A stretch of 64,000 bases of DNA from Acrocarpospora phusangensis (GTDB taxonomy: Bacteria; Actinomycetota; Actinomycetes; Streptosporangiales; Streptosporangiaceae): the NCBI RefSeq assembly GCF_016862995.1, contig NZ_BOOA01000009.1, positions 62,001 through 126,000 of the forward strand, written 5' to 3'. Positions 1 through 64,000 of the stretch are shown piece after piece (within the stretch, counting starts at the first letter, position 1; every line of letters starts with the position of its first letter). The translations under genes and the position numbers were made by a program. The notes under the pieces are model-generated. The model saw only the letters and a program-made list of their open reading frames with translations. It was not told the DNA's origin and did no database searches.

Positions 1-1
1 G

Positions 2-484
2 CTGTGCGCCTGCCGGCCGTGCGCGCTGCTGTTCGAACGCGGCGGCGCCGGTCTGGGCCGTTTCCAGCTGGTTCCGGACCGCCGGATCCAGCTCACCGGC
101 CCGCCGCCCGCCGACCTCGGCGTCCCGGTGGGCCTGGCGTTCTTCGTGCCGCAACCGGACGGCTCGGTGCTCGCGCACTACCCGAGCCCGGCCGGAGCCA
201 CCCGCGGCGACCTGGACGCCGAAATCTGGGCGAACCTCGTCGGCCAGTACGAGCCGCTGCGCTCGATCCGGCCCGAGGTCGAGGCCTTCCTGGTGGCCGC
301 CGTCCGCGGTCTGGACGAGCGCTGGCTCGTCCCGATCGACGACTGCCACCGGTTGGTCGCACTGGTACGCGGCGAATGGAAGGGCATGTCCGGAGGTCCG
401 GAACTCTGGGCCCGGCTGCCCCGATTCTTCGCCGAACTGTCAGAGAGGGGAAAAGGTCATGGGTATCCGCGTGGGCAAGCCTGA
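2..484 (+). CDS. DUF5947 family protein, hydrogenase-locus accessory (5' end outside window)
   Basis: The reading frame is open from the window edge, so the start is missing; about 160 residues are visible. The first visible residues, LCACRPCALLF, are the Cys-rich signature I associate with DUF5947, a family found beside actinobacterial [NiFe]-hydrogenase genes. The middle (VGLAFFVPQPDGSVLAHYPSPAG) and the LVALVRGEWKG stretch also fit that family from memory. No biochemical function is known; the Cys pair could bind metal, which is inference. The gene runs directly into the 68-residue gene (26-bp overlap) and then hypC-hypD-hypE, so it is the visible upstream end of the maturation operon. Confidence 0.7.
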   Translation: MCACRPCALLFERGGAGLGRFQLVPDRRIQLTGPPPADLGVPVGLAFFVPQPDGSVLAHYPSPAGATRGDLDAEIWANLVGQYEPLRSIRPEVEAFLVAAVRGLDERWLVPIDDCHRLVALVRGEWKGMSGGPELWARLPRFFAELSERGKGHGYPRGQA

Positions 485-665
485 CGTGAAACCTGACACG
501 ACCGCGCACGTCAAGGGCGTACGGCAAGGCAATCAGGGACGCGCGCACCGCTTCCAGGCAGGCCACCACAAGGACGGCAGCGCCGACGCGCGCCGCTCGA
601 CCGGCGTGCGGCCCAAGAAGGAGAACCCCATTCTGCCGGTCATGCCGAACCTGCCACCGGGCTGA
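459..665 (+). CDS. small conserved hydrogenase-locus protein, 68 aa
   Basis: A basic, soluble 68-residue protein without a membrane segment or recognisable domain. It begins MGIRVGKPDVKPDT and ends PILPVMPNLPPG, rich in Gly, His, Lys and Arg. ATG at 459 is preceded by GAGAGGGGA (443-451), a good ribosome site lying inside the end of the DUF5947 gene, so the two are probably translationally coupled. Its place between DUF5947 and hypC suggests a hydrogenase-linked role. The function is unknown and I recognise no named family. Confidence 0.6.
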   Translation: MGIRVGKPDVKPDTTAHVKGVRQGNQGRAHRFQAGHHKDGSADARRSTGVRPKKENPILPVMPNLPPG

Positions 666-678
666 GAGGAGGTGTGAC

Positions 679-786
679 ATGCGGAACAAGAAGATGCTGG
701 CCCTGCTCGCCGGAGGCCTGCTGCTCGCCGTGTTCTGGCGGGAACTGCCCGCGCTGAAGCGGTACATCAAGATCGAACGAATGTGA
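679..786 (+). CDS. 35-aa membrane miniprotein (DUF6893-like)
   Basis: A very short gene starting MRNKKMLALLAGGLLLAVFW and continuing RELPALKRYIKIERM. It has one hydrophobic helix (about residues 6-19) followed by a basic, amphipathic tail, so it should sit in the membrane with the tail in the cytoplasm. GAGAGGAGGTGTGAC just upstream (664-678) is a very strong Shine-Dalgarno, which supports real translation despite the size. The RELPALKRYxKIxRM tail resembles the small actinobacterial proteins called DUF6893, from memory. It lies 13 bp after the 68-residue gene and 21 bp before hypC. Function unknown. Confidence 0.6.
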   Translation: MRNKKMLALLAGGLLLAVFWRELPALKRYIKIERM

Positions 787-807
787 CACGAAAGGGCGGC
801 ACGGCCG

Positions 808-1080
808 ATGTGCCTGGGCATTCCCGGCGAGATCGTCGAACTCATCCCCGGACAGACCGACCTGGCCACGGTCGACGTGGTGGGCGTCCGGCGGGCCATC
901 CACATCGGCCTGCTGGGCGACCAGGGAGTTCGCCCGGGCGACTGGGTTCTGGTCCATGTGGGCTTCGCCATGTCCAAGATCGACGAAGCGGAGGCGGCGG
1001 CGACGCTCGCCCTGCTGACCGGTCTCGGGCAGGCATACACCGATGAGCTCGAAGCGCTCGCGGAATCAGATATCACCTGA
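808..1080 (+). CDS. hypC: hydrogenase maturation chaperone HypC
   Basis: A 90-residue HypC/HybG/HupF protein. It opens with the invariant MCLGIPGEIVEL; Cys2 is the residue used in this family to contact HypD and the hydrogenase large-subunit precursor while the Fe(CN)2CO group is carried. The GDWVLVHVGFAMSKID segment is the second family signature. Start ATG 808 follows AAAGGGCGG at a loose spacing. It lies directly before hypD, its partner. The C-terminus is slightly longer than typical (residues about 75-90, acidic). A second HypC-like protein at 6390-6611 lacks the MCxGxP start, so this is the only canonical HypC in the window. Confidence 0.95.
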   Translation: MCLGIPGEIVELIPGQTDLATVDVVGVRRAIHIGLLGDQGVRPGDWVLVHVGFAMSKIDEAEAAATLALLTGLGQAYTDELEALAESDIT

Positions 1081-1092
1081 AAGGCGGGCGTT

Positions 1093-2220
1093 GTGCGGTT
1101 CGTCGATGAATATCGCGACGCGGAGAAGGCCAAGCGGCTGGCGTCGCAGATCCGGGAGCTCTGCGAACCCGGTCGGAAGTACACGTTCATGGAGGTGTGC
1201 GGAGGACATACGCACACCATCTACAAGCACGGACTGGAGGACTATCTGCCGGAGGCCGTGACGCTGGTGCACGGCCCCGGCTGCCCGGTGTGCGTGATCC
1301 CGATGGGACGCGTGGACGACGCGATGGCCATCGCCCGCCGGCCCGAGGTGATCATGACCTCGTTCGGGGACATGATGCGCGTGCCCGGTGGAAAGGGATC
1401 GTTCCTTGACGCCAAGGCCGCGGGTGCGGATATCCGCATGGTCTACTCGCCGCTGGACGCGTTGAAGATAGCCCGGACGAATCCGGATCGCATGGTCGTC
1501 TTCATGGGCATCGGGTTCGAGACGACCGCGCCGTCCACGGCGATGACCGTGCTCCGGGCCGCCGCCGAAGGGCTCACCAACTTCTCCGTCTTCTGCAACC
1601 ATGTGACGATCATTCCGGCGATCAAGGCGATTCTGGATTCGCCTGACCAGCGGCTGGACGGGTTCATCGGGCCCGGGCACGTGTCGACGGTGATCGGGTG
1701 CCGGCCGTACGAGTTCATCGCGGGGACGTACGGGAAGCCGCTCGTGTGTGCCGGGTTCGAGCCGTTGGACATTCTGCAGTCGATTCACATGTTGCTGCGG
1801 CAGTTGGCCGACGGCCGGGCGGAGGTGGAGAACCAGTACACGCGGGTGGTGCCGTGGGACGGCAACCGGCGGGCGCTGGAGGTGATCTCCCAGGTGATGG
1901 AGCTGCGGCCGTACTTCGAGTGGCGGGGGCTGGGGTTCATCTCGCGGTCGGCGCTGCGGATGCGGGAGGCGTACGCGGCGTACGACGCGGAGGCGCGGTT
2001 CGACGTGCCCGGGGTCCGAGTGGCCGATCCGCTGGCGTGTCAGTGCGGTGAAGTGCTGAAAGGCGTGCTGAAGCCGTGGGAGTGCAAGGTCTTCGGGACG
2101 GCCTGCACGCCGGAGACGCCGATCGGGACCTGCATGGTCTCCTCGGAGGGGGCCTGTGCGGCGTACTACAACTTCGGCCGGTTCACGCGCCGGCGTCTTG
2201 AGGAGACGAGCCTGACATGA
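1093..2220 (+). CDS. hypD: hydrogenase Fe-cyanide assembly protein HypD
   Basis: 375 residues, the usual HypD length, with the full set of conserved cysteine motifs. CGGHTH is near residue 36 and GPGCPVC near residue 58-66. The C-terminal CQCGEVLKG...WECKVFG...GTCMVSSEGACAAYY region holds the [4Fe-4S]-cluster cysteines. HypD is the scaffold on which the Fe(CN)2CO moiety of [NiFe]-hydrogenases is assembled with HypC, taking cyanide from HypE. GTG start at 1093, preceded by AAAGGCGGG. The stop overlaps the ATG of hypE (ATGA, 2217-2220), so the two are translationally coupled. Confidence 0.96.
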   Translation: MRFVDEYRDAEKAKRLASQIRELCEPGRKYTFMEVCGGHTHTIYKHGLEDYLPEAVTLVHGPGCPVCVIPMGRVDDAMAIARRPEVIMTSFGDMMRVPGGKGSFLDAKAAGADIRMVYSPLDALKIARTNPDRMVVFMGIGFETTAPSTAMTVLRAAAEGLTNFSVFCNHVTIIPAIKAILDSPDQRLDGFIGPGHVSTVIGCRPYEFIAGTYGKPLVCAGFEPLDILQSIHMLLRQLADGRAEVENQYTRVVPWDGNRRALEVISQVMELRPYFEWRGLGFISRSALRMREAYAAYDAEARFDVPGVRVADPLACQCGEVLKGVLKPWECKVFGTACTPETPIGTCMVSSEGACAAYYNFGRFTRRRLEETSLT

Positions 2221-3317
2221 CCGCCGAACAGACCGCCGTGGCCGCGCACCCGTCCCGGGAGGAGCAGGTGCTGCTGCGGATCGAGAAAGCCCGCGCGCGC
2301 AAACCCAAGATCAGAGAAGAGCGGGTCACGCTGGCCCACGGCGCTGGCGGCAAAGCAACCCAGACCCTGGTCGAAGCCGTCTTCGTGGACGCTTTTCGCA
2401 ATCCGGCGCTCGAGTCCCTGGACGACGGGGCTCTTGTCGACGTCAACGGCGGCCGGATGGTCTTCACGACCGACTCCTACGTGGTGTCCCCGCTGTTCTT
2501 CCCCGGCGGGGACATCGGCGACCTCGCCGTGAACGGCACGGTCAACGACCTCGCGGTCTGCGGGGCACGGCCGCTTTACCTGTCGGCGGGATTCATCCTG
2601 GAGGAGGGCTTCCCCATCGCCGACCTCCGCCGTATCACCGCCTCGATGGCGGCCGCGGCCGCGCGGGCGGGCGTGCAGATCGTGACCGGGGACACCAAAG
2701 TGGTCCAGCGCGGCAGCGGCGACGGCTGCTACGTGACCACCTCTGGAGTAGGCGTCCTGGACCGCGAACTCACCCTGGGCGTTTTGTCGGTACGGCCCGG
2801 CGACGCCGTCATCGTGTCCGGCCCGATCGGCGAACACGGCATCACCATCATGATCGCCCGTGGCGAACTGGACATCGAAGCAGATCTCACCTCGGACACG
2901 GCAGCCATCCACGAACTCGTCGCCGCCTTGCTTGACGCGGTTCCGGTACACATGCTCCGCGACGCCACCCGAGGCGGCGTGGCGACAGTCCTCAACGAGG
3001 TCGCCCAAGCCGCAGGAACGGCCATCGTTGTGGAGGAATCGGCGGTCCCGGTACGCCCGATCGTGAACGGCGCCTGCGAACTCCTCGGCCTGGATCCGCT
3101 GTACGTCGCCTGCGAAGGCAGGTTCGTCGCAGTCGTGGACGGCTCCTACGCGGACACCGCCGTGGAGGTACTGCGCCGCCATCCTCTGGGTGAGGGCGCC
3201 GCGGTCGTAGGAAGAGTCGAAGCCGACCCAGCAGGACTGGTCCTACTCAAAACCACCTTCGGCGGAACAAGAATCGTCGACATGCTGGTCGGTGACCCAC
3301 TGCCTCGAATCTGCTGA
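2217..3317 (+). CDS. hypE: hydrogenase maturation protein HypE (carbamoyl dehydratase)
   Basis: 366 residues of the PurM/AIR-synthase-like ATPase fold. The family's C-terminal PRIC is intact; the terminal Cys is the residue that accepts the carbamoyl group from HypF and is dehydrated to thiocyanate. LAHGAGGKATQTLV (around residues 41-54), GDIGDLAVNGTVNDLAV and the DATRGGVATVLNE motif are typical. An N-terminal extension of about 35 residues precedes the usual start of homology. It is coupled to hypD by a 4-bp overlap and is the last gene of the forward operon, converging on hypF with a 157-bp gap. Confidence 0.96.
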   Translation: MTAEQTAVAAHPSREEQVLLRIEKARARKPKIREERVTLAHGAGGKATQTLVEAVFVDAFRNPALESLDDGALVDVNGGRMVFTTDSYVVSPLFFPGGDIGDLAVNGTVNDLAVCGARPLYLSAGFILEEGFPIADLRRITASMAAAAARAGVQIVTGDTKVVQRGSGDGCYVTTSGVGVLDRELTLGVLSVRPGDAVIVSGPIGEHGITIMIARGELDIEADLTSDTAAIHELVAALLDAVPVHMLRDATRGGVATVLNEVAQAAGTAIVVEESAVPVRPIVNGACELLGLDPLYVACEGRFVAVVDGSYADTAVEVLRRHPLGEGAAVVGRVEADPAGLVLLKTTFGGTRIVDMLVGDPLPRIC

Positions 3318-3474
3318 CGGCCCTGCCTCATGCCAAGGGCGTTGCCTGGGAGCTGAGCCAGAGGCCAAGTCCTCGCCGTTATCCGGCGCCGTTAACGCAG
3401 GTGACGCGCCTCGCCGCACCGGCGCTAAATCGGACGCACTCGTTGGGAGAGCCCGCGGCACTCGGTAGATGCTT

Positions 3475-5745
3475 TCAGGTCGTGGCGCGCTCCCGGGCGG
3501 CGGCGATCACGGCCTGGCCGAGGGAGATGCCGCCGTCCCCCGGTGGTACCCGGTGGTGGAGTAGGACGGTTAGTCCTGCTTGCTCCAGGCCGTGTGCCAG
3601 GCGTTCCAGAAGGACGACGTTCTGGAAGACGCCGCCGGACAGGGCGACCGTGTCCAGTCCGGTTTGTCTGTGTAGTTCGCGTACCGCGCGGACGACTACG
3701 GCGGCGAGGCCGTTGTGGAAGCGGGCGGCGATGCGCTCCACGGCGACTCCGGCGAGCACGTCCTCGGCCACGGCGTGGACGAGATCGCCGGACTTGATGA
3801 TGAGGGTGTCTTCTCCCAGTCGCGCAGAATAGGCACCTGTTTCTGCGGGGTCGACGCGTGCTTCTAGTTCTGCGGCGGCTTGTCCCTCGTAGGTGATGAC
3901 ATCCCGGACTCCGGTGAGAGCGGCGACGGCGTCGAACAGGCGGCCGGCGCTGGAGGTGAGGGGCGCGTTGGTTCCCGTTCGGGCCATGGAGACGGCTGTT
4001 GCCCAGTTGCCTTTGTGGCGGTTAGTGACCGGCAGATCAGGCAGCGCATCGCCGTAGATCTGGTCCAGATATGCCGCCGCCATACGCCATGGTTGACGGA
4101 CGGCGGCGGCTCCGCCGGGCATGGGCACCGGCTCCAGGTGGCCGGCGCGGCGGAATGTCTCCAGGTCGGCGACGAGGAGTTCGCCGCCCCACAGAGTGCC
4201 GTCCTCCCCGTATCCGAGGCCGTCGAACGCCACCCCGATCACCGGTCCCTCGTGTCCGTTGTCCGCCAGGCAGGACGCGATATGAGCGTGATGGTGCTGA
4301 ACTGCCAACAGATCGCAGTCTTCGCGGTCCAACGCGTATTTGGTGGACAGATACTCCGGATGCAGATCATGGGCGACCACAGCGGGACGTACCCCGAAGA
4401 TTCGGCAGAAGTGGTCGATGCCTTCGGTGAACGAGCGCAGGGTCTCGTAGTTCTCCAGGTCGCCGATGTGGTGGGAGAGGAACGCCTGGGTGCCCTTCGC
4501 CACGCAGAAGGTGTTCTTCAGCTCCGCTCCGCAGGCGAGCACCGGCCGGGGAAACATCCACGGCACGGCCACGGGAGCGGGCACGTAACCACGCGATCGC
4601 CGAATCGGCATCTCCCTGCCGCGGAACACCCGGACCAGGGAGTCATCCGCACGAACATGGATACGCCGGTCATGCAGCAGGAAGCCATCGGCAACCGGGG
4701 CCAGCCGCCGAAGAGCGTCCGCGTCCTGGCAGGCGATCGGCTCGTCGGAGAGATTGCCGCTGGTCAGCACGAACGGCTGGGCGACCTGCGCGGCGAGCAG
4801 GTGGTGCAGCGGCGTGTGCGGCAGCATCACTCCCAGATCGCGGCTCCCCGGAGCCACCGCCTCGGCGACCGCGGCGTCCTCCCGCCGGGGAGCCAGCACG
4901 ATGGGGCTCCGACTGCCGGTCAGGAGCCGTATCGCCTCGGGTTCGAGGTGAACCAGCGCGTCGGCCGCTGCCAGATCGGGCGCCATCACGGCGAACGGCC
5001 GCGCCTCCCGGCGTTTGCGGGCTCGTAGTGTGGCCACGGCCCGCTCGTGGTCGGCGAGCACGGCCAGGTGGTAACCACCGAGCCCTTTGACCGCCAGGAT
5101 GCAGCCCCTCTGTAGCCACTCCACCGCCGTGGTGACCGGATCTCCCGGCATCGGCCGGCCGTCCGCGCCGAGCAGGCGCAGGGTCGGACCGCAGGCCGGG
5201 CAGCAGACCGGTTGCGCGTGGAACCTCCGATCGACGGGATCGCGGTATTCGCGCTCACACTCGGCACACATCGCGAATCCGGCCATCGTCGTGGCGTCCC
5301 GGTCATAGGGGACCCCGGTGACGATGGTGAATCGAGGGCCGCAGTTCGTGCAGTTGGCGAACGGGTGACGGTAGCGGCGGCAAGCCGGGTCCGACAGTTC
5401 GGCCAGGCAGTCGTCGCAGGTCGCGGTGTCCGGCGCGACCAGAGCGTCACGCCGGGCGCCGCCCTCGCTGGGGACGATCCGGAAGCCCGCCTCCCCGAGC
5501 GGCTCGGTCACTTCGATGATCACGTGTTCGACCAGCGCCAACGGCGGAGCCTGACGTCGTAGCCCGGCCACGAAGCCGTCCAGCGCCGGCGGGTGGCCTT
5601 CCGCCTCGATGAACACGCCTCCGGAGTCGTTGCCGACGAAGCCGGTCACGCCGTACTCGGTGGCGAGGCCGTACACGAAAGGGCGGAAACCCACGCCCTG
5701 CACGAGCCCTTGGACGCGGACCCGGATGCGCTGCGCGGGAAGCAT
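3475..5745 (-). CDS. hypF: carbamoyltransferase HypF
   Basis: 756 residues, full length, with all HypF modules in order. These are an acylphosphatase domain (VQGLVQGVGFRPF, residues about 10-95), two zinc-finger-like blocks (CDDC...CTNC and CAEC...CCPAC, about 108-185), a YrdC-like domain that makes carbamoyl-adenylate, and a Kae1-like domain with VQHHHAH as metal ligands and VAFDGLGYGEDG. HypF passes the carbamoyl group to the HypE C-terminal Cys. Transcribed on the minus strand opposite hypC-D-E, and last in the operon with the SIS/HypC-like/PadR genes; 4 bp separate its start from the upstream SIS gene stop. Confidence 0.96.
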   Translation of the reverse strand: MLPAQRIRVRVQGLVQGVGFRPFVYGLATEYGVTGFVGNDSGGVFIEAEGHPPALDGFVAGLRRQAPPLALVEHVIIEVTEPLGEAGFRIVPSEGGARRDALVAPDTATCDDCLAELSDPACRRYRHPFANCTNCGPRFTIVTGVPYDRDATTMAGFAMCAECEREYRDPVDRRFHAQPVCCPACGPTLRLLGADGRPMPGDPVTTAVEWLQRGCILAVKGLGGYHLAVLADHERAVATLRARKRREARPFAVMAPDLAAADALVHLEPEAIRLLTGSRSPIVLAPRREDAAVAEAVAPGSRDLGVMLPHTPLHHLLAAQVAQPFVLTSGNLSDEPIACQDADALRRLAPVADGFLLHDRRIHVRADDSLVRVFRGREMPIRRSRGYVPAPVAVPWMFPRPVLACGAELKNTFCVAKGTQAFLSHHIGDLENYETLRSFTEGIDHFCRIFGVRPAVVAHDLHPEYLSTKYALDREDCDLLAVQHHHAHIASCLADNGHEGPVIGVAFDGLGYGEDGTLWGGELLVADLETFRRAGHLEPVPMPGGAAAVRQPWRMAAAYLDQIYGDALPDLPVTNRHKGNWATAVSMARTGTNAPLTSSAGRLFDAVAALTGVRDVITYEGQAAAELEARVDPAETGAYSARLGEDTLIIKSGDLVHAVAEDVLAGVAVERIAARFHNGLAAVVVRAVRELHRQTGLDTVALSGGVFQNVVLLERLAHGLEQAGLTVLLHHRVPPGDGGISLGQAVIAAARERATT

Positions 5746-5749
5746 TCCG

Positions 5750-6397
5750 TCAGGACCCGTCGCCGCGTGTCTGGGTCAGCTCCCAAAGGACGTGATAAAG
5801 CGTGGTCTGCGCTTCCTGGATGCGATGCACCGATGTGGACGGCACCACGAACAGATGGTCGACCAGGTCGTCCTGCGCCATTTTGCCGCCGTCGTAGCCG
5901 ACGAAGCCGACTGTGAGCATGCCCAGTCGGCGTGCCTCGGCCATGGCGTTGAGTACGTTGGGTGAACCGCCGCTCGTGGAGAGACCCACCGCGACGTCGC
6001 CGTGCCGTCCGAGAGCGGCCAGTTGGCGGGCGAAAACTCGGTCGTAACCGACATCGTTGGACAGCGCCGTGAGCACGGCCACGTCCTGAGCCAGGGAGAT
6101 CGCGGCGACCGGACGCGCGGGTGCCGGCGGATGGGCGAACGTCTGCGCGACGTCCTGGGCGTCGGTGCTGCTGCCCCCGTTGCCGAAGGTGAAAAGGCGT
6201 GCGCCGTGGTCGAAAGCGGTCGCCATGTCGTACGCGCAGGCGGCCAGGCGTTGCCCGTACACACCGGCCAGTTCCTGGCGCAGGGTGATGATTTCGGCGA
6301 TCTTGTCCTGGGTGGATCGGCGCAGGTGGTCGTGGCAGTCGGGTCCGGTGTCCGCGTACAGGAAGGGGTAGAGGGTCTCCAGGCCGGGTTCACTCAT
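5750..6397 (-). CDS. SIS-domain protein, phosphoheptose isomerase-like (copy 1)
   Basis: 215 residues with the GmhA/DiaA-type SIS fold. LFTFGNGGSSTDAQDVAQTF is the sugar-phosphate loop (GNGGSxxDAQ) and VAVGLSTSGGSPNVLNAMAEA is the second SIS motif. In GmhA the reaction is isomerisation of sedoheptulose 7-phosphate, but there is no heptose pathway here and the hydrogenase context suggests a separate role. The start at 6397 (MSEPGLETLYP) is chosen because homology begins there; longer in-frame starts would run through the upstream gene. It overlaps the HypC-like gene by 8 bp. A diverged paralogue lies at 6608-7189. Confidence 0.85.
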   Translation of the reverse strand: MSEPGLETLYPFLYADTGPDCHDHLRRSTQDKIAEIITLRQELAGVYGQRLAACAYDMATAFDHGARLFTFGNGGSSTDAQDVAQTFAHPPAPARPVAAISLAQDVAVLTALSNDVGYDRVFARQLAALGRHGDVAVGLSTSGGSPNVLNAMAEARRLGMLTVGFVGYDGGKMAQDDLVDHLFVVPSTSVHRIQEAQTTLYHVLWELTQTRGDGS

Positions 6398-6611
6398 GGT
6401 CGCCCCCTTCTCGGCGTACGGCGATGGCTTCCTTGGCGTGGACGAGCACGATGTCACCGGGCCGGGCGTCCACCAGCGCCACACTGATCTCCTCCGGGCC
6501 GCACGCGGTTTCCGCCACGGCGAGGCCGTCGTCCAGCAATCGGATCACTCGTACCGGAACCGCCACGTCGGAGCAGGTGACACAGGTTTCGTAACGCTCT
6601 TCCTCGGTCAT
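6390..6611 (-). CDS. HypC/HupF-like mini-protein lacking the MCxGxP start
   Basis: 73 residues. The body (VPVRVIRLLDDGLAVAETAC, then VALVDARPGDIVLVHAKEAI) follows the HypC beta-barrel pattern with its GDxVLVH signature. The N-terminus differs: instead of MCxGxP it reads MTEEERYETCVTCSDVAVP, placing a CxxC pair ahead of the barrel. It sits between two SIS genes with overlaps on both sides (8 bp and 4 bp), so the three are co-translated. It may be a second chaperone dedicated to another cargo, or a metal-binding variant; this is inference. The canonical HypC is encoded at 808-1080. Confidence 0.75.
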   Translation of the reverse strand: MTEEERYETCVTCSDVAVPVRVIRLLDDGLAVAETACGPEEISVALVDARPGDIVLVHAKEAIAVRREGGDHE

Positions 6612-7189
6612 CGGGCCACCGCCGAGGGCTGCTCCAGGTAGACGTGCGTCAGCTCCCAGAGCAGGTGATAGATCGTCACGTGTACCTCCTTGACGATGAG
6701 CGGATCCGCGGACCGGGCGACCAGGAGGTGATCCGCCGCGGTCTGCCGGGGTTCCGCTCCGCCGAAGAGAGCGACGGTCAACAGGCCGAGTTCTCGCGCG
6801 GTGTCCAGACCACGGAGCACGTTGGCGCAGTCGCCCGCGGCCGAGATGCCGACGGCTATGTCGTCCGGCGAGGCCAGCAGCCGGAGCTGGGCGGCGAAAA
6901 TGTCGTCCAGCCCTTCGGTTCTGGCGATGCCCGTCACCATGGCGGCATCGTTGGTCAGCGAAAGGGCGGGAAGGGCCGGCTTGCCGACTATGACGGGATG
7001 CACGAACTCGACGGCGACATGCTGGGCATCGGTAGCCGAGCCCCCGTTGCCGAACACGATCAGCTTGCCGCCCTGCCGGAAGCGCCCCGCCATGTCCTGA
7101 CAGGCGCGCAGGATCTGATCCACGGCGTCGGACAGGGCGCTACCAGGGCCCACGCGCCGCTCGAAAGCGTCCACAACCGGACTCTCCAA
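6608..7189 (-). CDS. SIS-domain protein, phosphoheptose isomerase-like (copy 2)
   Basis: 193 residues, again a GmhA/DiaA-type SIS protein. LIVFGNGGSATDAQHVAVEF is a textbook sugar-phosphate loop and DDIAVGISAAGDCANVLRGL the second motif, with GDCAN in place of copy 1's GGSPN. The ending TIYHLLWELTHVYLEQ parallels LYHVLWELTQT of copy 1, so the two are paralogues that may form a heteromer. The first in-frame start is TTG at 7189; GTG four codons in is the alternative. It starts 4 bp downstream of the PadR gene stop and overlaps the HypC-like gene by 4 bp. Confidence 0.82.
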   Translation of the reverse strand: MESPVVDAFERRVGPGSALSDAVDQILRACQDMAGRFRQGGKLIVFGNGGSATDAQHVAVEFVHPVIVGKPALPALSLTNDAAMVTGIARTEGLDDIFAAQLRLLASPDDIAVGISAAGDCANVLRGLDTARELGLLTVALFGGAEPRQTAADHLLVARSADPLIVKEVHVTIYHLLWELTHVYLEQPSAVAR

Positions 7190-7192
7190 TTC

Positions 7193-7570
7193 TTATGACG
7201 TGGGGAGGACGTAGGGACTGCGGTACTGAGGGCTTTCACACGGCATGAGCTGCCGCCATCGAGCCAGACACGCCTCCACGACCTGGCCGAGATGGGTCAG
7301 CCGCGCCATCCAGCTCTGCAACTCGGCCATACCGCTCGCGGTCAGCTCATAACGCCGCCGGGCGGGGCCGGTCGCCGACGCCACCCAGGTGGAGGCCAGC
7401 AGTCCTTCCCGCTCAAGGGCGCGCAGGATCCGGTAGATCTGGGCGGGTTCCAGGTCGTCCGCGCCGAAGAGGGCGAGACGTTCGATCAGGTCGTACCCGT
7501 GGGCGGGACGTTCGCAGATCAGGAGAAGCAGGAAAGGATGGAGGAGACTACGGATCTCACTACCGGGCAT
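7193..7570 (-). CDS. PadR-family transcriptional regulator
   Basis: 125 residues. The PadR winged helix covers about residues 8-90: LLLLICERPAHGYDLIERL, then LEPAQIYRILRALEREGLL as recognition region and wing, then GPARRRYELTASGMAELQSW. PadR proteins are usually dimeric repressors of the adjacent operon. This is the first gene of the reverse operon PadR-SIS-HypC-like-SIS-hypF, so it probably controls hydrogenase maturation from its own promoter region at 7571-7685. No effector-binding domain is visible beyond the short C-terminal helix. I see no clear dyad in the 115 bp upstream. Confidence 0.88.
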   Translation of the reverse strand: MPGSEIRSLLHPFLLLLICERPAHGYDLIERLALFGADDLEPAQIYRILRALEREGLLASTWVASATGPARRRYELTASGMAELQSWMARLTHLGQVVEACLARWRQLMPCESPQYRSPYVLPTS

Positions 7571-7685
7571 GGCGCCTCTCCTCGCTGACCTGCATCAATC
7601 AGGACGCTAGCGCTCATGCCGGCACGCTTCGTGGCACACGTACGGCACTTGTGGAAGTCATCGCCGTCCGGAGGACGGAAATTGA

Positions 7686-8480
7686 TTACGGCTTTCTGGC
7701 GACCGCGCCTTCGACGATGAGGCGGCTGCTGATGGAGTCCATCGCGGGACGCCACCGCTGCACCGGGACCAGGCCGGGCTCCTCGATCTCCAGACCCTCG
7801 AAGAAGTCCAGGATCTCCGCATGGTCGCGGAAGGTGGACTGGGCGGGGCTGTTGGCCGTGGACGCCTTGAGCTGCGCGAGCACCTCCGGCTCGCTCTCCG
7901 AGCTGCTGTGCGAGAGCACGAAGTAGCTGCCCGGGGCGACCCTGTCCCGCAGCCCGGAGACGATCCGGTACGCGCCCTCCTCGTCGGAGACGAAGTGCAG
8001 CACGGCCACCAGGAGAACGCCGACCGGGCGGTCGAAGTCGATGAGGTCCTTCACGTCGGGGTGGCCGATGATGTCGTCGGGGCGGCGGATGTCCGCCTCC
8101 AGGGTGATCACACCGTCGTCGGTGGCGAGCAGGGCGTCGTTGTGGACTTTGACCAGGGGGTCGTTGTCCACGTACACGACCTTGGCGTCGGGGTGGGTCT
8201 CGCGGGCGACCTCGTGCACGCTCGGGGAGGTGGGGATGCCGGTGCCGAGGTCGATGAACTGGGACACGCCGCGTTCGGAGAGCAGTCTGATGGCGCGGGC
8301 GAGGAATGCGCGGTTCGCCCGTACGACGGAGCGGGTGTCGGGGGCGACGGAGAGCAGGCGTTCCGCGACCATGCGGTCCACGGCGTAGTTGTCCTTGCCG
8401 CCGAGGAGGTAGTCGTAGACGCGGGCCGAGCTCGGCTTCGACGAGTCGATTCCCCGGGGAACTCGCGCAAGCTCGTCCAT
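7686..8480 (-). CDS. SAM-dependent methyltransferase, PF04672 type
   Basis: 264 residues. RGIDSSKPSSARVYDYLLGG and KDNYAVDR near the N-terminus, then QFIDLGTGIPT (the SAM glycine loop), are hallmarks of the actinomycete S-adenosyl methyltransferase family once called DUF574. Substrates are unknown, although genomes of filamentous actinomycetes carry many copies. ATG 8480 is preferred over TTG 8504 because GAGGAGAAAGTC precedes it at good spacing and the MDELARVPRGID start matches family practice. It stands alone, divergent from the gas-vesicle-like genes across a 227-bp, comparatively A+T-rich spacer that probably contains both promoters. Confidence 0.88.
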   Translation of the reverse strand: MDELARVPRGIDSSKPSSARVYDYLLGGKDNYAVDRMVAERLLSVAPDTRSVVRANRAFLARAIRLLSERGVSQFIDLGTGIPTSPSVHEVARETHPDAKVVYVDNDPLVKVHNDALLATDDGVITLEADIRRPDDIIGHPDVKDLIDFDRPVGVLLVAVLHFVSDEEGAYRIVSGLRDRVAPGSYFVLSHSSSESEPEVLAQLKASTANSPAQSTFRDHAEILDFFEGLEIEEPGLVPVQRWRPAMDSISSRLIVEGAVARKP

Positions 8481-8707
8481 GACTTTCTCCTCAATTCCAC
8501 CCAAAGAAGTAAAGGGTTATACGGCCGATCATAGGGCTAAGGCGGATACCGAGGATCTATATCCCCTTTATGGTCGTTTATGTTCTTATGTCTGCTTAGT
8601 GGGCATGGCGGTGAGTAAAGAAGGATCAGCGCAATGCCGATCTCTTCTAGGTGGCGTGTGCGCCCGATCTGTGCCGGGAGCCGGAGCCGCTGCTGGGAGG
8701 AGGAATC

Positions 8708-9280
8708 ATGACAAGTCGCGTCAAGGTGGCGCTGGCGGTGGCCGTGGGGTACTACCTCGGACGGAATCACAAGCTGAAGACGGCCGTGAGCCTGGCGATG
8801 GCAGGAGCGGCCGGCCAGTTGCGGGCCCACAAGGGCAAACTGCTGGAGCAGGGCCTCAAGGTCCTCGACTCGCCGGAACTCAACGAGCTTACCGGCCGGC
8901 TCCGCCACGATCTGCGGGAGGCGGGGCGTACCGCGGCGGTGGCGGCCACCAGCAAGCAGATCAACGCACTCAGCGACAAGATCCACAGCCGGGCCGAGAT
9001 GCTGCGGCACCCGGAGGAACAGCTCAAGGCAGCAGCCGCGAAGGGTACGGAGACCGCGGAAACCGTGACCAAAGCGGCCGGTGGCACCGCGAAGCAGGCC
9101 GCCGAGACCGTGACCGAGCAGGCCGGCGGTCCGGCGAGGACCGTGACCAAGGTCGTCGGTGGACGTCGGGAGAAGGGCGACGGCCGGAAGGCGCCCGAGG
9201 AAGAAGCGGAATCGAAGACGCGGGAGGACGCCGGGACGGGCGACCGGCGGACGGAGTCCGAGCTTCGGGTATCGGGGTGA
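8708..9280 (+). CDS. helical protein resembling gas-vesicle-locus accessory gene
   Basis: 190 residues, Ala/Lys/Glu rich, mostly helical. The start MTSRVKVALAVAVGYYLGRN is followed by HKLKTAVSLAMAGAAGQLRAHKGKLLEQGLK and a long Ala-Thr-Glu-Lys tail of heptad-like repeats (residues about 105-150). GGGAGGAGGA (8695-8704) sets ATG 8708. From memory, similar genes sit in Streptomyces gas-vesicle clusters beside an SRPBCC gene (as here), where gvpY and gvpZ have no known function. No gvpA, gvpF/L or gvpK gene is present in this window, so the assignment rests on resemblance and neighbours only. The stop abuts the next start (alternative GTGA overlap at 9277). Confidence 0.5.
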   Translation: MTSRVKVALAVAVGYYLGRNHKLKTAVSLAMAGAAGQLRAHKGKLLEQGLKVLDSPELNELTGRLRHDLREAGRTAAVAATSKQINALSDKIHSRAEMLRHPEEQLKAAAAKGTETAETVTKAAGGTAKQAAETVTEQAGGPARTVTKVVGGRREKGDGRKAPEEEAESKTREDAGTGDRRTESELRVSG

Positions 9281-9285
9281 CCGGG

Positions 9286-10398
9286 ATGACACAGGACGTG
9301 AAGAGCGAGCCGGTCAAGGAGACCACGCAGGCGCTGCCGCTCAACAGGCTCGGGCACGAGGTGACCGGCCTGATGGAGGCACTCGGGCAGCGGGCGCTGG
9401 GCTCGGTGACCGGCAAGGTGACCTCGCTGACCGGACGGCTGACCGAGTACGCCGAGAGCGGGGGCAAGGGGCAGGCCGATGGGGGCGCCGGTCCCTCTGC
9501 GCCCGCTCTCGGTCGTGTCCGGCGGCTCGGGCAGATGTTCAAGGGAGCAGGAACGGCGGCCAAGGGCCTGGGACAACTGGTCAAAGGCGGCGCGCAGGCC
9601 CTGGGGCTGACCGGCGGGGGAGGCGGCAAGTCCGGAGGCGACAAGACCCGGGCGATCAACATCGTCGAGACCCTCGACGTCGGAGCCCCGGTCGACGTCG
9701 TCTACAACCAGTGGACCCGGTTCGAGGACTTCCCGACCTTCATGAAGAAGGTGGAGCACGTCAAGCAGGAATCCGACGAACAGGTCACCTGGAAGGCCCA
9801 GATCTTCTGGTCCCACCGGATCTGGAAGTCGGACATCATCGAACAGGAGCCGGACAAGCGGATCATCTGGCGGTCGCAGGGCAAGAAGGGCTACGTCGAC
9901 GGAGCGGTGACCTTCGAACCGCTCGGCTCGAACCTCACCCGCGTCGCGCTCGTGCTGGAGTACCACCCGCAGGGTTTGTTCGAGCGTACGGGGAACCTGT
10001 GGAGGGCGCAGGGACGCCGAGCCCGCCTGGAGTTCAAGCACTTCAGACGTCATGTGATGACGCAGGCGATGCTGCATCCGGAGGAGATCGAAGGCTGGCG
10101 CGGGGTGATCCACGAGGGTCAGGTCGTGGAGGAGAAGAAGGACGAGACCCGCGACAGGCCGGAAGCACAGGACGAGTCGGCCGGCGAGGGACGCGAACAG
10201 GGCGAGGGACGCGAACAGGGCGAGGGACGCGAACAGGGCGAGGGACGCGAACAGCGAGCCGAGCGAGGCCGCGACGAGCGTGAGGAAGGCCGCGACGAGC
10301 GCGAGGAAGGCCGCGACGAGCGCGAGGAAGGGCTCCAGGCGCAAGAACGCTCCGAGGACCGCGAGCCGGCCAGATCCGGAGGTTCCTCGAAGTCCTGA
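9286..10398 (+). CDS. SRPBCC (START-like) protein with repetitive charged tail
   Basis: 370 residues. An N-terminal helical part (LPLNRLGHEVTGLMEALGQR...) and a Gly-rich linker lead to an SRPBCC hydrophobic-pocket domain at about residues 124-265 (VDVVYNQWTRFEDFPTFMKK, SHRIWKSDIIEQEPDKRIIW). The last 70 residues are a low-complexity tail of four GEGREQ and three GRDEREE repeats. The ligand is unknown; SRPBCC proteins bind lipids or other hydrophobic molecules. Start ATG 9286 or GTG 9277 (overlapping the previous stop) cannot be separated. The pairing with the preceding helical gene recalls the gvpY-gvpZ pair of streptomycetes, from memory. Confidence 0.65.
   Translation: MTQDVKSEPVKETTQALPLNRLGHEVTGLMEALGQRALGSVTGKVTSLTGRLTEYAESGGKGQADGGAGPSAPALGRVRRLGQMFKGAGTAAKGLGQLVKGGAQALGLTGGGGGKSGGDKTRAINIVETLDVGAPVDVVYNQWTRFEDFPTFMKKVEHVKQESDEQVTWKAQIFWSHRIWKSDIIEQEPDKRIIWRSQGKKGYVDGAVTFEPLGSNLTRVALVLEYHPQGLFERTGNLWRAQGRRARLEFKHFRRHVMTQAMLHPEEIEGWRGVIHEGQVVEEKKDETRDRPEAQDESAGEGREQGEGREQGEGREQGEGREQRAERGRDEREEGRDEREEGRDEREEGLQAQERSEDREPARSGGSSKS
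10183..10329 (+). repeat. two in-frame tandem arrays, 18-bp x4 and 21-bp x3
   Basis: Four perfect or near-perfect copies of GGCGAGGGACGCGAACAG occupy 10183-10254. After a 12-bp break, three copies of a 21-bp unit coding GRDEREE occupy 10267-10329. Both periods are multiples of three, so copy changes keep the frame and would alter only the length of the acidic/basic tail of the SRPBCC protein. Confidence 0.9.
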
Positions 10399-10423
10399 AA
10401 TGTCATGAAGTAAGGAGTGCGAC

Positions 10424-10816
10424 ATGCCCGAGGAGTCGCGGAAGCCAAGCCCAAACCCGGCGAACTCGTCGAGCGTCGCCCACGACCAACCTCGCGAACC
10501 TCGCGAACCTCACGAACCTAGCGCGCTGGGCGAATGGGGCGATCCCGACGTTCTGCCTGACCGGGCCGAGCCCGATGTCCTGCTCGACATCCCGCAGGTC
10601 AAGGTCGACGAGATCAACCTCACCGTCGAGGACCTCCGCGCCCGAGTCTCGCTGGACGCCGAAGTCCTCGACCTCCTGCGCCTGCACGTCGGCGCGGACG
10701 TAGCCCTCGGCAAGGTAAACCAGCACGTGACCGCTGCGAAGGATTACAAACGAGTCCAGATCGATTACGTCGTCGCGGCCAAACTTCTGATCCCGCGGCG
10801 GGCAGACGAGTCCTGA
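10424..10816 (+). CDS. conserved hypothetical protein, possibly gas-vesicle-locus associated
   Basis: 130 residues. The first 45 are disordered and carry three PREPREPHEP-type triplet repeats (CGCGAACCT repeated in the DNA near 10490-10520). A compact conserved core follows: LLDIPQVKVDEINLTVEDLR, then ARVSLDAEVLDLLRLHVGAD and VALGKV. This core resembles, from memory, small proteins of actinobacterial gas-vesicle and stress loci; I cannot name the family. AAGGAGTG sets ATG 10424. It lies 25 bp after the SRPBCC gene, likely the third gene of the same operon. It converges on the hydrolase gene with 10 bp between stops. Confidence 0.5.
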   Translation: MPEESRKPSPNPANSSSVAHDQPREPREPHEPSALGEWGDPDVLPDRAEPDVLLDIPQVKVDEINLTVEDLRARVSLDAEVLDLLRLHVGADVALGKVNQHVTAAKDYKRVQIDYVVAAKLLIPRRADES

Positions 10817-10826
10817 GTCCAAGCAG

Positions 10827-11516
10827 CTATTTGGACAGATCGGTCAGGAAGCCCTCCAAGCGGTCCGCGAGTTCGCTGGTACGACTCAGCATCGGCGAAT
10901 GTCCACTCGGCATTTCATCGGCGACCAGCCCGAGCCGGTCACGAACCAGCTCACGCATGAAGTTCGCCGGGAAACAACGGTCATCCGTGCAGATCAGCGC
11001 ACGAGTCGGCACATCCGGATGCGTACGCCCCGGCCACGGCGTGATCATCGACGTATCGGCATGATCCCGCTCATGGGTCATCGCCACATCCGCGATCTCC
11101 CGGGGCACGTCCTGGAAGAACATGTCGTACACAGACTGGCTGTCTGGATCCACGCCGTCACGCTCCTGGCTTTCCCGGAGTGCGGCCTTGTGGCCGGTGT
11201 TCTCCCACCAGTCGCCCGGAGTCTCCCCCGGCCGCGGGATCATGCCCGCCACGTACACCAGCAACTCGACCGGGAGTCGCTCACAGATGAGTGGCCCGGT
11301 GAACCCGCCGAACGAGTGCGCCACCACGACGAGATCGCGCCGGTCGCCGATCGCCTGGACGGCCGCGTCCGCCAACTCCTCCAGCCCGGCCTTCTCGTCC
11401 TGGTACGGCAGATCCACCGCCACGGTCCCATGACCACGACGGCGAAGTTCCTCCTCGAGGAGCCACCAGTACCCCGGCCCCGAGCCCCCGCCGGGCAACA
11501 ACACGAAATTAGCCAT
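10827..11516 (-). CDS. alpha/beta hydrolase
   Basis: 229 residues of the small actinobacterial alpha/beta-hydrolase type. FVLLPGGGSGPGYWWLLEEE supplies the oxyanion-side loop, VVVAHSFGGFTG the nucleophile elbow (GxSxG-like AHSFGG, Ser near residue 87), ALICTDDRCFP the acid region and GHSPMLSRTSELAD the catalytic His. The substrate cannot be read; this family includes esterases and dehalogenase relatives. No signal peptide, so cytoplasmic. It is monocistronic and points away from the next forward gene. Confidence 0.85.
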   Translation of the reverse strand: MANFVLLPGGGSGPGYWWLLEEELRRRGHGTVAVDLPYQDEKAGLEELADAAVQAIGDRRDLVVVAHSFGGFTGPLICERLPVELLVYVAGMIPRPGETPGDWWENTGHKAALRESQERDGVDPDSQSVYDMFFQDVPREIADVAMTHERDHADTSMITPWPGRTHPDVPTRALICTDDRCFPANFMRELVRDRLGLVADEMPSGHSPMLSRTSELADRLEGFLTDLSK

Positions 11517-11754
11517 GACTCCCTTCTACTCCACGCCACCGACATTCCATGCCCGACCACAGCCGGCCCGCAGTGAACTGCAAGTCGGGCCTGCTGTAGT
11601 GGGGGAGTCGACGAGCAGGCGGCCGGGGGGCAGGTCACACACCTTCTCTAACGACCGTATGGCCTGCTGGAGCCGGGGGCTCAGCGTGTCATCCGTCAGA
11701 TTTCGCGGCCGGTCACCCTATTTGGGCCGACTCGATGTTCATGGAGATGCGCAC

Positions 11755-12042
11755 ATGTGGCTACGCCTGTTCCACCGCCATCGCTGGCAGGAGATCGAGC
11801 GAATCGGACTCGTCACAACCAGCTGGTGCCCCTGCGGCAAAACGAAGACGCGGCTGAACGAGGAACGTTCCAGCAGAACGCTCCCGTCCACACCCGGACG
11901 CTCGGGCAGCCACGACCACGCCCCGGCGCACACGGTCGCCGAAAAGCTGGCAAAAATTCAGAAGAATCCCCGATATCCCGAAAAATCGGGAGAAGGGCCG
12001 CCTGGAGGGGGCGGCGGCCCGGAGCGTACAGCGAGGCAGTAA
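11755..12042 (+). CDS. hypothetical small CxC-type protein
   Basis: A candidate 95-residue gene. The first 36 residues, MWLRLFHRHRWQEIERIGLV then TTSWCPCGKTKTRLNEE, resemble the N-terminus of short actinobacterial proteins with a single CxC/CxxC site; the rest is Ser/Pro/Gly rich and looks unstructured. The ATG at 11755 lacks a strong ribosome site and the C-terminal 15 codons run into repeat-derived DNA. It could equally be non-coding spacer. No function assigned. Confidence 0.3.
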   Translation: MWLRLFHRHRWQEIERIGLVTTSWCPCGKTKTRLNEERSSRTLPSTPGRSGSHDHAPAHTVAEKLAKIQKNPRYPEKSGEGPPGGGGGPERTARQ

Positions 12043-12050
12043 TTCAAGGG

Positions 12051-12247
12051 GAGCCGCCCTCGGTACGGATCCACCGCCACGTCGGGACGGTCTCGCGCAG
12101 TGAAGGTGGCCGCGTCCTCGGTGTGGAGCCACTGCCACGTCGGGACGCATCGCCCGGTGTCAGTAGCTGAAGGTGGTTGCACCTTCCGTGCGGAACACTG
12201 CCACGTCGGAGCGGTTTCGCCCGGTGTCAGTAGCTGAAGGTGGTTGC
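12051..12247 (-). repeat. about 67-bp tandem repeats copying the 3' end of the DsrE gene
   Basis: Three degenerate copies lie downstream of the DsrE stop. The 30 bases at 12218-12247, which include the stop codon and last codons of the gene, recur identically at 12151-12180, exactly 67 bp away. The TGAAGGTGG core recurs again at 12101, another 67 bp away. An older, shorter copy (58-bp step) covers about 12051-12090. On the minus strand each copy reads like the protein's end, for example SDVAVFRTEGATTFSY followed by a stop, against MWQWIGDEGATTFSY in the gene. Confidence 0.85.
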
Positions 12248-12592
12248 GCCCTCGTCGCCGATCCACTGCCACATCGGGACGGTCCCGCCCAGTTCGGCGT
12301 TCTTGATGAGGGTGTCCTTGTCGAGTTTGCGCGCGTCGAAGCAGATCGGGCAGACGAGGAAGGTGCCGCCGGCGGCCTCGTACCGGGCGACCAGGTCGGC
12401 GAGCGGCGGACAGCCCTCGCAGGCGACCCCGACGGCGACGCCCTGGGTCGCGAGCCGGGTGGCTTCCTTGGTGAGGAACATGAGGGTGGGTCGGCCCTGC
12501 TCCGCCGCGCCGACGGCCACGAGGAAGGCGATGGCGACGCGCTCGGGGTCCTCAAGACCCGTGGTCAAGCTGATGACGGCTTTTCCAGCCAT
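12227..12592 (-). CDS. DsrE-family protein
   Basis: 121 residues of the DsrE/DsrF-like fold. The N-terminus AGKAVISLTTGLEDPERVAI and LMFLTKEATRLATQGVAVGV fit the family, and cysteines occur in CEGCPPLADLV and FLVCPICFDARK. The CxxC pairs suggest sulfur handling or redox chemistry, which is known for some members and inferred here. ATG 12592 follows AAGGAGTCCCCC. Its 3' end has been tandemly duplicated downstream (12051-12247), so the stop region is the template of a repeat array. It appears monocistronic; a 15-bp minisatellite separates it from the surface-protein gene on its 5' side. Confidence 0.82.
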   Translation of the reverse strand: MAGKAVISLTTGLEDPERVAIAFLVAVGAAEQGRPTLMFLTKEATRLATQGVAVGVACEGCPPLADLVARYEAAGGTFLVCPICFDARKLDKDTLIKNAELGGTVPMWQWIGDEGATTFSY

Positions 12593-12735
12593 GGGGGACT
12601 CCTTCGAAAGATCCGGGTTTGTTGTCTGGCGACCACGATGCCCGGCACATGTGTGAAGGAGCGTGTGAGCGAATCGCGAACGTGTGAGACCTGTAGTGGC
12701 CCTCGGACCCCGAGGGCCACCGCAAGGAACTCATC

Positions 12736-12960
12736 GCGGAAGCGCGAGCCGCGGAAGCACGAACCGTGACAGCGTGAACCGTGACAGCGTGAACCGTGAC
12801 AGCGTGGGCCGCGAAAGCACGAGCCGCGAAAGCGCGAGCCGTGACAGCGTGGGCCGCGGAAGCGCGAGCCGTGACAGCGTGAACCGTGACAGCGTGAACC
12901 GTGACAGCGTGGGCCGCGGAAGCACGAGCCGTGACAGCGCGAGCCGCGGAAGCGCGAGCG
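12736..12960. repeat. minisatellite, fifteen 15-bp units
   Basis: Fifteen contiguous 15-bp units fill 225 bp without a break. Two main variants alternate irregularly: GTGACAGCGTGAACC (or ...GGGCC) and GCGGAAGCGCGAGCC (or GCGAAAGCACGAGCC). The array ends 5 bp before the stop codon of the exported surface protein gene (12966). Because 15 is a multiple of three it is open in several frames on both strands, but I find no ribosome site or protein-like start and treat it as non-coding. Confidence 0.9.
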
Positions 12961-12965
12961 ATGGT

Positions 12966-13697
12966 CTAGGAGACCGCCGTGCTCCGGCGGCGCCTGCGGG
13001 CGTTGACGCCGGCCGCCGTCGCGCCCGCCAGGCCCAGGCCGAGGTAGAGGCCGGCGCCCGAGGCCAGCGGCACCGGCGGCGGCGGGTCCAGGGTGGCGGG
13101 GCCGCACATGGCGTGACCGATGATCACGTCGCCGACACCGGCGAGCAGGCGGACGTGGATGGCGTTGACGGTCAACTGGTCGCCCGACGCGATCTGCTCG
13201 TTCAGGGTGACCGACAGGATGGGCAGCAGCGGCGGAACCTGGATGACGGTGTTCACCGCCGGGTTGGCCGCAACGGCGATCCCTCCGACATTGGCGCCGG
13301 TCAGGCTGACCGAGCCGGTGGTGGGCGAGCCCGCGGTCGCGTTGCAGGTGGCGGTGAGGGCGTCGGCGGTGATGCCGATGCCGGCGAGCGTCGCGTTCAG
13401 GTCCTCCAGCGACGCGGTGGCGCTCTCGGTTCCGATCGCGGTGTCCTGCTGGACCGAAGCGTTGAGCGTGTTCGCGTTGAACTGGTTGGCGCCGCCACCG
13501 GTGCCGATGGTCGCCACCGAATCACTGGGATCGCTCAGATTCGCATAGGGGGTGGGGCCGAATGACAGGAGCGGCAGGGTGGCGGTCACGCCGTACGCTT
13601 CCACGTCTGTGCTCGCCGAGGCGCGGTCGGCGAGCATGAGCACGCACATTCCGCTCGCCACCGTGGCCATGCACGCTCTTTTCAAGAACCTTTTCAT
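12966..13697 (-). CDS. secreted choice-of-anchor-P-like surface protein
   Basis: 243 residues. A signal peptide (MKRFLKRACMATVASGMCVL to ADRASAS) is followed by a Ser/Thr/Ala/Asn-rich beta domain. Alternating segments such as ITADALTATCNATAG, GSVSLTGANVGG and LTVNAIHVRLLAGVGDVIIG lead to a CGPATLDPPPPVPLASG linker. The C-terminus is a hydrophobic helix ending in ARRRRRSTAVS, the tripartite layout of a sorted and anchored protein. It matches, from memory, the choice-of-anchor P family, and an exosortase-like protease lies 4 kb away. That the protease processes this substrate is inference. Divergent from the LuxR-type regulator, with two dyads in the shared 257-bp spacer. Confidence 0.72.
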   Translation of the reverse strand: MKRFLKRACMATVASGMCVLMLADRASASTDVEAYGVTATLPLLSFGPTPYANLSDPSDSVATIGTGGGANQFNANTLNASVQQDTAIGTESATASLEDLNATLAGIGITADALTATCNATAGSPTTGSVSLTGANVGGIAVAANPAVNTVIQVPPLLPILSVTLNEQIASGDQLTVNAIHVRLLAGVGDVIIGHAMCGPATLDPPPPVPLASGAGLYLGLGLAGATAAGVNARRRRRSTAVS

Positions 13698-13782
13698 TGG
13701 ATCCCCTTGGGCTGTTTTTCCGCAACCGGATGTTCACCCAGGTTATGGCTGAAGGGGAATGGCAACGTCGCATATTCCATCG

Positions 13783-13836
13783 TTGCTCACTCTTCCGAGT
13801 GAGCAATGCTCGATTAATCACTCCTCGGGGTGAGTG
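13783..13836. promoter_or_regulatory. two CACTC/GAGTG dyads, candidate operator pair
   Basis: A perfect 10-bp inverted repeat, TTGCTCACTC (13783-13792) and GAGTGAGCAA (13797-13806), has a 4-base TTCC loop. A second dyad, CACTC (13819-13823) and GAGTG (13832-13836), shares its core. Their centres are 33 bp apart, about three helical turns. They lie between the surface-protein gene start (13697) and the LuxR-type regulator start (13955), so a dimeric DNA-binding protein could control both. The first dyad could alternatively act as an RNA hairpin. Confidence 0.5.
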
Positions 13837-13954
13837 TTAATTCTGAGCGCTGAGGGGCGTACCGCTAGATTGGGCACCAGCGAAGCCCCCTCCTGGCTCA
13901 TTCGTTTTAGATGCGACCAAACTGGTCATATTTCACTGTTCGCGCGAGGACAAT

Positions 13955-14632
13955 GTGCAGGAATATCGTGTCGTCGTAGTAGACGAGTCCAAGCTCACCC
14001 ACATAGCACTAAATATCGTTTTCGCGAAGTCGGGGCGATTGCGGATCATCGCCGCCGTGCCCACTGTGCACGAGGCCAGGAGCGTCATTCTCACGCACAA
14101 GCCCGAGCTGGTGCTGTGCGAGACGGACATCGGCGGCGAGAGCGGCCTCGAACTGTGCGGCTGGATCCGGCTGGCCAGCCCGTCGACCCTGCCGGTGCTG
14201 CTCAGCAGCACCAATGACGACGCCGTGGCCGTCTCGGCGATGACCTGGGGCGCCGCCGGCTACCTGCTGAAGATCTCCCCACCCGAGGACCTGATCTTCT
14301 ATCTGTACGGCGTGCTCGCCGGCCAGCAGATCATCGACGACCGCGTCACCACCCGCTCCTGGCGGTCCGGCGAGGAGAGCTCACTGGCCCGGTTCGGCCT
14401 GAGCGCCAGGGAACGGGAGGTCCTGGACGAGGTCCTCCTCGGCTACGACAACCGTTCCATCGCCCTGCGCCTGCGCATCTCCATCGACACCGTGAAAAGC
14501 CACGTCAAGGCGATTCTCAGGAAGACCGGCGCCCGCGACCGGGTGCACGTCGTGGCGATGGCGCTCGGCCGCGGCCGGGCCGACACGCTCGTGCCGGTCG
14601 GGCCGCGCCAGACGGGAGGGCACGTTGCGTAA
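13955..14632 (+). CDS. LuxR-type response regulator with degenerate receiver
   Basis: 225 residues: a receiver-like domain (1-125) and a NarL/LuxR HTH. The HTH reads LSAREREVLDEVLLGYDNRS, then IALRLRISIDTVKSHVKAIL. In the receiver the acidic pair is D10-E11 and the expected phospho-acceptor Asp is replaced by Glu56 (in ELVLCETDIGG); the conserved Lys survives in GYLLKI. It may therefore act independently of phosphorylation, or be locked active; this is inference. The GTG start is at 13955 with GAGGA just upstream. It overlaps the wecB-like gene by 8 bp, tying regulator and glycan enzyme in one transcript. Confidence 0.85.
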   Translation: MQEYRVVVVDESKLTHIALNIVFAKSGRLRIIAAVPTVHEARSVILTHKPELVLCETDIGGESGLELCGWIRLASPSTLPVLLSSTNDDAVAVSAMTWGAAGYLLKISPPEDLIFYLYGVLAGQQIIDDRVTTRSWRSGEESSLARFGLSAREREVLDEVLLGYDNRSIALRLRISIDTVKSHVKAILRKTGARDRVHVVAMALGRGRADTLVPVGPRQTGGHVA

Positions 14633-15737
14633 GCGTGTGGCGGCCGTGGTCGGAACCCGGCCGGAGGCGATCAAACTCGGCGTGGTCGTCGAGGCCCTGC
14701 ACGCCGAGCCGTGGGCCGAGGTGGCGGTCGTCGGCACCGGCCAGCACGGCGCGGTCGTCGACGACGTGCTCGCCCTGTTCGGCGCGGCCGTGGACCGGCG
14801 GGTCGCCCTTGGCGCCCCTGACGGCCTGACCGGCCTGGCCTCCGGCCTGCTCGGCGGGCTCGGCGCCGAGTTCGCGGCGCACCGGCCCGACCTGGTCCTG
14901 GTGCAGGGCGACACGACGTCGGCCCTGGCCGGGGCGCTCGCCGCGTACCTGGCGGGGGTTCCGGTCGCGCATGTGGAGGCGGGACTGCGCAGTTATGACG
15001 CGCTGCCGTTCCCGGAGGAGGCGAACCGGCGGATGATCGCCCCTCTCGCCGCCCTGCACCTGGCCCCCACCCCGCGCGCCGCCGAGAACCTGCTGGCCGA
15101 ACGCATACCGGCGGAGCAGGTCGTGGTGACGGGCAACACGGTCATCGACGCGCTGTTCCGCATGGGCGGCGGCACGCCCCGGGAACGCCCGCTGGTCGTG
15201 GTGACGGCGCACCGGCGGGAATCGTGGGGGGAGCCACTGCGCCGGGTCGCCCGGGTGGTCACCCGGCTTGCCCGTACATATCCGGACATAGATCTGCTGG
15301 TCGCCACGCACATGAACCCCGCCGTACGCGAGATCTTCGAGCAGGAGACGTACGGCCTGCCGACCATCGAGTGCGCGCCCCCGATGCCGTACCAGCAGTT
15401 CGTGCGGACGCTCACCACGGCCTCGCTGGTGATCACCGACTCGGGCGGGGTCCAGGAGGAGGCGGCCTCGCTCCGGCTGCCGCTGCTGATCATGCGGGAG
15501 ACCACCGAGCGCGGCGAGGCGCTGCACAGCGCGTCCACCCATCTGGTCGGCACCGACGAGGAACTCATCTTCAAGAGCGCCGCCGCCGTGCTCGACGTGG
15601 CCAGGCCCGGCCGCACGGCCCGTACGCCCAGACCGTGTGTGTTCGGAGACGGCAAGGCGGCTGACCGGACTGTCCGGGCTTGTGGGTGGTTGCTGGGGAT
15701 GCGGGAACGTCCAGCGGAATTTCATCCCATGGAGTGA
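14625..15737 (+). CDS. wecB: UDP-N-acetylglucosamine 2-epimerase, non-hydrolysing
   Basis: 370 residues, standard WecB/MnaA length. Motifs in order: VVGTRPEAIKL, VQGDTTSALAGA, VAHVEAGLRSYDALPFPEEANRR (catalytic acidic residues), VVTAHRRESWGEPL (conserved His) and VITDSGGVQEEAASL (UDP site). The enzyme interconverts UDP-GlcNAc and UDP-ManNAc, a precursor of teichoic-acid linkage units and surface polysaccharides. The TTG start at 14625 has GACGGGAGGG directly upstream and overlaps the end of the response regulator gene. With the nearby glycosyltransferase and exosortase it suggests a surface glycan coupled to protein sorting. Confidence 0.92.
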   Translation: MRKRVAAVVGTRPEAIKLGVVVEALHAEPWAEVAVVGTGQHGAVVDDVLALFGAAVDRRVALGAPDGLTGLASGLLGGLGAEFAAHRPDLVLVQGDTTSALAGALAAYLAGVPVAHVEAGLRSYDALPFPEEANRRMIAPLAALHLAPTPRAAENLLAERIPAEQVVVTGNTVIDALFRMGGGTPRERPLVVVTAHRRESWGEPLRRVARVVTRLARTYPDIDLLVATHMNPAVREIFEQETYGLPTIECAPPMPYQQFVRTLTTASLVITDSGGVQEEAASLRLPLLIMRETTERGEALHSASTHLVGTDEELIFKSAAAVLDVARPGRTARTPRPCVFGDGKAADRTVRACGWLLGMRERPAEFHPME

Positions 15738-15816
15738 GAGGGGAGTGTTTCCAAACGTCATTCTCGCTTGCTGTGTGACCCTCGGGTGGTCACCTCGCAA
15801 GCGGTTGGAGGCCCGG

Positions 15817-15981
15817 GTGTATTACGGAGGAAGCGGTGGCGGCTGGGGCACATTCGGCTGGGGAACTCCCCGGCTGCCCGGTACCGGCCTTCCCGTCATG
15901 TTGTTGGTCGCATTGGCCGTGGGCCTGGTCGTCGGCGGCATGATGATTGTCCGCGCGGTCCGGATGCGAAAAGCCGGATAA
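15817..15981 (+). CDS. 54-aa protein with LPGTG-TM-basic tail
   Basis: A tiny gene: GTG 15817 with GGAGG (15807-15811) five bases upstream. The product is Gly/Trp-rich (YYGGSGGGWGTFGWGTPR), followed by LPGTG, a hydrophobic helix (LPVMLLVALAVGLVVGGMMI) and a basic tail (VRAVRMRKAG). This is the exact order of a sortase sorting signal, but there is no signal peptide in this 54-residue form. A longer form from GTG 15745 adds 24 residues without an obvious signal peptide and with a cramped ribosome site. A bidirectional terminator follows at once. It may be a mini-substrate or assembly factor of the exosortase/glycan locus; no homologue is recognised. Confidence 0.5.
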   Translation: MYYGGSGGGWGTFGWGTPRLPGTGLPVMLLVALAVGLVVGGMMIVRAVRMRKAG

Positions 15982-15982
15982 C

Positions 15983-16018
15983 CGAAAAGGCCCAGACATA
16001 TTTGTCTGGGCCTTTTCG
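15983..16018. terminator. bidirectional rho-independent terminator
   Basis: A perfect 16-bp stem, CGAAAAGGCCCAGACA and its complement, has a TATT loop. It starts 1 bp after the mini-protein stop and ends 10 bp before the glycosyltransferase stop. The AAAA and TTTT runs inside the stem give a U-tract in both directions, so it insulates two convergent operons. Confidence 0.9.
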
Positions 16019-16028
16019 TATTGGGCTT

Positions 16029-17408
16029 TCAGGAATCCCGGGCGACGGGCGCGCCGCGCAGGTGCGTCTCGCTGTTGCGTCTGGTTTTGGCCCAGCCGCT
16101 GCGTCCGCGGAGCAGGCGGAAGGCCGCCCGCCATGAGGTGATGTAGAAGTTGTAGATGTAGAGGGCGTAGGCGAAGCCGTACCCGACGCCGCGCAGGAAG
16201 CCGATCTCGGGCGCGCAACGCCACCAGTAGAGGGGCCCCCACACCAGGAACGGCAGGGTGCCGAACGCCAGGTACGTGGTGAACAGGATCCACCCGCCCG
16301 CCGCCATGAACGCCATCACCCCGGCCGGATCCACGACCATCCGCCAGATCAGGAAGCTGAGCGGGATCGGGTAGATGAGGGTGCCGAACAGCTGCATCCA
16401 CGGCTGCGCCAGGTAGTAGAGCACCTCCAGGGCGCCCAGACCGGTGAAGTTCCTGGACCACCACACCTCGGGCAGGTACTTGGCGCACTGCATCGTGCCC
16501 TGCCCCCACCGGGTGCGCTGCGTGATCAGCCGCTTGAACGAGGCCAGCCCCTCCTGCTCCACCCAGGTGTCCGAGGTGTACTCGTTGCGCTCCCCCGCCA
16601 GCAGCAGCTGGATGCCCAGCTCGAAGTCCTCCAGCAGCGACCCGCCCCACGGGCGTTTCCCGTCGGCGGCCAGCTTGTCCAGCGCGCTCAGACGGGTGAG
16701 CTGGCCGTTGCCGCCCATGGCCACCGTGCCCGTCTTGCGGCGGCTGAGCTGGATCGCCGAGATCGCGCCGCGGAACTCCAGGTCCTGCATGCGGACCAGG
16801 GTGCGCCCGAAGAAGTTGCGGAACCGGCCGGCGCCGGGGAACGGCGTGCGTTCCCCGCGGTTGCTCATCCACACGTCGATCTGGACCGCGCCGATCGACG
16901 GATCGCCGAACAGCCGCTCGCCGGCGCACACCGCCAGCATGTTCGGCGCGGGCCTGCCGTCGGCGTCCAGCACGCAGACGACCTGGTCAGTCCGGCTCCG
17001 ACCCGGACCCAGCCAGGAGTCCAGCGCCGTGTACGCGGCGTTGAGCGCCTCGCCCTTCCCGGTCCGCGCCGCCGGCAGGTAGCGCCGGACCAGGTGGATC
17101 ATCGAGTCGCGGGCCGCCAGCCCGGCCACGATCTCCGCCGTACGGTCCTCGGAGGCGTCGTCCACCACCCAGAGCCGGGCCAGCGGGAAGACCTCCCGCA
17201 GGTAGTGCAGCGTCTCCCCGATGACCGCCTCCTCATCCCGGCAGGGAATGAAGATGTGCCAGCGGAAATGCCGGGGATCACCCGCCTTGTCGGGCTTCTT
17301 TCGCACGTACGGCCGCAGGATCGTCAGCACGTACGTGATGAACATGACGCTGAGGAACAGCGCGAACGCCTGGGTCAGGCCCAGGAGGTAGCTGAGGCTG
17401 CCGATCAT
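16029..17408 (-). CDS. membrane glycosyltransferase family 2
   Basis: 459 residues. An N-terminal membrane helix (SLSYLLGLTQAFALFLSVMF) precedes a GT-A domain: IFIPCRDEEAVIGETL, LWVVDDASEDRTAEI, VCVLDADGRP (DxD) and an SLLEDFELGI plus QRTRWGQGTMQ pair equivalent to the ED and QxxRW motifs of processive synthases. Three or four C-terminal helices follow (from about residue 320). The layout resembles cellulose/hyaluronan-type or poly-GlcNAc synthases, so a secreted polysaccharide is a reasonable inference. The sugar is unknown; UDP-ManNAc or UDP-GlcNAc from the wecB-like enzyme is plausible. ATG 17408 overlaps the exosortase stop (ATGA), showing tight coupling. Confidence 0.87.
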   Translation of the reverse strand: MIGSLSYLLGLTQAFALFLSVMFITYVLTILRPYVRKKPDKAGDPRHFRWHIFIPCRDEEAVIGETLHYLREVFPLARLWVVDDASEDRTAEIVAGLAARDSMIHLVRRYLPAARTGKGEALNAAYTALDSWLGPGRSRTDQVVCVLDADGRPAPNMLAVCAGERLFGDPSIGAVQIDVWMSNRGERTPFPGAGRFRNFFGRTLVRMQDLEFRGAISAIQLSRRKTGTVAMGGNGQLTRLSALDKLAADGKRPWGGSLLEDFELGIQLLLAGERNEYTSDTWVEQEGLASFKRLITQRTRWGQGTMQCAKYLPEVWWSRNFTGLGALEVLYYLAQPWMQLFGTLIYPIPLSFLIWRMVVDPAGVMAFMAAGGWILFTTYLAFGTLPFLVWGPLYWWRCAPEIGFLRGVGYGFAYALYIYNFYITSWRAAFRLLRGRSGWAKTRRNSETHLRGAPVARDS

Positions 17409-17932
17409 GCGGCCGTCCTTCCGCGCCCGCTGCGGATCGCCAGCAGCGCGTAACTGATCAGGCTCAGCCCGATGCCGAAGATGCTGATGACCGAACCGAC
17501 GATGGTGTGCCCCCAGTAGTAGCCGGACGAGAAGCCCATGCCCTTGATCAGGAGCACCACGGCGACGATGCGGACCTGGTTGGTGGCCAGCAGCAGCAGC
17601 GAGGCCACCGCCAGCCCGAGCAGCGGCCAGAACGAGCCCTGGCGGCGCAGCCAGATGAGCAGGCCGGTGACGATCACCAGCGGCACCATCAGGAACGCCG
17701 AGGTGCACTCCGGCGTGATCTGCAGGCCGGTCGGATGCCCGGTCTCCCGGTTGAACGACACGATCGCCAGGAACGGGTTGGCCCCGGTCTCGGTGGCCGC
17801 GCTGACCGAGACGACCGTACTGGCGATCACCGCCTCCCAGCCGCGCAGGACCGACTCCTTGGTCAGGACCAGCACCAGCAGCACAGCCAAGGCCGCCAGC
17901 ACCAGAACCCGTTGGATGGACTGAAAGGTCAT
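17405..17932 (-). CDS. exosortase/archaeosortase-family membrane protease
   Basis: 175 residues with about five membrane helices. The catalytic triad pattern of exosortases is visible: Cys in ITPECTSAFLMVPL, Arg in LLATNQVRIVAVV and His in GYYWGHTIVGSVISI. These enzymes cleave C-terminal sorting signals of surface proteins and pass them to a membrane or glycan acceptor. It is shorter than the 250-300 residues of proteobacterial EpsH-type enzymes but in the range of actinobacterial ones. ATG 17932 is used; ATG 17977 would add 15 residues. It overlaps the glycosyltransferase gene by 4 bp. The likely substrate is the surface protein at 12966-13697 (inference). No helper symbol assigned. Confidence 0.78.
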   Translation of the reverse strand: MTFQSIQRVLVLAALAVLLVLVLTKESVLRGWEAVIASTVVSVSAATETGANPFLAIVSFNRETGHPTGLQITPECTSAFLMVPLVIVTGLLIWLRRQGSFWPLLGLAVASLLLLATNQVRIVAVVLLIKGMGFSSGYYWGHTIVGSVISIFGIGLSLISYALLAIRSGRGRTAA

Positions 17933-18099
17933 GCGCGCCCCCCGGATACTCGACTGCACGGACCGTAGTACGCCCATGACCCGCGCCCCCGCCCACGACC
18001 GGGTGCGCTCACTCCAGAGGAGGAGACCGGGGCGCGTCCCCCGCGACCGCCGTCGCCCAGCCGTTAACGTGCGGCGACGTCCATTCGAAGGGGGCAACG

Positions 18100-18864
18100 A
18101 TGGCGCTTCGTGTCGTGCTCGCGTACCTGATGGCCGGACTCACCGCGTCCTGCGGTCTGCCTCAGGCGTCCGCCGTGGGCCGGCCGAGTTCGACGATGGC
18201 GGTGGGCTCCTGCCATCGCATGTCGCAGCCGGAGGAGCTTTACCACGTCAGCGACGTGGCCCCGCCGGTGCCGTGCACCCACCCCCATCAGACGGAGACC
18301 TACCTGCTGACCAAGGTCTCCGGTTCGCTGGCCGCCGAGCCGGTCCGGCCCAGTCCCGACCGGCTGCGCGCGGCCTGCGACTACCGCCCGGTGCGTCCGT
18401 ATCTGGGCGCGCGGGCGCGGGACGCCCAGTGGGGCATCGAGATCTGGGCGAAGTTCCCGACCCGCACCGAATGGGCGGCGGGAAACCGCATCCTGCGCTG
18501 CGATCTGTTCGTCCCGGCCCTCAACCCCGATGACGCCCCCGAGGTCACCACGCCTCTGCGGGGCATCATGGGCACCCGCCAATCCGTGGCCGTACGGCGC
18601 TGCCGCCTCGAAACCCAGGACGTCGTCTGTGCCCTTCCCCACGACCAGGAGTGGGTGGAACCGCCGGCCTACCTGTACACCGAGGACAACACCAAGCGGC
18701 AGTGGCGACGCCAGTGCCGGGTGAACGCCCGCGCCTACACCGGGGGGCCGCTGGCCGGCCTGAACGTGACTCCGGTACCGATCAACGATCACCAGGCCGA
18801 GTGCTGGCTGCGCCACGAGGACGGCGCGGTGACCACGACCACCCTGCGCGGGGGCCTGCGGTGA
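18100..18864 (+). CDS. septum-formation-like secreted protein
   Basis: 254 residues. A hydrophobic N-terminus (ALRVVLAYLMAGLTASCGLP) is either a signal peptide or an imperfect lipobox (LTASC). The exported part is Cys-rich (C in VGSCHRM, VPCTHPHQTET, RAACDYRP, ILRCDLFVP, VRRCRLE, VVCALP, RQCRV, AECWLRH), implying disulfides. VPCTHPHQTETYLLTKV is the core I associate with the septum-formation (PF13845) family. AAGGGGG sets ATG 18100. Divergent from the exosortase gene across 167 bp and followed by the membrane-protein gene 50 bp on. A role at the cell surface is likely; the exact function is unknown. Confidence 0.68.
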   Translation: MALRVVLAYLMAGLTASCGLPQASAVGRPSSTMAVGSCHRMSQPEELYHVSDVAPPVPCTHPHQTETYLLTKVSGSLAAEPVRPSPDRLRAACDYRPVRPYLGARARDAQWGIEIWAKFPTRTEWAAGNRILRCDLFVPALNPDDAPEVTTPLRGIMGTRQSVAVRRCRLETQDVVCALPHDQEWVEPPAYLYTEDNTKRQWRRQCRVNARAYTGGPLAGLNVTPVPINDHQAECWLRHEDGAVTTTTLRGGLR

Positions 18865-18913
18865 ACTCCGGGCGCAGGTTCCCCAAAATGATCGTGCGGC
18901 GGGAGGAACGTTC

Positions 18914-20395
18914 GTGAAGACCGCTGTGGTGACCGGCCTGCTCTGGGCCGGGGTCATGCTGGCGCGGCTGTTCACCGGCGGGCCGGTGGGGGTCGCGGAC
19001 CAGGGCGGCGGCCAGAAGCTGCTCTGCGGGTTCGGGCTCGCCAATTCCCGGCCGTGGGGTGTGGACGGCGCGGACTACGTCTTCACGACCTGGGAGTCGC
19101 ATCCCTGGTTCGGGGAGACCTGCGAGCCCTATCGTTCGACCCAGCTGGCCATGATCTGGCTGGAGAAGTCGATCAACAGGCTGCTGTGGCTGCCCGGGGA
19201 CGTCGACACCCGAGGGCTGGGTGTCATCTGCGCGATCCTCGTCGGGGTGATCGTCGCCCTGCTGGCCGGGCTGCTGCCGGGCCGGTGGTGGATCCGGGCG
19301 GCAGTGGCGAGCACGATCGGGCTGGTGTACGCGGACGCCGCCTTCGCCGGGTTCTTCGTCTCGCCGCACACCGAACCGGTCGCCCTGCTGGGGGCCGGGT
19401 TCCTGCTGGCCGCCCTGCTCTGGCTGGGGCGCGGCGTGACCGTGCTGCGCCTGTCGCTGGTGACGGCCGTCGCCCTGGTGACGATCGGAGCCCAGGTGCA
19501 GACGGTCGCGCTGGTCGTGCCGGTGTGCCTGGCGCTGCTGTGGCGGCCGGTCCGCGGCCAGCGGTGGCGGCGCGGGGCGTGGTGGACGGCGCTGCGGCGA
19601 ACCCCCGGGATCGTGCTGAGCCTCGCGGTGATCGCCATGGCGTCGTTCCACCTGGCCTCGCAACCGGAGCGCCAGATGGCCGCGGCCCGGCAGGCCCTCG
19701 TCTTCGGCTCGATCCTGTACGACAACCCCGGCGCCGCCAAGGACCTCCAGGGACTCGGATTCGACCCCCAGGCCGCACTCGCGATCAGCGAACTCTCCGA
19801 CGGAGACGGCACCGTCATCAGCCTCCCGCCCGCGCTGAACGCGGTCTTCAACGCGACGGTGACGAACACCGCCATCGCGCGCTTCTACCTTTCCCATCCC
19901 GCCCATGTCATCCGGGCCCTCGGCTGGGGCCTGGAAGGCATCGGCCGCCTGTCGGCCGACCATCTCGGCTCCTATCCGCCCGAGGCCGGGCACCACCCCG
20001 GCGCGCGGGAACACCGCATAGCCGTGTACAGCTGGCTGTGGGGGACATTCCGCGCCGCTCCCGCCCTCCTGGTGATCCTCTGGATCGTCACGTTCGCCGC
20101 GGGCCGCTCCGTGACGCGGCGGCGGGGGCTGAGGCCGCGCAGGAAGGCGGTCGGCACCGTCGCCATGCTCGTTCCCGTCATGATCGTCGCTCAGTTCGCG
20201 GCGGTCCTGGTCAGCGCCGGCCGCGTGGAGAGCACTCACCATCTCACCGTGGTCAGCTTCCTCACCGCGACCTGCATCCCCCTCCTGTGCCTGTCCCTGT
20301 GGGTCCGCCTCCAGGGCGTGCGCCCCCGGCCGCACTGGCAGAAGGCTCCCGGCATGCCCGAGAACCGGCGCCCGCTGGCCTCCGCCGGAGTCTGA
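18914..20395 (+). CDS. polytopic membrane protein of unknown function
   Basis: 493 residues with an N-terminal hydrophobic segment, an extracytoplasmic loop (about 25-90, with paired Cys in LLCGFGLAN and ETCEPYRS), then a block of helices (about 100-210). A second large loop (about 235-365) and three C-terminal helices follow. I see no transporter or glycosyltransferase motif, though the loop-helix layout is reminiscent of GT-C-type integral membrane proteins. GTG 18914 follows GGGAGGAACG. It probably forms an operon with the septum-formation-like gene; the context suggests cell-envelope assembly. Confidence 0.6.
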   Translation: MKTAVVTGLLWAGVMLARLFTGGPVGVADQGGGQKLLCGFGLANSRPWGVDGADYVFTTWESHPWFGETCEPYRSTQLAMIWLEKSINRLLWLPGDVDTRGLGVICAILVGVIVALLAGLLPGRWWIRAAVASTIGLVYADAAFAGFFVSPHTEPVALLGAGFLLAALLWLGRGVTVLRLSLVTAVALVTIGAQVQTVALVVPVCLALLWRPVRGQRWRRGAWWTALRRTPGIVLSLAVIAMASFHLASQPERQMAAARQALVFGSILYDNPGAAKDLQGLGFDPQAALAISELSDGDGTVISLPPALNAVFNATVTNTAIARFYLSHPAHVIRALGWGLEGIGRLSADHLGSYPPEAGHHPGAREHRIAVYSWLWGTFRAAPALLVILWIVTFAAGRSVTRRRGLRPRRKAVGTVAMLVPVMIVAQFAAVLVSAGRVESTHHLTVVSFLTATCIPLLCLSLWVRLQGVRPRPHWQKAPGMPENRRPLASAGV

Positions 20396-20401
20396 GCGGG
20401 C

Positions 20402-21466
20402 TCACCGCAGGACGAAGGGCGCGCTGGCCCGGACCGTGCCGTTGACGACGATCTCCAACGTGCGCGGTCCCGGCGGCTCGTTCCTGGTGGTGACCGGGCG
20501 GAACGAGTGGGACTTGTTCACGGTGATCAGCTGGCCGGGTTGCGCCGCCGGGCGGTCGGCCAGATGGAAGACCCGATGCGAGCCGTCCCGCCGGATCGCG
20601 TATTTCAACACCAGCGGACCCGGATGGTCCGCGGTGAGAGTCACGGAGAAGTGCAGTCGTTCCCCGATCGCCACCTGGTCGCTCTCCAGGGCGAGATCGT
20701 TGACCGTGCCGCTCCCGGGCACGGCGCCCATCAGGGACAGCGCCCGGGGATGGCCGGACTTGAGCAGTCCCCGGGAGGCGTGGCGCAGCACCCGCTCGAC
20801 GTGGGAGCCGCCGCTCTCCCGCCACCGCGCGAGCAGATCGACCGCGGTGTCCGGATGGTCCTTGGCGATGTCGTTGACGTGGTTGGCGACCGACCGGCGC
20901 ACGTACTCACTGGGGTCGTCGCGGAGCGCGTCCAGGATCGGGATGGCCGGGCCCGGTTCCATCAGCCAGGGCACCCGGGATCCCCACGGCAACCGCGGCC
21001 TGGTGCCCTCCGAGGCCAGCCGGCGCAGATGTTCGTCAGGGGAGTAGGCCCAGCCGTACATGACCTTCAGCGCGTCCATCTCGTGGCGTTCGAGCAGGGG
21101 CCGCACGGCGAACTCCCCCGTCGAGTACGGCGTCAGCACCGCCAGCGTCGCCATGGACTCGTCCAGATGCCCGGCCCCGCGCGCCCCGACATACTCGGTG
21201 GCCGGCCAGCCGCTCCACATGTCCAGCCGGACCTTCAGGGCGCTTTCTCTGATCACTTCCGCGGCGGCCGGAAATGGCAGCGGCAGGGCGTCGTGCAGCG
21301 CCCGCGCGACATGCCGCACCCGATCCTTCAATTCCAGCCTGGCCAGCCCCGCCAGCGCGGCCCGCACGAATCCGCCGCGCGAAAAAGGCGCCCACACGGC
21401 CGCGACGCCATCCGCGAGCACACCCACGGACTCCGAATTGATCATTTCTTTCAACGGTTGAGCCAC
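20402..21466 (-). CDS. AlkC-like DNA alkylation repair protein
   Basis: About 354 residues. Helical HEAT-like repeats occupy residues 1-235. Family marks include EGTRPRLPWGSRV and SEYVRRSVANHVNDIAKDHP; the latter is the most conserved stretch of AlkC/AlkD-type glycosylases acting on N3- and N7-alkylpurines. A C-terminal Ig-like beta domain (about 250-354, VAIGERLHFSVTLTAD...) is typical of the AlkC branch. The start is uncertain: GTG 21466 gives MAQPLKEMINSES, and GTG 21484 is a longer option; neither has a strong ribosome site. Converges on the membrane protein with 6 bp between stops. Confidence 0.8.
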   Translation of the reverse strand: MAQPLKEMINSESVGVLADGVAAVWAPFSRGGFVRAALAGLARLELKDRVRHVARALHDALPLPFPAAAEVIRESALKVRLDMWSGWPATEYVGARGAGHLDESMATLAVLTPYSTGEFAVRPLLERHEMDALKVMYGWAYSPDEHLRRLASEGTRPRLPWGSRVPWLMEPGPAIPILDALRDDPSEYVRRSVANHVNDIAKDHPDTAVDLLARWRESGGSHVERVLRHASRGLLKSGHPRALSLMGAVPGSGTVNDLALESDQVAIGERLHFSVTLTADHPGPLVLKYAIRRDGSHRVFHLADRPAAQPGQLITVNKSHSFRPVTTRNEPPGPRTLEIVVNGTVRASAPFVLR

Positions 21467-21505
21467 GGCCACACGCTGCCACACGCCACCGACAATTCCG
21501 GGGCC

Positions 21506-22141
21506 TCACCCCGAGGGGACCCGCCGGTCCAGCGGCGTCAGTCCCGACCAGGCGGCCAGGGCCGGGGCCAGCCACGGCGGGCCGTCCAGCGTGGCCCCGG
21601 CCGGCGCGACCGTCCCGGACTCCCAGCGGAGCAGCCACCCGGTGTCGGCGGTGAGGACCCCGTCCTCCTCGAAACCGGGATTCTCCCGGCACACCTCGTT
21701 GCCGGAGACGGACAGCAGCAGCCAGTACCGCTCGGGGCGGTCGGTCAGGTCCACGCGGAGCACGACCCTCGGCCGGGGCAGCAGAGCGGGCTCGATCAGG
21801 TGCGACATCGTCCAGAGCACCAGGTACGGATCATGAAGCGACGGCTGGGGCTCCCGCCACCGGGCGCCCCAGGTACCCAGCGCCAGGCAGACGTCGGTGA
21901 GCTCCCTGCCGGATTCGGTCAGGTGGTACTCCTGGTCGTGCCGTTCGACCACGCCGTCCCGCTCCAGCCGGCGCAGGCGCTGGGAGAGCACGCTCCGGGG
22001 CAGGCCAGGGGCCCCTTCCAGGATCGCGCTGAAGCGGTGGCAGCCCACCATGAGGTTGCGGAGAATGATGGGTGTCCAGCGTTCGGCGAATACTTCCGCG
22101 CCCAAAGCGATCGGGCAGTGCTGCCCGTAACCCTTCTTCAC
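21506..22141 (-). CDS. HxlR-family transcriptional regulator
   Basis: 211 residues. The HxlR winged helix spans about 8-95: CPIALGAEVFAERWTPIILR, then GLPRSVLSQRLRRLERDGVV and YHLTESGRELTDVCLALG. The C-terminal 110 residues form an SCP-like extra domain seen in longer HxlR members. GTG 22141 (MKKGYGQHCPIAL) is preferred, as the in-frame upstream sequence is not protein-like. The Cys before the HTH is typical of redox- or quinone-sensing HxlR proteins, though sensing here is inference. It lies downstream of the serine hydrolase terminator, between that gene and the AlkC-like gene, on the same strand. Confidence 0.82.
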   Translation of the reverse strand: MKKGYGQHCPIALGAEVFAERWTPIILRNLMVGCHRFSAILEGAPGLPRSVLSQRLRRLERDGVVERHDQEYHLTESGRELTDVCLALGTWGARWREPQPSLHDPYLVLWTMSHLIEPALLPRPRVVLRVDLTDRPERYWLLLSVSGNEVCRENPGFEEDGVLTADTGWLLRWESGTVAPAGATLDGPPWLAPALAAWSGLTPLDRRVPSG

Positions 22142-22217
22142 ACTGACACCATGCCAGGTGACAAGTCTCTTGTTAGTAGAAATTTCAATGTTTACCTGAT
22201 GGAAAAAGACGCGAAAA

Positions 22218-22242
22218 GGGCCAGACCCAACGGGTCTGGCCC
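22218..22242 (-). terminator. rho-independent terminator of the hydrolase/reductase operon
   Basis: A perfect 11-bp GC-rich stem (GGGCCAGACCC and complement) with a 3-base loop, followed on the minus strand by TTTT and a second T-run. It lies 14 bp beyond the serine hydrolase stop codon, so it ends the transcript of 22257-24495. Confidence 0.88.
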
Positions 22243-22256
22243 AAACCAATATCAAG

Positions 22257-23351
22257 TCACCCGATCAATTCGCTGATCCGGGTGGCTGTGGCGAAGTCGC
22301 CGCTCAGCTTGTTCTTGGTGACCGCCACCGTGATCCCGGTCGCCGTGTCCGCGTACGCGGCGCTGCCGCCCGCGCCCGGCATCCCGAACACCGTGGGCGT
22401 GGTCTCCGCGTCCGAGCCGGGACGGCCGATCGCGAATCCCAGTCCCCAGGTGGCCGGATTGCCGAAGACCTGGTCGATCCCGGTGAACGACACCGCGGAG
22501 ACCTCCCGGAGGCGCTCCGGCGAGATCAGGCGGACCCCGTCGACCTCGCCGAGCAGCGCCGCGTACATCCGGGCGACCGCCCGTGCCGAGGTCTTGCCCC
22601 CGGCGGGGATGTCGGCCGCCAGCACGTCCGTACGGTTCCCGAGCGCCGCCGACGGGAACAGCGCCATCGGCCCGGCCTTGAACATCGGCAGGTCGGCGGG
22701 CATGTCCCCGGCCCAGTCGGCGGTCATCGGCACGTCCTCCAGCACCGCCAGCCGTCCGTGCTCGGAGACCGGCATCCCGAAGTAGATCTCGTCGGCGATG
22801 CCGAGCGGCTCGGCCACCTCCTCCCGCAGCACCTGCGAGATCGGCTTCCCCGTGGCCCGGCGGACGATCTCGCCGACGAGGTAGCCGAAGCTGTAGGCGT
22901 GGTAGCCGGTCTGGGTGCCAGGCTCCCACCACAGCTCCTGGTCGGCGAGGGCCGCGCACATCTTGTCCCAGTCGCAGACGTCCTCGGGGGTGCTGTCCAC
23001 CGGGATGCCGGGCACGCCGGCGGTGTGGTTGAGCGCCTGCCGTACCGTGACGTTGCCCTTGCCGTGGGCGGCGAACTCGGGCCAGAGGTCGGCGACCGGG
23101 GTGTCGTAGGTGAGCAGGCCGCGCTCCGCGAGCACGTGCAGCACCGTGGACGCCGCGCCCTTGCCGATCGAGAAGTTGTAGAACACGGTGCCGGAGGTGA
23201 CCTCACGGCCGGTCTCCGGGTCGGCGACCCCGGCCGCCGCGTCCACCACCAGTTCGCCGCCGCGGTAGACGGCCACCTGGATGCCCCGTTCGGTCCCGGA
23301 TTCGACAAGCTCGTCGAGGGTGGCCTGAACGTTCTTCTGCAGATCAGTCAT
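22257..23351 (-). CDS. serine hydrolase, class C beta-lactamase/esterase family
   Basis: 364 residues. FSIGKG gives the SxxK nucleophile/base motif (Ser near residue 71). Surrounding blocks VTVRQALNHTAGVPG, YHAYSFGYLVGEIVRRATGK and PTVFGMPGAGGSAAYAD fit the EstB/penicillin-binding-like esterase group. The Y-x-N box appears as YSF. There is no signal peptide, which favours a cytoplasmic esterase over a beta-lactamase. It is followed by a clear terminator and preceded by a DHFR-fold gene 13 bp upstream, so it is co-transcribed with it. Confidence 0.87.
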   Translation of the reverse strand: MTDLQKNVQATLDELVESGTERGIQVAVYRGGELVVDAAAGVADPETGREVTSGTVFYNFSIGKGAASTVLHVLAERGLLTYDTPVADLWPEFAAHGKGNVTVRQALNHTAGVPGIPVDSTPEDVCDWDKMCAALADQELWWEPGTQTGYHAYSFGYLVGEIVRRATGKPISQVLREEVAEPLGIADEIYFGMPVSEHGRLAVLEDVPMTADWAGDMPADLPMFKAGPMALFPSAALGNRTDVLAADIPAGGKTSARAVARMYAALLGEVDGVRLISPERLREVSAVSFTGIDQVFGNPATWGLGFAIGRPGSDAETTPTVFGMPGAGGSAAYADTATGITVAVTKNKLSGDFATATRISELIG

Positions 23352-23364
23352 CGTCCTGTACCTC

Positions 23365-23904
23365 TCAAACGGGCTTGTAAGTGAGAATCGTGACGCCGGA
23401 CTCGAAAGTCTCGCTACCGGCCAGGGTGAACGTGGCCTTGGTCCCCTCCGCGAACACGCGCTGCCCCTCCCCGATCACGACCGGGTGAATCCACAGGCGG
23501 TACTCGTCGAGCAGGCCGTTCTCCCGCAGCGCGTCGGTCAGCCGGCCGCAGCCGTAGATCAGGATGTCGCCGCCGTCCTGCTCCTTCAGGCGGGTCACCT
23601 CGGCGACCAGATCGTCGCCCGGGATGATCGTCGTGTTGTCCCAGTCCGCCTTCTCCAGGGTGGAGGTGACCACGTACTTGTCCATCGCGTTGATGTGGTC
23701 GGAGAAGGGGTCCCCGGACCGGTTCGGCCAGGAGTCCGCGAAGCCGTCGTACGTGGCCCGGCCCATCAGCAGGATGTCGCTGCCGAGCAGCTGATCCAGG
23801 GCGACCCGGGCGGCTTCGTCGTTCCAGTAGTTCAGCGACCACAGGTGCGGGTTGTCGATGAAGCCGTCGAGGGACACGAACGTGGAAGTGATGATCTTGC
23901 GCAT
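23365..23904 (-). CDS. dihydrofolate reductase-family (RibD C-terminal) protein
   Basis: 179 residues with the DHFR/RibD-C fold: MRKIITSTFVSLDGFIDNPH at the start, ILLMGRATYDGFADSWP, then DILIYGCGRLTDALRENGLL and LWIHPVVIGEGQRVF. Actinomycetes carry many such stand-alone reductases of unknown substrate, usually NADPH dependent. It is the middle gene of a three-gene operon (FMN reductase, this, serine hydrolase), with a 9-bp gap upstream. Confidence 0.88.
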   Translation of the reverse strand: MRKIITSTFVSLDGFIDNPHLWSLNYWNDEAARVALDQLLGSDILLMGRATYDGFADSWPNRSGDPFSDHINAMDKYVVTSTLEKADWDNTTIIPGDDLVAEVTRLKEQDGGDILIYGCGRLTDALRENGLLDEYRLWIHPVVIGEGQRVFAEGTKATFTLAGSETFESGVTILTYKPV

Positions 23905-23913
23905 GATTCGCTC

Positions 23914-24495
23914 CTAGGCGAGGTAAGGGTTTTTGGCTCGGGCTTCCCGCAGCGCGTGGGCCCACCAGGACAGCTGGTCCAGCGTGGTCTTCAGCGCGGC
24001 GTTGCAGGGTGACGTGGGCTTGGGCCAGGTGCCGTCGGCCGCGAACTGCTCCCAGTAGCAGGCCAGGGCGACTTCGTCGCGGATGGCCACCGCGTGCAGT
24101 TCGGTGAAGATCTGCCGGAGTTGAGCGGTGGCGTGGCGTCCGCCGGACTCCCGGCCGTACGAGATGAAGGTGACCGGTTTGGCGTGCCACTCCGCGTAGA
24201 ACCAGTCGATGGCTGTCTTGAGCGGAGCCGGGAAGCTTCTGTTGTATTCAGGGGTAACGACCAGGAAGGCGTCGGCGGCGGCCAGGCGGGGGGCGAGGCG
24301 CCGTACCGGGTCGGGGAGCGGGTCGTCCTGGTCGCCGAGCGTGTCCGGGAGGGCCGTCTCGGCCAGGTCGATCAGGTCCAGTTCCAGGTCGGCCCGGCGC
24401 CAGGCCCGGGAGAGCACCCAGCCGGCCACCGTGGGACCGAACCGCCCGGTCCGGGTGCTCGCGATGATGATCGCGAACCTCAGTTTGTCCGTCAT
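23914..24495 (-). CDS. NADPH-dependent FMN reductase
   Basis: 193 residues with a flavodoxin-like fold: FAIIIASTRTGRFGPTVAGW binds the FMN phosphate, AFLVVTPEYNRSFPAPLKTA is the PxYN-type family motif (TPEYN), and VTFISYGRESGGRHATAQLR completes the flavin site. Likely reduces FMN or quinones and azo compounds using NAD(P)H. It is first of the three-gene operon ending at the terminator near 22230 and is divergent from the AfsR-like regulator with 107 bp between starts, so that regulator is a candidate controller. Confidence 0.9.
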   Translation of the reverse strand: MTDKLRFAIIIASTRTGRFGPTVAGWVLSRAWRRADLELDLIDLAETALPDTLGDQDDPLPDPVRRLAPRLAAADAFLVVTPEYNRSFPAPLKTAIDWFYAEWHAKPVTFISYGRESGGRHATAQLRQIFTELHAVAIRDEVALACYWEQFAADGTWPKPTSPCNAALKTTLDQLSWWAHALREARAKNPYLA

Positions 24496-24602
24496 GTCCG
24501 CCTCCTTTCTGACACCTGCGAATCTGCCAGGGGTGTCTTACGGTCTCCTTCTCGTCCCCTTACGGTCAGGCGGCCGGTGCCGTAAGCCGCTAGCGTGGCG
24601 GC

Positions 24603-27600
24603 ATGCGCTTTGGGGTGCTGGGGCCACTCGCGGTGTGGACGGCGGACGGGCGCGCGGTGCCGATCCCTGGTCTGAAGGTCCGCGCTCTCCTCGCTGACCT
24701 GCTCGTTCACGAAGGCCGCACGGTGTCGGCCGACCGTCTGGTGGACGATCTGTGGGGGGACGACGCGCCGGCCAATCCGGCGGGGGCGCTTCAGGTCAAG
24801 GTGTCCCAGCTCCGCCGAGCCCTGGACGAAGCCGAACCAGGCGCCCGCGATCTGGTCGTGTCCATCCCGCCGGGCTATGCCCTCCGTACCGGCCCGGAAG
24901 CGGTCGACGCCGCACGGTTCGCCCAGCTGACCGCAGAAGCCCGGGAAACCGCCGACCCGCGCGCCGCCGCAGCCCTGCTCACCGACGCTCTCGCCCTCTG
25001 GCGCGGTACGGCTTACGCCGACTTCGCCGACGAGGAGTTCACCGCCCCCGCGATCGCCCGCCTCGACGAGCAGCGGCTCGCGGCGCTCGAACAGTGGGCC
25101 GAGGCCCGGCTGGAACTGGGCGAACACAGCCTGCTCGCGGGCGAGCTGGCCGAGCTGACCGCCCGCCACCCGCTCAGGGAACGCCTGCGCGCCGCCCACA
25201 TCCGCGCCCTCTACCTGGCAGGACGCCAGAGCGAGGCGCTCGCCGACTACGCCGACCTGCGTGACCGGTTGGCCGACGAGCTGGGCCTGGACCCCAGCCC
25301 CGACCTGGTCGCGCTTTATCAGGCGATCCTCCACCAGGATCCGGCGCTGAGCACGGCCACGACGATCCGTACGAACCTGCCGGAACCCCTCGGAGACCTG
25401 ATCGGCCGGGAGGAGGCGGTCGCCGAGGTCCGTACCCTCCTGGAAAAGAGCAGACTGGTCACGCTCACCGGCTCCGGCGGCGTCGGCAAGACGCGCCTGG
25501 CCCTGGAGACCGCCCGCGGGATGATCTTTCCCGACGGCGTCTGGCTGGTCGAACTGGCCGCATTGAGCGGATCCGGCCTGGCCGAGGCGATCATGGCCGC
25601 GCTGGAGATCCAGGACACCGGCGGCGCCGACCGGCTCGCCGGCGCGCTCCGCTCCCGGAACCTGATGCTCGTGCTGGACAACTGCGAACACGTCATCGAC
25701 GACGTCGCGAAACTGGCCGACACCCTGCTGCGGCAGGCGCCCAAGCTGCGGATCCTCGCCACCAGCCAGGAGGCCCTCGCGCTGCCCGGCGAATCGGTCT
25801 GGAGCGTGCCTCCGCTGGACGTTCCCTCCCCCACCGCCGACCTCGCCACCCTCGACCAGTCCAGCGCGGTCCGGCTGTTCGTCACCCGGGCCAAGGCCGC
25901 TGCCCGGGATTTCACGCTCGACACCGACACCGCCCCCGCGGTCGCCATGCTCTGCCGCCGCCTCGACGGCATCCCGCTGGCGCTGGAACTGGCCGCCACC
26001 CGGGTCCGCGCGCTCGGCGTACACGGCCTGGTGGCCCGTCTGGACGACCGGTTCCGCCTGCTCGCCACCGGCCATCGCGGCGCGCCGCCCCGCCAGCAGA
26101 CCCTCACCGCCATGATCGACTGGAGCTGGGAGCTGCTCGGCGACCCCGAGCGGATCGTCCTGCGGCGGCTGGCCATCCACGCCGACGGCTGCACCCTCGA
26201 CGCCGCCGAAGCCGTCTGCGCCGTGCCCGACGTGCTCGACCTCCTGTCCCGCCTGGTCGACCGCTCCCTTGTCACCGTCGCCCACGGCCCCGAAGGCCCG
26301 CGCTACCGGCTGCTCGAATCCGTCGCCGCGTACTGCGTGGACCGCATGCGCGAAGCCGGCGAATACGACGAACTCCTGGACCGCCACCGCGCCTACTACA
26401 CCGACCTCGCCGACCAGGCCCACCCCCACCTGTACGGCCCCGCCCAGCGCACCTGGCTCCGCCGCCTCGACGCGGAGGCCGCCAACTTCCGCACCGCCCT
26501 CAACCTCCGCCTGGCCAACCGCCTGACCTGGTACTGGTTCCTCCGCGGCCGCCTCACCGAAGCCCGCCGCTCCCTCGAAACCTGCCTCTCCCAGCCCGGT
26601 ACGGCATCCGCCGAGCGCGCCACCGCCCTCGCCTGGCAGGCCGGAATCGCCCTCCTCCACGGCGACACGACGGACAAGACCACCCGCCGCGAGACCGCCC
26701 TCGCCCTCCTGGACGGCGACCCCGCCGGCAAGGCCAGAGCCCAGTGGTTCCTCGCCTACACCGCCACCGACCTGGGCGACCTGGCCGTCGCCACGGACCT
26801 CATCGACCAGGCCCTGCCGGTCATGCGCCAGTACGGCGACCGCTGGGGCGAAGCGGCCGTACTGAGCGTCCAGGCGAAACTCGCCCACGTTCGCGGCGAC
26901 CTGAGCGCACTCGGGAACGCCGCCCAGCGCAGCGCCGAGATCTTCAACGCGCTGGGGGAGCGCTGGGGCCAGCTGGAGGCCACCGGCTGGCTCGGCGCGC
27001 TGGCCGAACTGACCGGCGACTACGACGAGGCAGAACGCCGCCAGCGGGACGGCCTGGTGATCGCCGAGGAGCTCGGCCTGTGGACGGAGGTGTCGACCCG
27101 GCTGTCCTGGCTCGGCTGGATCGCCCTGCAACGCGGGGACTATGCGCAGTCACGCCATCTGTGCGAACGCGCGCTCCGGCTGGCCGTCGAGCAGGCGCAC
27201 GTGCCGGGCATGGTCTTCGCCGAGATGACGCTCGGCTTCGCCGCCCGCAAGGACGGCCTCATCGAGCTGGCGGAGACCCATCTGCGCGGCGTGCTGGCCC
27301 GTACCAGCCCGATCGACGAGGCCAACCCGCCTCCGCACCTGCCGATGGTCCTGGCCGAGCTGGGCTTCGCGGCCGGGCAGCGCGGCGCCCTGACCGAGGC
27401 GGTGGAGCTGCACCGGCGGGCGTTCACCACGGCGCTCACCTTCGACGCGCCCCGTGAGCACGCGCTCGTCGCTGAAGGCCTGGCGGGAGCCCTCGCGGCG
27501 GCGGGCGAGCACGGGCAGGCCGCGCGGCTGCTCGGGGCGGCGGCGCGGGTCCGTACCGAGAAGGAGACGCCGCTCGCGCCCGCCGAGCGGGTGGACGTGG

Positions 27601-27689
27601 ACCGGATCACCGCCATGGTCCGCGCCGGCCTCGGCGAGGAGGCCTACGACGCCGAGTTCAAAGAGGGCGCCGAGCGCCGATTCCGTTGA
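24603..27689 (+). CDS. AfsR/SARP-type regulator with NB-ARC and TPR domains
   Basis: 1028 residues. Domains: an OmpR-type winged helix (1-95; MRFGVLGPLAVWTADGRAVP, SADRLVDDLWGD), a BTAD helical domain (95-245), an NB-ARC-like ATPase with Walker A TGSGGVGKT near residue 290 and a LVLDNCEHV Walker B near 358, and C-terminal TPR repeats (about 640-1010). Such AfsR-like proteins integrate signals and activate secondary metabolism or neighbouring genes. It is divergent from the FMN-reductase operon. There is no biosynthetic gene cluster nearby, so the target set is unclear. Confidence 0.9.
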   Translation: MRFGVLGPLAVWTADGRAVPIPGLKVRALLADLLVHEGRTVSADRLVDDLWGDDAPANPAGALQVKVSQLRRALDEAEPGARDLVVSIPPGYALRTGPEAVDAARFAQLTAEARETADPRAAAALLTDALALWRGTAYADFADEEFTAPAIARLDEQRLAALEQWAEARLELGEHSLLAGELAELTARHPLRERLRAAHIRALYLAGRQSEALADYADLRDRLADELGLDPSPDLVALYQAILHQDPALSTATTIRTNLPEPLGDLIGREEAVAEVRTLLEKSRLVTLTGSGGVGKTRLALETARGMIFPDGVWLVELAALSGSGLAEAIMAALEIQDTGGADRLAGALRSRNLMLVLDNCEHVIDDVAKLADTLLRQAPKLRILATSQEALALPGESVWSVPPLDVPSPTADLATLDQSSAVRLFVTRAKAAARDFTLDTDTAPAVAMLCRRLDGIPLALELAATRVRALGVHGLVARLDDRFRLLATGHRGAPPRQQTLTAMIDWSWELLGDPERIVLRRLAIHADGCTLDAAEAVCAVPDVLDLLSRLVDRSLVTVAHGPEGPRYRLLESVAAYCVDRMREAGEYDELLDRHRAYYTDLADQAHPHLYGPAQRTWLRRLDAEAANFRTALNLRLANRLTWYWFLRGRLTEARRSLETCLSQPGTASAERATALAWQAGIALLHGDTTDKTTRRETALALLDGDPAGKARAQWFLAYTATDLGDLAVATDLIDQALPVMRQYGDRWGEAAVLSVQAKLAHVRGDLSALGNAAQRSAEIFNALGERWGQLEATGWLGALAELTGDYDEAERRQRDGLVIAEELGLWTEVSTRLSWLGWIALQRGDYAQSRHLCERALRLAVEQAHVPGMVFAEMTLGFAARKDGLIELAETHLRGVLARTSPIDEANPPPHLPMVLAELGFAAGQRGALTEAVELHRRAFTTALTFDAPREHALVAEGLAGALAAAGEHGQAARLLGAAARVRTEKETPLAPAERVDVDRITAMVRAGLGEEAYDAEFKEGAERRFR

Positions 27690-27734
27690 ACCCGAGCCCT
27701 CCTCGCCGCGTACCTCCCCGCGAGGAGGCGGAAG

Positions 27735-28241
27735 ATGCGTTGGGTGAGAGTTCTGGCGTTCGCGGCGTTCCTGGCTGCCGGCTGCTCGGCCACTGCCGAC
27801 ACTCAGGACCCGGACGTGCGGTTCTCGCTGGAGATGATCACTCATCACCGGCAGACGCTGAAACTCGCGGACATGGTCAAAGGCCGCAGCACCAACGCGT
27901 ACGTCACCGCGCTCGCCGCCAAGCTCAAGGTCGACGAGCGTACCGAGATCGACGTGATGAACACCTGGCTTCACATGTGGAACATGCCAGTGCCAAAAGA
28001 TGCCAAATACCAAATGCCGGGCAGTGTGACCGCGGACGACTACACCGCACTCCAGAGCCGGACCGGCGAGGAGTTCGACCGCATGTGGCTCAGCACCCTC
28101 AGCAGACACCTCAACACCGGCGTCATGATCGCTCAGGTCGCGGTGGCCACCGGCGATCACCCACCCACCGGCGACCTCGCCCGCCGCATTGTCAGAGAGC
28201 AGCGTGCGGAGATCGCCGAGATCGGCGAGCAGATCAGCTGA
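27735..28241 (+). CDS. DUF305 lipoprotein
   Basis: 168 residues. A signal peptide with lipobox FLAAGC (Cys18) predicts membrane anchoring after lipidation. The mature part carries DUF305 features: EMITHHRQTLKLADMVKG, LHMWNMPV and MIAQVAVATG, with the paired His and Met residues that suggest copper or other metal binding (family knowledge plus inference). The ATG at 27735 follows GAGGAGGCGGAAG. It lies 45 bp after the AfsR-like gene and may share its transcript. Confidence 0.88.
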   Translation: MRWVRVLAFAAFLAAGCSATADTQDPDVRFSLEMITHHRQTLKLADMVKGRSTNAYVTALAAKLKVDERTEIDVMNTWLHMWNMPVPKDAKYQMPGSVTADDYTALQSRTGEEFDRMWLSTLSRHLNTGVMIAQVAVATGDHPPTGDLARRIVREQRAEIAEIGEQIS

Positions 28242-28320
28242 GACTCCAACTTCCGTCACACGTGTGCCACCACCCGTTTCGCGGGTAGTGGCAGAACAGC
28301 GTGGAAAGGCGGCGAGCACT

Positions 28321-28707
28321 GTGACAGGCATCCTGCTGAGTCTGGAGTTCGACCAGAACGCGATCACGCATGTCCGCCACCTCGTGCAACGCGCCGCGCA
28401 CGCGGCCGGCCTGATCGGCGCCGCCCTCGAAGACTACGTGCTGGCCGTCCACGAGGCCGTCACCAACGCCGTCAAATACGGCCTCGGGCCCCGCAGCATC
28501 GCCATCTGGGAGGAGTCCGGGCAGTTCTGCTGCGAGGTGCGGGACAGCGGGCCGGGCATCCCGTACCACACGCTGATCTCCGATGAGCTGGCCGAACACA
28601 CCCCGCTCGGCGGCCGCGGCCTCTGGCTGATGCGCCGCCTCACCCACACCACCATCCAGACCAGCTCCACCGGCACCACGGTCAGACTCGCGGCCCCGCT
28701 GCCCTAA
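28321..28707 (+). CDS. anti-sigma-type ATP-binding protein (HATPase_c_2)
   Basis: 128 residues of the GHKL fold: LEDYVLAVHEAVTNAVKYGL is the N box, CEVRDSGPGIPY the G1 box and GGRGLWLMRRLTHT the G2 region. Stand-alone kinases of this type in actinomycetes are usually anti-sigma-factor-antagonist kinases (RsbW/SpoIIAB-like). GTG 28321 (MTGILLSLEFDQN) is chosen; a longer form from GTG 28288 is possible. No partner sigma factor or anti-anti-sigma gene is adjacent. Confidence 0.85.
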   Translation: MTGILLSLEFDQNAITHVRHLVQRAAHAAGLIGAALEDYVLAVHEAVTNAVKYGLGPRSIAIWEESGQFCCEVRDSGPGIPYHTLISDELAEHTPLGGRGLWLMRRLTHTTIQTSSTGTTVRLAAPLP

Positions 28708-28964
28708 GGTTCGCTCAGAGCTAAGTCACGGCAGTACGGCATTCGCCCGAAACCTGTCCGAGATAAGACCAGTTGGATGGGTTACTACCTAAAAGAACTG
28801 GGCGGATGACCCCAACGAGTGGTTCACTATCGCCAGATTAGGTACAACCGGTTATCGAGCAACCCCGGCCGTGCACCGAACCCTTGCTAGGCTGGCGGGA
28901 ACCTAGTTGGAACCGGGCGTTGTCTCACCCGGCTGGTGAGACCGTTGGGAAGTGGGGTCACACC

Positions 28965-29084
28965 ATGAAGAAGCTGCTCGTTCTGGCGCTTATCGCTATT
29001 GGGGGGCTGCTGGTCTGGCGTAAGGTGCAGTCCGACCGCGCCGAACTGGACCTGTGGACCGAGGCGACCGGCAGCGAGAACTGA
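28965..29084 (+). CDS. DLW-39 family small membrane protein
   Basis: 39 residues: MKKLLVLALIAIGGLLVWRK, then VQSDRAELDLWTEATGSEN. One hydrophobic helix with a charged cytoplasmic tail; the DLW tripeptide (residues 30-32) gives the family its name. The family is small, actinobacteria-specific and often found near gyrA and tRNA genes, which fits the tRNA-Ala 1.6 kb on. The start is preceded by GGGAAGTGGGG. The 257-bp spacer upstream (28708-28964) has no gene and is likely promoter DNA. Confidence 0.85.
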   Translation: MKKLLVLALIAIGGLLVWRKVQSDRAELDLWTEATGSEN

Positions 29085-29131
29085 CGACCGTCCGGAGATG
29101 GGTTTTGCTTGATCGTGGCGAAGGTGCGGGT

Positions 29132-29833
29132 ATGACCACCGTCAGGCTGGCCTGCCTGGACTTGGCGGGCACCACGATCGGCGACGTCGCCATGGTCGAA
29201 CGCGCGTTCGCCGAAGCGATCGCCACCCAGGGCATCGTCCCCGGGACCAGTGCGTACGCGCGGGCCATGGTCCACGTCCACCGGTCCCGGGGCTGTCCCA
29301 AGATCGACGTCTTTCGCGGGATTTTTCCGGACAACGAAGCGCGGGCGCAGGCAGCCAATCTGACCTTCGAACGGTCGTACGAGGGCGCCATCGAGCGCAC
29401 CGGCCTCATCCCCCTCCCCGGAACCGTCGAAGCCCTCGACAAACTCCGCGCCGCCGACATCCAGATCGCCCTCATCACCGGCTTCAGCCGGGGCACCCTC
29501 AGCCGGATCCTCTCCGCCCTGGGCTGGCACGACAAACTCGACCTCGCCCTCTGCCCCGAAGACGCGGGCCGCGGCCGCCCCCACCCCGACCTGGTGCTCT
29601 CCGCCGTCCTCAAACTGGGCATCGACGACGTCCGCCAGGTCGCCGTCGCCGGCGACTCCGAAAACGACATGATCACCGGCCGCCGCGCCGGCGCCTCCGT
29701 CGTCGCGGGCGTCCTCACCGGCGTCCACAGCCGCGAACGCCTCCTCGGCGGCGGCGCCACCCACATCCTCGACTCCATCGCCGACTTCCCCACCCTCATC
29801 CTCGGCCAACAAGCCGTCCCCGCCATCCGCTAA
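29132..29833 (+). CDS. phosphonatase-like HAD hydrolase
   Basis: 233 residues. The HAD nucleophile motif reads LACLDLAGTT (Asp near residue 9), with the Ala-Gly-Thr-Thr variant typical of the phosphonatase-like subgroup. ALITGFSRGTLSRIL is motif II, GRPHPDLVL carries a Pro-His-Pro seen in this group, and AVAGDSENDMITGRRAGA is motif IV. The likely activity is hydrolysis of a phosphorylated or phosphonate metabolite; there are no phn genes nearby. ATG 29132 fits the start of homology. Strong codon bias in the last third. Confidence 0.85.
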   Translation: MTTVRLACLDLAGTTIGDVAMVERAFAEAIATQGIVPGTSAYARAMVHVHRSRGCPKIDVFRGIFPDNEARAQAANLTFERSYEGAIERTGLIPLPGTVEALDKLRAADIQIALITGFSRGTLSRILSALGWHDKLDLALCPEDAGRGRPHPDLVLSAVLKLGIDDVRQVAVAGDSENDMITGRRAGASVVAGVLTGVHSRERLLGGGATHILDSIADFPTLILGQQAVPAIR

Positions 29834-30115
29834 CGGCCTCCAGACCAACCGCCTCTGGTCGACAGCTGTCCGCGCGGGTCCGCCAACGACCTTCGGCGAT
29901 CAACGGTCTCCGGCCCGCAGCCGTCCGCGTCGTCCGCGCGCGGCATTCAGAGGCCAAGCGTCTCCGGCCCGCTGTTGGCCTTCAGGGATCATCCCTGCAG
30001 ACTGTCTCCTGCCTGCAGGGTCATCCGCCCGTCCGCATGCCGTTTACTGTCGGGGGCTAGATGCCATCCATCGGATCGTTCGCCCATCGAGGGCGTAAGA
30101 CATCTGCGCAATCGT
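29834..30115. other. 282-bp intergenic spacer, no gene seen
   Basis: Between the stops of the convergent HAD and PPOX genes. It contains loose direct repeats of TCTCCGGCCCGC (near 29907 and 29961) and alternating CAGGGATCAT/CAGGGTCATC. No convincing coding frame, terminator or RNA was found. Confidence 0.5.
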
Positions 30116-30538
30116 TTACTCGTCGAGAGCTTGGTAGGACCACCCCCGCCAACGCTCCACACTGATCGCCACAACGGGCCCCTCAGGACGCTGCTCCCGA
30201 TACTGCTCGTACCGCTCCACAAGCCGCCCGATCCACTCCTCCTGTACCCCCGCATCCTCGACAACCCCGGCCCGCCCATCCGCCCTCACCCACCAGAGCC
30301 GCGTCCAATCCTCCTCATAGTGATCCACCAGCACGCACACCCGGTCATCCCTCGCGATGTTCCGCAACCTCCGAAGATCCTTCGTACGCTTCGGCTTGTG
30401 ATCGACCGCAAACGCGATCACATCCCCCTCCACCACAAACACAATCGGCACAAGATGCGGCCCATCGTCCGAACCCCCCGTACCCAACACCCCAGCCCGA
30501 GCCCTCAGAAACCGCTCCCGAGCTTCCCTCTGCTCCAT
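30116..30538 (-). CDS. PPOX-class F420-dependent oxidoreductase family protein
   Basis: 140 residues with a split-barrel flavin/F420 fold. AGVLGTGGSDDGPHLVPIVF and VEGDVIAFAVDHKPKRTKDL, then RRLRNIARDDRVCVLVDHYE, match the TIGR03668-type PPOX group. EDWTRLWWVRADGRAGVV is also typical. The cofactor is probably F420 or FMN; the substrate is unknown. The start is at 30538 (MEQREARERFL) rather than upstream GTG 30583, based on homology. It is single and convergent with the HAD gene. Confidence 0.82.
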   Translation of the reverse strand: MEQREARERFLRARAGVLGTGGSDDGPHLVPIVFVVEGDVIAFAVDHKPKRTKDLRRLRNIARDDRVCVLVDHYEEDWTRLWWVRADGRAGVVEDAGVQEEWIGRLVERYEQYREQRPEGPVVAISVERWRGWSYQALDE

Positions 30539-30699
30539 AGCCCCCACATACCCACCCTCACCGCCCAACTGCGACCCCGACACGACCGCACACCCGCACT
30601 GCGATACCGAGTGGCGCGAAGCCTAGGCTGTTGCTACGGTGTACAAGCCAGACAGCTTCGTGATCAACACCATTACCGCAGGTCACGAACTGTTTTGCG

Positions 30700-30775
30700 G
30701 GGGCCTTAGCTCAGCTGGCAGAGCGCCTGCTTTGCAAGCAGGATGTCAGGAGTTCGAATCTCCTAGGCTCCACCA
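30700..30775 (+). tRNA. tRNA-Ala(TGC)
   Basis: A full cloverleaf: acceptor GGGGCCT pairs with AGGCTCC (one G-U), D-arm GCTCAGCTGGCAGAGC, anticodon stem CCTGC/GCAGG with loop TTTGCAA (anticodon TGC), and T-arm with TTCGAATC. The 3' CCA is encoded (30773-30775). The Ala call follows from the anticodon and the G3-U70 pair. Confidence 0.97.
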
Positions 30776-30780
30776 GCCAA

Positions 30781-30813
30781 AACGCCGCCTCCCTGATCTC
30801 GGGAAGCGGCGTT
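30781..30813 (+). terminator. hairpin downstream of tRNA-Ala
   Basis: AACGCCGC pairs with GCGGCGTT around an inner CTCCC/GGGAA pairing, starting 6 bp after the CCA end. There is no long T-run, but placement suggests a tRNA terminator. Confidence 0.65.
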
Positions 30814-30831
30814 CGTGCCCTTAACGTGCCA

Positions 30832-31040
30832 TTAGCCTGCGGGAACCCGCGCGCCGGCGAGGCCGTCGTCATCATCCGGATATCCGCGTTCAGCCTCAAC
30901 ACGAGCGCTCAGGGCATCCGCGATCTTCCGATCTGCTTCCATCGTCGCGTGCTGAGAGATCAGTGCCGCCCGGCCGCTGTCGTGCCGCGCCTTGAGATCA
31001 ACCAGACTCGCCCGACTGCGATGCGAGCGTTTCTCCGTAT
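30832..31040 (-). pseudogene. possible 3' gene remnant beside tRNA-Ala
   Basis: On the minus strand a frame reads SLVDLKARHDSGRAALISQH, then ATMEADRKIADALSARVEAE and ends DDDDGLAGARVPAG with a TAA at 30832. Codon use looks real and the helix pattern is protein-like, but no start was found and it fuses out of frame to the DUF4291 fragment. The position next to a tRNA would suit the tail of an integrase or other island gene, yet I see no integrase motif. Function unknown. Confidence 0.3.
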
Positions 31041-31046
31041 GCCTGA

Positions 31047-31166
31047 GAACGGAGCGACGAGGCGGCCCGCCTGTAACGCCGCGTCAGCGATGGCAGGCGA
31101 GTACGCCTGGTAGACCACAATCGTGCAAGCGTCGTAGTCGGCACGGATCTGATATCGGGGTGCCAT
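31047..31166 (-). pseudogene. DUF4291 N-terminal fragment
   Basis: About 40 residues, MAPRYQIRADYDACTIVVYQ then AYSPAIADAALQAGRLVAPF, match the N-terminus of DUF4291 proteins, which are normally about 200 residues. After APF the frame continues in unrelated sequence to a stop at 30960, and the expected middle of the family (a Trp-Ile-Lys-Pro-Ser-Phe-type block) is missing. It is therefore a 5' remnant left by deletion. Confidence 0.65.
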
Positions 31167-31209
31167 AAGCCGCACCCTCCCATGGGCTTCGCGAGCAGTT
31201 TTCTCGCGA

Positions 31210-31680
31210 TTACCCCGAAGCCGTGGCGGTTCGCGCTTGGCGGGCAATGATGACGGCGTCTCTGCTGACCGCTGTGCCTCGATCATCCACGAATTCGAGG
31301 CGGACGGGGCTGCCCTCGATCGTTGTCGTGGTGTACGTGACGTCGGCGCCCCGCTCCTTCGGGAGGTGGGTCTCGCCCCACTGGATCAATGCGGCGAGAA
31401 CGGGCATGACATCGCGACCGGCCTCGGCGAGGACGTACTCGTCGCGAGTGCGCTCACCCTTCTCCTGGTACGCGCGCCGTTCCAGCAACCCGGCGTCCAC
31501 CAGCGCGTCAAGCCGCGCGCCGAGAGTCCCGCTCGGTACGCCGATGCGCTGGAACTCCGCATACTTCGTGCGCCCGAAGAACGCCTCACGCAACAGCAGC
31601 AGGTTCCACTTCTGACCGAGCACGGCCAGTGAGCGGGCGATCGGGCAGGACTGGTTGGCGGGCAGCGACAAGGGATCCAT
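31210..31680 (-). CDS. HxlR-family transcriptional regulator
   Basis: 156 residues. The HxlR core is SCPIARSLAVLGQKWNLLLL, then EFQRIGVPSGTLGARLDALV and DEYVLAEAGRDVMPVLAALI, with the characteristic N-terminal Cys (Cys12). A short C-terminal beta extension (VTYTTTTIEGSPVRLEFVDD) follows. It is divergent from an MBL-fold hydrolase gene across 88 bp containing a 9-bp inverted repeat, so it most likely regulates itself and that gene. ATG 31680 gives the natural MDPLSLPANQSCPI start. Confidence 0.9.
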   Translation of the reverse strand: MDPLSLPANQSCPIARSLAVLGQKWNLLLLREAFFGRTKYAEFQRIGVPSGTLGARLDALVDAGLLERRAYQEKGERTRDEYVLAEAGRDVMPVLAALIQWGETHLPKERGADVTYTTTTIEGSPVRLEFVDDRGTAVSRDAVIIARQARTATASG

Positions 31681-31693
31681 GCCCCGAGTTTAC

Positions 31694-31745
31694 CCTGACT
31701 TCATTATTTCTACTCAGCATGCTAGCTTCAAAGAACGAAGTCAGG
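31694..31745. promoter_or_regulatory. inverted repeat between HxlR and MBL genes
   Basis: CCTGACTTC (31694-31702) and GAAGTCAGG (31737-31745) are perfect complements 34 bp apart. They lie in the divergent promoter region, 14 bp from the HxlR start and 24 bp from the MBL start, which fits operators bound by an HxlR dimer pair. Confidence 0.5.
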
Positions 31746-31768
31746 TCCTCGTGGAAAGCGTGATCAAC

Positions 31769-32602
31769 ATGACCCTTGGTTATGAAACCTTCGTAGCCGA
31801 CCCCATCCCGCTGGCCGTCAGTGAACCGGTGCCCAACGGCGACCGCCGGATGTTCTCGCCCCTGTCGATCACATTGATCCACGGCGAAAGGGACGCCGTC
31901 CTCATCGACCCGCCGATGACCCGGGCACAGGCCGACGTGGTCGGCTCCTGGATCGAGGCGAGCGGCAAGAACGTCACCCACATCTTCGTCACCCACGGTC
32001 ACGGCGATCACTGGTTCACCGCCGATCTGCTCGCCCAGCGCTTCGGAGCCCAGGTCGTCGCCTCCGCCGGCACGATCGAGCAGATGCGGCGCAACGTCGC
32101 CATCCGCGAGGTCTTCTGGGACAGACTCCTGCCGGGCCAGATCCCCGACTCGCCCGTCACGGCTGCCACTCCACCAGGGAACCGCCTCGACCTCGAAGGC
32201 CACGAGCTGGCCATCATCGAGGTCGGCCACAGCGACACCGACGAAACCAGTGTTCTGCACGTGCCCGACCTCGACCTGGTCGTCGCCGGCGACGTCATCT
32301 ACAACGGCGTGCACCAGTTCCTCGTCGAGACGAAGGACGGCGGGATCGACGCGTGGCGGAAAGCCATCGACATCGTCGAGAACCTGCGGCCCCGCTTGAT
32401 CGTCGCTGGTCACAAGAACAAGGACCTCGACGACGACGCGGACCGCGCCATCGCGCAGACCCGCGCGTACCTCGACGCGGCCGACGAACTGCTCCCGCGG
32501 TACACGACCGCCCTCGACTTCTTCCGCGCCATGCTCGAACGCTTCCCCGAACGCCTCAACCCCGGCGCCCTGTGGAACGGCGCGACCTCCCTCTACACCT
32601 GA
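31769..32602 (+). CDS. MBL-fold metallohydrolase
   Basis: 277 residues. THGHGDHWF supplies the HxHxDH zinc ligands; VGHSDTDETSVLHVP, LVVAGDVIYNG and LIVAGHKNKDL provide the further ligand His and Asp. A soluble cytoplasmic hydrolase; lactonase-like or thioesterase-like activity is possible, and the substrate is unknown. ATG 31769 is chosen over the longer frame from 31655, which overlaps the divergent promoter. Regulated by the divergent HxlR gene, by inference. A MarR gene follows 48 bp on. Confidence 0.88.
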   Translation: MTLGYETFVADPIPLAVSEPVPNGDRRMFSPLSITLIHGERDAVLIDPPMTRAQADVVGSWIEASGKNVTHIFVTHGHGDHWFTADLLAQRFGAQVVASAGTIEQMRRNVAIREVFWDRLLPGQIPDSPVTAATPPGNRLDLEGHELAIIEVGHSDTDETSVLHVPDLDLVVAGDVIYNGVHQFLVETKDGGIDAWRKAIDIVENLRPRLIVAGHKNKDLDDDADRAIAQTRAYLDAADELLPRYTTALDFFRAMLERFPERLNPGALWNGATSLYT

Positions 32603-32650
32603 CACCAGATAGTTGCGACCGGACGCAACCTCAGCCAATAGGCTGATCGG

Positions 32651-33121
32651 ATGACAACGCCGGTGCCCGGACTGGACGGCGACGAGGAACTCTTCTGGCG
32701 CTCCCTCGTTGAACTCCTCCTGCGACTCCCACGCGTCCTGGACGAGCACTTCGACCGGGAGGCCAGAGTCGGCATGACCGACTACTCCGTCCTGGTCGCC
32801 CTCTCCGAGGCGCCGTCCGGCGAACTGCGCATGGGCGAACTCGCCGAGGCGACCGCCCTATCCCGCAGCCGGATGAGCCGCGTCGTCGACGATCTCGTAC
32901 GCCGTTCGCTGGTGACCCGGCGCAGGTGCGAACAGGACGCCCGCAGCGCCATCGCCGCCATCACTCCCGAAGGACTCGCCGTGCTGACCGCCGCCTACCC
33001 CGGCCACGTCGCCCGCGTACGGTCGCTGGTCCTCGATCACATCACCAAGAGCGAGATGCGCACGACGACCCAGGCGCTGTCCCGCGTCCTGACCGCACTT
33101 CGCGAGACCACCGCCGACTGA
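32651..33121 (+). CDS. MarR-family transcriptional regulator
   Basis: 156 residues. The winged helix at about 45-115 reads MTDYSVLVALSEAPSGELRM, then LAEATALSRSRMSRVVDDLV and RRSLVTRRRCEQDARSAIAA. The wing carries the conserved Asp-Ala-Arg. It precedes a Tat-exported MBL hydrolase on the same strand, with GCAAATAT-type sites in the 194-bp spacer that may be its operators. Confidence 0.9.
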   Translation: MTTPVPGLDGDEELFWRSLVELLLRLPRVLDEHFDREARVGMTDYSVLVALSEAPSGELRMGELAEATALSRSRMSRVVDDLVRRSLVTRRRCEQDARSAIAAITPEGLAVLTAAYPGHVARVRSLVLDHITKSEMRTTTQALSRVLTALRETTAD

Positions 33122-33160
33122 CCGCCCGATCTCAACAGTCGCCCCCGTATCGCTCCGATC

Positions 33161-33303
33161 ATTTGCTTGCGTGCGCAAATATTTGAGTCCATACTGAAGT
33201 CGCCGACGGAGGCGAACGTCGCAGAACACCGCGATGACTCGACATCGCCAGGCCCGCCTACGGTCTCTCTGCGGCGGGATAAGTATTTCTACACGCAAAT
33301 ATC
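33161..33303. promoter_or_regulatory. GCAAATAT repeats, candidate MarR operators
   Basis: ATTTGC (33161-33166) and GCAAAT (33175-33180) form an inverted repeat, and the sequence CGCAAATATTT recurs as CGCAAATATCT at 33294-33304 next to the start of the MBL gene. These A+T-rich motifs stand out in G+C-rich spacer DNA between the MarR and MBL genes. Confidence 0.4.
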
Positions 33304-33315
33304 TTGGAGGATGCC

Positions 33316-34407
33316 ATGACGTCTTCGCGCGACTTAAACCGTCGTAACTTTCTACGCCAAGCCTCCACGGTCGCAGCCGTCCCGGCCGCGGCCAGTCTGC
33401 TGGCCCTCAACTCGCCCGGCGCGGCCCACGCCGTCCCGAAGAGCGCGGCGACGGGCACTCTGCCGGACTACGCGCCCATCCCGGCCAGCGCGTTCGGTCC
33501 CGCCGTCAACCAGGCCGGATACTACGTCGGCCACGTACGCGGCAACCTGTACTGGGTCACCGACGGCTTCTACCAGGCCATGTTCCTGACCACCACCGAC
33601 GGCGTGGTCATGGTCGACGCCCCGCCCACCATCGGCCGGAACCTCCTGCGGGCCATCGAAGAAGTCACCACGGCCCGCAACCGGCCGAGCCGCGTGACCC
33701 ACCTGATCTACTCACATTCGCACGCGGACCACATCGGCGCCGCATCGATCTTCGGCCGCGGCGTTACCCGCATCGCCCACTCCGAGACCAAGCGCCTTCT
33801 CAAGTCCGCCCGGGACAACAACCGCCCCCTCCCGACCATCACGTTCAGCGAAAGCTATGACCTGCGCGTAGGCGGCGAGCGGCTGCACCTGTCGTACCAC
33901 GGCCCCAACCACAGTCCCGACAACATCTTCATCCACGTTCCATCCGCCGCCACGCTGATGGTCGTCGACGTCATCTTCCCCGGCTGGGCACCGTTCAAGA
34001 ACCTCGCCGAATCGCAGGACATCCCCGCGTGGATCGCCACCCACGACACCGTCCTCGCCTCTCCCTGGCAAACCCTGATCGGAGGCCATCTCGGCCGCCT
34101 CGGCACCCGCGCCGACGTCACCCTGCAACGCGCCTACGTACACGACCTCGCCATCAGCACCCGCGACACCCTCAACACCCTCGACCCCACACCGTTCTTC
34201 ACCAAGTACGGCCCCACCGGCAACGCCTGGGCCATCTTCAAGTCCTACCTCGACACCGCCGCCGAACAGGCCGCCGCTCCCGTCATCGCCAAGTACACCG
34301 GCCAACTCGCCGCAGCCGACGTTTTCACCCCCGCGAACGCGGCGACGATGGTCAACTCCACACGAATCGACGCCGGCATCCTCGGCCCGTTCGGCATTCA
34401 CCCCTAA
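33316..34407 (+). CDS. Tat-exported MBL-fold hydrolase
   Basis: 363 residues. A twin-arginine signal (LNRRNFLRQASTVAAVPAAA, cleavage after AAHA) directs the folded protein out of the cytoplasm. The mature enzyme has SHSHADHIG as the zinc motif, HGPNHSPDNIFIHVP and VVDVIFPGW, plus IGGHLGRLGT for the last His ligand. The pattern resembles secreted quinol or lactone hydrolases; the substrate is unknown. TTGGAGG sets ATG 33316. Likely controlled by the preceding MarR protein. Confidence 0.9.
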   Translation: MTSSRDLNRRNFLRQASTVAAVPAAASLLALNSPGAAHAVPKSAATGTLPDYAPIPASAFGPAVNQAGYYVGHVRGNLYWVTDGFYQAMFLTTTDGVVMVDAPPTIGRNLLRAIEEVTTARNRPSRVTHLIYSHSHADHIGAASIFGRGVTRIAHSETKRLLKSARDNNRPLPTITFSESYDLRVGGERLHLSYHGPNHSPDNIFIHVPSAATLMVVDVIFPGWAPFKNLAESQDIPAWIATHDTVLASPWQTLIGGHLGRLGTRADVTLQRAYVHDLAISTRDTLNTLDPTPFFTKYGPTGNAWAIFKSYLDTAAEQAAAPVIAKYTGQLAAADVFTPANAATMVNSTRIDAGILGPFGIHP

Positions 34408-34483
34408 CCAGGCCAAGAAGCCAGCGCACGAGGATCATCCGGGAGCCACGACCGATGAAGCGCTCGGCTGGTGGTCGTAGGCG

Positions 34484-35641
34484 TTAGTGGATGGCGCGGA
34501 GGTCGATGACGATCAGTTTGTTGTTGAGGGAGTAGGAGTACAGGTCGCTGTGGTGGGTGAGGGTGTGGCGGGCGAGGCCGGTTGGGGTGTCGCGGTGGCC
34601 AACGAGGCCGGTTTCGCCGGTTTGCAGGTCGACCAGTACGACGGCCAGGGCTTTGCGGTCTTTTCCGTGCATGCGTAGGACGGAGAAGCGGTCCTGGGCG
34701 ATGGTGGCGCTGGCGGTGTCCATGGATGGGAGGCTGCGCTGGGCGGAACCGTCTCTTGACTGGGTGATTCCGTCCTTGTCGCCGGGGAGTGGGCCCATGC
34801 AGCGGGTGAGGCCGCAGGTCCAGGATTGGGTGTCCGGGGGGACGGCGGCGGTTCTGGTTTCGCCGGTTTCGACGTTCAGTAGTTTGCCGAAGACGGGGGC
34901 GGGGGCCTCTCGCTTGGGTCTGCCGAAGAGGTCGGGCTTGCCTATCCAGGGGTAGGAGAGCAGGTGGTATCCGGCGGTTTCGGGGACGGGGGCCGGAGGG
35001 GTGTCGCCGGTCAGGGGGAGTCGCCAGAGGCCGGCGTTCGTGGTGGACCAGTAGATGTTGTCGCCTGCGACGGACAGTCCTTCGAAGGAGTCCGTGCTGA
35101 CCAGGGCCGACGACGATGTGAGTAGCTCCGGGTCGTCGACGGGTCCGCCGGATGGTGTGCTCGCGCGCAGGGTCGCTTCGCCGCCGGTGATCGGGGCGGT
35201 CCAGATGTCGGTCACCTGGCCGGCGCTCTCGTTTCGTGTCGTACGCCAGACGATGGTCGCGGAGCCGACGGCGATGTCGGTGAAGGGGTTCTTGAGCCGG
35301 GTGGCGAGGTGGACCAGTTCTTTCACTTCGCCGGTACGCAGGTCGTACGAGGCCAGGAGGAGGGCTTTGGTCGATCCGGTTTGGATCAGCATTCTGTGCT
35401 GGTCCAGGAAGAGGATCGGCTGGTACTTCCCGTTCGGGAGTTCGAGAGGGAGTTCGTGGACCGCTTCCGGCCAGACGTTCTCCGGTGGCGGAGGTAAAGC
35501 GGCGGCGGTCGGGGATGGGGCGGGTGTGCGTTCCAGAAGTCCCGGAAGGATCAGTGACGACGCGACCAGGGCGACGGTTGCCGCTGCGGCGGCACCCAGA
35601 AGCAGGGGTCGGCGACTGCTGCGCGCTGGTGCTTCATCCAT
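34484..35641 (-). CDS. membrane-anchored beta-propeller-like protein
   Basis: 385 residues. A short cytoplasmic N-terminus (MDEAPARSSRRP) is followed by one membrane helix (LLLGAAAAATVALVASSLIL), a Pro-rich linker and an extracytoplasmic region of WD40/propeller-like strand repeats (MLIQTGSTKALLLASYDLRTGEVKELVH, NIYWSTTNAGLWRLPLTG). No catalytic motif. The layout resembles C-terminal sensor regions of actinomycete anti-sigma or kinase-linked proteins without their partner. CTCCGGGGAAGC supports ATG 35641. Function unknown. Confidence 0.65.
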   Translation of the reverse strand: MDEAPARSSRRPLLLGAAAAATVALVASSLILPGLLERTPAPSPTAAALPPPPENVWPEAVHELPLELPNGKYQPILFLDQHRMLIQTGSTKALLLASYDLRTGEVKELVHLATRLKNPFTDIAVGSATIVWRTTRNESAGQVTDIWTAPITGGEATLRASTPSGGPVDDPELLTSSSALVSTDSFEGLSVAGDNIYWSTTNAGLWRLPLTGDTPPAPVPETAGYHLLSYPWIGKPDLFGRPKREAPAPVFGKLLNVETGETRTAAVPPDTQSWTCGLTRCMGPLPGDKDGITQSRDGSAQRSLPSMDTASATIAQDRFSVLRMHGKDRKALAVVLVDLQTGETGLVGHRDTPTGLARHTLTHHSDLYSYSLNNKLIVIDLRAIH

Positions 35642-35787
35642 TGGCCGCTTCCCCGGAGGCTGATTGTCGTCAAGGGTCGTACCAGAACTTCTGCGTACCA
35701 GACCGTGTACGGCAGAGCGGGACAACATTATTGGTGAAATATCCGGCATGCGGACCTAAAACAGGAATTCGCTGGGCTCCTCCCCAC

Positions 35788-35829
35788 GTCAAACGGCCAC
35801 TCCCCCTGAGGGATAGTGGCCTGTTTGAC
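35788..35829 (-). terminator. hairpin downstream of hemerythrin gene
   Basis: GTCAAACGGCCACT (35788-35801) pairs with AGTGGCCTGTTTGAC (35815-35829) with one bulge. It lies 6 bp beyond the hemerythrin stop on the minus strand; no T-run follows, so termination strength is uncertain. Confidence 0.55.
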
Positions 35830-35835
35830 TCCGTT

Positions 35836-36501
35836 TCAGCCGGCCGGTGCCGTCGCGACGAGGGCGTGGAGCGCGGCCGCGTCGTCGGCGCCGAGCACAC
35901 GGTCCCCGATGGCGAGGACGCCCTTCACCACGTCGGGCGGCGCCGTGGCCGCCATCCGCCTGACGAGCCCGGCCCTGGTCGGCCGGTCGAGCGACGGCAG
36001 CATCAGCTCCAGACTGATCGCCTGGATCTCCGGGGTCATCTCGGCCATGAATCCCGCGCGCGCCGCGGCGATCTCCTCGTCGGTGCAGCGTGCCCAGATG
36101 CGCGGCATCACCACGGTCTCCTCCTCGTGCAGATGCGGGAGGTAGCCCGCCACGAATCTGGCCAGATCGCGGTAGAAGCCGAGCCCGGCCGCCGGATCGG
36201 GCCGGGCGGCGAGCGTGTCGAAGCTCTCGGCCAGATGCTCCAGCAACTCCTCCTGGTCCACGTGCTGCTCGGCGATCGCCTCGGTGGCCTGGTGCTCGTA
36301 CGGATCGAGGACGCGCATGATGTGCCGCTCCTCGTGCTCGGTGTGCGACCGCAGCAGCGCCAGCAGGGGCCGCCATCGCGCCGCCAGCCGTTCGACGTCA
36401 CCGGCATCGGCCCAGTCGGTGGCCCCCGCCTGCATCGTGACCTCGAACAGGCCCCGGCGCAGGGCCTTGTGAATGTGGGTGAACAGGTCGTCCCGTTCCA
36501 T
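35836..36501 (-). CDS. hemerythrin-domain protein
   Basis: 221 residues. A four-helix HHE-type domain (5-150) has candidate diiron ligands in FTHIHKALRRGLFEV, SHTEHEERHIMRVL, AEQHVDQEELLEHL and LPHLHEEETVVMP. Such proteins sense or carry oxygen, iron or NO. The C-terminal 60 residues are helical (TRAGLVRRMAATAPPDVVKG). GAGAGAG precedes ATG 36501. Divergent from a LuxR-type regulator with 119 bp between starts, a likely regulatory pair. Confidence 0.85.
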   Translation of the reverse strand: MERDDLFTHIHKALRRGLFEVTMQAGATDWADAGDVERLAARWRPLLALLRSHTEHEERHIMRVLDPYEHQATEAIAEQHVDQEELLEHLAESFDTLAARPDPAAGLGFYRDLARFVAGYLPHLHEEETVVMPRIWARCTDEEIAAARAGFMAEMTPEIQAISLELMLPSLDRPTRAGLVRRMAATAPPDVVKGVLAIGDRVLGADDAAALHALVATAPAG

Positions 36502-36620
36502 GTGCGGCTCTCTCTCATCGATTCGGTCGGATGCCGAAAACGTACGAAGAGACCGCCGGTGAGCGGCATCCCATAAACACGGGGGTGGTGACACGGCCAC
36601 GTACGGGCGATCCTTCGGAT

Positions 36621-37721
36621 ATGGACCTGCACGAAAGCCTGCGCCGGCTCGCGGTCCGGGGCGGCGACCTCACCGAGATGCGTACGGGACTCGACCGGCT
36701 GCTGCGCCGCGCCATCGGGTACGACATCGCGGCGATCTCCACCGTCGATCCGGCCACCCTGCTGTGGACCAGTTGCTTCGTCACCGGGATCGGGCACGAA
36801 GGCGGCGCCGAGCGCGAGCGGATCATCTTCGATCTTGAGTTCCGCGACGCCGACCTCAACGGGTACGCCCGGCTGGCGAACGCCGCCGTACCTGTCGCGA
36901 GCCTGCACCAGGCCACCGGCGGCCGGATCACGGAGGCGGCACGGTACGAACCGCTCCTGCGCGAGCTCGGGGTACGCGACGAGGCCCGCGTGATGCTCCG
37001 ATCCCGCAACGGTTGCTGGGGATCGCTGACGCTCTACCGGTGCACGCCGTCCCCGCCGTTCGCAGCGGCCGAGCTCACGGCGCTGAGCGGAGCGGTCGCC
37101 CCCATCGCGGACCTGTTCCGGCTGACCCTGCTCCGCGCGGCTCTGGATGTCACCGAGGGGATCGAAGATCCTCCCGGAATGCTGCTCGTACGCTCCGGCG
37201 GGGAGGTCGAGACGATCAGCACCCAGGCGCGTACCTGGCTGGAGGCCATTGACGACCGCGGCCGGATCCCGAGTGTCGTCCGGTCCGTCGTGGCCGCCGC
37301 GCGGGCGGGGAACGGTCCGGCCACAGCGGCCCTGCCGGCTCGCGGCGGGCGGTGGGTGGTGCTGCACGGTTCGCCGATCGAGGGCTCCGCGGACCAGGTG
37401 GCTCTGATCATCGAAGGTGCCCGTCCCACGGTGCTCGGCCAGATCATCGCGAGAGCGTACGATCTGACCTCGCGCGAGCGGGAGGTGACGGCGCTGGCCG
37501 CGCAGGGGCGCAGCACCCGTCAGATGGCGTCGGTTCTCGGCATCTCGCCGTTCACGGTGCAGGACCATCTGAAGGCGGTCTTCGCCAAGACCGGGACACA
37601 CAGCCGGGGTGAGCTGGTGGCCTCGCTGCACACCCACCACTACGCTCCGCGCGTGGCGGCGGGGGCGGCGCCGAGCCCGTATGGCTGGTACCTCGACGAC
37701 GGTGTCCCTGCCGCCGGATGA
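36621..37721 (+). CDS. LuxR-family regulator with GAF-like domain
   Basis: 366 residues. A GAF-like sensory region covers about 20-170 (GYDIAAISTVDPATLLWTSC, ELGVRDEARVMLRSRNGCWG). The C-terminal LuxR HTH reads LTSREREVTALAAQGRSTRQ and MASVLGISPFTVQDHLKAVF. The ligand is unknown. ATG 36621 is used because the homology-like region begins there; the upstream in-frame DNA belongs to the divergent promoter. Probably controls the hemerythrin gene. Confidence 0.82.
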   Translation: MDLHESLRRLAVRGGDLTEMRTGLDRLLRRAIGYDIAAISTVDPATLLWTSCFVTGIGHEGGAERERIIFDLEFRDADLNGYARLANAAVPVASLHQATGGRITEAARYEPLLRELGVRDEARVMLRSRNGCWGSLTLYRCTPSPPFAAAELTALSGAVAPIADLFRLTLLRAALDVTEGIEDPPGMLLVRSGGEVETISTQARTWLEAIDDRGRIPSVVRSVVAAARAGNGPATAALPARGGRWVVLHGSPIEGSADQVALIIEGARPTVLGQIIARAYDLTSREREVTALAAQGRSTRQMASVLGISPFTVQDHLKAVFAKTGTHSRGELVASLHTHHYAPRVAAGAAPSPYGWYLDDGVPAAG

Positions 37722-37897
37722 ACGACGGTGGCCGTGGTGGGCCAGCGTCGGGACATTCGCACCAGTTTATCCCCGTAAATCGTGGATGAGGCGTATCTGT
37801 CGGATGCGTCACGTCTGCGATGGCGGCTCGCTCGTGCGCCACAATCAGGTCAGCGATGCGTCCTCAAGGCCGATCGTGGAGATCCGGGAGGATGGGC

Positions 37898-40651
37898 ATG
37901 GGTGTTGCCGGTCCCGAGGACGGTGGGCCCGCCCGGCAACGGCCGCTCGTGGGGCGCGATCAGGAACTGGACCGCCTGTTCGGCATGGTCGATCAGATCG
38001 CGACGCGTGGGGGCGCCCTCGTCGTACGAGGCGAGGCGGGTATCGGCAAGTCGGCGTTGCTGGAGGCGGCCGGGGAGCGGGCGCGCGGGCGCGGCGCGGC
38101 CGTGGTGACGGCGACGGGTACACAGTCCGAGGCACGCCTGGCCTTCGGCGGGCTTCACCAGCTGTTACTCCCCTTCCTTGATCGCGTACGCCACCGTCCG
38201 GATCCCCAGCGCAAGGCCCTCGACGTGGCGTTCGGGGTCACCGAGGGCGACGCGCCCGATCTCTTCCTGCTCGGCCTGGCCGCTCTCGGCGTGGTCACCG
38301 ATCGGGACGCGCAGGCACCGCTGCTGCTCGTGGTCGAGGACGCGCACTGGCTCGATCGCTCGTCGGCCGAGGTGCTGGCGTTCGTGGCGCGGCGTCTCGA
38401 AATGGAGCCGGTGATCCTTCTTTTCGCGGTACGCGACGGTGTGCCCAGCGCTCTCGACGAGTCCGGCCTCCCCGATCTCACCCTCGCCGGGCTGGATGCC
38501 GACGCGTCGCGCACGCTCATCGACGAGAACGGGGCTGGCCTGTCCGAGGACGTGAAAAGGCGGATTCTCGCGGAGGCGGCCGGCAATCCGCTGGCCCTGA
38601 TCGAGTTGCCCGCCGCGGCGGTCGATCTCGACGTGACCCGGGCCTGGGAGCCGCTGCCGTTGACGGCCCGGCTCGAGGCGACGTACGCGACGAGGCTCGC
38701 CGCTCTCGACGCCGACGTGCGCGCGCTGGTCCTGCTGGCGGCCCTCCACGACGGAGATCTCGCCGAACTGGAAGGACTCCTCGGCGTACGGTCGGGCGCC
38801 GACCACTGGGCGGTGGCCGCCGCGGCCGGCCTCGGAACACTCGAGGACGGCGAGTTCCGCTTCCGGCACCCGTTGATCAGGTCGGCCGTCTACCAGGCGG
38901 CGAGCGGCGAGCAGCGCAGGTCGGCGCACACCGCGCTCGCCCGGACGCTGGCCGGCAACCCGGACCGGTCGGTCTGGCACCGGGCGGCGGCCGCGCAGGG
39001 ACCGGACGAGGAGATCGCCTCGGCCCTCGCCGACGCGGCGGCTCGGGCGACGGACCGTGGTGGCCTCGACATCGCGCTCGCCGCGCTGGAGCGGGCGGCC
39101 GACCTGTCCGCCGATCCTCGGCTTCGCGCGCTGCGGCTCGCGCGGGCGGGCAATCTCGCGAACGAACTCGGCCGCTCGGCGGACGCGGTGCGGCTCCTTC
39201 GCGCGGCACTGCAGATCGGACGGCTTCCGGCACACGAGGCCGCGATGGCCGCATTCGATCTTGAGACCCTCACGCGGGCCTGGTCCGGCGCGTCCACGAT
39301 CCGGCGATTCGCGCGCATCGCCGAGGACTTCGCCGAGCGCGGGGACGGTCGGCGAGCCCTCGAAGCCCTCGGAGCGGTGTCGGTCCGGGCCTACTGGGAC
39401 CAGCTGGACGACAAGACGAGGCGGCACGTGTCGGTATTCGTCGAGCAACTCGCCGTCCCGGCCGACGATCCGCAGCGTCTGGCGGCGCTCGGACTCATCG
39501 ATCCGATCCGTCGAGGCCCGGAGGTCATCGCCAGGGTGGCGCGGATGTCGCCGACCGTTTTGCCCGGTCCGGATGAATCGATGGCCGTCGGCCGCGCCGC
39601 CATGGCCGTGTGGGCCGACAACCTCGCTCTTCCGTTCCTCCGCTCGGCTGTGGCCGGCTATCGGGCCGACGGCCGGCTGGCGCGGCTCGCCCAGTGCCTC
39701 ATGTACTCGGCCTGGGCTTACGTCAACTGCGGCGCGGTCCGCAACGCGATCACCAGCGCGGACGAGGCGGCGAGGCTGGCCGGGGAGGCGCGCCAGGTGC
39801 GTTTCGGGCGTGCCGCGAACCTGGCCCACGCCATCGCCGTCGCCGAACTCCGCGAGGAGGAGACGGCGGAGCATCTGATCGCCGATGCCGAGGCGGCGCT
39901 GCTGCCCATGGGCGCCAACCCGCAGCTCTCGTTGATCGCGTTCGCTCGCGGCCGGGCGGCGCTCGCGGCCGATCGGCCAGGCGAGGCGTACCATCACCTC
40001 GCCCGCATCTACGATCCCGCGGATGCTTCCTACCAGCCCTACGTCTGCGGTTGGGCGTTCGCCGACCTCGTGGACGCGGCCGTACGCGGCGACGGTGACC
40101 TTGACCTGGTTCGTGGTCTTCTGCGTGAGTGGCAGGGGATCGCGGTGGCCACGGGCGCGCCGCACCTTGAGGTCCAGGTCGTGTACGCGGCCGCGCTCCT
40201 GGCCGACGGCGAGGTCGCCGAGCGGCTGTTCCAGGCCGCGATGTCGAGGACCGCTGACTGGCCGTTCTACGCCGCCCGTACGCAGCTCGCGTACGGCGGG
40301 TGGCTGCGCCGGAATCGGCGAGGCGCGGAATCGCGTACACCGCTGCGCGAGGCGGGCCGGATCTTCGACGCGCTCGGACTGCTGTGCTTCGCCGATCGGG
40401 CGCGTCGCGAGCTGCGCGCGTCCGGTGAGCGTGCGCGTCGGCGTGTCCCCGCGGCGTGGGCGGAGCTGAGCCCCCAGGAGTTGCAGATCGCGCAGCTGGC
40501 GGCCGAGGGCCTGTCGAACCGTGACATCGGCGAACGGCTCTACCTCTCCCACCGTACGGTGAGCACGCACCTGCATCGGCTCTTCCCGAAGCTCGGCATC
40601 ACCTCGCGCGCACAGCTCCGCGACGCCCTCCAACCGCCGCACGGTTCGTAA
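37898..40651 (+). CDS. LAL-type (large ATP-binding LuxR) regulator
   Basis: 917 residues. An AAA/STAND ATPase lies at the N-terminus: PLVGRDQELDRLF, Walker A VRGEAGIGKSALLEAA (about 42-57) and Walker B LLLVVEDAHWLD. A long helical TPR-like middle follows, and the C-terminal LuxR HTH reads LSPQELQIAQLAAEGLSNRD and IGERLYLSHRTVSTHLHRLF. LAL proteins activate sugar-use or secondary-metabolite genes. CGGGAGG precedes the second of two ATGs (37898), which has better spacing than 37892. It is followed by the deleted hydrolase gene. Confidence 0.92.
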   Translation: MGVAGPEDGGPARQRPLVGRDQELDRLFGMVDQIATRGGALVVRGEAGIGKSALLEAAGERARGRGAAVVTATGTQSEARLAFGGLHQLLLPFLDRVRHRPDPQRKALDVAFGVTEGDAPDLFLLGLAALGVVTDRDAQAPLLLVVEDAHWLDRSSAEVLAFVARRLEMEPVILLFAVRDGVPSALDESGLPDLTLAGLDADASRTLIDENGAGLSEDVKRRILAEAAGNPLALIELPAAAVDLDVTRAWEPLPLTARLEATYATRLAALDADVRALVLLAALHDGDLAELEGLLGVRSGADHWAVAAAAGLGTLEDGEFRFRHPLIRSAVYQAASGEQRRSAHTALARTLAGNPDRSVWHRAAAAQGPDEEIASALADAAARATDRGGLDIALAALERAADLSADPRLRALRLARAGNLANELGRSADAVRLLRAALQIGRLPAHEAAMAAFDLETLTRAWSGASTIRRFARIAEDFAERGDGRRALEALGAVSVRAYWDQLDDKTRRHVSVFVEQLAVPADDPQRLAALGLIDPIRRGPEVIARVARMSPTVLPGPDESMAVGRAAMAVWADNLALPFLRSAVAGYRADGRLARLAQCLMYSAWAYVNCGAVRNAITSADEAARLAGEARQVRFGRAANLAHAIAVAELREEETAEHLIADAEAALLPMGANPQLSLIAFARGRAALAADRPGEAYHHLARIYDPADASYQPYVCGWAFADLVDAAVRGDGDLDLVRGLLREWQGIAVATGAPHLEVQVVYAAALLADGEVAERLFQAAMSRTADWPFYAARTQLAYGGWLRRNRRGAESRTPLREAGRIFDALGLLCFADRARRELRASGERARRRVPAAWAELSPQELQIAQLAAEGLSNRDIGERLYLSHRTVSTHLHRLFPKLGITSRAQLRDALQPPHGS

Positions 40652-40735
40652 CGACCGTCATGTGACGTACACGACGGTTCGGGCGGATGGCTAGCTTCGA
40701 GGCCATTCCTGTGACCTCGCGATAGGAGAGTGGTC

Positions 40736-41032
40736 ATGCCGCGGATCACCTTAGGAATGGAGAACAACGCCCCCATCGAGATCCACTACGAGGACCACGG
40801 CAGCGGCAAGCCCATCGTGATGGTGCACGGGTATCCGCTGGACGGGAACTCGTGGGAGCGCCAGGAGCGGGTGCTGCTGGCGGGGGCGCGCCTGCCGGCC
40901 CTGCTCGACGAGGTCAAGCTGGTCGCGATCGAGGGAGGCCCGCACGACATCGCCTGGACGCATCCGGACGAGGTGAACCTGGCCCTGCTCGAGTTCGTCG
41001 ACGCGCCCGCGGTCACCGGCCGTGCCCGCTGA
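40736..41032 (+). pseudogene. alpha/beta hydrolase with in-frame internal deletion
   Basis: 98 residues. The first 45 (PRITLGMENNAPIEIHYEDH, GSGKPIVMVHGYPLDGNSWE) and the last 50 (ARLPALLDEVKLVAIEGGPH, DIAWTHPDEVNLALLEFV) are the two ends of a non-haem haloperoxidase-like hydrolase of about 280 residues. The middle, including the GxSxG nucleophile, is absent; the join is at VLLAG/ARLPALL, near 40885. The catalytic His (GGPHDIAWTH) remains. The frame is intact with a good ribosome site (TAGGAGA), so a peptide may still be made, but it cannot be an active hydrolase. Confidence 0.75.
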
Positions 41033-41051
41033 GCCACGCGACTCCTGGGGC

Positions 41052-42044
41052 ATGCCGTACGAGCTTGTTCGCCGGGACGGAGCGCCGGACACGGTCGCGG
41101 GATGGAAGGCGGTGACCGACGGGCTTCTGACCAGTCAATGCTGCGCATTCCATCGCAACCTGGAGATCTCCTCACGCTACGCCTGGCTCTACACGCTCCA
41201 GCCCGCATGCTTCAAATGGGCCGGCATGGCCGCGATCGCCTCGCACCACGTCCGCCTCGCCCTCTTCCCGCTACGCCTGGACGCCGACCGAACGGGCTAT
41301 GTGGACATCCCGCGCAGCCTGGCCCGCCGGAGACTTCTCCTGACGCAGGACGTGAACACCATCCGGGAGACGAACAACGGCATCTTCGACGACATCTTCT
41401 GGGTTCATCTCGCGTACGCCACCGCCGACGACGGGATGGCACGCCTGCGCACCCTGCTGCGACCGGAGCACCACTACGCCCCCGTCCTCGCGGGCTTCGA
41501 GACGATCGACCGCGGACGCCGCATCCTCGAGGACGAAACCGCGTCCGCCGACGCCCGACGCTCGGCCGCCGACCTGATCTGGGACGGCAACATCCAACTC
41601 CTCGAGCACGAACAGCGCACCCTGGTGCAACCCCACTTCGACAACCTCTCCTGCGCCTTCGCCAGACTCGTCTCGCTCGGCGCCGCCACAAGCTTCGAGG
41701 TCCACGGCCTACGCCGAGAAGTCGTCTACTTCACATCCTTCTACCTCTACTCCGTCACACGAGCCATCCCCCACGCCCTACGCGCCCAACCCTGGCCGCG
41801 AATCACCCGCTACGACGACCGCTGGCACTGGCTCGTCACAAGCGTCGTCCCCCGCTTCCGCCGCTTCGACGCCGACCCGCGTTTGAGCGACACCAGCATG
41901 CAACGCATCCTGACCACAGCCCACGCCCTCGCATCAACCCCCTGCGTACCACCACAAACAGAAACCCCACACCGAACGCCCCGCACCCAGGCCCCACGCC
42001 GCCCATTCGGCCTACCCCTCCCCAGACAATCCCGCCGCCGCTAG
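41052..42044 (+). CDS. conserved hypothetical protein (DUF2515-like)
   Basis: 330 residues, soluble, mostly helical. LTSQCCAFHRNLEISSRYAW, PACFKWAGMAAIASHHVRLA and TRETNNGIFDDIFWVHLAYA-like stretches are strongly patterned and look conserved; I associate them loosely with the DUF2515 group. The C-terminal 40 residues are Pro/Arg/Thr rich and probably disordered. ATG 41052 is used; GTG 41022 would overlap the preceding pseudogene. The dense His/Trp/Cys content hints at an enzyme, but no catalytic motif is recognised. Confidence 0.55.
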   Translation: MPYELVRRDGAPDTVAGWKAVTDGLLTSQCCAFHRNLEISSRYAWLYTLQPACFKWAGMAAIASHHVRLALFPLRLDADRTGYVDIPRSLARRRLLLTQDVNTIRETNNGIFDDIFWVHLAYATADDGMARLRTLLRPEHHYAPVLAGFETIDRGRRILEDETASADARRSAADLIWDGNIQLLEHEQRTLVQPHFDNLSCAFARLVSLGAATSFEVHGLRREVVYFTSFYLYSVTRAIPHALRAQPWPRITRYDDRWHWLVTSVVPRFRRFDADPRLSDTSMQRILTTAHALASTPCVPPQTETPHRTPRTQAPRRPFGLPLPRQSRRR

Positions 42045-42071
42045 CCTGCCTGGTGATCAGCGCGGGATCAT

Positions 42072-42680
42072 TCAGGTGGGATGGGTCTTTCGGCTTCGAG
42101 TCCATCGGATGTACCAGTCGAGGAAGGGGACCGGCTCTGTCCATCCGCTGTGTGGGAAACCCCAGCGATCATGATTGAGCCAGGGGGCGGACGGCCACCA
42201 GTACATGGCCTCGGCCCAGCCCATCTCCGTCATCCACACTGTGCCGGCCAGGTCGCCGTTCATCGCAAGCATGCTGATCCAGGTGCAGCCATGGCCGCAG
42301 AGGAACATGGTCCCGGGCATCGGTTTGTCGAACCAGAGGATGGGCTCAGTGTCCTCCGCCGCGAGCTGTGGCAGACGGGCCACATCGTCGGGGCTGATCG
42401 GGAAGGGCGCTGACGCGGATACGGCGGCGTCGGGTTCCTCCGCGAACATTTGCTGTTCGCTCAGAGTCTCGTCGATGATCCAGTCCAGATTCAGCACCGG
42501 GCCGGGACGGACGCCGGGGCCGAAGCGGAGCAGGAATGACCGGAACTCCTCGGGCAGAGGCGCCCCTACGATGCCTTCGAGTGCCTGTACTTCTTTCTCG
42601 GACAGAGGCGCGATATCCGACAGGCTGGCGAACTGGGCGAGTTCGTCGCTCAGTTGCGCCAAGCTGACGTCTGATCGCAT
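42072..42680 (-). CDS. SMI1/KNR4-family protein
   Basis: 202 residues. APLSEKEVQALEGIVGAPLP, EEFRSFLLRFGPGVRPGPVL and EPILWFDKPMPGTMFLCGHG follow the SMI1/KNR4 pattern. Bacterial members are commonly immunity proteins against polymorphic toxins, but no toxin gene adjoins this one, so that role is only possible. GAGGAGCATGAC precedes ATG 42680. Convergent with the DUF2515-like gene. Confidence 0.82.
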   Translation of the reverse strand: MRSDVSLAQLSDELAQFASLSDIAPLSEKEVQALEGIVGAPLPEEFRSFLLRFGPGVRPGPVLNLDWIIDETLSEQQMFAEEPDAAVSASAPFPISPDDVARLPQLAAEDTEPILWFDKPMPGTMFLCGHGCTWISMLAMNGDLAGTVWMTEMGWAEAMYWWPSAPWLNHDRWGFPHSGWTEPVPFLDWYIRWTRSRKTHPT

Positions 42681-42911
42681 GTCATGCTCCTCGCGCTTTC
42701 TTCAGTGTCGATCCCCGCGCAGGATGAGGATGCTGGTATCGAGCAATCCTGCCCGTTGCCGTAGGCGCGGTCGTAAGGATCGTAGAGATCGTTGACGTGG
42801 TGATCCATGTCTTCGCGATGCTTCCTGTCGTCCAGGCGGGGCATCCCACGGGAAACGGTGGCGAACTCTGCCCTGGAGACAGCACGGCGTCGTCGGCGGA
42901 TGGGGCGTCAG

Positions 42912-44828
42912 TCAGTTCAGGTCCAGGGCGACATCTAAGCGGAGGTAAGCGTCGATCCAGGTTTGTTCGGTTGTTTCGTCGGAGTTGTGGGTGCGCGTTG
43001 TGGCGAAGGTTGTGACGGCGTGGGCGATGCGGTGGAGGCCGAGGGTGGTCAGGTGGTGGGCTGCGGTGGTTAGGCGGGTGTCGTAGGTCGGGGGGAGGTG
43101 GGATAGGCCGTGGTGGGTTGCTTCGGCGAGGAGGGACCGGGTGTCGATCAGGGCTGTGGTGAGGGGGTCGGGATGGGCGGCTTCGGTGAGGGTGAGTCGG
43201 TGGCTTCCGCCGGGGGGTTGGAGGTCGGGGACGATGACTTGGCCGTTGGCCGCTAGGGCGAGTGGTTCGATGACGATGCCGCCTGCGGATCGGCTGACGA
43301 CGCCGCTGACGAAACGCAGGTCCTCGTCGGCGAGTGCGGTGGCCAGGGAGTCGAGGCGTCCGGGGGCGGCGCCGGTGTGAGTGGCTCGGATGGTGGCGGT
43401 GTTGCCCAGAGGGTCGGTGATGACGGCGTCGAGGCGTTGGTCGCCGGGGGCGTACGTGAGGGATTGCACCCCGGCGATGGTGATGGCTCGGACCAGTTCG
43501 GCTTCGACGCGGGGGCGGATGGGGCGGAGGGGGAGGGCGTCGAGTTCGCGGTTGAGGGCGGCGAAGTCGGTTACCCGCAGGGATTGGGGGAGGTCGTTCC
43601 AGTCGCCTCGGGAAGGGCTGACCGTGGTTTTGGAGATTCGGCCGGTGGCCAGGCGTACGGTACGGCTGGCGCTGCGGACGGCGGATTCCGTGACCAGGTT
43701 GCCGGTGGACAGGGCGGCCAGGGTGGACGAGGCGATGCGTCGTTGCGCGAGTGCCGGGCCGTCGTCGTCGCCGTCCCACTGGCGGCGGAGGACCAGGACC
43801 ATGGCGCTGTCGCTGTGGGCCAGGTAGACCTCGGCGATGCGCTGGTCGCCGAGGCCGCGGATCCGGCAGCCGAGGCTTTCCAGGCGGGCCCGGCGCAGCG
43901 GGGTCTCGGCGGCTTCGGCGGTGCCGAGCACGCTGCTGCGCAGGGTGGCGTCGGGCCGCGTCACCGCCCGGTGCCGGGCGTGGAGTTCGGCGATGTGGCC
44001 GGCGAGAAGTTCGGGCCGGTAGTGGGCGCTGCGGTCGCGGTAGGAGGCGAGTTGGTCGGCGAGGTCGCCGACGGCGAGCAGCGGCCAGCGGAGACCGGCG
44101 GCGTCCAGGTGGCGCCGCACGTCGGCGATGGTGGCGTCGAGGCCCTGGCCGAGATTGACCGCGCCCTCGCGCAGGACGGTGCCGGCCAGCCCGAGGGCTC
44201 GTTCGATCCCGGATCCGGTGCCGGCTTCGGCCTCGCCGCCGACGTCGACGCGTACTTCCAGAACGCCCGGGTGGAGTTCGTCGGCGACCCGGAACGCCCA
44301 CACGGCCAGGGCGATGACGTCGTCGCGGCTGCCGGCGACGGTGTCGGTGTGCACGAACCCGAGGTCGCCGGGGACCAGGAAGCGTACGGTCGCGGTGGCC
44401 AGTTCGACCTGCGGCACCGGGTCGGCGGGGGTCGCGCGGCGGACCCGCGCGGTGAACCCGGTCCTCTCCGTACGCCGGGCCGCGGCCATCAGGCGGGCAC
44501 CGATCCTGGCGGTGAGTTCGTCGTCGGTCACCTGCCCCGGTGACCAGGGCAGAGGCTCCGGGGAAGCCTCGGCGGGCAGGCGCTGGTACGCGAGGATCAC
44601 CCCGATGACGTGGCGGCAGACGCCGGCGGCCCCGCAGGTGCAGCGGGCCACGTCGAGGCCGCCGGGAGGAAGGCTCGCGGTCACGCCGTCGGGGAAACTG
44701 CCGTGCACGGTCCCGTCGTCGTCGGTACGAAGCTCCGGCGCGGCTTCCTTGCCGGCCCGTTTGACCAGGCCGCGATTGGTGAGCGCGGCGAGAGAGTCCG
44801 CCGTGAGCCCGAGCAGATCCGTCCTCAT
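42912..44828 (-). CDS. SWIM zinc-finger protein (YehQ-like)
   Basis: 638 residues. The SWIM finger is near residues 62-75 (ARCTCGAAGVCRHVIGVILA, CxC...CxH). The rest is a large alpha/beta region with no known catalytic motif. It is the last gene of the five-gene operon and overlaps the VWA gene stop by 4 bp (ATGA). In E. coli the corresponding gene is yehQ, of unknown function; SWIM fingers bind DNA or protein. A substrate-recognition role in the AAA-VWA machine is inference. Confidence 0.82.
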   Translation of the reverse strand: MRTDLLGLTADSLAALTNRGLVKRAGKEAAPELRTDDDGTVHGSFPDGVTASLPPGGLDVARCTCGAAGVCRHVIGVILAYQRLPAEASPEPLPWSPGQVTDDELTARIGARLMAAARRTERTGFTARVRRATPADPVPQVELATATVRFLVPGDLGFVHTDTVAGSRDDVIALAVWAFRVADELHPGVLEVRVDVGGEAEAGTGSGIERALGLAGTVLREGAVNLGQGLDATIADVRRHLDAAGLRWPLLAVGDLADQLASYRDRSAHYRPELLAGHIAELHARHRAVTRPDATLRSSVLGTAEAAETPLRRARLESLGCRIRGLGDQRIAEVYLAHSDSAMVLVLRRQWDGDDDGPALAQRRIASSTLAALSTGNLVTESAVRSASRTVRLATGRISKTTVSPSRGDWNDLPQSLRVTDFAALNRELDALPLRPIRPRVEAELVRAITIAGVQSLTYAPGDQRLDAVITDPLGNTATIRATHTGAAPGRLDSLATALADEDLRFVSGVVSRSAGGIVIEPLALAANGQVIVPDLQPPGGSHRLTLTEAAHPDPLTTALIDTRSLLAEATHHGLSHLPPTYDTRLTTAAHHLTTLGLHRIAHAVTTFATTRTHNSDETTEQTWIDAYLRLDVALDLN

Positions 44829-45943
44829 CGGCCCACGTTCTCCGCCACGAAGGACGCCAGCTCGCCGGGTGTCATCGCACCCACGTACGCGCCGACATCG
44901 GCCAGACGCTGCGCCAGCTCCCGGTCGTACGCGGGATTGGCCTGCTCGTCGAGGGCGGCCAGGCCCAGCACCTTGCTCCCCTGCTCCACCAGGTCGCGTA
45001 CGACACGGACCAGCCGATGCGGATCGCCGCCCTCGTAGAAGTCGGAGATCAGCACGACGATCGCCCGCCGCGGCTGATCCACCAGGCCCGCCCCGTACGC
45101 CGCCGCCCGGGCGATGTCCGTCCCCCCGCCGAGCTGGACCTTCATCAGCAACTCCACCGGATCGTCCACATCAGCGGTCAGATCCACCACATCGGTGTCG
45201 AAGGCGACCAAATGGGTGCGTACGCCGGGCAACCCCCACAGGCAGGCCGCCGTCACCGCCGAGTGAATCACCGACTCGACCATCGACCCGGACTGGTCGA
45301 CGAGCAGGATCACCTGCCACTGCTCCAGGTGGCGGCGCGTACGGGAGAAGAAGTACGGGGTCTCGATGACCACCTTGCCGGTGTCGGGCTGGTACCGGCC
45401 GAGGTTGGCGCGCAGGGTCCTGACCATGTCGAAGTTCCGGGCCAGCTTCATCCGGCCGGGCCGCCGCACCTTCGTGCCGGAGAACGCGCTCCGGACCTCG
45501 GTGGCGAGCTTCTCCATCAGCTGCCGGACGACCTGTTCCACGATCCGCCTGGCCAGCCGCAGCACCTGCGGATTCATCAGGTGCTTGGTCCGCAGCACCG
45601 CCTTGAGCAGCGCGGGATTGGGTTCGATGCGCGCCAGCACGGCCGGGTCGGTTACCACGTCGTGGATCTCGTACCGTTCGATGGCGTCGCGCTGGAGTCG
45701 TTCGACGGTCTCCTTGGGGAACAGCCGGGTGATGTCGTCGAGCCAGTCGAAGGTGGTCAGCGTGGACTCGCCGGTCCCGCCTTGCCGTACGCCACGGCGG
45801 CGCAGGTCATCGTCGCGGCCGTAGAGCCAGTCCATGGCGGCGTCGCGGGCGGCGGCCTCCGGGTCGAGCCGCTGCCCGCCGAGGCAGACGCTGCCCGGCT
45901 CGCCGAGCAGCAGACGCCACCGTTCCAGGGTGGGGTCGGTCAT
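44825..45943 (-). CDS. VWA-domain protein (YehP-like)
   Basis: 372 residues. The C-terminal VWA domain carries the MIDAS motif VILLVDQSGSMVESVIHSAV (DxSxS), with GGGTDIARAAAYG and VLISDFYEGGDP completing the metal site. The N-terminal 190 residues are helical. VWA proteins pair with MoxR AAA ATPases, here encoded two genes upstream. ATG 45943 overlaps the DUF5682 stop by 4 bp. Equivalent to E. coli yehP by domain and position. Confidence 0.88.
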   Translation of the reverse strand: MTDPTLERWRLLLGEPGSVCLGGQRLDPEAAARDAAMDWLYGRDDDLRRRGVRQGGTGESTLTTFDWLDDITRLFPKETVERLQRDAIERYEIHDVVTDPAVLARIEPNPALLKAVLRTKHLMNPQVLRLARRIVEQVVRQLMEKLATEVRSAFSGTKVRRPGRMKLARNFDMVRTLRANLGRYQPDTGKVVIETPYFFSRTRRHLEQWQVILLVDQSGSMVESVIHSAVTAACLWGLPGVRTHLVAFDTDVVDLTADVDDPVELLMKVQLGGGTDIARAAAYGAGLVDQPRRAIVVLISDFYEGGDPHRLVRVVRDLVEQGSKVLGLAALDEQANPAYDRELAQRLADVGAYVGAMTPGELASFVAENVGR

Positions 45944-48183
45944 GAGGTGATCAGTCCTTCCCGGCGCAGTGCCGCCTCGACCCGCTCGTCCAGTGCCATA
46001 CCGGCGGCCACCAGGTCCGGTGCCGCGTCCAGCCGCATCAGGTCCCACCCGGACGCGCCGCCGGCGCGCCGCTCGACCAGGCGCGTGGCGATGAGGTGCC
46101 GTTCGCGCGGGGGGAAGAAGCCGAACGCCTGGCGCAGCGCGGGCAGGGCCACCAGGAACTCGTGGTCGGTCATCCCGCCGACCAGCTCGTCGAGGAGCTC
46201 CAGCATGCCGTCGGTGTGCAGGACCTCTTCGCGGGCGAGTGCGAACAGCCCGGCCAGCCAGTCCCCGGCGGATGCGGGGACGAACGCGCCGCGCACCGCA
46301 CGGGCGGGGTCCGCGGCAGCCGTACCGCGCAGGGACCAGCCGAGGCCCAGCGAGGCTCCGCGCAGGTCGGGTGGGGCCTCCTGGCTGGCGGCGAGCCGGT
46401 CGGCGACGCCGAGCGCCGCGTCCCGGTCCAGCCCGAGTGAGGCGCCGGCGTGCCTGAGGGCGTCGCGTACGGCCATCACGGCGTTGATGCGCGGGAGGTC
46501 GGCCGGCGCGGGCCCGCCGCGTACGCCTTCGGCCAGCCACAGCGCCCGCCGGGTGGCGGCCCGCACGATCGTCCCCACGGTGGTGCTCCCGCTGGTACGG
46601 AACAGGTGGTCGTGACGCCACATCGCCAGCGCGACGGTGAGGGTACGCCCGAGCGGTCCCAGATCGACCGCCGCGCCGACCGCCCGCGCCAGGTCGTCCA
46701 GCACCTGGCCGGTCAGTTCGCCGATGCCGCACAGCGCCGTGTCGAACAGGACGTCGGCCAGCTGGTCCAGATCCGCGCCCCTGATCCGTTCGGCCAGGGC
46801 GGCGGCCGCCGCCTCCTGCGGATCCACGCCATACCCACCCGCCTCGATCAGGGCGGGCAGCCGGTCGTCGGAGTCGGTCAGCGACCACCGTTCGACCAGC
46901 TCCGTCCCGCCTGCCGGGCGGGGTCCCGACGTGCGCGCGACGCCGGGGATCCGCAGCACCCGCAGCCGGTGCAGCAACCGGCTGCGCTCCCGGTCGGCCT
47001 CCTCGCCGAGGTCGAGCCGTTCCTCACCCGGACCGCCCAGCACCGCGAGAACCGCGTGGACCAGCGGCGGCAACGGGGTCGAGCGATGCAGGCGGCCCAC
47101 CCGGTCGCCGCTGAGAGCCGCGATCATCTCCACGATCACCGGATGGCTGCCGGCCCGCAGCGGGCCGCGGGCCGCCCAGGGCAGCGGGGTCTCGATCGCC
47201 TCGCTGACGAGGGCACCGGCCAGGCCGTCCAGCACATCGACCCGGGCCGGATGCGGATGTCCGCGCATCAGCGCGAGCCCGTCCGCGGTGGCCCGGGCGG
47301 CGATCAGGTCCGCGGTGGACACCGGCTGGCGGCGGGCGCGCAGCCGGGCCGTCACCCGCTCGGTGAGCCCCCGGGCGGCGTCGGCGGGACCGGACTCCCA
47401 CAGGTGCTGGTAGTACCCCGGCGACGGCATCCCCGACTGGTATCCGTCGAAGGCGTCCAGCCGCTGGAACGAGTACGGCACCAGGTAACTGCCGACGGTC
47501 GCCTCCGCGGGCGGTTCCGGCATCTCCGGCCAGCTCCGGTCCCCCTGCTCGGCCAGCCGGATCAACGCGGGCCGGTGGAACCCGCCCGTGACCACGACCA
47601 CCGGCCGGTCGCCCGCGTCGGCGACGGCGGCCCGGACCCACTGCGCCATGTACGCCTCACGGGCCAGGTCGTCCGGCCCGGCCCGCGTGTCCCCGCGCAC
47701 CAGCTCGAAGTAGGTGGCCAGCCGTTCCGCCAGCCCGTCGTCCGGCTCGATCTCGAACAGGTGGTCCCACAACGCGTCCACGTTGTCCACCGCGAAGGTA
47801 CGGCACAGCCGCCCGGTCACCTCGCTGTACCGCGCCTCGGCGTCGGCGTACCGGTTGCGGACGTCGGCCAGCGCCGGATGCCAGGCGGGCAGGTCGATGA
47901 AACGCAGCTCGGCGCCGGCCTCGTGCCCCGCGGTCAGCGCCGTCCACTCCGGGGAGTAGTCGCACAGCGGCGTCCACGACCCGTGGCGCCGTTCCGGATC
48001 CCGGTAGCTCGTGTAGACGGCGATCGGCAGCTCGTGACCCAGCAGCAGCTCGTCCATCCGGTGGTTCATGTCCGCCGGTCCCTCGACCAGCACGTACGCG
48101 GGCCGTACGGAACGGATGGTGTCGGCGACCAGCCGGGCGCAGGCGGGACTGTGGTGCCGTACGCCGAGGAACGTGACCGTCAT
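45940..48183 (-). CDS. DUF5682 family protein (YehM-like)
   Basis: 747 residues. The start MTVTFLGVRHHSPACARLVA and YVLVEGPADMNHRMDELLLG, together with the FIDLPAWHPAL and VVVTGGFHRPALIRL segments, recall the ChaN/TraB/EreA-like Glu-His metal fold. These blocks define DUF5682; the rest is helical. ATG 48183 is used because the upstream frame overlaps the AAA gene. It overlaps the VWA gene by 4 bp and follows the MoxR gene by 2 bp. Counterpart of E. coli yehM; enzymatic activity unproven. Confidence 0.82.
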   Translation of the reverse strand: MTVTFLGVRHHSPACARLVADTIRSVRPAYVLVEGPADMNHRMDELLLGHELPIAVYTSYRDPERRHGSWTPLCDYSPEWTALTAGHEAGAELRFIDLPAWHPALADVRNRYADAEARYSEVTGRLCRTFAVDNVDALWDHLFEIEPDDGLAERLATYFELVRGDTRAGPDDLAREAYMAQWVRAAVADAGDRPVVVVTGGFHRPALIRLAEQGDRSWPEMPEPPAEATVGSYLVPYSFQRLDAFDGYQSGMPSPGYYQHLWESGPADAARGLTERVTARLRARRQPVSTADLIAARATADGLALMRGHPHPARVDVLDGLAGALVSEAIETPLPWAARGPLRAGSHPVIVEMIAALSGDRVGRLHRSTPLPPLVHAVLAVLGGPGEERLDLGEEADRERSRLLHRLRVLRIPGVARTSGPRPAGGTELVERWSLTDSDDRLPALIEAGGYGVDPQEAAAAALAERIRGADLDQLADVLFDTALCGIGELTGQVLDDLARAVGAAVDLGPLGRTLTVALAMWRHDHLFRTSGSTTVGTIVRAATRRALWLAEGVRGGPAPADLPRINAVMAVRDALRHAGASLGLDRDAALGVADRLAASQEAPPDLRGASLGLGWSLRGTAAADPARAVRGAFVPASAGDWLAGLFALAREEVLHTDGMLELLDELVGGMTDHEFLVALPALRQAFGFFPPRERHLIATRLVERRAGGASGWDLMRLDAAPDLVAAGMALDERVEAALRREGLITS

Positions 48184-48185
48184 CG

Positions 48186-49262
48186 TCAGCCCGGCAGGAG
48201 GTGGCGGGCTTCGTACAGGGCCTTCCACTGGTCGCCGTGGCGGCGCTGTTCCAGGTATCTGCGGAGTTTCGCCAGGTCCTCCTGGTTGTCCTTGGCCGCC
48301 GTACCGGCGAGGCAGGAGACCAGGTCGGCGGCGGTGCCGGGCTCGCCGCGCAGGAACCAGCCGCGCAGGCCGACGGCGTGCGCGACCGAGACGGCCTCGG
48401 CGGTGCTCATCACCGCCGACAGCCGGTCGGTGGCGTCACCGCGCGCGGTCTGCCCTTCGCGCAGCTCCCGGAACGCGGTGACCAGGACCTCCAGCACGTC
48501 CCGCCGGGGCGGCGCGCCCACGCCCGAGCGCTTCAGGAGCGCGGTGGCCTCCGCCTCGACCAGCCGCAGCTCGGTGTCGAAGTCGGCGATCGGGAAGACC
48601 GTCTCGAAGTTGAACCGCCGTTTGAGCGCGGCGCTCATCTCGTTGACGCCGCGGTCGCGGGTGTTGGCGGTGGCGATGACGGTGAACCCCTCCTGCGCGA
48701 ACACCATCGCCTCCGGACCGTTCAGTTCCGGCACGGAGAGCACCCGGTCAGACAGCGGCGACAGCAGGCAGTCCTGCACCTCCAGCGGGCACCGGGTGAT
48801 CTCCTCGAAGCGCACCACCTTGCCCTCGGCCATGCCGCGCAGCAGCGGAGCGGCCACCAGCGCCCGGGTGGACGGCCCTTCGGCGACCAGCAGCGCGTAG
48901 TTCCACGAGTATTTGATCTGGTCCTCGGTGGTGGCCGCGCCGCCCTGGATGGTGAGCGTCGAGGTTCCGCTCACCGCCGCGGCGAGCAGCTCGGACAGCA
49001 GCGACTTCGCCGTGCCGGGCTCGCCCACCAGCATCAGCCCGCGGTTGGTCGCGAGCGTCACCAGGGATCGGTCGATCAGCGAGGGATCGCCCACGAACTT
49101 GCGGCTGACGCCCAGCTTCTCGTCCCCGAGGACGAAGCGCCGGGCGGCTCGCAGGCTCAGCGCCCAGCCGGGCGGCCGGTCGTCGGTGTCGTTCTCCCGC
49201 AGCCGGGCCAGCTCGTCGGCGTAGCGGATCTCGGCCGGGGGCCGCTGGATGTGCTCGTTCAT
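48186..49262 (-). CDS. MoxR-type AAA ATPase (YehL-like)
   Basis: 358 residues. Walker A is LMLVGEPGTAKSLL (near residue 80), Walker B KVVRFEEITRCPLEVQD, sensor 1 TVIATANTRDRGVNEMSAAL and the arginine finger region ALKRRFNFETVFPI. MoxR ATPases act as remodelling chaperones with a VWA partner. It overlaps the DUF4132 gene by 4 bp and precedes DUF5682 by 2 bp. Counterpart of E. coli yehL. Confidence 0.9.
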   Translation of the reverse strand: MNEHIQRPPAEIRYADELARLRENDTDDRPPGWALSLRAARRFVLGDEKLGVSRKFVGDPSLIDRSLVTLATNRGLMLVGEPGTAKSLLSELLAAAVSGTSTLTIQGGAATTEDQIKYSWNYALLVAEGPSTRALVAAPLLRGMAEGKVVRFEEITRCPLEVQDCLLSPLSDRVLSVPELNGPEAMVFAQEGFTVIATANTRDRGVNEMSAALKRRFNFETVFPIADFDTELRLVEAEATALLKRSGVGAPPRRDVLEVLVTAFRELREGQTARGDATDRLSAVMSTAEAVSVAHAVGLRGWFLRGEPGTAADLVSCLAGTAAKDNQEDLAKLRRYLEQRRHGDQWKALYEARHLLPG

Positions 49263-52200
49263 CGGGTGATCTCCCGGAGGTCACGCAGGATCTCGGAGAC
49301 GGTGATCGGGTCGAGGCCGTCGAGGGAGATTCCCTCCAGGGTCTGCTCCTCGGCGAAGTCGAGGTAGCCGACCGCGATGCCCGGAATGATGCCGATCGTG
49401 ATGGTCCGGCCGTCGGGCACGTCCCGCTCGATCCAGCACTGGATGCCGGCGTCCTGGGGGCTACCTCGCCGCCAGCCCCGCCGTTCCAGGCCGACCACCT
49501 TGACGGTGGGGACTTTGGCTTCACTGATTTCCGCGAGCAGCGTCTCGTCCGGGGCGTACGTCTCCCGGCCGAGTTGCGGGAACGGCTGGAGGATCTCGTA
49601 GTCGGCGAACACCTCGGCCCAGGCGGCCAGCTCCTCGCCGAGCTCCAGCGGGTGCGCCACCCCGACGACGGCCTCGTCGGGCAGGGTCAGCGTGTCGTCC
49701 TCGACGTCGGCGAAACTGCGGTCCTCGGCCACGCGCAGCGCTCCCGTGAGCCGGCCTGACGCGTCGTAGAGGCCCCACACCAGCCGCCGTACGATGTGCC
49801 AGAGCAGCGGGTGGCCGACGAGCAGCCGCCTGAACTCCGCACCGGTCCAGCGGCGCCGGGTCACCATGGCCTGCTCCAGCCGGCGGATGTTGTCCGAGGC
49901 CACGGCGCGCACGTCCTTCTTCAGCCCGGCGAACCGCTGGGAGGCGGCGGGCGCGAGCTCCGGATCGTCGTTCGCCCCCGGCTTGGGCAGGTTCTTGAGC
50001 CGCTTCCCGGCGGCGTCCGTCACGTACGGCTTGAGCTGCTCGTCGAAGCCGACGACGAACCGCCTGCGGCCGTAGTCGAGGGTCAGGCTGCCGTCGGCGG
50101 ACAGCCCGAAGTCGGGCACCAGCCGGTCGGCCAGCTCCTGCGGCGTCAGGCCCAGCTCCGCGGCCACCTCGTCCATCTTCTGCCTGGCCCGGTTCTTGAG
50201 CCCGCTGAACTTGACCTTCTCGGCGATGCCGTGCAGGTTCATCAGCGCGACCTCGGAGCCGATGGCGGCCAGCAGGTCCAGACCCGCGACCGCCCGCGTG
50301 TGCCCGCCCTCACCAGGCCAAACCCTGATCAGCGGCGTCAGCCGCCGTACGGTCTCGTCGTCGCCGAGCAACCCCAGCGCGTCCATGATCCAGCTCTCCT
50401 TGGACGGGTAGCCGGCCGCCTGCCAGCGCTGGAACAGCGCCCAGCTGAAGTCCGCGAGGCTGCGGCTGTCGCAGGCCTCCTTGACCAGCGCGAGCCCGAG
50501 GTACGGATCACCGGGCCGGGAGATCGCCAGCATGGTCATGAGATGGCGGACCGACTCGGCCGGCAGCGGGGCCGTGTCGCCGCGCAGGTGGATCGGCGTC
50601 AGGATCGCGACCTCGGTCCACTCGGGCAGCGCGGGGATCTTGGCGGGCAGCGCGTCGAGCGGGTCGGCCGAGAGCAGGTCGGCGACCGCGGTCTCGGCGA
50701 CGGGGCCGTAACCCGCGGCGGCCCGCACCACGACGTCACGGCCGCCGCCCGCGGCCAGCGCCGCCAGCGCCTGCTCGGCCTGCCTCCGGGCCATGCCCGG
50801 TTTGCCCAGGGCCGCCGGGATCAGCGCCCTGGCAGCGGCCTCGGGGTGGCGTGCCAGCCACGCCAGCGCGGTGGCCCGTACCGACTTCAGCCGGGCCAGC
50901 CACTCGGCCATCAGCACGGCGACCTCCGGGCCGGCGAACGGGAGGAGCGCCGAGGCGATCGTGCCGGGGTTGCGCCGGGCGCTCTCCAGCACCAGGGGCA
51001 GCGCCGCCAGTTCGAACCGGGCGACCACCCTCGGCATCCATTCGGAGGCGCCCCAATGGTCGGACGGGCGCCACTTCCCGATCAGCGGTGCGGCCAGGTC
51101 CTCGGGCCCGGCGACGAACAGGGAGATCTCGTCGTACCAGTGGCCCTTCTGGCCGGCGTCGATCTTGTCGGCGATCTGCTTCCAGCTGTGGGACCAGCCG
51201 CGCTCGTCCCATGAACTCTGTCCCGGCTTGGCCAGACGCCAGTTGTCGCGCTCGCCCGGCGCCCACACCACGGCATGCTCGTCGGCACAGACCAGGTCGT
51301 TCACGACGACCGGCTTGCGGGCTTTACGCGGGCGGGTCCACGGCGGGCTGACCAGCACCCCGGGCAGAGCCTCCAGCGGAGCGGTGGCGACGGTCGCGGC
51401 GGCTGCGATCTTGTTGATCCGCTCGGCGGCGGCCGTGTCGTCGATGTTCGCGAGCACCTCGGCCACCAGGCCGGGATGGGCCAGCACGTGGGCGCGCAGC
51501 AGCAGGTCCGCGACCTTGCCCCCGGTGGCGGCCATCATCCGCATCGCCCGGCGCGGGAAGCGGGCCGCCGCGCGCAGGACGGCCGGCTGGGCGAACTTGT
51601 GGTCGATCCGGTCGAGAAGCGCCCGCATCGCCGCGTCGGACGGCAGTTCGGCGAGCACGCCCAGCAGCCGCCGCTGGCTGTCGGTGTCGTAGAGGTCGTC
51701 GAACCATCCGGCCAGCACCGGCACGGCCTCGACCCCCATGCCGTCGACGATCGTGCCGGGCAGCGCGAGGGAGTTCATCACGGAGTGACCCCGCACGTGT
51801 CTCGCGATGATCGCCGCGTGCTCCGGCGTGCTGATCGCGGGAACCAGGGCGAAGGCGAGACCCGGATTGACGTGGTCCACGTCGGCGCAGTCGGCCGAAA
51901 CCCAGTCGAGCTCGGCCGGCACCATGGAGGAGGCCGCCACCCGGTGGCGGAGTCCGCCTTCCCTGCTGACCGCCAGTGCCGCGACGACCTCGGCGTACTC
52001 GGCGTCCGACGCGCCCGCGAGGCCGGCGCGGACCCGGGCGGCGATGTCCAGCCCGTACCAGTTGTACCAGTGGTGCGCGGACTCGCTGTCGGCCAGCCGC
52101 CGGACCGGCCGATCGTGCCCGTTGCTCTCGAACGTCAGTGAGGCCACCTCGGTCACGGCCACCGCCGCGAAGACCAGGCCACGTTCGGCCAGCCAGGCTT

Positions 52201-52546
52201 CGGCGAAGAGCACCCGATGGTCCCAGGGAATGGACGCGGCCAGGATCTTGGCGACCACGGCGGCGCCCAGCGGCGTGGCGCCCGAGTCCCCGGCCAGGTA
52301 CGCCGTGCCAGCCGAGGCGAACTCCGGGTCGGCGCACTTCGCCAGCGAGTCGACGATCAGCTGCCGATGCTCGTCCACCTTCGCGGCGAGTTGCTTGGGC
52401 GCGTCCGCGTCCGGCCGTTTCACGGCGACCTTCGCGCCGCCGCGCCGCGGATGGAGAGCGCGCAGCCACGCGGCCGGCATCGTCAGCCGGTCCTCATCCT
52501 CGACGTCGACGCCGCCGACATGGGTCAGCATCCGATCTGCGGTCAT
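49259..52546 (-). CDS. DUF4132 protein (YehI/MolR-like)
   Basis: 1095 residues. HEAT-like helical repeats with FRPALL-type turns (AARALIPAALGKPGMARRQA, LLSADPLDALPAKIPALPEW) fill the middle. The C-terminal DUF4132 domain (about 850-1080) contains FRRLLVGHPLLWHIVRRLVW, GLYDASGRLTGALRVAEDRS and VVGVAHPLELGEELAAWAEV. ATG 52546 follows CGTGGAGGTATCGGC, a strong site, and is preferred to longer starts. It is the first and largest gene of the operon and has an uninterrupted frame. Counterpart of E. coli yehI; no WGR domain is visible at its N-terminus. Confidence 0.85.
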   Translation of the reverse strand: MTADRMLTHVGGVDVEDEDRLTMPAAWLRALHPRRGGAKVAVKRPDADAPKQLAAKVDEHRQLIVDSLAKCADPEFASAGTAYLAGDSGATPLGAAVVAKILAASIPWDHRVLFAEAWLAERGLVFAAVAVTEVASLTFESNGHDRPVRRLADSESAHHWYNWYGLDIAARVRAGLAGASDAEYAEVVAALAVSREGGLRHRVAASSMVPAELDWVSADCADVDHVNPGLAFALVPAISTPEHAAIIARHVRGHSVMNSLALPGTIVDGMGVEAVPVLAGWFDDLYDTDSQRRLLGVLAELPSDAAMRALLDRIDHKFAQPAVLRAAARFPRRAMRMMAATGGKVADLLLRAHVLAHPGLVAEVLANIDDTAAAERINKIAAAATVATAPLEALPGVLVSPPWTRPRKARKPVVVNDLVCADEHAVVWAPGERDNWRLAKPGQSSWDERGWSHSWKQIADKIDAGQKGHWYDEISLFVAGPEDLAAPLIGKWRPSDHWGASEWMPRVVARFELAALPLVLESARRNPGTIASALLPFAGPEVAVLMAEWLARLKSVRATALAWLARHPEAAARALIPAALGKPGMARRQAEQALAALAAGGGRDVVVRAAAGYGPVAETAVADLLSADPLDALPAKIPALPEWTEVAILTPIHLRGDTAPLPAESVRHLMTMLAISRPGDPYLGLALVKEACDSRSLADFSWALFQRWQAAGYPSKESWIMDALGLLGDDETVRRLTPLIRVWPGEGGHTRAVAGLDLLAAIGSEVALMNLHGIAEKVKFSGLKNRARQKMDEVAAELGLTPQELADRLVPDFGLSADGSLTLDYGRRRFVVGFDEQLKPYVTDAAGKRLKNLPKPGANDDPELAPAASQRFAGLKKDVRAVASDNIRRLEQAMVTRRRWTGAEFRRLLVGHPLLWHIVRRLVWGLYDASGRLTGALRVAEDRSFADVEDDTLTLPDEAVVGVAHPLELGEELAAWAEVFADYEILQPFPQLGRETYAPDETLLAEISEAKVPTVKVVGLERRGWRRGSPQDAGIQCWIERDVPDGRTITIGIIPGIAVGYLDFAEEQTLEGISLDGLDPITVSEILRDLREITR

Positions 52547-52643
52547 GCCGATACCTCCACGCTGTATCTCGCCGACGCTCATCCTCGTGATCGTCAGCGG
52601 CGAGTATTGCGCGAATGACCGACAAAACAGCATTTGTCGCGGG

Positions 52644-53378
52644 CTAGGAGTCGGCTCCGTGCGACTTCTCGTGGTCGGCGTACAGGACCGCGCGCCACTG
52701 CTGGGCGGAGCGGACGAAATCCTCGCTCACGTGGGCCAGGAAGCGGGCGACGGACTCCAGTCGCTCCCCGGCGGGGGTTGAGCGGCCGAGTACCTCCACG
52801 CCCTCGCGGGCGACCTCGACCAGGCGCTCGTTGGCCCGGATGCTGGCGATCATGGACTGGTACCAGAGGTCGTGGTCGACGACGTAGCGCTCGCGGCGGT
52901 TGTCCTGGCGTTCGCGGCGGACGAGTTCCTGGCTTTCGAGGAAGGCGATGGACTTGGAGATGGACGCCGGGCTGACCTGGAGACGCTGAACGAGTTCGGC
53001 GGCGGTCAGGCCACCGCTGTCGGTGACGTACAGGCAGGTCAGGATCCGGGACATCATCCTGGGCAGGCCCGACGCGATGAAGGAGGTCGTGAGCGTCTCC
53101 TCGAAGTCCCGGACGGCCTCGGCGTCCCGGCCGTACGCGTCGGGAGCCGCCGCCGGAGTCGTGGCGGGCGACCTCTTACGGCGGTGGGAACGTCGTTCGG
53201 TGGCCCGGTGCGCCATCTCGGCGCGGTAGGCGGTGGGACCTCCGTTGCGCATGACCTCGCGGGTGACGGTGGACGTGGGACGGTCCAGCCGCCGGGCGAT
53301 CTCCGCGTAGGCGAGCCCGTCGGCGAGCCCCACGGCGATCTGCTGACGATCCTGCTGACTGAGCCTTCCTCCCGGCAT
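52644..53378 (-). CDS. GbsR/MarR-type regulator with N-terminal IS30-like HTH
   Basis: 244 residues with two DNA-binding parts. Residues 5-50 (LSQQDRQQIAVGLADGLAYA, EIARRLDRPTSTVTREVMRN) match the HTH_38 of IS30-type transposases; residues about 95-180 form the GbsR/MarR winged helix (LTAAELVQRLQVSPASISKS, IAFLESQELVRRERQDNRRE). Such fused regulators usually control a divergent exporter operon, and here DUF4097-DrrA-DrrB lies on the other side of the 230-bp A+T-rich spacer. ATG 53378. Confidence 0.85.
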   Translation of the reverse strand: MPGGRLSQQDRQQIAVGLADGLAYAEIARRLDRPTSTVTREVMRNGGPTAYRAEMAHRATERRSHRRKRSPATTPAAAPDAYGRDAEAVRDFEETLTTSFIASGLPRMMSRILTCLYVTDSGGLTAAELVQRLQVSPASISKSIAFLESQELVRRERQDNRRERYVVDHDLWYQSMIASIRANERLVEVAREGVEVLGRSTPAGERLESVARFLAHVSEDFVRSAQQWRAVLYADHEKSHGADS

Positions 53379-53429
53379 CCGGCCGCACCCTTCACTCGAT
53401 GGCTCCGACGTTGCCGAGTATGCCCTTCA

Positions 53430-53570
53430 CCTTCATCTCATTGCAACTTCTGCCATCATTGCATTGCATTAATCTACAACTCCATTGCAACAATTATGCT
53501 GCTTTGACGTGCAGAGATGGTTGTCTAACGCAACAAGACTGTTGATGGAATCGTGAACGCAACATAGCCT
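53430..53570. promoter_or_regulatory. A+T-rich divergent operator region with ATTGCAA repeats
   Basis: Between the regulator (53378) and DUF4097 (53609). CATTGCA-type words recur at 53440, 53457, 53462 and 53483; ATTGCAACAAT (53484-53494) is a short dyad, and CAAC/GTTG pairs follow near 53532-53545. This is the most A+T-rich spacer in the window and a natural binding site for the GbsR-type protein. Confidence 0.5.
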
Positions 53571-53608
53571 TTCGAATGTCGGAAACAACGAGTGCCACGG
53601 AGGCAGTC

Positions 53609-54217
53609 ATGCAGAAGTTCGCCACCCCCCAGCCGATCACCGCCGAGCTGTACGTCCCGGCGGGCCGTGTCCGGATCATCGCGGGCGACCGCGCCGAGAC
53701 CGTCGTGAACGTCCGCCCGAGCGACGCCGCCAACGGCCACGACGTCAAGGCCGCCGCGCAGACCGCGGTCGAACTCGTCGGCGGCGTCCTGAAGGTGAAG
53801 GCCCCCAAGGCGCCCCGCCTGGGCCGGTGCGGCTCGGTCGAGATCGCCGTCGAACTGCCGGCCGGGTCGGCGATCGACGGCCGTGGTATGGCCGCCGACT
53901 TCCACGCCGAGGGACGGCTCGGCGGCGCCAAGGTCCACACCGCCAAGGGCGACATCTCGCTCGGCCAGGCGGACGGCCCGGTCAGCGCCGACACCGCGCA
54001 GGGCGACATCCACGTCGCGGAGGCGATCAGCGGTGTCTTCGAGCTGTCGACCAGCGCCGGGCAGATCGAAGTCGGGGTCGCCGAGGGCGTCTCCGCCGGT
54101 CTGCGGGCGACCACCACCTACGGCACCCTGCACGACCACCGGAAGAAGTTCGACGGGCCTGTCAACGCCGTCGACATCCGCGCCACCACCTCCTACGGCG
54201 ACATCGTCGTCCGCTGA
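53609..54217 (+). CDS. DUF4097-family beta-repeat protein
   Basis: 202 residues. Successive short strand repeats (LPAGSAIDGRGMAADFHAEG, GAKVHTAKGDISLGQADGPV, SADTAQGDIHVAEAISGVFE, LRATTTYGTLHDHRKKFDGP) are the right-handed beta-helix pattern of DUF4097. Proteins of this kind precede ABC exporters in many actinomycetes; their role is unknown. ACGGAGGCAGTC sets ATG 53609. First gene of the DUF4097-ATPase-permease operon. Confidence 0.85.
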   Translation: MQKFATPQPITAELYVPAGRVRIIAGDRAETVVNVRPSDAANGHDVKAAAQTAVELVGGVLKVKAPKAPRLGRCGSVEIAVELPAGSAIDGRGMAADFHAEGRLGGAKVHTAKGDISLGQADGPVSADTAQGDIHVAEAISGVFELSTSAGQIEVGVAEGVSAGLRATTTYGTLHDHRKKFDGPVNAVDIRATTSYGDIVVR

Positions 54218-54240
54218 CTCCCTGACCGGAAAGAGGAATC

Positions 54241-55179
54241 ATGAGCAACCTGGCCATCGCGGCGAACGGACTACGCAAGTCGTACGGCGACAAGGTCGTG
54301 CTGGACGGCGTCGACCTCGCCATCCCCGAAGGAACGATCTTCTCCCTGCTCGGACCCAACGGGGCAGGCAAGACCACCACCGTCCAGATCCTGTCCACGC
54401 TGATCCGCGCCGACGGCGGCGAGGCCAGGGTCTCCGGCTTCGACCTGCGCCGGCAGGCCGACGACGTCCGGGACGCGATCGGCGTCACCGGGCAGTACTC
54501 GGCCGTCGACAAACTGCTCACCGGCGAGGAGAACCTGCTGCTCATGGGCGACCTCCGCCACCTGTCCCGCCGGGACGGCCGGCGGCGCGCCGCCGAACTG
54601 CTCGAACGCTTCGACCTGGCCGAGGCCGCGAAGAAGCCCGCCGGAACCTACTCCGGCGGCATGCAGCGCCGGCTCGACCTCGCCATGACGCTCGTCGGCG
54701 ACCCGCGACTGATCTTCCTGGACGAGCCCACCACCGGCCTCGACCCGCGCAGCCGCCGCGGCATGTGGCAGATGGTCCGCGAACTCGTACGGGACGGCGT
54801 CACCATCTTCCTCACCACCCAGTACCTGGAGGAGGCCGACGAACTCGCCGACCGGATCGCGCTGCTCGACCACGGCAGACTGATCGCCGAAGGCACCGCG
54901 GAGGAGCTCAAACGGCTCATCCCGGGCGGCCACATCCTGCTCCGCTTCGCCGACACCGACCTTCTCGACGCGGCCGGGTCCACGCTCGGCACCGGGATCC
55001 CCGACGCCGAGACCCTCACCCTCCAGGTGCCGAGCGACGGCAGCGTCCAGGCCATCCGCGAACTGCTCAACACCCTGGACGAGCGCGCCATCCGGATCGA
55101 CGAGATGTCCGTCCACACCCCCGACCTCGACGACGTGTTCCTCACCCTCACCGGCCAGCAGAAGGAGACCACCCGATGA
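54241..55179 (+). CDS. DrrA-type ABC exporter ATPase
   Basis: 312 residues. Walker A LLGPNGAGKTTTVQIL, signature YSGGMQRRLDLAM, Walker B LIFLDEPTTGLD and H-loop region FLTTQYLEEADELAD are all present. The C-terminal extension (GGHILLRFADTDLLDAAGST...) is typical of daunorubicin-resistance-type ATPases. It overlaps the permease start by 4 bp. Exports an unknown small molecule together with the next gene; probably controlled by the GbsR-type regulator. Confidence 0.93.
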   Translation: MSNLAIAANGLRKSYGDKVVLDGVDLAIPEGTIFSLLGPNGAGKTTTVQILSTLIRADGGEARVSGFDLRRQADDVRDAIGVTGQYSAVDKLLTGEENLLLMGDLRHLSRRDGRRRAAELLERFDLAEAAKKPAGTYSGGMQRRLDLAMTLVGDPRLIFLDEPTTGLDPRSRRGMWQMVRELVRDGVTIFLTTQYLEEADELADRIALLDHGRLIAEGTAEELKRLIPGGHILLRFADTDLLDAAGSTLGTGIPDAETLTLQVPSDGSVQAIRELLNTLDERAIRIDEMSVHTPDLDDVFLTLTGQQKETTR

Positions 55180-55949
55180 GCACCCTGACCCTCGCCGCCC
55201 GCGACTCCTCCACCATGGTGCGCCGGCAGCTCAAGAGAATGATCCGCTACCCGTCCATGACCGTCGTCCTGATCGGCATGCCGGTCATCTTCCTGCTCCT
55301 TTTCGTGTACGTCCTCGGCGGCACCCTCGGCGCGGGTCTGGGCGGCGGACGCGACGCCTACGTCGACTACGTGACCCCCGGCATCCTGCTCATGGCCGTC
55401 GTCTCCGCGGCCACCGGCACCGCCGTGTCCGTCGCGATGGACATGACCGAAGGCATCGTCGCCCGGTTCCGTACGATGCGCATCGCCCGGGGGGCGATCC
55501 TGGCCGGGCATGTCGTCGGCAGCGTGATCCAGCAGTTCCTCTGCATGCTCGTGGTCCTCGGCGTCGCGCTCGCCATCGGGTTCCGGCCGAACGCGACGCC
55601 TGTGGAGTGGCTCGCGGCGGCCGGAGTCATGGCCCTGTTCGCCCTGGCCATGACCTGGCTCTCGGTGGCACTCGGCGTCAGGTCGCCGAACGTCGAGGCC
55701 GCCAGCAACGCACCGATGCCCTTGATCCTGCTGCCCTTTCTCGGCAGTGGCTTCGTTCCGACCGACTCCATGCCCACCGTTCTGCGCTGGTTCGCCGAAT
55801 ACCAGCCCTTCACCCCGGTCATGGAGACGGTACGCGGACTGCTCATGGGCCAGCCGATCGGCAACAGCGCCGCCATCGCCGTGGCCTGGTGTGTGGGGAT
55901 CGGCGTTCTGTCCTACCTCTGGGCGAAGAAGCTCTTCAACCGCTCCTGA
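55176..55949 (+). CDS. DrrB-type ABC exporter permease
   Basis: 257 residues with six membrane helices, the first at MTVVLIGMPVIFLLLFVYVL. The ABC-2 motif region VARFRTMRIARGAILAGHVV (the coupling loop) and LILLPFLGSGFVPTDSMPTV are typical of the DrrB group. ATG 55176 overlaps the ATPase stop (ATGA). It ends the operon, 54 bp before a strong terminator. Confidence 0.92.
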   Translation: MSTLTLAARDSSTMVRRQLKRMIRYPSMTVVLIGMPVIFLLLFVYVLGGTLGAGLGGGRDAYVDYVTPGILLMAVVSAATGTAVSVAMDMTEGIVARFRTMRIARGAILAGHVVGSVIQQFLCMLVVLGVALAIGFRPNATPVEWLAAAGVMALFALAMTWLSVALGVRSPNVEAASNAPMPLILLPFLGSGFVPTDSMPTVLRWFAEYQPFTPVMETVRGLLMGQPIGNSAAIAVAWCVGIGVLSYLWAKKLFNRS

Positions 55950-56003
55950 GTGGGGAGCGCAATCCATGGCTCTCGCGGATAACAGCGGGCCAGGTCGACG
56001 ATG

Positions 56004-56034
56004 GTGCGGCCCCTCCGATGCGGAGGGGCCGCAC
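56004..56034 (+). terminator. rho-independent terminator of the exporter operon
   Basis: A 13-bp perfect stem, GTGCGGCCCCTCC and its complement, with a 5-base loop, followed by TTGTTCTTTG. It lies 54 bp after the permease stop. Confidence 0.88.
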
Positions 56035-56046
56035 TTGTTCTTTGTC

Positions 56047-56370
56047 GGTCCAACCCAGGTGCGGGCCGCCGGGCGGGCGGGAAGCCGCCCTGTTCTTTCC
56101 GGTCGGACCAGGGTGCGGCCGCCGCGCAGCGGTACAGGGTGGGAGGCCACACCTGTGCCTTTGCCGGTCGGACCAGGGTGTGGGTTGCCGCGCAGCGGTA
56201 CAGGGTGGGAAGCCACACCTGTGCCTTTGCCGGTCGGATCGAGGTGGGGGCTGCCGCGCAGCGGTACAGGGTGGGAGGCCACACCTGTCCCCTTCGCCGG
56301 TCGGACCAGGGTGCGGCCGCCGCGCAGCGGTACAGGGTGGGTGGGTGGGAGCCACACCGGTCGCTTGTCG
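56047..56370. repeat. 65-67-bp tandem array at the 3' side of the GH30 gene
   Basis: Units begin GGTCGGACCAGGGTG at 56101, GGTCGGACCAGGGTG at 56166, GGTCGGATCGAGGTG at 56232 and GGTCGGACCAGGGTG at 56299 (steps of 65, 66 and 67 bp). Each holds GCGCAGCGGTACAGGGTGGG. A diverged copy starts at 56047. The GH30 stop region (GGTCAGACGACGGTGCAGGG, from 56370) resembles the unit start, so the array may derive from that gene's end, as with the DsrE array. Confidence 0.85.
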
Positions 56371-56371
56371 G

Positions 56372-58069
56372 TCAGACGACGGTGCAGGGGATGCCGTTGA
56401 GGGTGAAGGCGGTTGGTTCGGCGGTGTTGCCGGTGTGGGTGGCCTGGAAGCCGATCTCGATTGTGGCTCCGGGGGCGAGTGTGCCGTTGTGGCCGACGTT
56501 GCGGGCGGTTATCTGGGCGCCGGAGGTCGTGTAGGTGGCGTTCCAGCCTGAGGTGAGGGACTGACCCGAGGGCAGGGCGAAGACCAGCGTCCAGCCGTTG
56601 ATCGTCGAGGTTCCGGTGTTGGTGATGTTGATGTTGGCGGTGAAACCGTTGTTCCAGGCGTTCATCGTGTACGCGAGTCGCGGCCCCGTCCCGGGGCTGC
56701 CGCTGGGCGACGGGCTGGGCGACGGCGTGATCGGCGGCGTAGGCGACGGGCTGGGCGACGGGTTACCGCCCAGGCTGGTCACGAAGGTGGTCACGCTCCG
56801 GGCGGGAAGCGTGGCCGTGAGGGAGCCGTTCGACATGCTGGTCGATCCCTGGGGTGCGACGTTCCTGCTCGCGTCGGTCAGCCAGGACGAGGCGCTGGAT
56901 GCGGTGCTGCCACTCAGGGTGAACTGCTGGCTCACCGCGGATGTCCCCTTGTTGATGGCGACGATGACGACCGTGCTCCCACTCCTGTACGCCGACACGT
57001 AGACGTTCGACGCGGGATTCGCCGTCGCGTCGATCCGTACATATCCGGGCCGCACGAACCTGGCGAAGTGCGCCATCATGGCGCCGCGCTTGCTGACCTG
57101 GCCGTCCTCCCGCATGGGGCCGTAGCTGCGCCGGATATACCACCAGATGTACGCCTGAAACTCGGCGTCCACCATGGCGCGGTGGATGTGCTCCCCCACA
57201 TCGAGCGCCTGCGGCCAGAGGTCCGCCGAGTCGCTGCTGTTGGGGTAGTAGACCTCCGTCATCCACAGCTCTTTGCCCGCACCCCTCTGCTTGAACAGGG
57301 GATAGGGGAAGTTCGCGTACGACGTCCCGTACAGATGAGCGCCGAGGATGTCCACGTTGGCGAGCGCCGCGGAGTCGTTGAGGATCGGGTCCGACATGTT
57401 CTTCAGGTACTGGAACGACTCGGGCGCGATGACCCGGGTACTGATCGAGCCGGCGTTCTCCCGCAGGAACCTGACCATCTCTGCGGGAGTCCACCACGTC
57501 CAGTCCTGCGCGTAATCAGGCTCGTTCTGCACGGATATGCCGTACAGGTTGACCCCGTTGTTCCGCATGTGGGTGGTGAAGTTGTTCAGGTGTTGGGCGT
57601 AGGCGCCGTACGCGTTGTACCTGAGGCGTCTCGCGTTGGTCTGGCTGCCGCGGACGAAGGTCTCGACCATGCTCGCCGGAGGATTCCACGGCGACGCGAT
57701 GACGGTCGCCCCGAGTTCGACCGCGCGCCTGGCCGTCGCCAGATCACGACTCCAGTCCGCCTGGTTCTCGAGGACGGGGATCCGCAGCACCGAAAATCCC
57801 AGCCGGCCCTCGCCGGTACCGAACGCCGTATCCCGCTGGGCGGCCGTCAGATCCCCGATCCAAGCCGCATGGGCCATGCCGCCGAAGCCCCGAATCGTCT
57901 GCCGCTGCGCCGCCGGATCGATGACCGCCGTCGCAGCCACGGCTTCCGAGGCCCCCACGACCGAGGCCGCAGCCGTGAGAACCGGCAGGGCCCCCATCGT
58001 CGTCAGGACGTTTCTCCGGCTCAGCAATCTCCGCTCGCCGCCCCCGGACTCATTCTGATCTTGCGTCAC
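56372..58069 (-). CDS. secreted GH30 glucuronoxylanase-like enzyme with CBM2
   Basis: 565 residues. A Tat-type signal (LLSRRNVLTTMGALPVLTAA) precedes a GH30 (beta/alpha)8 domain with beta side domain. IRGFGGMAHAAWIGDL starts the barrel; ISVQNEPDYAQDWTWW holds the acid/base Glu and KELWMTEVYYPNSS the nucleophile Glu. A Pro/Ser linker (PSPSPSPTPPITPSPSPSPS) joins a C-terminal CBM2 (LAYTMNAWNNGFTANINITN to CTVV) that binds crystalline cellulose or xylan. GTG 58069 follows GAGGAGGAGAC. Activity on xylan is inferred from the XynC-like barrel. A LacI-type operator-like site lies upstream. Confidence 0.92.
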   Translation of the reverse strand: MTQDQNESGGGERRLLSRRNVLTTMGALPVLTAAASVVGASEAVAATAVIDPAAQRQTIRGFGGMAHAAWIGDLTAAQRDTAFGTGEGRLGFSVLRIPVLENQADWSRDLATARRAVELGATVIASPWNPPASMVETFVRGSQTNARRLRYNAYGAYAQHLNNFTTHMRNNGVNLYGISVQNEPDYAQDWTWWTPAEMVRFLRENAGSISTRVIAPESFQYLKNMSDPILNDSAALANVDILGAHLYGTSYANFPYPLFKQRGAGKELWMTEVYYPNSSDSADLWPQALDVGEHIHRAMVDAEFQAYIWWYIRRSYGPMREDGQVSKRGAMMAHFARFVRPGYVRIDATANPASNVYVSAYRSGSTVVIVAINKGTSAVSQQFTLSGSTASSASSWLTDASRNVAPQGSTSMSNGSLTATLPARSVTTFVTSLGGNPSPSPSPTPPITPSPSPSPSGSPGTGPRLAYTMNAWNNGFTANINITNTGTSTINGWTLVFALPSGQSLTSGWNATYTTSGAQITARNVGHNGTLAPGATIEIGFQATHTGNTAEPTAFTLNGIPCTVV

Positions 58070-58166
58070 GTCTCCTCCTCCTGGCTGTTGGCACCGATCC
58101 ACGTCCCGTCGGGCAAGCCACTTTGCGCTGGACCGTTAACTTTCTTGACCTCAATCCGCGCCTTAC

Positions 58167-58180
58167 TGGTTGCGCTAACA
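58167..58180. promoter_or_regulatory. LacI-type operator-like site
   Basis: TGGTTGCGCTAACA differs at two positions from TGTTAGCGCTAACA, a palindrome I know from LacI-family sugar regulators of actinomycetes. It lies about 98 bp upstream of the GH30 start, where a repressor of glycan-degrading genes would bind. No LacI gene is in the window. Confidence 0.4.
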
Positions 58181-58454
58181 TTTCCTCGCACCGGCCTGAG
58201 AGCGAGTGTGGTGGGATGCGGACCGCTCACAGGCCCGCGCGGAAGGGAACTCTCCGGCGGAGTGTGGTTCCGCCCCTCGACAGGGGTCAAGCACGAGCCA
58301 GCATGACGAGCAGGCCAACTGCGCGAACGCCTCGCCGATCCGTGAACATTTCAGGTCACGAACCAGCGGCTTCGCCTTCGAAGGCGGGCCGTGATGTGCG
58401 AAAAGGCGCCCACGCGGCGGTGCGCGCATGGCGACGCTGATCAGATGAAGAGCG
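58181..58454. other. spacer between GH30 promoter and the DHFR remnant, no gene seen
   Basis: Frames here are open by base composition only. A hairpin-prone stretch (GGAACTC...GTGTGGTTCC, 58250-58275) and CGGCTTCGCCTTCGAAGGC near 58362 are visible, without adjoining gene structure. Confidence 0.4.
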
Positions 58455-58625
58455 TCACCGATGTGGGCTCGGTCCGAGTCGACGCCGCGGTCTTCGCGTC
58501 AGGTTGAGGCGGTCGAAGAGGCGCTCGTGCAGGAGGGTCTGGACCAGGTTGAGGCTTCCGATCACGTGGATGTGCTCGTGTTTGTCGCGCAGTTCGTGCA
58601 CGGCGGTCACGAGGTCGGGGCCCGG
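58455..58625 (-). pseudogene. dihydrofolate reductase-family fragment
   Basis: A minus-strand frame reads PDLVTAVHELRDKHEHIHVI, then GSLNLVQTLLHERLFDRLNL before losing homology and stopping at 58455. This is the conserved centre of RibD-C/DHFR-family proteins (compare the intact gene at 23365-23904: VTRLKEQDGGDILIYGCGRL). Neither the N-terminal half nor the C-terminal strand block is present, so it is an internal fragment about 45 residues long. Confidence 0.65.
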
Positions 58626-58652
58626 TTGCGTCGATTGTCGGTCCGTCCAGCC

Positions 58653-59084
58653 TCAGCTCACCGCCTTCTGTACGAGCGCGGCGATCCTTTCCTCGGCGGC
58701 GGGGCTCAGGTCCGCCAGAGCGAAGGCGGTCGGCCACATGGTGTCTTCGTCGAGGTTGGCGGAGTCGTTGAAGCCGAGCGTGGCGTACCTGGACTTGAAC
58801 TTCTCCGCGCTTTGGAAGAAGCAGACGACCTTGCCGTCTTTGGCGTAGGCGGGCATTCCGTACCAGAGCTTGGGGGCGAGCGTGGGGGCGTTGGTCTTGA
58901 TGATGGCGTGAAGGCGTTCGGCCATTTCGCGGTCGGGTTCGGGCATCTCGGCGATCTTTGCGAGGACGTCGTTCTCCGCGTCGGCGTTGGTTGCGCGGGA
59001 GCCACGGCGATTAGCCTTCTTGACCTCCTGGGCGCGTTCCTTCATCGCGGCGCGCTCTTCATCGGTGAAGGGCTTGGTCGTCAT
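58653..59084 (-). CDS. DUF1801 protein
   Basis: 143 residues. [20 protein letters not shown], then [40 protein letters not shown] and [18 protein letters not shown] define the DUF1801/YdhG-like fold, thought to be related to frataxin-like iron chaperones. ATG 59084 gives the normal start. The preceding Lys/Arg/Glu-rich helix ([20 protein letters not shown]) is an extension seen in actinomycete members. Independent of the mdc operon that follows on the same strand 114 bp away. Confidence 0.88.
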
Positions 59085-59198
59085 TTCGGATCCTCCGTCT
59101 GCGCGTTTTGCCTGGTAATTCCCATGCTAGGGAGCGGCTGCGGCTGGGGCTTCTCCGATCCTGATCGGTTCTCCGGTGTGGCCCTCGTGGAAGTCGGG

Positions 59199-60134
59199 CT
59201 ATGTCCTGGCCCGGGCGCTGAGGATCGCCGCGTCGGTGACGGGGGTGTCGGTCAGGGTGATGACGCGGGCGTGAGGGTGCGCCGCTTGGGCGATCCGGGC
59301 GAGGACGTGGCCGGGTGGGGCCTGGATGAACAGCGTGGTGCCGAGTTCGCCGAGGACGGCGGTGATGTCGCGCCACCGTACGGTGCGGGCGATGCTGCGG
59401 GCGAGGTCGTCGTGGACGGCGGCGGCGTCGTGGAGGAGGCGGGCGGTGGAGTCGCTGAGGTAGGGAGCGGTCAGGGGGCGTTTGGGGATATTCGCCAGAT
59501 GGGCGGCCATGGCGTCGGCGACGTTGCCGAGGAGGGGGCAGTGGGAGGGGACGGCGATGTTGAGGCGTTGGACCCGGCGGGCACCGGCCTGGGCCGCTGC
59601 GGTGGACAGGCGTTCCAGCGCGTGGATGGCTCCGGCGACCACGACCTGCTGGTCGGTGTCGATGACGGCTAGATAAGCGGGAGCGTCGTCGGTCGTGGTC
59701 GACGCGATGAGCCGGCGGACTTGGGGGACGCTCAAGCCGAGTACGGCGGCCATGCCGTATCCGGACGGGTAAGTATCACGCATCAGTTGGGCGCGGAGGT
59801 GTACGGCGGCGAGGGCTTCGGCGAAGGTCAGGGCTCCGGCGGCTACGGCGGCGGGGAAGGCTCCGATGGAGTGGCCGGCGACGGCGTCGGGGGTGGCCCC
59901 TTCGGCGGCGAGGGCCCGAGTCGCGGCGACACCGGCGATGCAGAGGGCGACCTGCGTGGTGACGGTCGATGTCAGAGCGTGGGCGCTGTCCTGCTCGGCT
60001 GAGCCGGGAAGAATGCGGTCGGCCTCGGCGAGGGTCGCGGCGACGGCGGGGTGATCGGGCAGCTCGTGCAGCATCCCGGGCCGCTGAGTGCCTTGACCGG
60101 GGTAAAGGAGGGCGACCCTCACGCCGGAGCCCAT
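59199..60134 (-). CDS. mdcH: malonate decarboxylase malonyltransferase MdcH
   Basis: 311 residues, an acyltransferase (FabD-like) fold. VALLYPGQGTQRPGML starts the protein; VAGHSIGAFPAAVAAGALTF carries the GHSxG nucleophile Ser (near residue 95) and NIAVPSHCPLLGNVADAM the catalytic His. MdcH loads malonyl groups onto the prosthetic group of MdcC. ATG 60134 lies 7 bp after mdcG. Last gene of the mdc operon; no mdcF-type transporter or mdcR regulator is in the window. Confidence 0.93.
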   Translation of the reverse strand: MGSGVRVALLYPGQGTQRPGMLHELPDHPAVAATLAEADRILPGSAEQDSAHALTSTVTTQVALCIAGVAATRALAAEGATPDAVAGHSIGAFPAAVAAGALTFAEALAAVHLRAQLMRDTYPSGYGMAAVLGLSVPQVRRLIASTTTDDAPAYLAVIDTDQQVVVAGAIHALERLSTAAAQAGARRVQRLNIAVPSHCPLLGNVADAMAAHLANIPKRPLTAPYLSDSTARLLHDAAAVHDDLARSIARTVRWRDITAVLGELGTTLFIQAPPGHVLARIAQAAHPHARVITLTDTPVTDAAILSARART

Positions 60135-60141
60135 GAGGTCC

Positions 60142-60762
60142 TCATTCCGGGGACCAAGGATCGTCCACCAGTTTGGGACCGTGGCTGGTACGGGCGAGGA
60201 CGACGCCACCGGTGCGGGTCAGGAGAGGCCCACCGATGCCGGCCCACTCGGCGAGACTGATCCCGCCACACGGGGTGTCCAGTTGACAGTCGACCGTGCT
60301 GGGGAGAGCGGAGAATGCGTCCAGCAGATGCTTGGCGAAAGCCGGCGACATTCTTCGCGGCGCCCGGATCACCAGGTCCAGATCGCTTCCCGGGCGCGTG
60401 ACCGGATGGCCGGTGGCCAACTCGAATCCGACGCTACCGGTCGGGCCCCAGACAGCTTCACCGTCCAGAAGCGCGGCCACGGCGGACATCGTGGCCGCCA
60501 GACGGGAGTGGCGGGGACGGCGTCCCCTCAGTTCTTCGGGCGGTACACCACGGACCACCGCAGCGGCGGGAACGAACCCGGCGTAACGCTGCCCGCGACT
60601 GATGCCGCGCACCCCGACAGGGACAAGACCAGGCGGATGAGGCGCCCGCCGGACGACGACCCAGGGACAGGCCGCCAGCGACACGGCGACCCAGCCGGGA
60701 GGCGCGGCACCGAGGGCCGTGCCCGGCCTAGGCTGCACGAGGTCGTGGGGGTGCGGGGTCAT
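60142..60762 (-). CDS. mdcG: malonate decarboxylase holo-ACP synthase MdcG
   Basis: 206 residues. GSVGFELATGHPVTRPGSDL and DLVIRAP contain the nucleotidyltransferase SDLDL motif; RGISRGQRYAGFVP and the Arg-rich loop RGVPPEELRGRRPRHSRL follow the MdcG pattern. It attaches phosphoribosyl-dephospho-CoA to the serine of MdcC. ATG 60762 overlaps the mdcE stop (ATGA), so the longer upstream frame is not used. Confidence 0.92.
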   Translation of the reverse strand: MTPHPHDLVQPRPGTALGAAPPGWVAVSLAACPWVVVRRAPHPPGLVPVGVRGISRGQRYAGFVPAAAVVRGVPPEELRGRRPRHSRLAATMSAVAALLDGEAVWGPTGSVGFELATGHPVTRPGSDLDLVIRAPRRMSPAFAKHLLDAFSALPSTVDCQLDTPCGGISLAEWAGIGGPLLTRTGGVVLARTSHGPKLVDDPWSPE

Positions 60763-61565
60763 TTCCATTGGGTAACGAGGGCGTCGTGGATGCGGCGGGA
60801 GGCTGTCCGGGTTCGTTGGGCGCCTGGGGAGGTGAGGCGGCCGCGGAGGTCGCGGGGGGCTTTGCGGGCTCGGGCGATGGCGGCGGTGAGGGCTTGTTTC
60901 GCCGTCTGGATGTCGGGTTCGGTCGGGGCGTCGGCGTTCTCCACGTCGAGGAGTTCGTCGCACAGGCCGAGTTTCGCCCAGTCGGCGACGTCGTACGACA
61001 GCGGCGGGATGCGTTTGGCCAGTTGGTCGAGTTCGTCGACGGTTCGCAGGGTCACCTTCGCGGCGGCCTTTTTGTGCATGGCGTGGATGACCACGCCGGG
61101 GTCGTTGAGTGCCAGGATCTGGTTCGCCTGGAGGCCGTGGGCCAGCAGCCCACCGGAGAGGGCGGTCCCGACGATGAGCGTGATCACGGGATGCCCGGCG
61201 GTACGAGCGCGGGCGTAGGCGTCCACGGCGGCGGCCAGTGCGTGATGGATGCCGAGGACTTCTTCGAGGCGTCCGTACGCCTGGCTGGGCAGGTCGACGA
61301 CGGCGACGATCGGGCGGCGACGGCCGTCCGGCAGGTGCGCGTCCTCGGCGACGACCCCGGTGACCGCCTCCGCGATGGCGAGCCCTTCCCGCAGGCCGAC
61401 CTCCCCATTACGCGCCCGCCTGTACGGGCTTCGCGGATCCGGCACAACAGCCACAAGCCGGGCCACATCCCCACCCAACGTGCAATCCGCAGTGATGACG
61501 GACGCCACACGATCGTCGACGGACGCATCGGCGAGCGCCCGCGTCCAGTTCAGCCCCCGGGTCAT
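60759..61565 (-). CDS. mdcE: malonate decarboxylase gamma subunit MdcE
   Basis: 268 residues, crotonase-like carboxyltransferase fold. VASVITADCTLGGDVARLVA, NGEVGLREGLAIAEAVTGVV and VITLIVGTALSGGLLAHGLQ mark the CoA/ACP-binding side. With MdcD it forms the decarboxylase that releases CO2 from malonyl-S-ACP. ATG 61565 overlaps the mdcD stop by 4 bp. Confidence 0.93.
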   Translation of the reverse strand: MTRGLNWTRALADASVDDRVASVITADCTLGGDVARLVAVVPDPRSPYRRARNGEVGLREGLAIAEAVTGVVAEDAHLPDGRRRPIVAVVDLPSQAYGRLEEVLGIHHALAAAVDAYARARTAGHPVITLIVGTALSGGLLAHGLQANQILALNDPGVVIHAMHKKAAAKVTLRTVDELDQLAKRIPPLSYDVADWAKLGLCDELLDVENADAPTEPDIQTAKQALTAAIARARKAPRDLRGRLTSPGAQRTRTASRRIHDALVTQWK

Positions 61566-62440
61566 CCCGCCCCTCCCTTCCGCGGTACGGCTTTCGCCCA
61601 CCCACCCGCCACCTCCGACGCCTCAACCACCCGCCCCGGATCGACGCTTTCAAGGCACGCCCGCAACTCACGAAGCCGCTGCGACCGATGCTCGTCAGGC
61701 ACCCCTCCACGTACGGCGTCGATCACCGCCGACCGCAGCGCGGAGACGTCATCGAGGACCAGCGCATCCGCCAGCCCGGTCCTCACCCGCTGTCTCCCCC
61801 CATCGATCGACCACACCAGCGCATGATCGGAGGCGTCGAACTCGGCCACACCCGCCTCCGACTCGATCACCTCAGGCCCGTTGAGCCCAAGCCTCCCTTC
61901 CTCCGTCATGATCAGCTTCGTACACAGTCCAGCCGCGATGGTCATACCGCCGAAACACCCCAGCGCCCCCGCGACGACCCCGACGACAGGCTGAAGCGCC
62001 CGAAGCTCCAGCACGGCCGCACACACTTCAGCGACCGTGGCCAAACCCAGATTGGCCTCCTGAAGGCGTACCCCACCTGTCTCCAGCAGCAGAACCGCGG
62101 CGGTCGGCGTCCCTTCGCGGTTGTCCTGAGCAGCGAGGGACAACGCCGTCGCGATCTTCACGCCGGGCACCTCACCGATGCCGCCCCCCTGAAAAGCCTG
62201 CTCGATCCCGACCACAACCGCGGGCTGCCCCCCGAGGCGTCCCTTGACCACGACAACCCCGTCATCGGACTGCGGAACAACCCCTTGCGGCTCCAGCCAC
62301 GGCGACTCGATCCGGTCGAAAGGCCCACACAACTCCCGGGCTGTCCCGTCATCAAGCAGCGCCCCCGCCCGCTCCCGGGCGTCCAACTCGATAAAACTGG
62401 TACGGCTGAGCATCGCCGCCCAGCTCTCGGTGAGCGTCAT
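61562..62440 (-). CDS. mdcD: malonate decarboxylase beta subunit MdcD
   Basis: 292 residues. VKGRLGGQPAVVVGIEQAFQ, GGGIGEVPGVKIATALSLAA, LLETGGVRLQEANLGLATVA and GCFGGMTIAAGLCTKLIMTE are carboxyltransferase-beta signatures (oxyanion glycines). ATG 62440 gives MTLTESWAAML. Overlaps of 4 bp on both sides couple it to mdcC and mdcE. Confidence 0.94.
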   Translation of the reverse strand: MTLTESWAAMLSRTSFIELDARERAGALLDDGTARELCGPFDRIESPWLEPQGVVPQSDDGVVVVKGRLGGQPAVVVGIEQAFQGGGIGEVPGVKIATALSLAAQDNREGTPTAAVLLLETGGVRLQEANLGLATVAEVCAAVLELRALQPVVGVVAGALGCFGGMTIAAGLCTKLIMTEEGRLGLNGPEVIESEAGVAEFDASDHALVWSIDGGRQRVRTGLADALVLDDVSALRSAVIDAVRGGVPDEHRSQRLRELRACLESVDPGRVVEASEVAGGWAKAVPRKGGAG

Positions 62441-62727
62441 CCCGTGCTCCCCTCGATGGCCTGCCGCAGGCGCAGGGTCACCACACCAGGCGTGGCCCCG
62501 AAGTCGTTGAGCTCGAAACTCCCGGCGACAGGATGGCGGGCGAAGAACCGCTCCAGCACCGTCCGCCACACGATGTCGAACCCATCGACACTGGTACGCA
62601 CCCGCACCCGCGCCGCACCATCGCCGGGCGTCATCAGGATCTCCAGATCCCCCGAGCCGACCACGCCGACATGGGTACGCCCGGCCGCCGGCCGGTCCGC
62701 CGGGAACTCGAAGTTCAGCGTCTGCAT
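62437..62727 (-). CDS. mdcC: malonate decarboxylase acyl carrier protein MdcC
   Basis: 96 residues. HVGVVGSGDLEILM places Ser25 exactly where the dephospho-CoA prosthetic group is attached in known MdcC proteins. RTSVDGFDIVWRTVLERFFA and NDFGATPGVVTLRLRQAIEG complete the family pattern. ATG 62727 lies inside the mdcB 3' end (13-bp overlap). Confidence 0.92.
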   Translation of the reverse strand: MQTLNFEFPADRPAAGRTHVGVVGSGDLEILMTPGDGAARVRVRTSVDGFDIVWRTVLERFFARHPVAGSFELNDFGATPGVVTLRLRQAIEGSTG

Positions 62728-63593
62728 GCGAACACCTCCGGTCCGGCGCGGGGAGAGCCCCACGGCACCATGTCGAGGAAGAGCGCGGCGGCCAGCAGAT
62801 CGGCGCTTCCACCGGGAGACAGCCGCCGCCTTCTTAGCAGTTCGTCCAGTTCCGCGAGCGCGGCCAGGCCAGACCCGGTACCCGAACCGCCCTCGGCCAG
62901 GACGCGCCCCGCGCCGCGGCGTACAGCACGGAGACCTTCGTGGCCGCCACGATGCAGCACACAGGTGTCAGCCAGAAGGCTCATCACCTCCAGCAACGCG
63001 TCCACCCGGGCCACCGCTTCGCCGAGCCCGTCCGCTCGGGCTCGGCGCAGTCGCGGCAACGCGACCTCGATGACGTGCGGAAACGCGGCTTCGGCCTCGC
63101 CGCGAGCCCCAGCCACCCCATACCGCAGCCAGACCTGCCGCCCATGGGAGTCGCCCACCGGGATCCGCAGATCGGGCAGAACCGCCAGCCGGGCGGCGGC
63201 GCGGGCGGCCTCCCGTTCATCGCCGGCACCTCCCGCGACAGCGGCGACGAGCAGACCGACGGCCCACAACGCCCCACGATGAGTGTTGACGCCCCCGGTA
63301 ACCCGCAGCATCGCCCGATCTCCGGCACGCCCGAGCCGTCCCAACTCCTCCCGAAGCGAAACACCCACGGCCGACCGACCCGCGACCTCGGCGATCCTCC
63401 GAAACGTGGACCGCAGCGACTCCGCGGAAGCCAGCAGAAGGGGCAGATCCATGTCGTCATGCGATCCACCACCACGACAGTCCACCAGCCCGGGCTTCGG
63501 CGTCAGCCAGGCCTCACCACGAAGCGCCCGCACCGCCACGTCGGCGATCCCGTCCGACGTTCTCCCGCCAGCGGGAAGCCCGGCCGCAATCAT
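62715..63593 (-). CDS. mdcB: triphosphoribosyl-dephospho-CoA synthase MdcB
   Basis: 292 residues. ALRGEAWLTPKPGLVDCRGG near the N-terminus, the GGSHDDMDLPLLLASAESLR block, VTGGVNTHRGALWAVGLLVA and a C-terminal SLLADTCVLHRGGHEGLRAV region are typical of MdcB/CitG. The enzyme makes the 2'-(5''-triphosphoribosyl)-3'-dephospho-CoA precursor used by MdcG. GAGGTAGGGCG precedes ATG 63593. Its first 27 codons are part of a degenerate tandem repeat that extends upstream. Confidence 0.93.
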   Translation of the reverse strand: MIAAGLPAGGRTSDGIADVAVRALRGEAWLTPKPGLVDCRGGGSHDDMDLPLLLASAESLRSTFRRIAEVAGRSAVGVSLREELGRLGRAGDRAMLRVTGGVNTHRGALWAVGLLVAAVAGGAGDEREAARAAARLAVLPDLRIPVGDSHGRQVWLRYGVAGARGEAEAAFPHVIEVALPRLRRARADGLGEAVARVDALLEVMSLLADTCVLHRGGHEGLRAVRRGAGRVLAEGGSGTGSGLAALAELDELLRRRRLSPGGSADLLAAALFLDMVPWGSPRAGPEVFACRR

Positions 63594-63822
63594 CGCCCTA
63601 CCTCGCGGCGGAGCGCGCACACGGTCCCATCGGCGAGCCTGCCCAGGTGTCGCTCGGCAGTAGCTTTGCTGCGAATTGCGCGCACACCCGCGTCGGCGAA
63701 CCCGTCTGACGTCTGCCCTCCGGTGGGAGGCCCGGCAGTTGCCTTACCGCGGAATGCCCGCACCGCCGTGTCGGGGTGCCCGGCCGATGTCCGCCTTCGG
63801 GCGAGGAGCCTTTTGGCGATCA
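63521..63822 (-). repeat. degenerate tandem copies of the mdcB 5' end
   Basis: Four related blocks begin at 63521 (GAAGCGCCCGCACCGCC, in mdcB), 63611 (GAGCGCGCACACGG), 63673 (GAATTGCGCGCACACC) and 63752 (GAATGCCCGCACCGCC), at steps of 90, 62 and 79 bp. On the minus strand an open frame across them repeats the mdcB N-terminus: TSDGIADVAVRALRGEA in mdcB, TSDGFADAGVRAIRSKA and SAGHPDTAVRAFRGKA upstream. They fill the 229-bp gap between mdcA and mdcB. The frame could be translated as a 78-residue leader, but it looks like duplication. Confidence 0.75.
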
Positions 63823-64000
63823 TCACCAGCTCCGGAAGCGGGCCGGTGGCTCGTAGAGGCCCCCGGACCAGGCCACGAGATCTTCGATGCTGCGCGCCGC
63901 CAGCAGAGAACGCCTGGCTCTCCGCACATCGACCTTGAGATCCTCCGGCAGCGCGACCAGGCCGTCCCGGCGCAACACCTCCACCCGCCGGTCATCACTC
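63823..64000 (-). CDS. mdcA: malonate decarboxylase alpha subunit MdcA (C-terminal end only)
   Basis: The last 59 residues are visible, ending DLKVDVRRARRSLLAARSIE, DLVAWSGGLYEPPARFRSW and a TGA at 63823. The ending AWSGGLYxPPARFRxW is characteristic of MdcA, the acetyl-S-ACP:malonate ACP transferase subunit. The rest lies beyond the window, and position as first gene of the operon agrees. Confidence 0.85.
   Translation of the reverse strand, partial: SDDRRVEVLRRDGLVALPEDLKVDVRRARRSLLAARSIEDLVAWSGGLYEPPARFRSW

Follow-up and report, generated by a model that had tools for sequence, protein, structure and literature searches.

A 54-residue LPGTG mini-protein encoded beside the glycan synthase of an XrtP-type exosortase locus in Acrocarpospora phusangensis

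Background

The closest described counterparts of the locus considered here are exosortase systems associated with glycosyltransferases (GTs). NCBIfam models an XrtP system through its exosortase (NF012139), its GT (NF053846) and its choice-of-anchor P (CoaP) substrate (NF040603 and NF053845). In Lactiplantibacillus plantarum an exosortase, glycosyltransferases and one sorted protein make up what the accessible part of the report calls a complete XrtG system (PMC12854382). PEP-CTERM was recorded as absent from actinomycetes in the accessible text of a 2006 study (PMC1569441), and class E sortases act on LAXTG motifs, according to the accessible portions of two reports (PMC5148588, PMC13251363). 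A literature search that set aside subscription papers and preprints found XrtP, XrtR and XrtS in no paper and, among the papers listed, found no LPXTG mini-protein paired with a glycosyltransferase, a weak negative in both cases.

Here we describe a locus of Acrocarpospora phusangensis, contained in a stretch of 64,000 nucleotides (the window). Judged by sequence profiles, its exosortase, GT and substrate form a triad that is already known, with an NCBIfam model for each part; the unexpected part of the locus is a 54-residue LPGTG mini-protein that is widespread beside glycan synthases and is not exosortase-specific.

Results and discussion

An XrtP-type exosortase system

An earlier note, made from the letters of the sequence, had described a signal-peptide protein, an exosortase-like protease, a synthase-type GT, a UDP-GlcNAc 2-epimerase, a LuxR-type regulator and an LPGTG mini-protein within positions 12966-17932, and open reading frames and profile scores place all six features there. 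The CoaP-like predicted exosortase substrate (12966..13697, minus strand) has a signal-peptide-like N-terminus, a choice-of-anchor P domain (choice_anch_P, NF040603; 100.2 bits, cut-off 27) and a hydrophobic tail of the form PLASGAGLYLG-TM-RRRRR, which matches CoaP_CTERM (NF053845) with 49.3 bits (cut-off 35) and is conserved across 11 aligned sequences. The exosortase (17405..17932, minus strand) matches the superfamily model TIGR04178 above its curated cut-off (31.6 bits, cut-off 23) and is the sole such match in the genome. We call it XrtP-like because its score against the exosortase P model NF012139, 116 bits, lies under the cut-off of 200, yet is the best among the Xrt models listed. The exosortase and choice-of-anchor profile searches proposed in the earlier note are accordingly positive, and the Cys/Arg/His signature it had read in the protease is borne out, with Cys76, Arg121 and His142 invariant among 18 aligned exosortase sequences. 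AF2 models predict a helical exosortase (pLDDT 89) and an all-beta CoaP protein (pLDDT 79); a PDB fold search with these two models gave no match at E <= 0.001, and a PDB sequence search gave no relative of the exosortases.

The start codon of the membrane GT2 glycan synthase (16029..17408, minus strand) overlaps the exosortase stop codon (ATGA), and its product matches NF053846, 'XrtP-associated glycosyltransferase', with 675.6 bits (cut-off 520) and PF13641 with 72.5 bits. A search confined to genomes carrying this GT (16 handles representing 14 distinct genomes, G036/G063 and G008/G066 being identical) recovered CoaP_CTERM above its cut-off once per genome in 8 of the 16 handles (7 of the 14 genomes), every time at the exosortase locus, in agreement with the predicted co-occurrence of substrate C-terminus and protease.

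On the plus strand, the product of 13955..14632 contains Response_reg (PF00072) and GerE (PF00196) domains, both above cut-off; the LuxR-type regulator of the earlier note is present, and the receiver domain makes it a response regulator, of the NarL type. A homologue occupies the same place at all 11 Streptosporangiaceae loci (L032-L042) searched with tblastn. The next gene (14625..15737, plus strand) overlaps it by 8 bases and encodes WecB, a non-hydrolysing UDP-GlcNAc 2-epimerase (TIGR00236; 312.5 bits, cut-off 210). Our related-locus sample comprised 17 loci, after removal of L049 (Pyrinomonas, 26% identity) from an original 18. A WecB match was found at 15 of the 17, L048 with a match in pieces among them; L041 holds a 34-residue remnant, and L043 gave no match. 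Beyond the coordinates first considered, two further plus-strand genes usually recur with the XrtP-type system: one, divergent from the exosortase operon, for a Septum_form-family protein with a lipoprotein-like N-terminus (18100..18864; PF13845, 51 bits, cut-off 25; homologue at 13 of 17 loci), and one for the polytopic hexose transferase WsfD (18914..20395; NF051875, 283.3 bits, cut-off 80; homologue at 14 of 17).

Herbidospora, Rhizohabitans and Sinosporangium siamense have the whole gene set, a recurrence beyond chance, and Arthrobacter, Curtobacterium and Streptomyces have a large part of it in rearranged order. The profile matches identify an XrtP-type exosortase system, and NCBIfam already has models for its parts. 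Of the proposed coupling between surface-protein sorting and a secreted glycan, what holds is that exosortase, substrate and synthase form a conserved unit; the triad itself is not new. The convergent mini-protein and GT genes are separated by a perfect 16-bp inverted repeat (15983..16018, no strand), which is probably a bidirectional terminator even though a terminator scan did not include it among its predictions; a sigma-70 promoter scan of 12900-18150 found no promoter.

A conserved mini-protein with a sorting-signal-like C-terminus

The mini-protein (54 aa; 15817..15981, plus strand) is encoded on the strand opposite to the GT, from a GTG start codon preceded by a ribosome-binding-site-like GGAGG (15807..15811, plus strand). 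Its N-tail, with an N-terminal tyrosine, is 19 residues long, glycine-rich and non-hydrophobic, and reads as lacking a Sec signal peptide. The C-terminus has the layout of an LPXTG-type sorting signal (L[PA]xTG, TM segment, basic tail), here with LPGTG, as against LPFTG in its nearest relatives, a hydropathy peak of 2.79, one TM segment and four basic residues C-terminal to the motif. Such a sequence may work like a sorting signal, yet would not be a classical pre-protein.

So small a frame could be a spurious ORF or the decayed remnant of a sorting signal: it lacks a signal peptide, starts with GTG in the window, and none of the four mini-proteins scanned against Pfam gave a match. We regard this as barely credible, given that mini-proteins occur in many genera, that purifying selection acts on them (pooled pN/pS 0.156 in seven Herbidospora), that purine-rich stretches precede most of their start codons (set by hand, with M-Y favoured among alternatives) and that 27 aligned mini-proteins retain invariant positions. 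Each of the 17 related GT loci has a counterpart, its position relative to exosortase and GT falling into four gene orders, and in L048 it lies 1.66 kb from the GT; the suspicion of a new small component was well founded.

Pairing with GT2 synthases within and beyond exosortase loci

We surveyed 394 actinomycete genomes with two mini-protein profiles, A1 and A2. Among the matches listed, six exceeded 35 bits with A1, all at exosortase loci (two of them in training genomes), and mini-proteins were present at 9 of the 12 exosortase loci in the sample; in L093 the mini-protein is fused in frame to the exosortase. At L046 the substrate ends in LAVSGAA and the mini-protein has LAATGAP. These last three observations would fit a role as exosortase accessory or as a second exosortase substrate. 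Against this, no mini-protein was seen at the three exosortase loci of another type (in a typing that did not take in L092 or G036), and 19 mini-proteins, each beside a GT2 synthase, come from genomes with no TIGR04178 match. We consider such a role very unlikely, and have dropped an exosortase-specific function for the mini-protein; those of G429 and G331, for example, adjoin a GT with no exosortase.

These 19 belong to a set of at least 28 mini-proteins with an N-terminal tyrosine near a PgaC/NodC-type GT2, comprising the 23 A2 matches that exceed 38 bits, every one of them within 621 bases of a GT2 match, and five weaker ones. For the exosortase-less members, the distance to a GT2 is at most 111 bases in all ten of the discovery set and in all nine that were not part of the A2 training set; the tyrosine rule was fixed after the first ten, and the GT of G042 had already turned up in an earlier search. 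We inspected every A2 match above 38 bits as well as those listed whose open frames reach at most 146 aa; five of the latter showed neither a tyrosine start nor a GT. None of 61 other sorting-signal-like matches had a PgaC/NodC-type GT nearby: 0 of 20 short-frame matches without the tyrosine (contig ends truncate at least ten of them, and no motif is seen in L162) and 0 of 41 additional LPXTG-type places (51 loci, 49 distinct: four mini-proteins and 45 others without a GT, four of these shared with the short-frame set). From sequence, the mini-protein is a member of a wider actinobacterial 'Tyr-L[PA]x[TS]G' set paired with PgaC/NodC-type synthases, with the exosortase loci as one branch.

The converse, that the GT implies a mini-protein, proved false from the GT side: only 11 of 30 GT173-like synthase loci have one (30 of 40 GT matches were covered; a twelfth, regex-based match at L226 was judged spurious). 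At 14 of the 19 mini-less loci, four of which had gone into profile building, the same place is taken by another small TM protein that lacks the motif, and this favours a role as a synthase subunit.

Synthase subunit or sortase-anchored partner

PgaC/IcaA synthases have small partner proteins, and the mini-protein might likewise be an uncleaved single-pass subunit whose L[PA]xTG merely marks the membrane boundary. Its constant proximity to a GT2 synthase is consistent with this, as is the replacement just described, and by eye the L241, L245 and L248 mini-proteins resemble the small TM protein within the TM segment. Against LPXTG_anchor (TIGR01167, cut-off 15.9 bits) the window mini-protein gave no match at E <= 1, and of 11 mini-proteins scanned three passed the cut-off, all from exosortase-less loci; that none of the eight from exosortase loci did so strengthens the case for a subunit and weakens that for sortase anchoring. 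No PgaD/IcaD-type family appeared among the listed matches of 11 mini-proteins (NCBIfam) and four (Pfam). On the other side, the N-tail of diverged mini-proteins is variable apart from the retained L, [PA], T or S, and G, though most of these mini-proteins had been chosen with the motif in mind, and at three loci (L211, L213 and L215) GT, mini-protein and sortase genes are consecutive, the sortase coming directly after the other two. We rate the subunit as a rather unlikely alternative.

Sortases are also available more generally: PF04203 gives nine matches in the host genome, and sortases were found in 16 of 16 genome handles (14 genomes) and in 15 of 15 genomes. The reading we favour, and hold to be probable, is that the locus produces a protein-dressed surface glycan and that the mini-protein is a sortase-anchored partner of the synthase (a holder, primer or tether), also used by exosortase systems. 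Besides the profile scores and the mini-less synthases, LPGTG in place of the LPFTG of the nearest relatives, the opposite strands of mini-protein and GT genes in the window, and their separation by 1.66 kb in L048 weigh against it. WecB would provide UDP-ManNAc, the GT2 synthase would polymerise and extrude the glycan, and WsfD would perhaps add side sugars. XrtP would cut secreted CoaP at its C-terminal tail and hand it over to an acceptor. The mini-protein is predicted to insert beside the synthase with its short N-tail outside and its C-terminus inside; a sortase would cleave at L[PA]xTG and join the exposed peptide of ~20 residues to peptidoglycan, and the wall-anchored mini-protein would then serve the synthase as holder, primer or tether. 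As a more specific and unlikely version, the mini-protein could be a glycan carrier, with the polymer built on, or transferred to, the invariant N-terminal tyrosine by the synthase or a partner before sortase links the glycopeptide to peptidoglycan.

To our knowledge, both the acceptor of exosortase substrates and the product of the associated glycan synthases are still open in Gram-positives. The mini-protein, with ~20 residues predicted to be exposed, an invariant tyrosine and a sortase motif, encoded beside the synthase and at three loci also beside a sortase, offers a handle. Should it prove to carry or hold the glycan, actinomycetes would have a sortase-based route for attaching a secreted polysaccharide to their wall. 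Were the tyrosine the carrier, this would be sortase anchoring of a polysaccharide in parallel to the known wall-glycopolymer transferases, and exosortase-processed CoaP would be a further part of the same coat. Genes of 50-60 residues are easily overlooked by annotation and by sortase-substrate screens.

Comparison with known systems

The PEP-CTERM/EpsH exosortases share with the window the conserved Cys, Arg and His and a tie to exopolysaccharide genes, but belong to outer-membrane bacteria and often have many substrates per genome, according to the accessible text (PMC1569441). XrtG likewise combines exosortase, glycosyltransferase and one sorted protein in a Gram-positive; it differs in having two GTs and a Firmicu-CTERM substrate, and the accessible part of the report names no mini-protein (PMC12854382). 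The class E sortase substrates described in Streptomyces and Actinoplanes resemble mini-proteins in their LAXTG/LPXTG motif, TM segment and basic tail, whereas the Actinoplanes list of eight includes seven Cwp proteins of 219-762 residues, and no mini-protein is named in the accessible portions (PMC5148588, PMC13251363).

NF058583, an LAXTG motif-containing small protein, resembles the 54-aa mini-protein in its 54 model positions, but its name ties it to neither GT nor exosortase. We rejected it as the family of the mini-protein: every one scanned fell below its 65-bit cut-off (window 13.9 bits, best 40.8), as did all 394 genomes, where the best three among the matches listed are exosortase-locus mini-proteins (39.5, 39.1 and 36.7 bits).

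The XrtP system of NCBIfam is like the window in bringing exosortase, GT2 and CoaP together, GT and CoaP being above their cut-offs and the exosortase below its own; its models cover no mini-protein, WecB, Septum_form protein or WsfD. These additional genes are found in the XrtS/PVV-CTERM choice-of-anchor G system (NF033767, NF051874), to which the Arthrobacter loci L044-L047 correspond (with L045 as the one scanned with profiles). Their GT is ~48% identical to that of the window, WecB, mini-protein and WsfD are present in four of four and the Septum_form protein in three of four, and they differ from the window in carrying another substrate family with another tail and in a mini-protein with LAxTG instead of LPxTG.

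Architecture and identity of the exosortase locus

The earlier note had described a compact exosortase, surface-protein and glycan locus, and sequence inspection together with profile scans recovered each of its six named features. The exosortase gene (17405-17932, - strand) and that for the membrane GT2 glycan synthase (GT; 16029-17408, - strand) are joined by an ATGA in which the start of the latter overlaps the stop of the former. Convergent to this pair lie the genes for a response regulator, a UDP-GlcNAc 2-epimerase (WecB) and a 54-residue mini-protein with an LPGTG motif, one TM segment and a basic tail (together 13955-15981, + strand; mini-protein 15817-15981), with a perfect 16 bp inverted repeat between mini-protein and GT. 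The gene for the choice-of-anchor P (CoaP)-like surface protein (12966-13697, - strand) is divergent from the regulator. Additional to those features, genes for a Septum_form-family protein and the polytopic hexose transferase WsfD flank the exosortase side, divergent from the exosortase; their homologues occur in 13/17 and 14/17, respectively, of the related loci sharing this GT type. At 12741-12959, between the CoaP gene end and a DsrE-like ORF, a 15-bp unit is repeated in tandem (14.6 copies), and genes at 8479-10816 resemble, by eye, part of a gas-vesicle cluster.

The profile searches proposed in that note bore out its exosortase and surface-protein assignments: the former scores above the cut-off of the superfamily model TIGR04178, and the latter above those of both choice_anch_P and CoaP_CTERM. 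The GT scores 675.6 bits against the 'XrtP-associated glycosyltransferase' model (cut-off 520). The exosortase reaches 116 bits with the XrtP model against the 200 required, and we therefore name it XrtP-like. It is the sole exosortase match in a search of its genome, and an alignment of 18 exosortases revealed invariant Arg30, Glu33, Cys76, Arg121, His142 and Gly146. AlphaFold2 models predict a helical exosortase (pLDDT 89) and, for CoaP, an all-beta domain with a helix C-terminal to it (pLDDT 79); neither model recovered a PDB structure at E <= 0.001.

The proposed co-occurrence of substrate C-terminus and protease was also seen among genomes that carry this GT: CoaP_CTERM exceeds its cut-off in 8/16 genome handles (7/14 distinct genomes, two having been reached twice), in single copy and always at the exosortase locus. 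Sinosporangium album (L041:9300-12000) amounts to a natural experiment on the requirements of the individual parts: WecB is a 34-residue remnant and no CoaP match was found in this organism, while exosortase, GT, regulator and mini-protein are retained. At another locus (L088:10681-13098), exosortase and GT are followed by three consecutive, similar secreted proteins that share a hydrophobic tail and basic end, possibly multiple exosortase substrates.

The mini-protein as a genomic companion of GT2 synthases

All 17 related loci examined contain a short ORF whose product combines L[PA]xTG with a single TM segment and a basic tail; in 16 it lies at most 150 bases from the GT and in L048 at 1.66 kb. 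Streptosporangiaceae relatives carry LPFTG as this motif; in Arthrobacter, Curtobacterium and Streptomyces it reads LAxTG. Gene orders vary (mini-protein convergent to GT; exosortase-mini-GT; mini-GT-exosortase; mini-exosortase-GT). Pooled over seven Herbidospora copies, the mini-protein has a pN/pS of 0.156. With start sites of our choosing, Tyr stands among the first four residues in 34/34 tabulated mini-proteins; since both TAC (23) and TAT (11) encode it, what is conserved is the amino acid, not a particular codon.

Exosortases are present in 12/394 actinomycete genomes surveyed, and reading these regions revealed a mini-protein at nine of the 12 loci. Scans of the exosortase at seven of these nine gave 68.7-116 bits with XrtP, XrtR or XrtS; at the three loci lacking a mini-protein, no individual Xrt model exceeds 37.2 bits. 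The six best matches of our first mini-protein profile, comprising every match above 35 bits, each lie at an exosortase locus (two from training genomes). In genome G202 (L093:6614-7315) mini-protein and exosortase share one open frame, though the genome is incomplete and a sequencing error possible.

Among weaker matches in exosortase-less genomes, ten short ORFs bear an N-terminal Tyr, and each adjoins a GT2 synthase. A second profile (A2; 27 rows) recovered, outside its training set, nine more, again all adjoining GT2. All 23 A2 matches above 38 bits are Tyr mini-proteins near GT2; five below these (G042, G154, G393, G202 and G363) were picked for a short frame or exosortase locus. In total, 28/28 lie near GT2, namely 19 exosortase-less cases (gap to the GT hit <=111 bases) and nine at exosortase loci (<=621, where the exosortase may intervene). 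No GT2 synthase lies near 20 short-frame matches without N-terminal Tyr or near 41 further distinct LPXTG-type places. The contrast of 19/19 with 0/61 gives a Fisher p of 9e-19, although the Tyr rule was derived from the first ten cases; the same-profile test alone (nine versus none in three) gives p = 0.0045.

From the GT side, mini-proteins occur at 11/30 loci of synthases resembling that of L173. Those at L241 (LADTG), L245 (LPDTG) and L248 (LAATG) are extra Tyr mini-proteins absent from the profile matches listed. At L228, L230, L232, L238 and others, a GT2 without an LPXTG mini-protein is followed by a second single-TM protein (LLP[DE]S, AxNTxxYxxL; no N-terminal Tyr), which from its sequence looks distantly related in the TM. 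Its profile matches 14/19 mini-less L173-like loci, four of the 14 having been used to build it; in some, the matching segment forms the first part of a longer frame. Small TM partners thus seem common for such synthases, and the sortase-signal mini-protein would be one form among them. At L240, L242 and L244 the small TM segment begins a longer polytopic frame, which in L240 and L242 continues, by eye, into a GGDEF-like stretch that hints at a connection to c-di-GMP.

Sorting, proposed role and known systems

Sortases are encoded in every genome searched (16/16 handles; 15/15 genomes of a second search). In L211 and L213 GT and mini-protein are directly followed by a sortase gene (PF04203), and in L215, of the same genus as L213, by its homologue, an arrangement typical of a sortase paired with a substrate of its own. 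Counting against sorting, the LPXTG_anchor cut-off is passed by only 3/11 mini-proteins scanned, and by 0/8 of those among them that come from exosortase loci. We propose that the mini-protein is a sortase-anchored partner of the GT2 synthase that might serve in holding the product, priming or tethering. As its Tyr is invariant and a WsfD gene is present, we hypothesize that the glycan is Tyr-linked; certain S-layer glycans are attached via Tyr, and glycogenin uses Tyr.

The exosortase/GT/CoaP system is already modelled in NCBIfam; in our searches of open-access literature we found neither papers naming XrtP, XrtR or XrtS nor a Tyr-L[PA]xTG mini-protein paired with GT2 synthases or used inside exosortase loci. 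None of the mini-proteins scanned passes an NCBIfam small-protein family cut-off, the nearest such family among the matches listed being NF058583. All six mini-associated synthases scanned match Pfam GT2 families, and they resemble PgaC/IcaA or NodC at scores below the cut-offs of those families.
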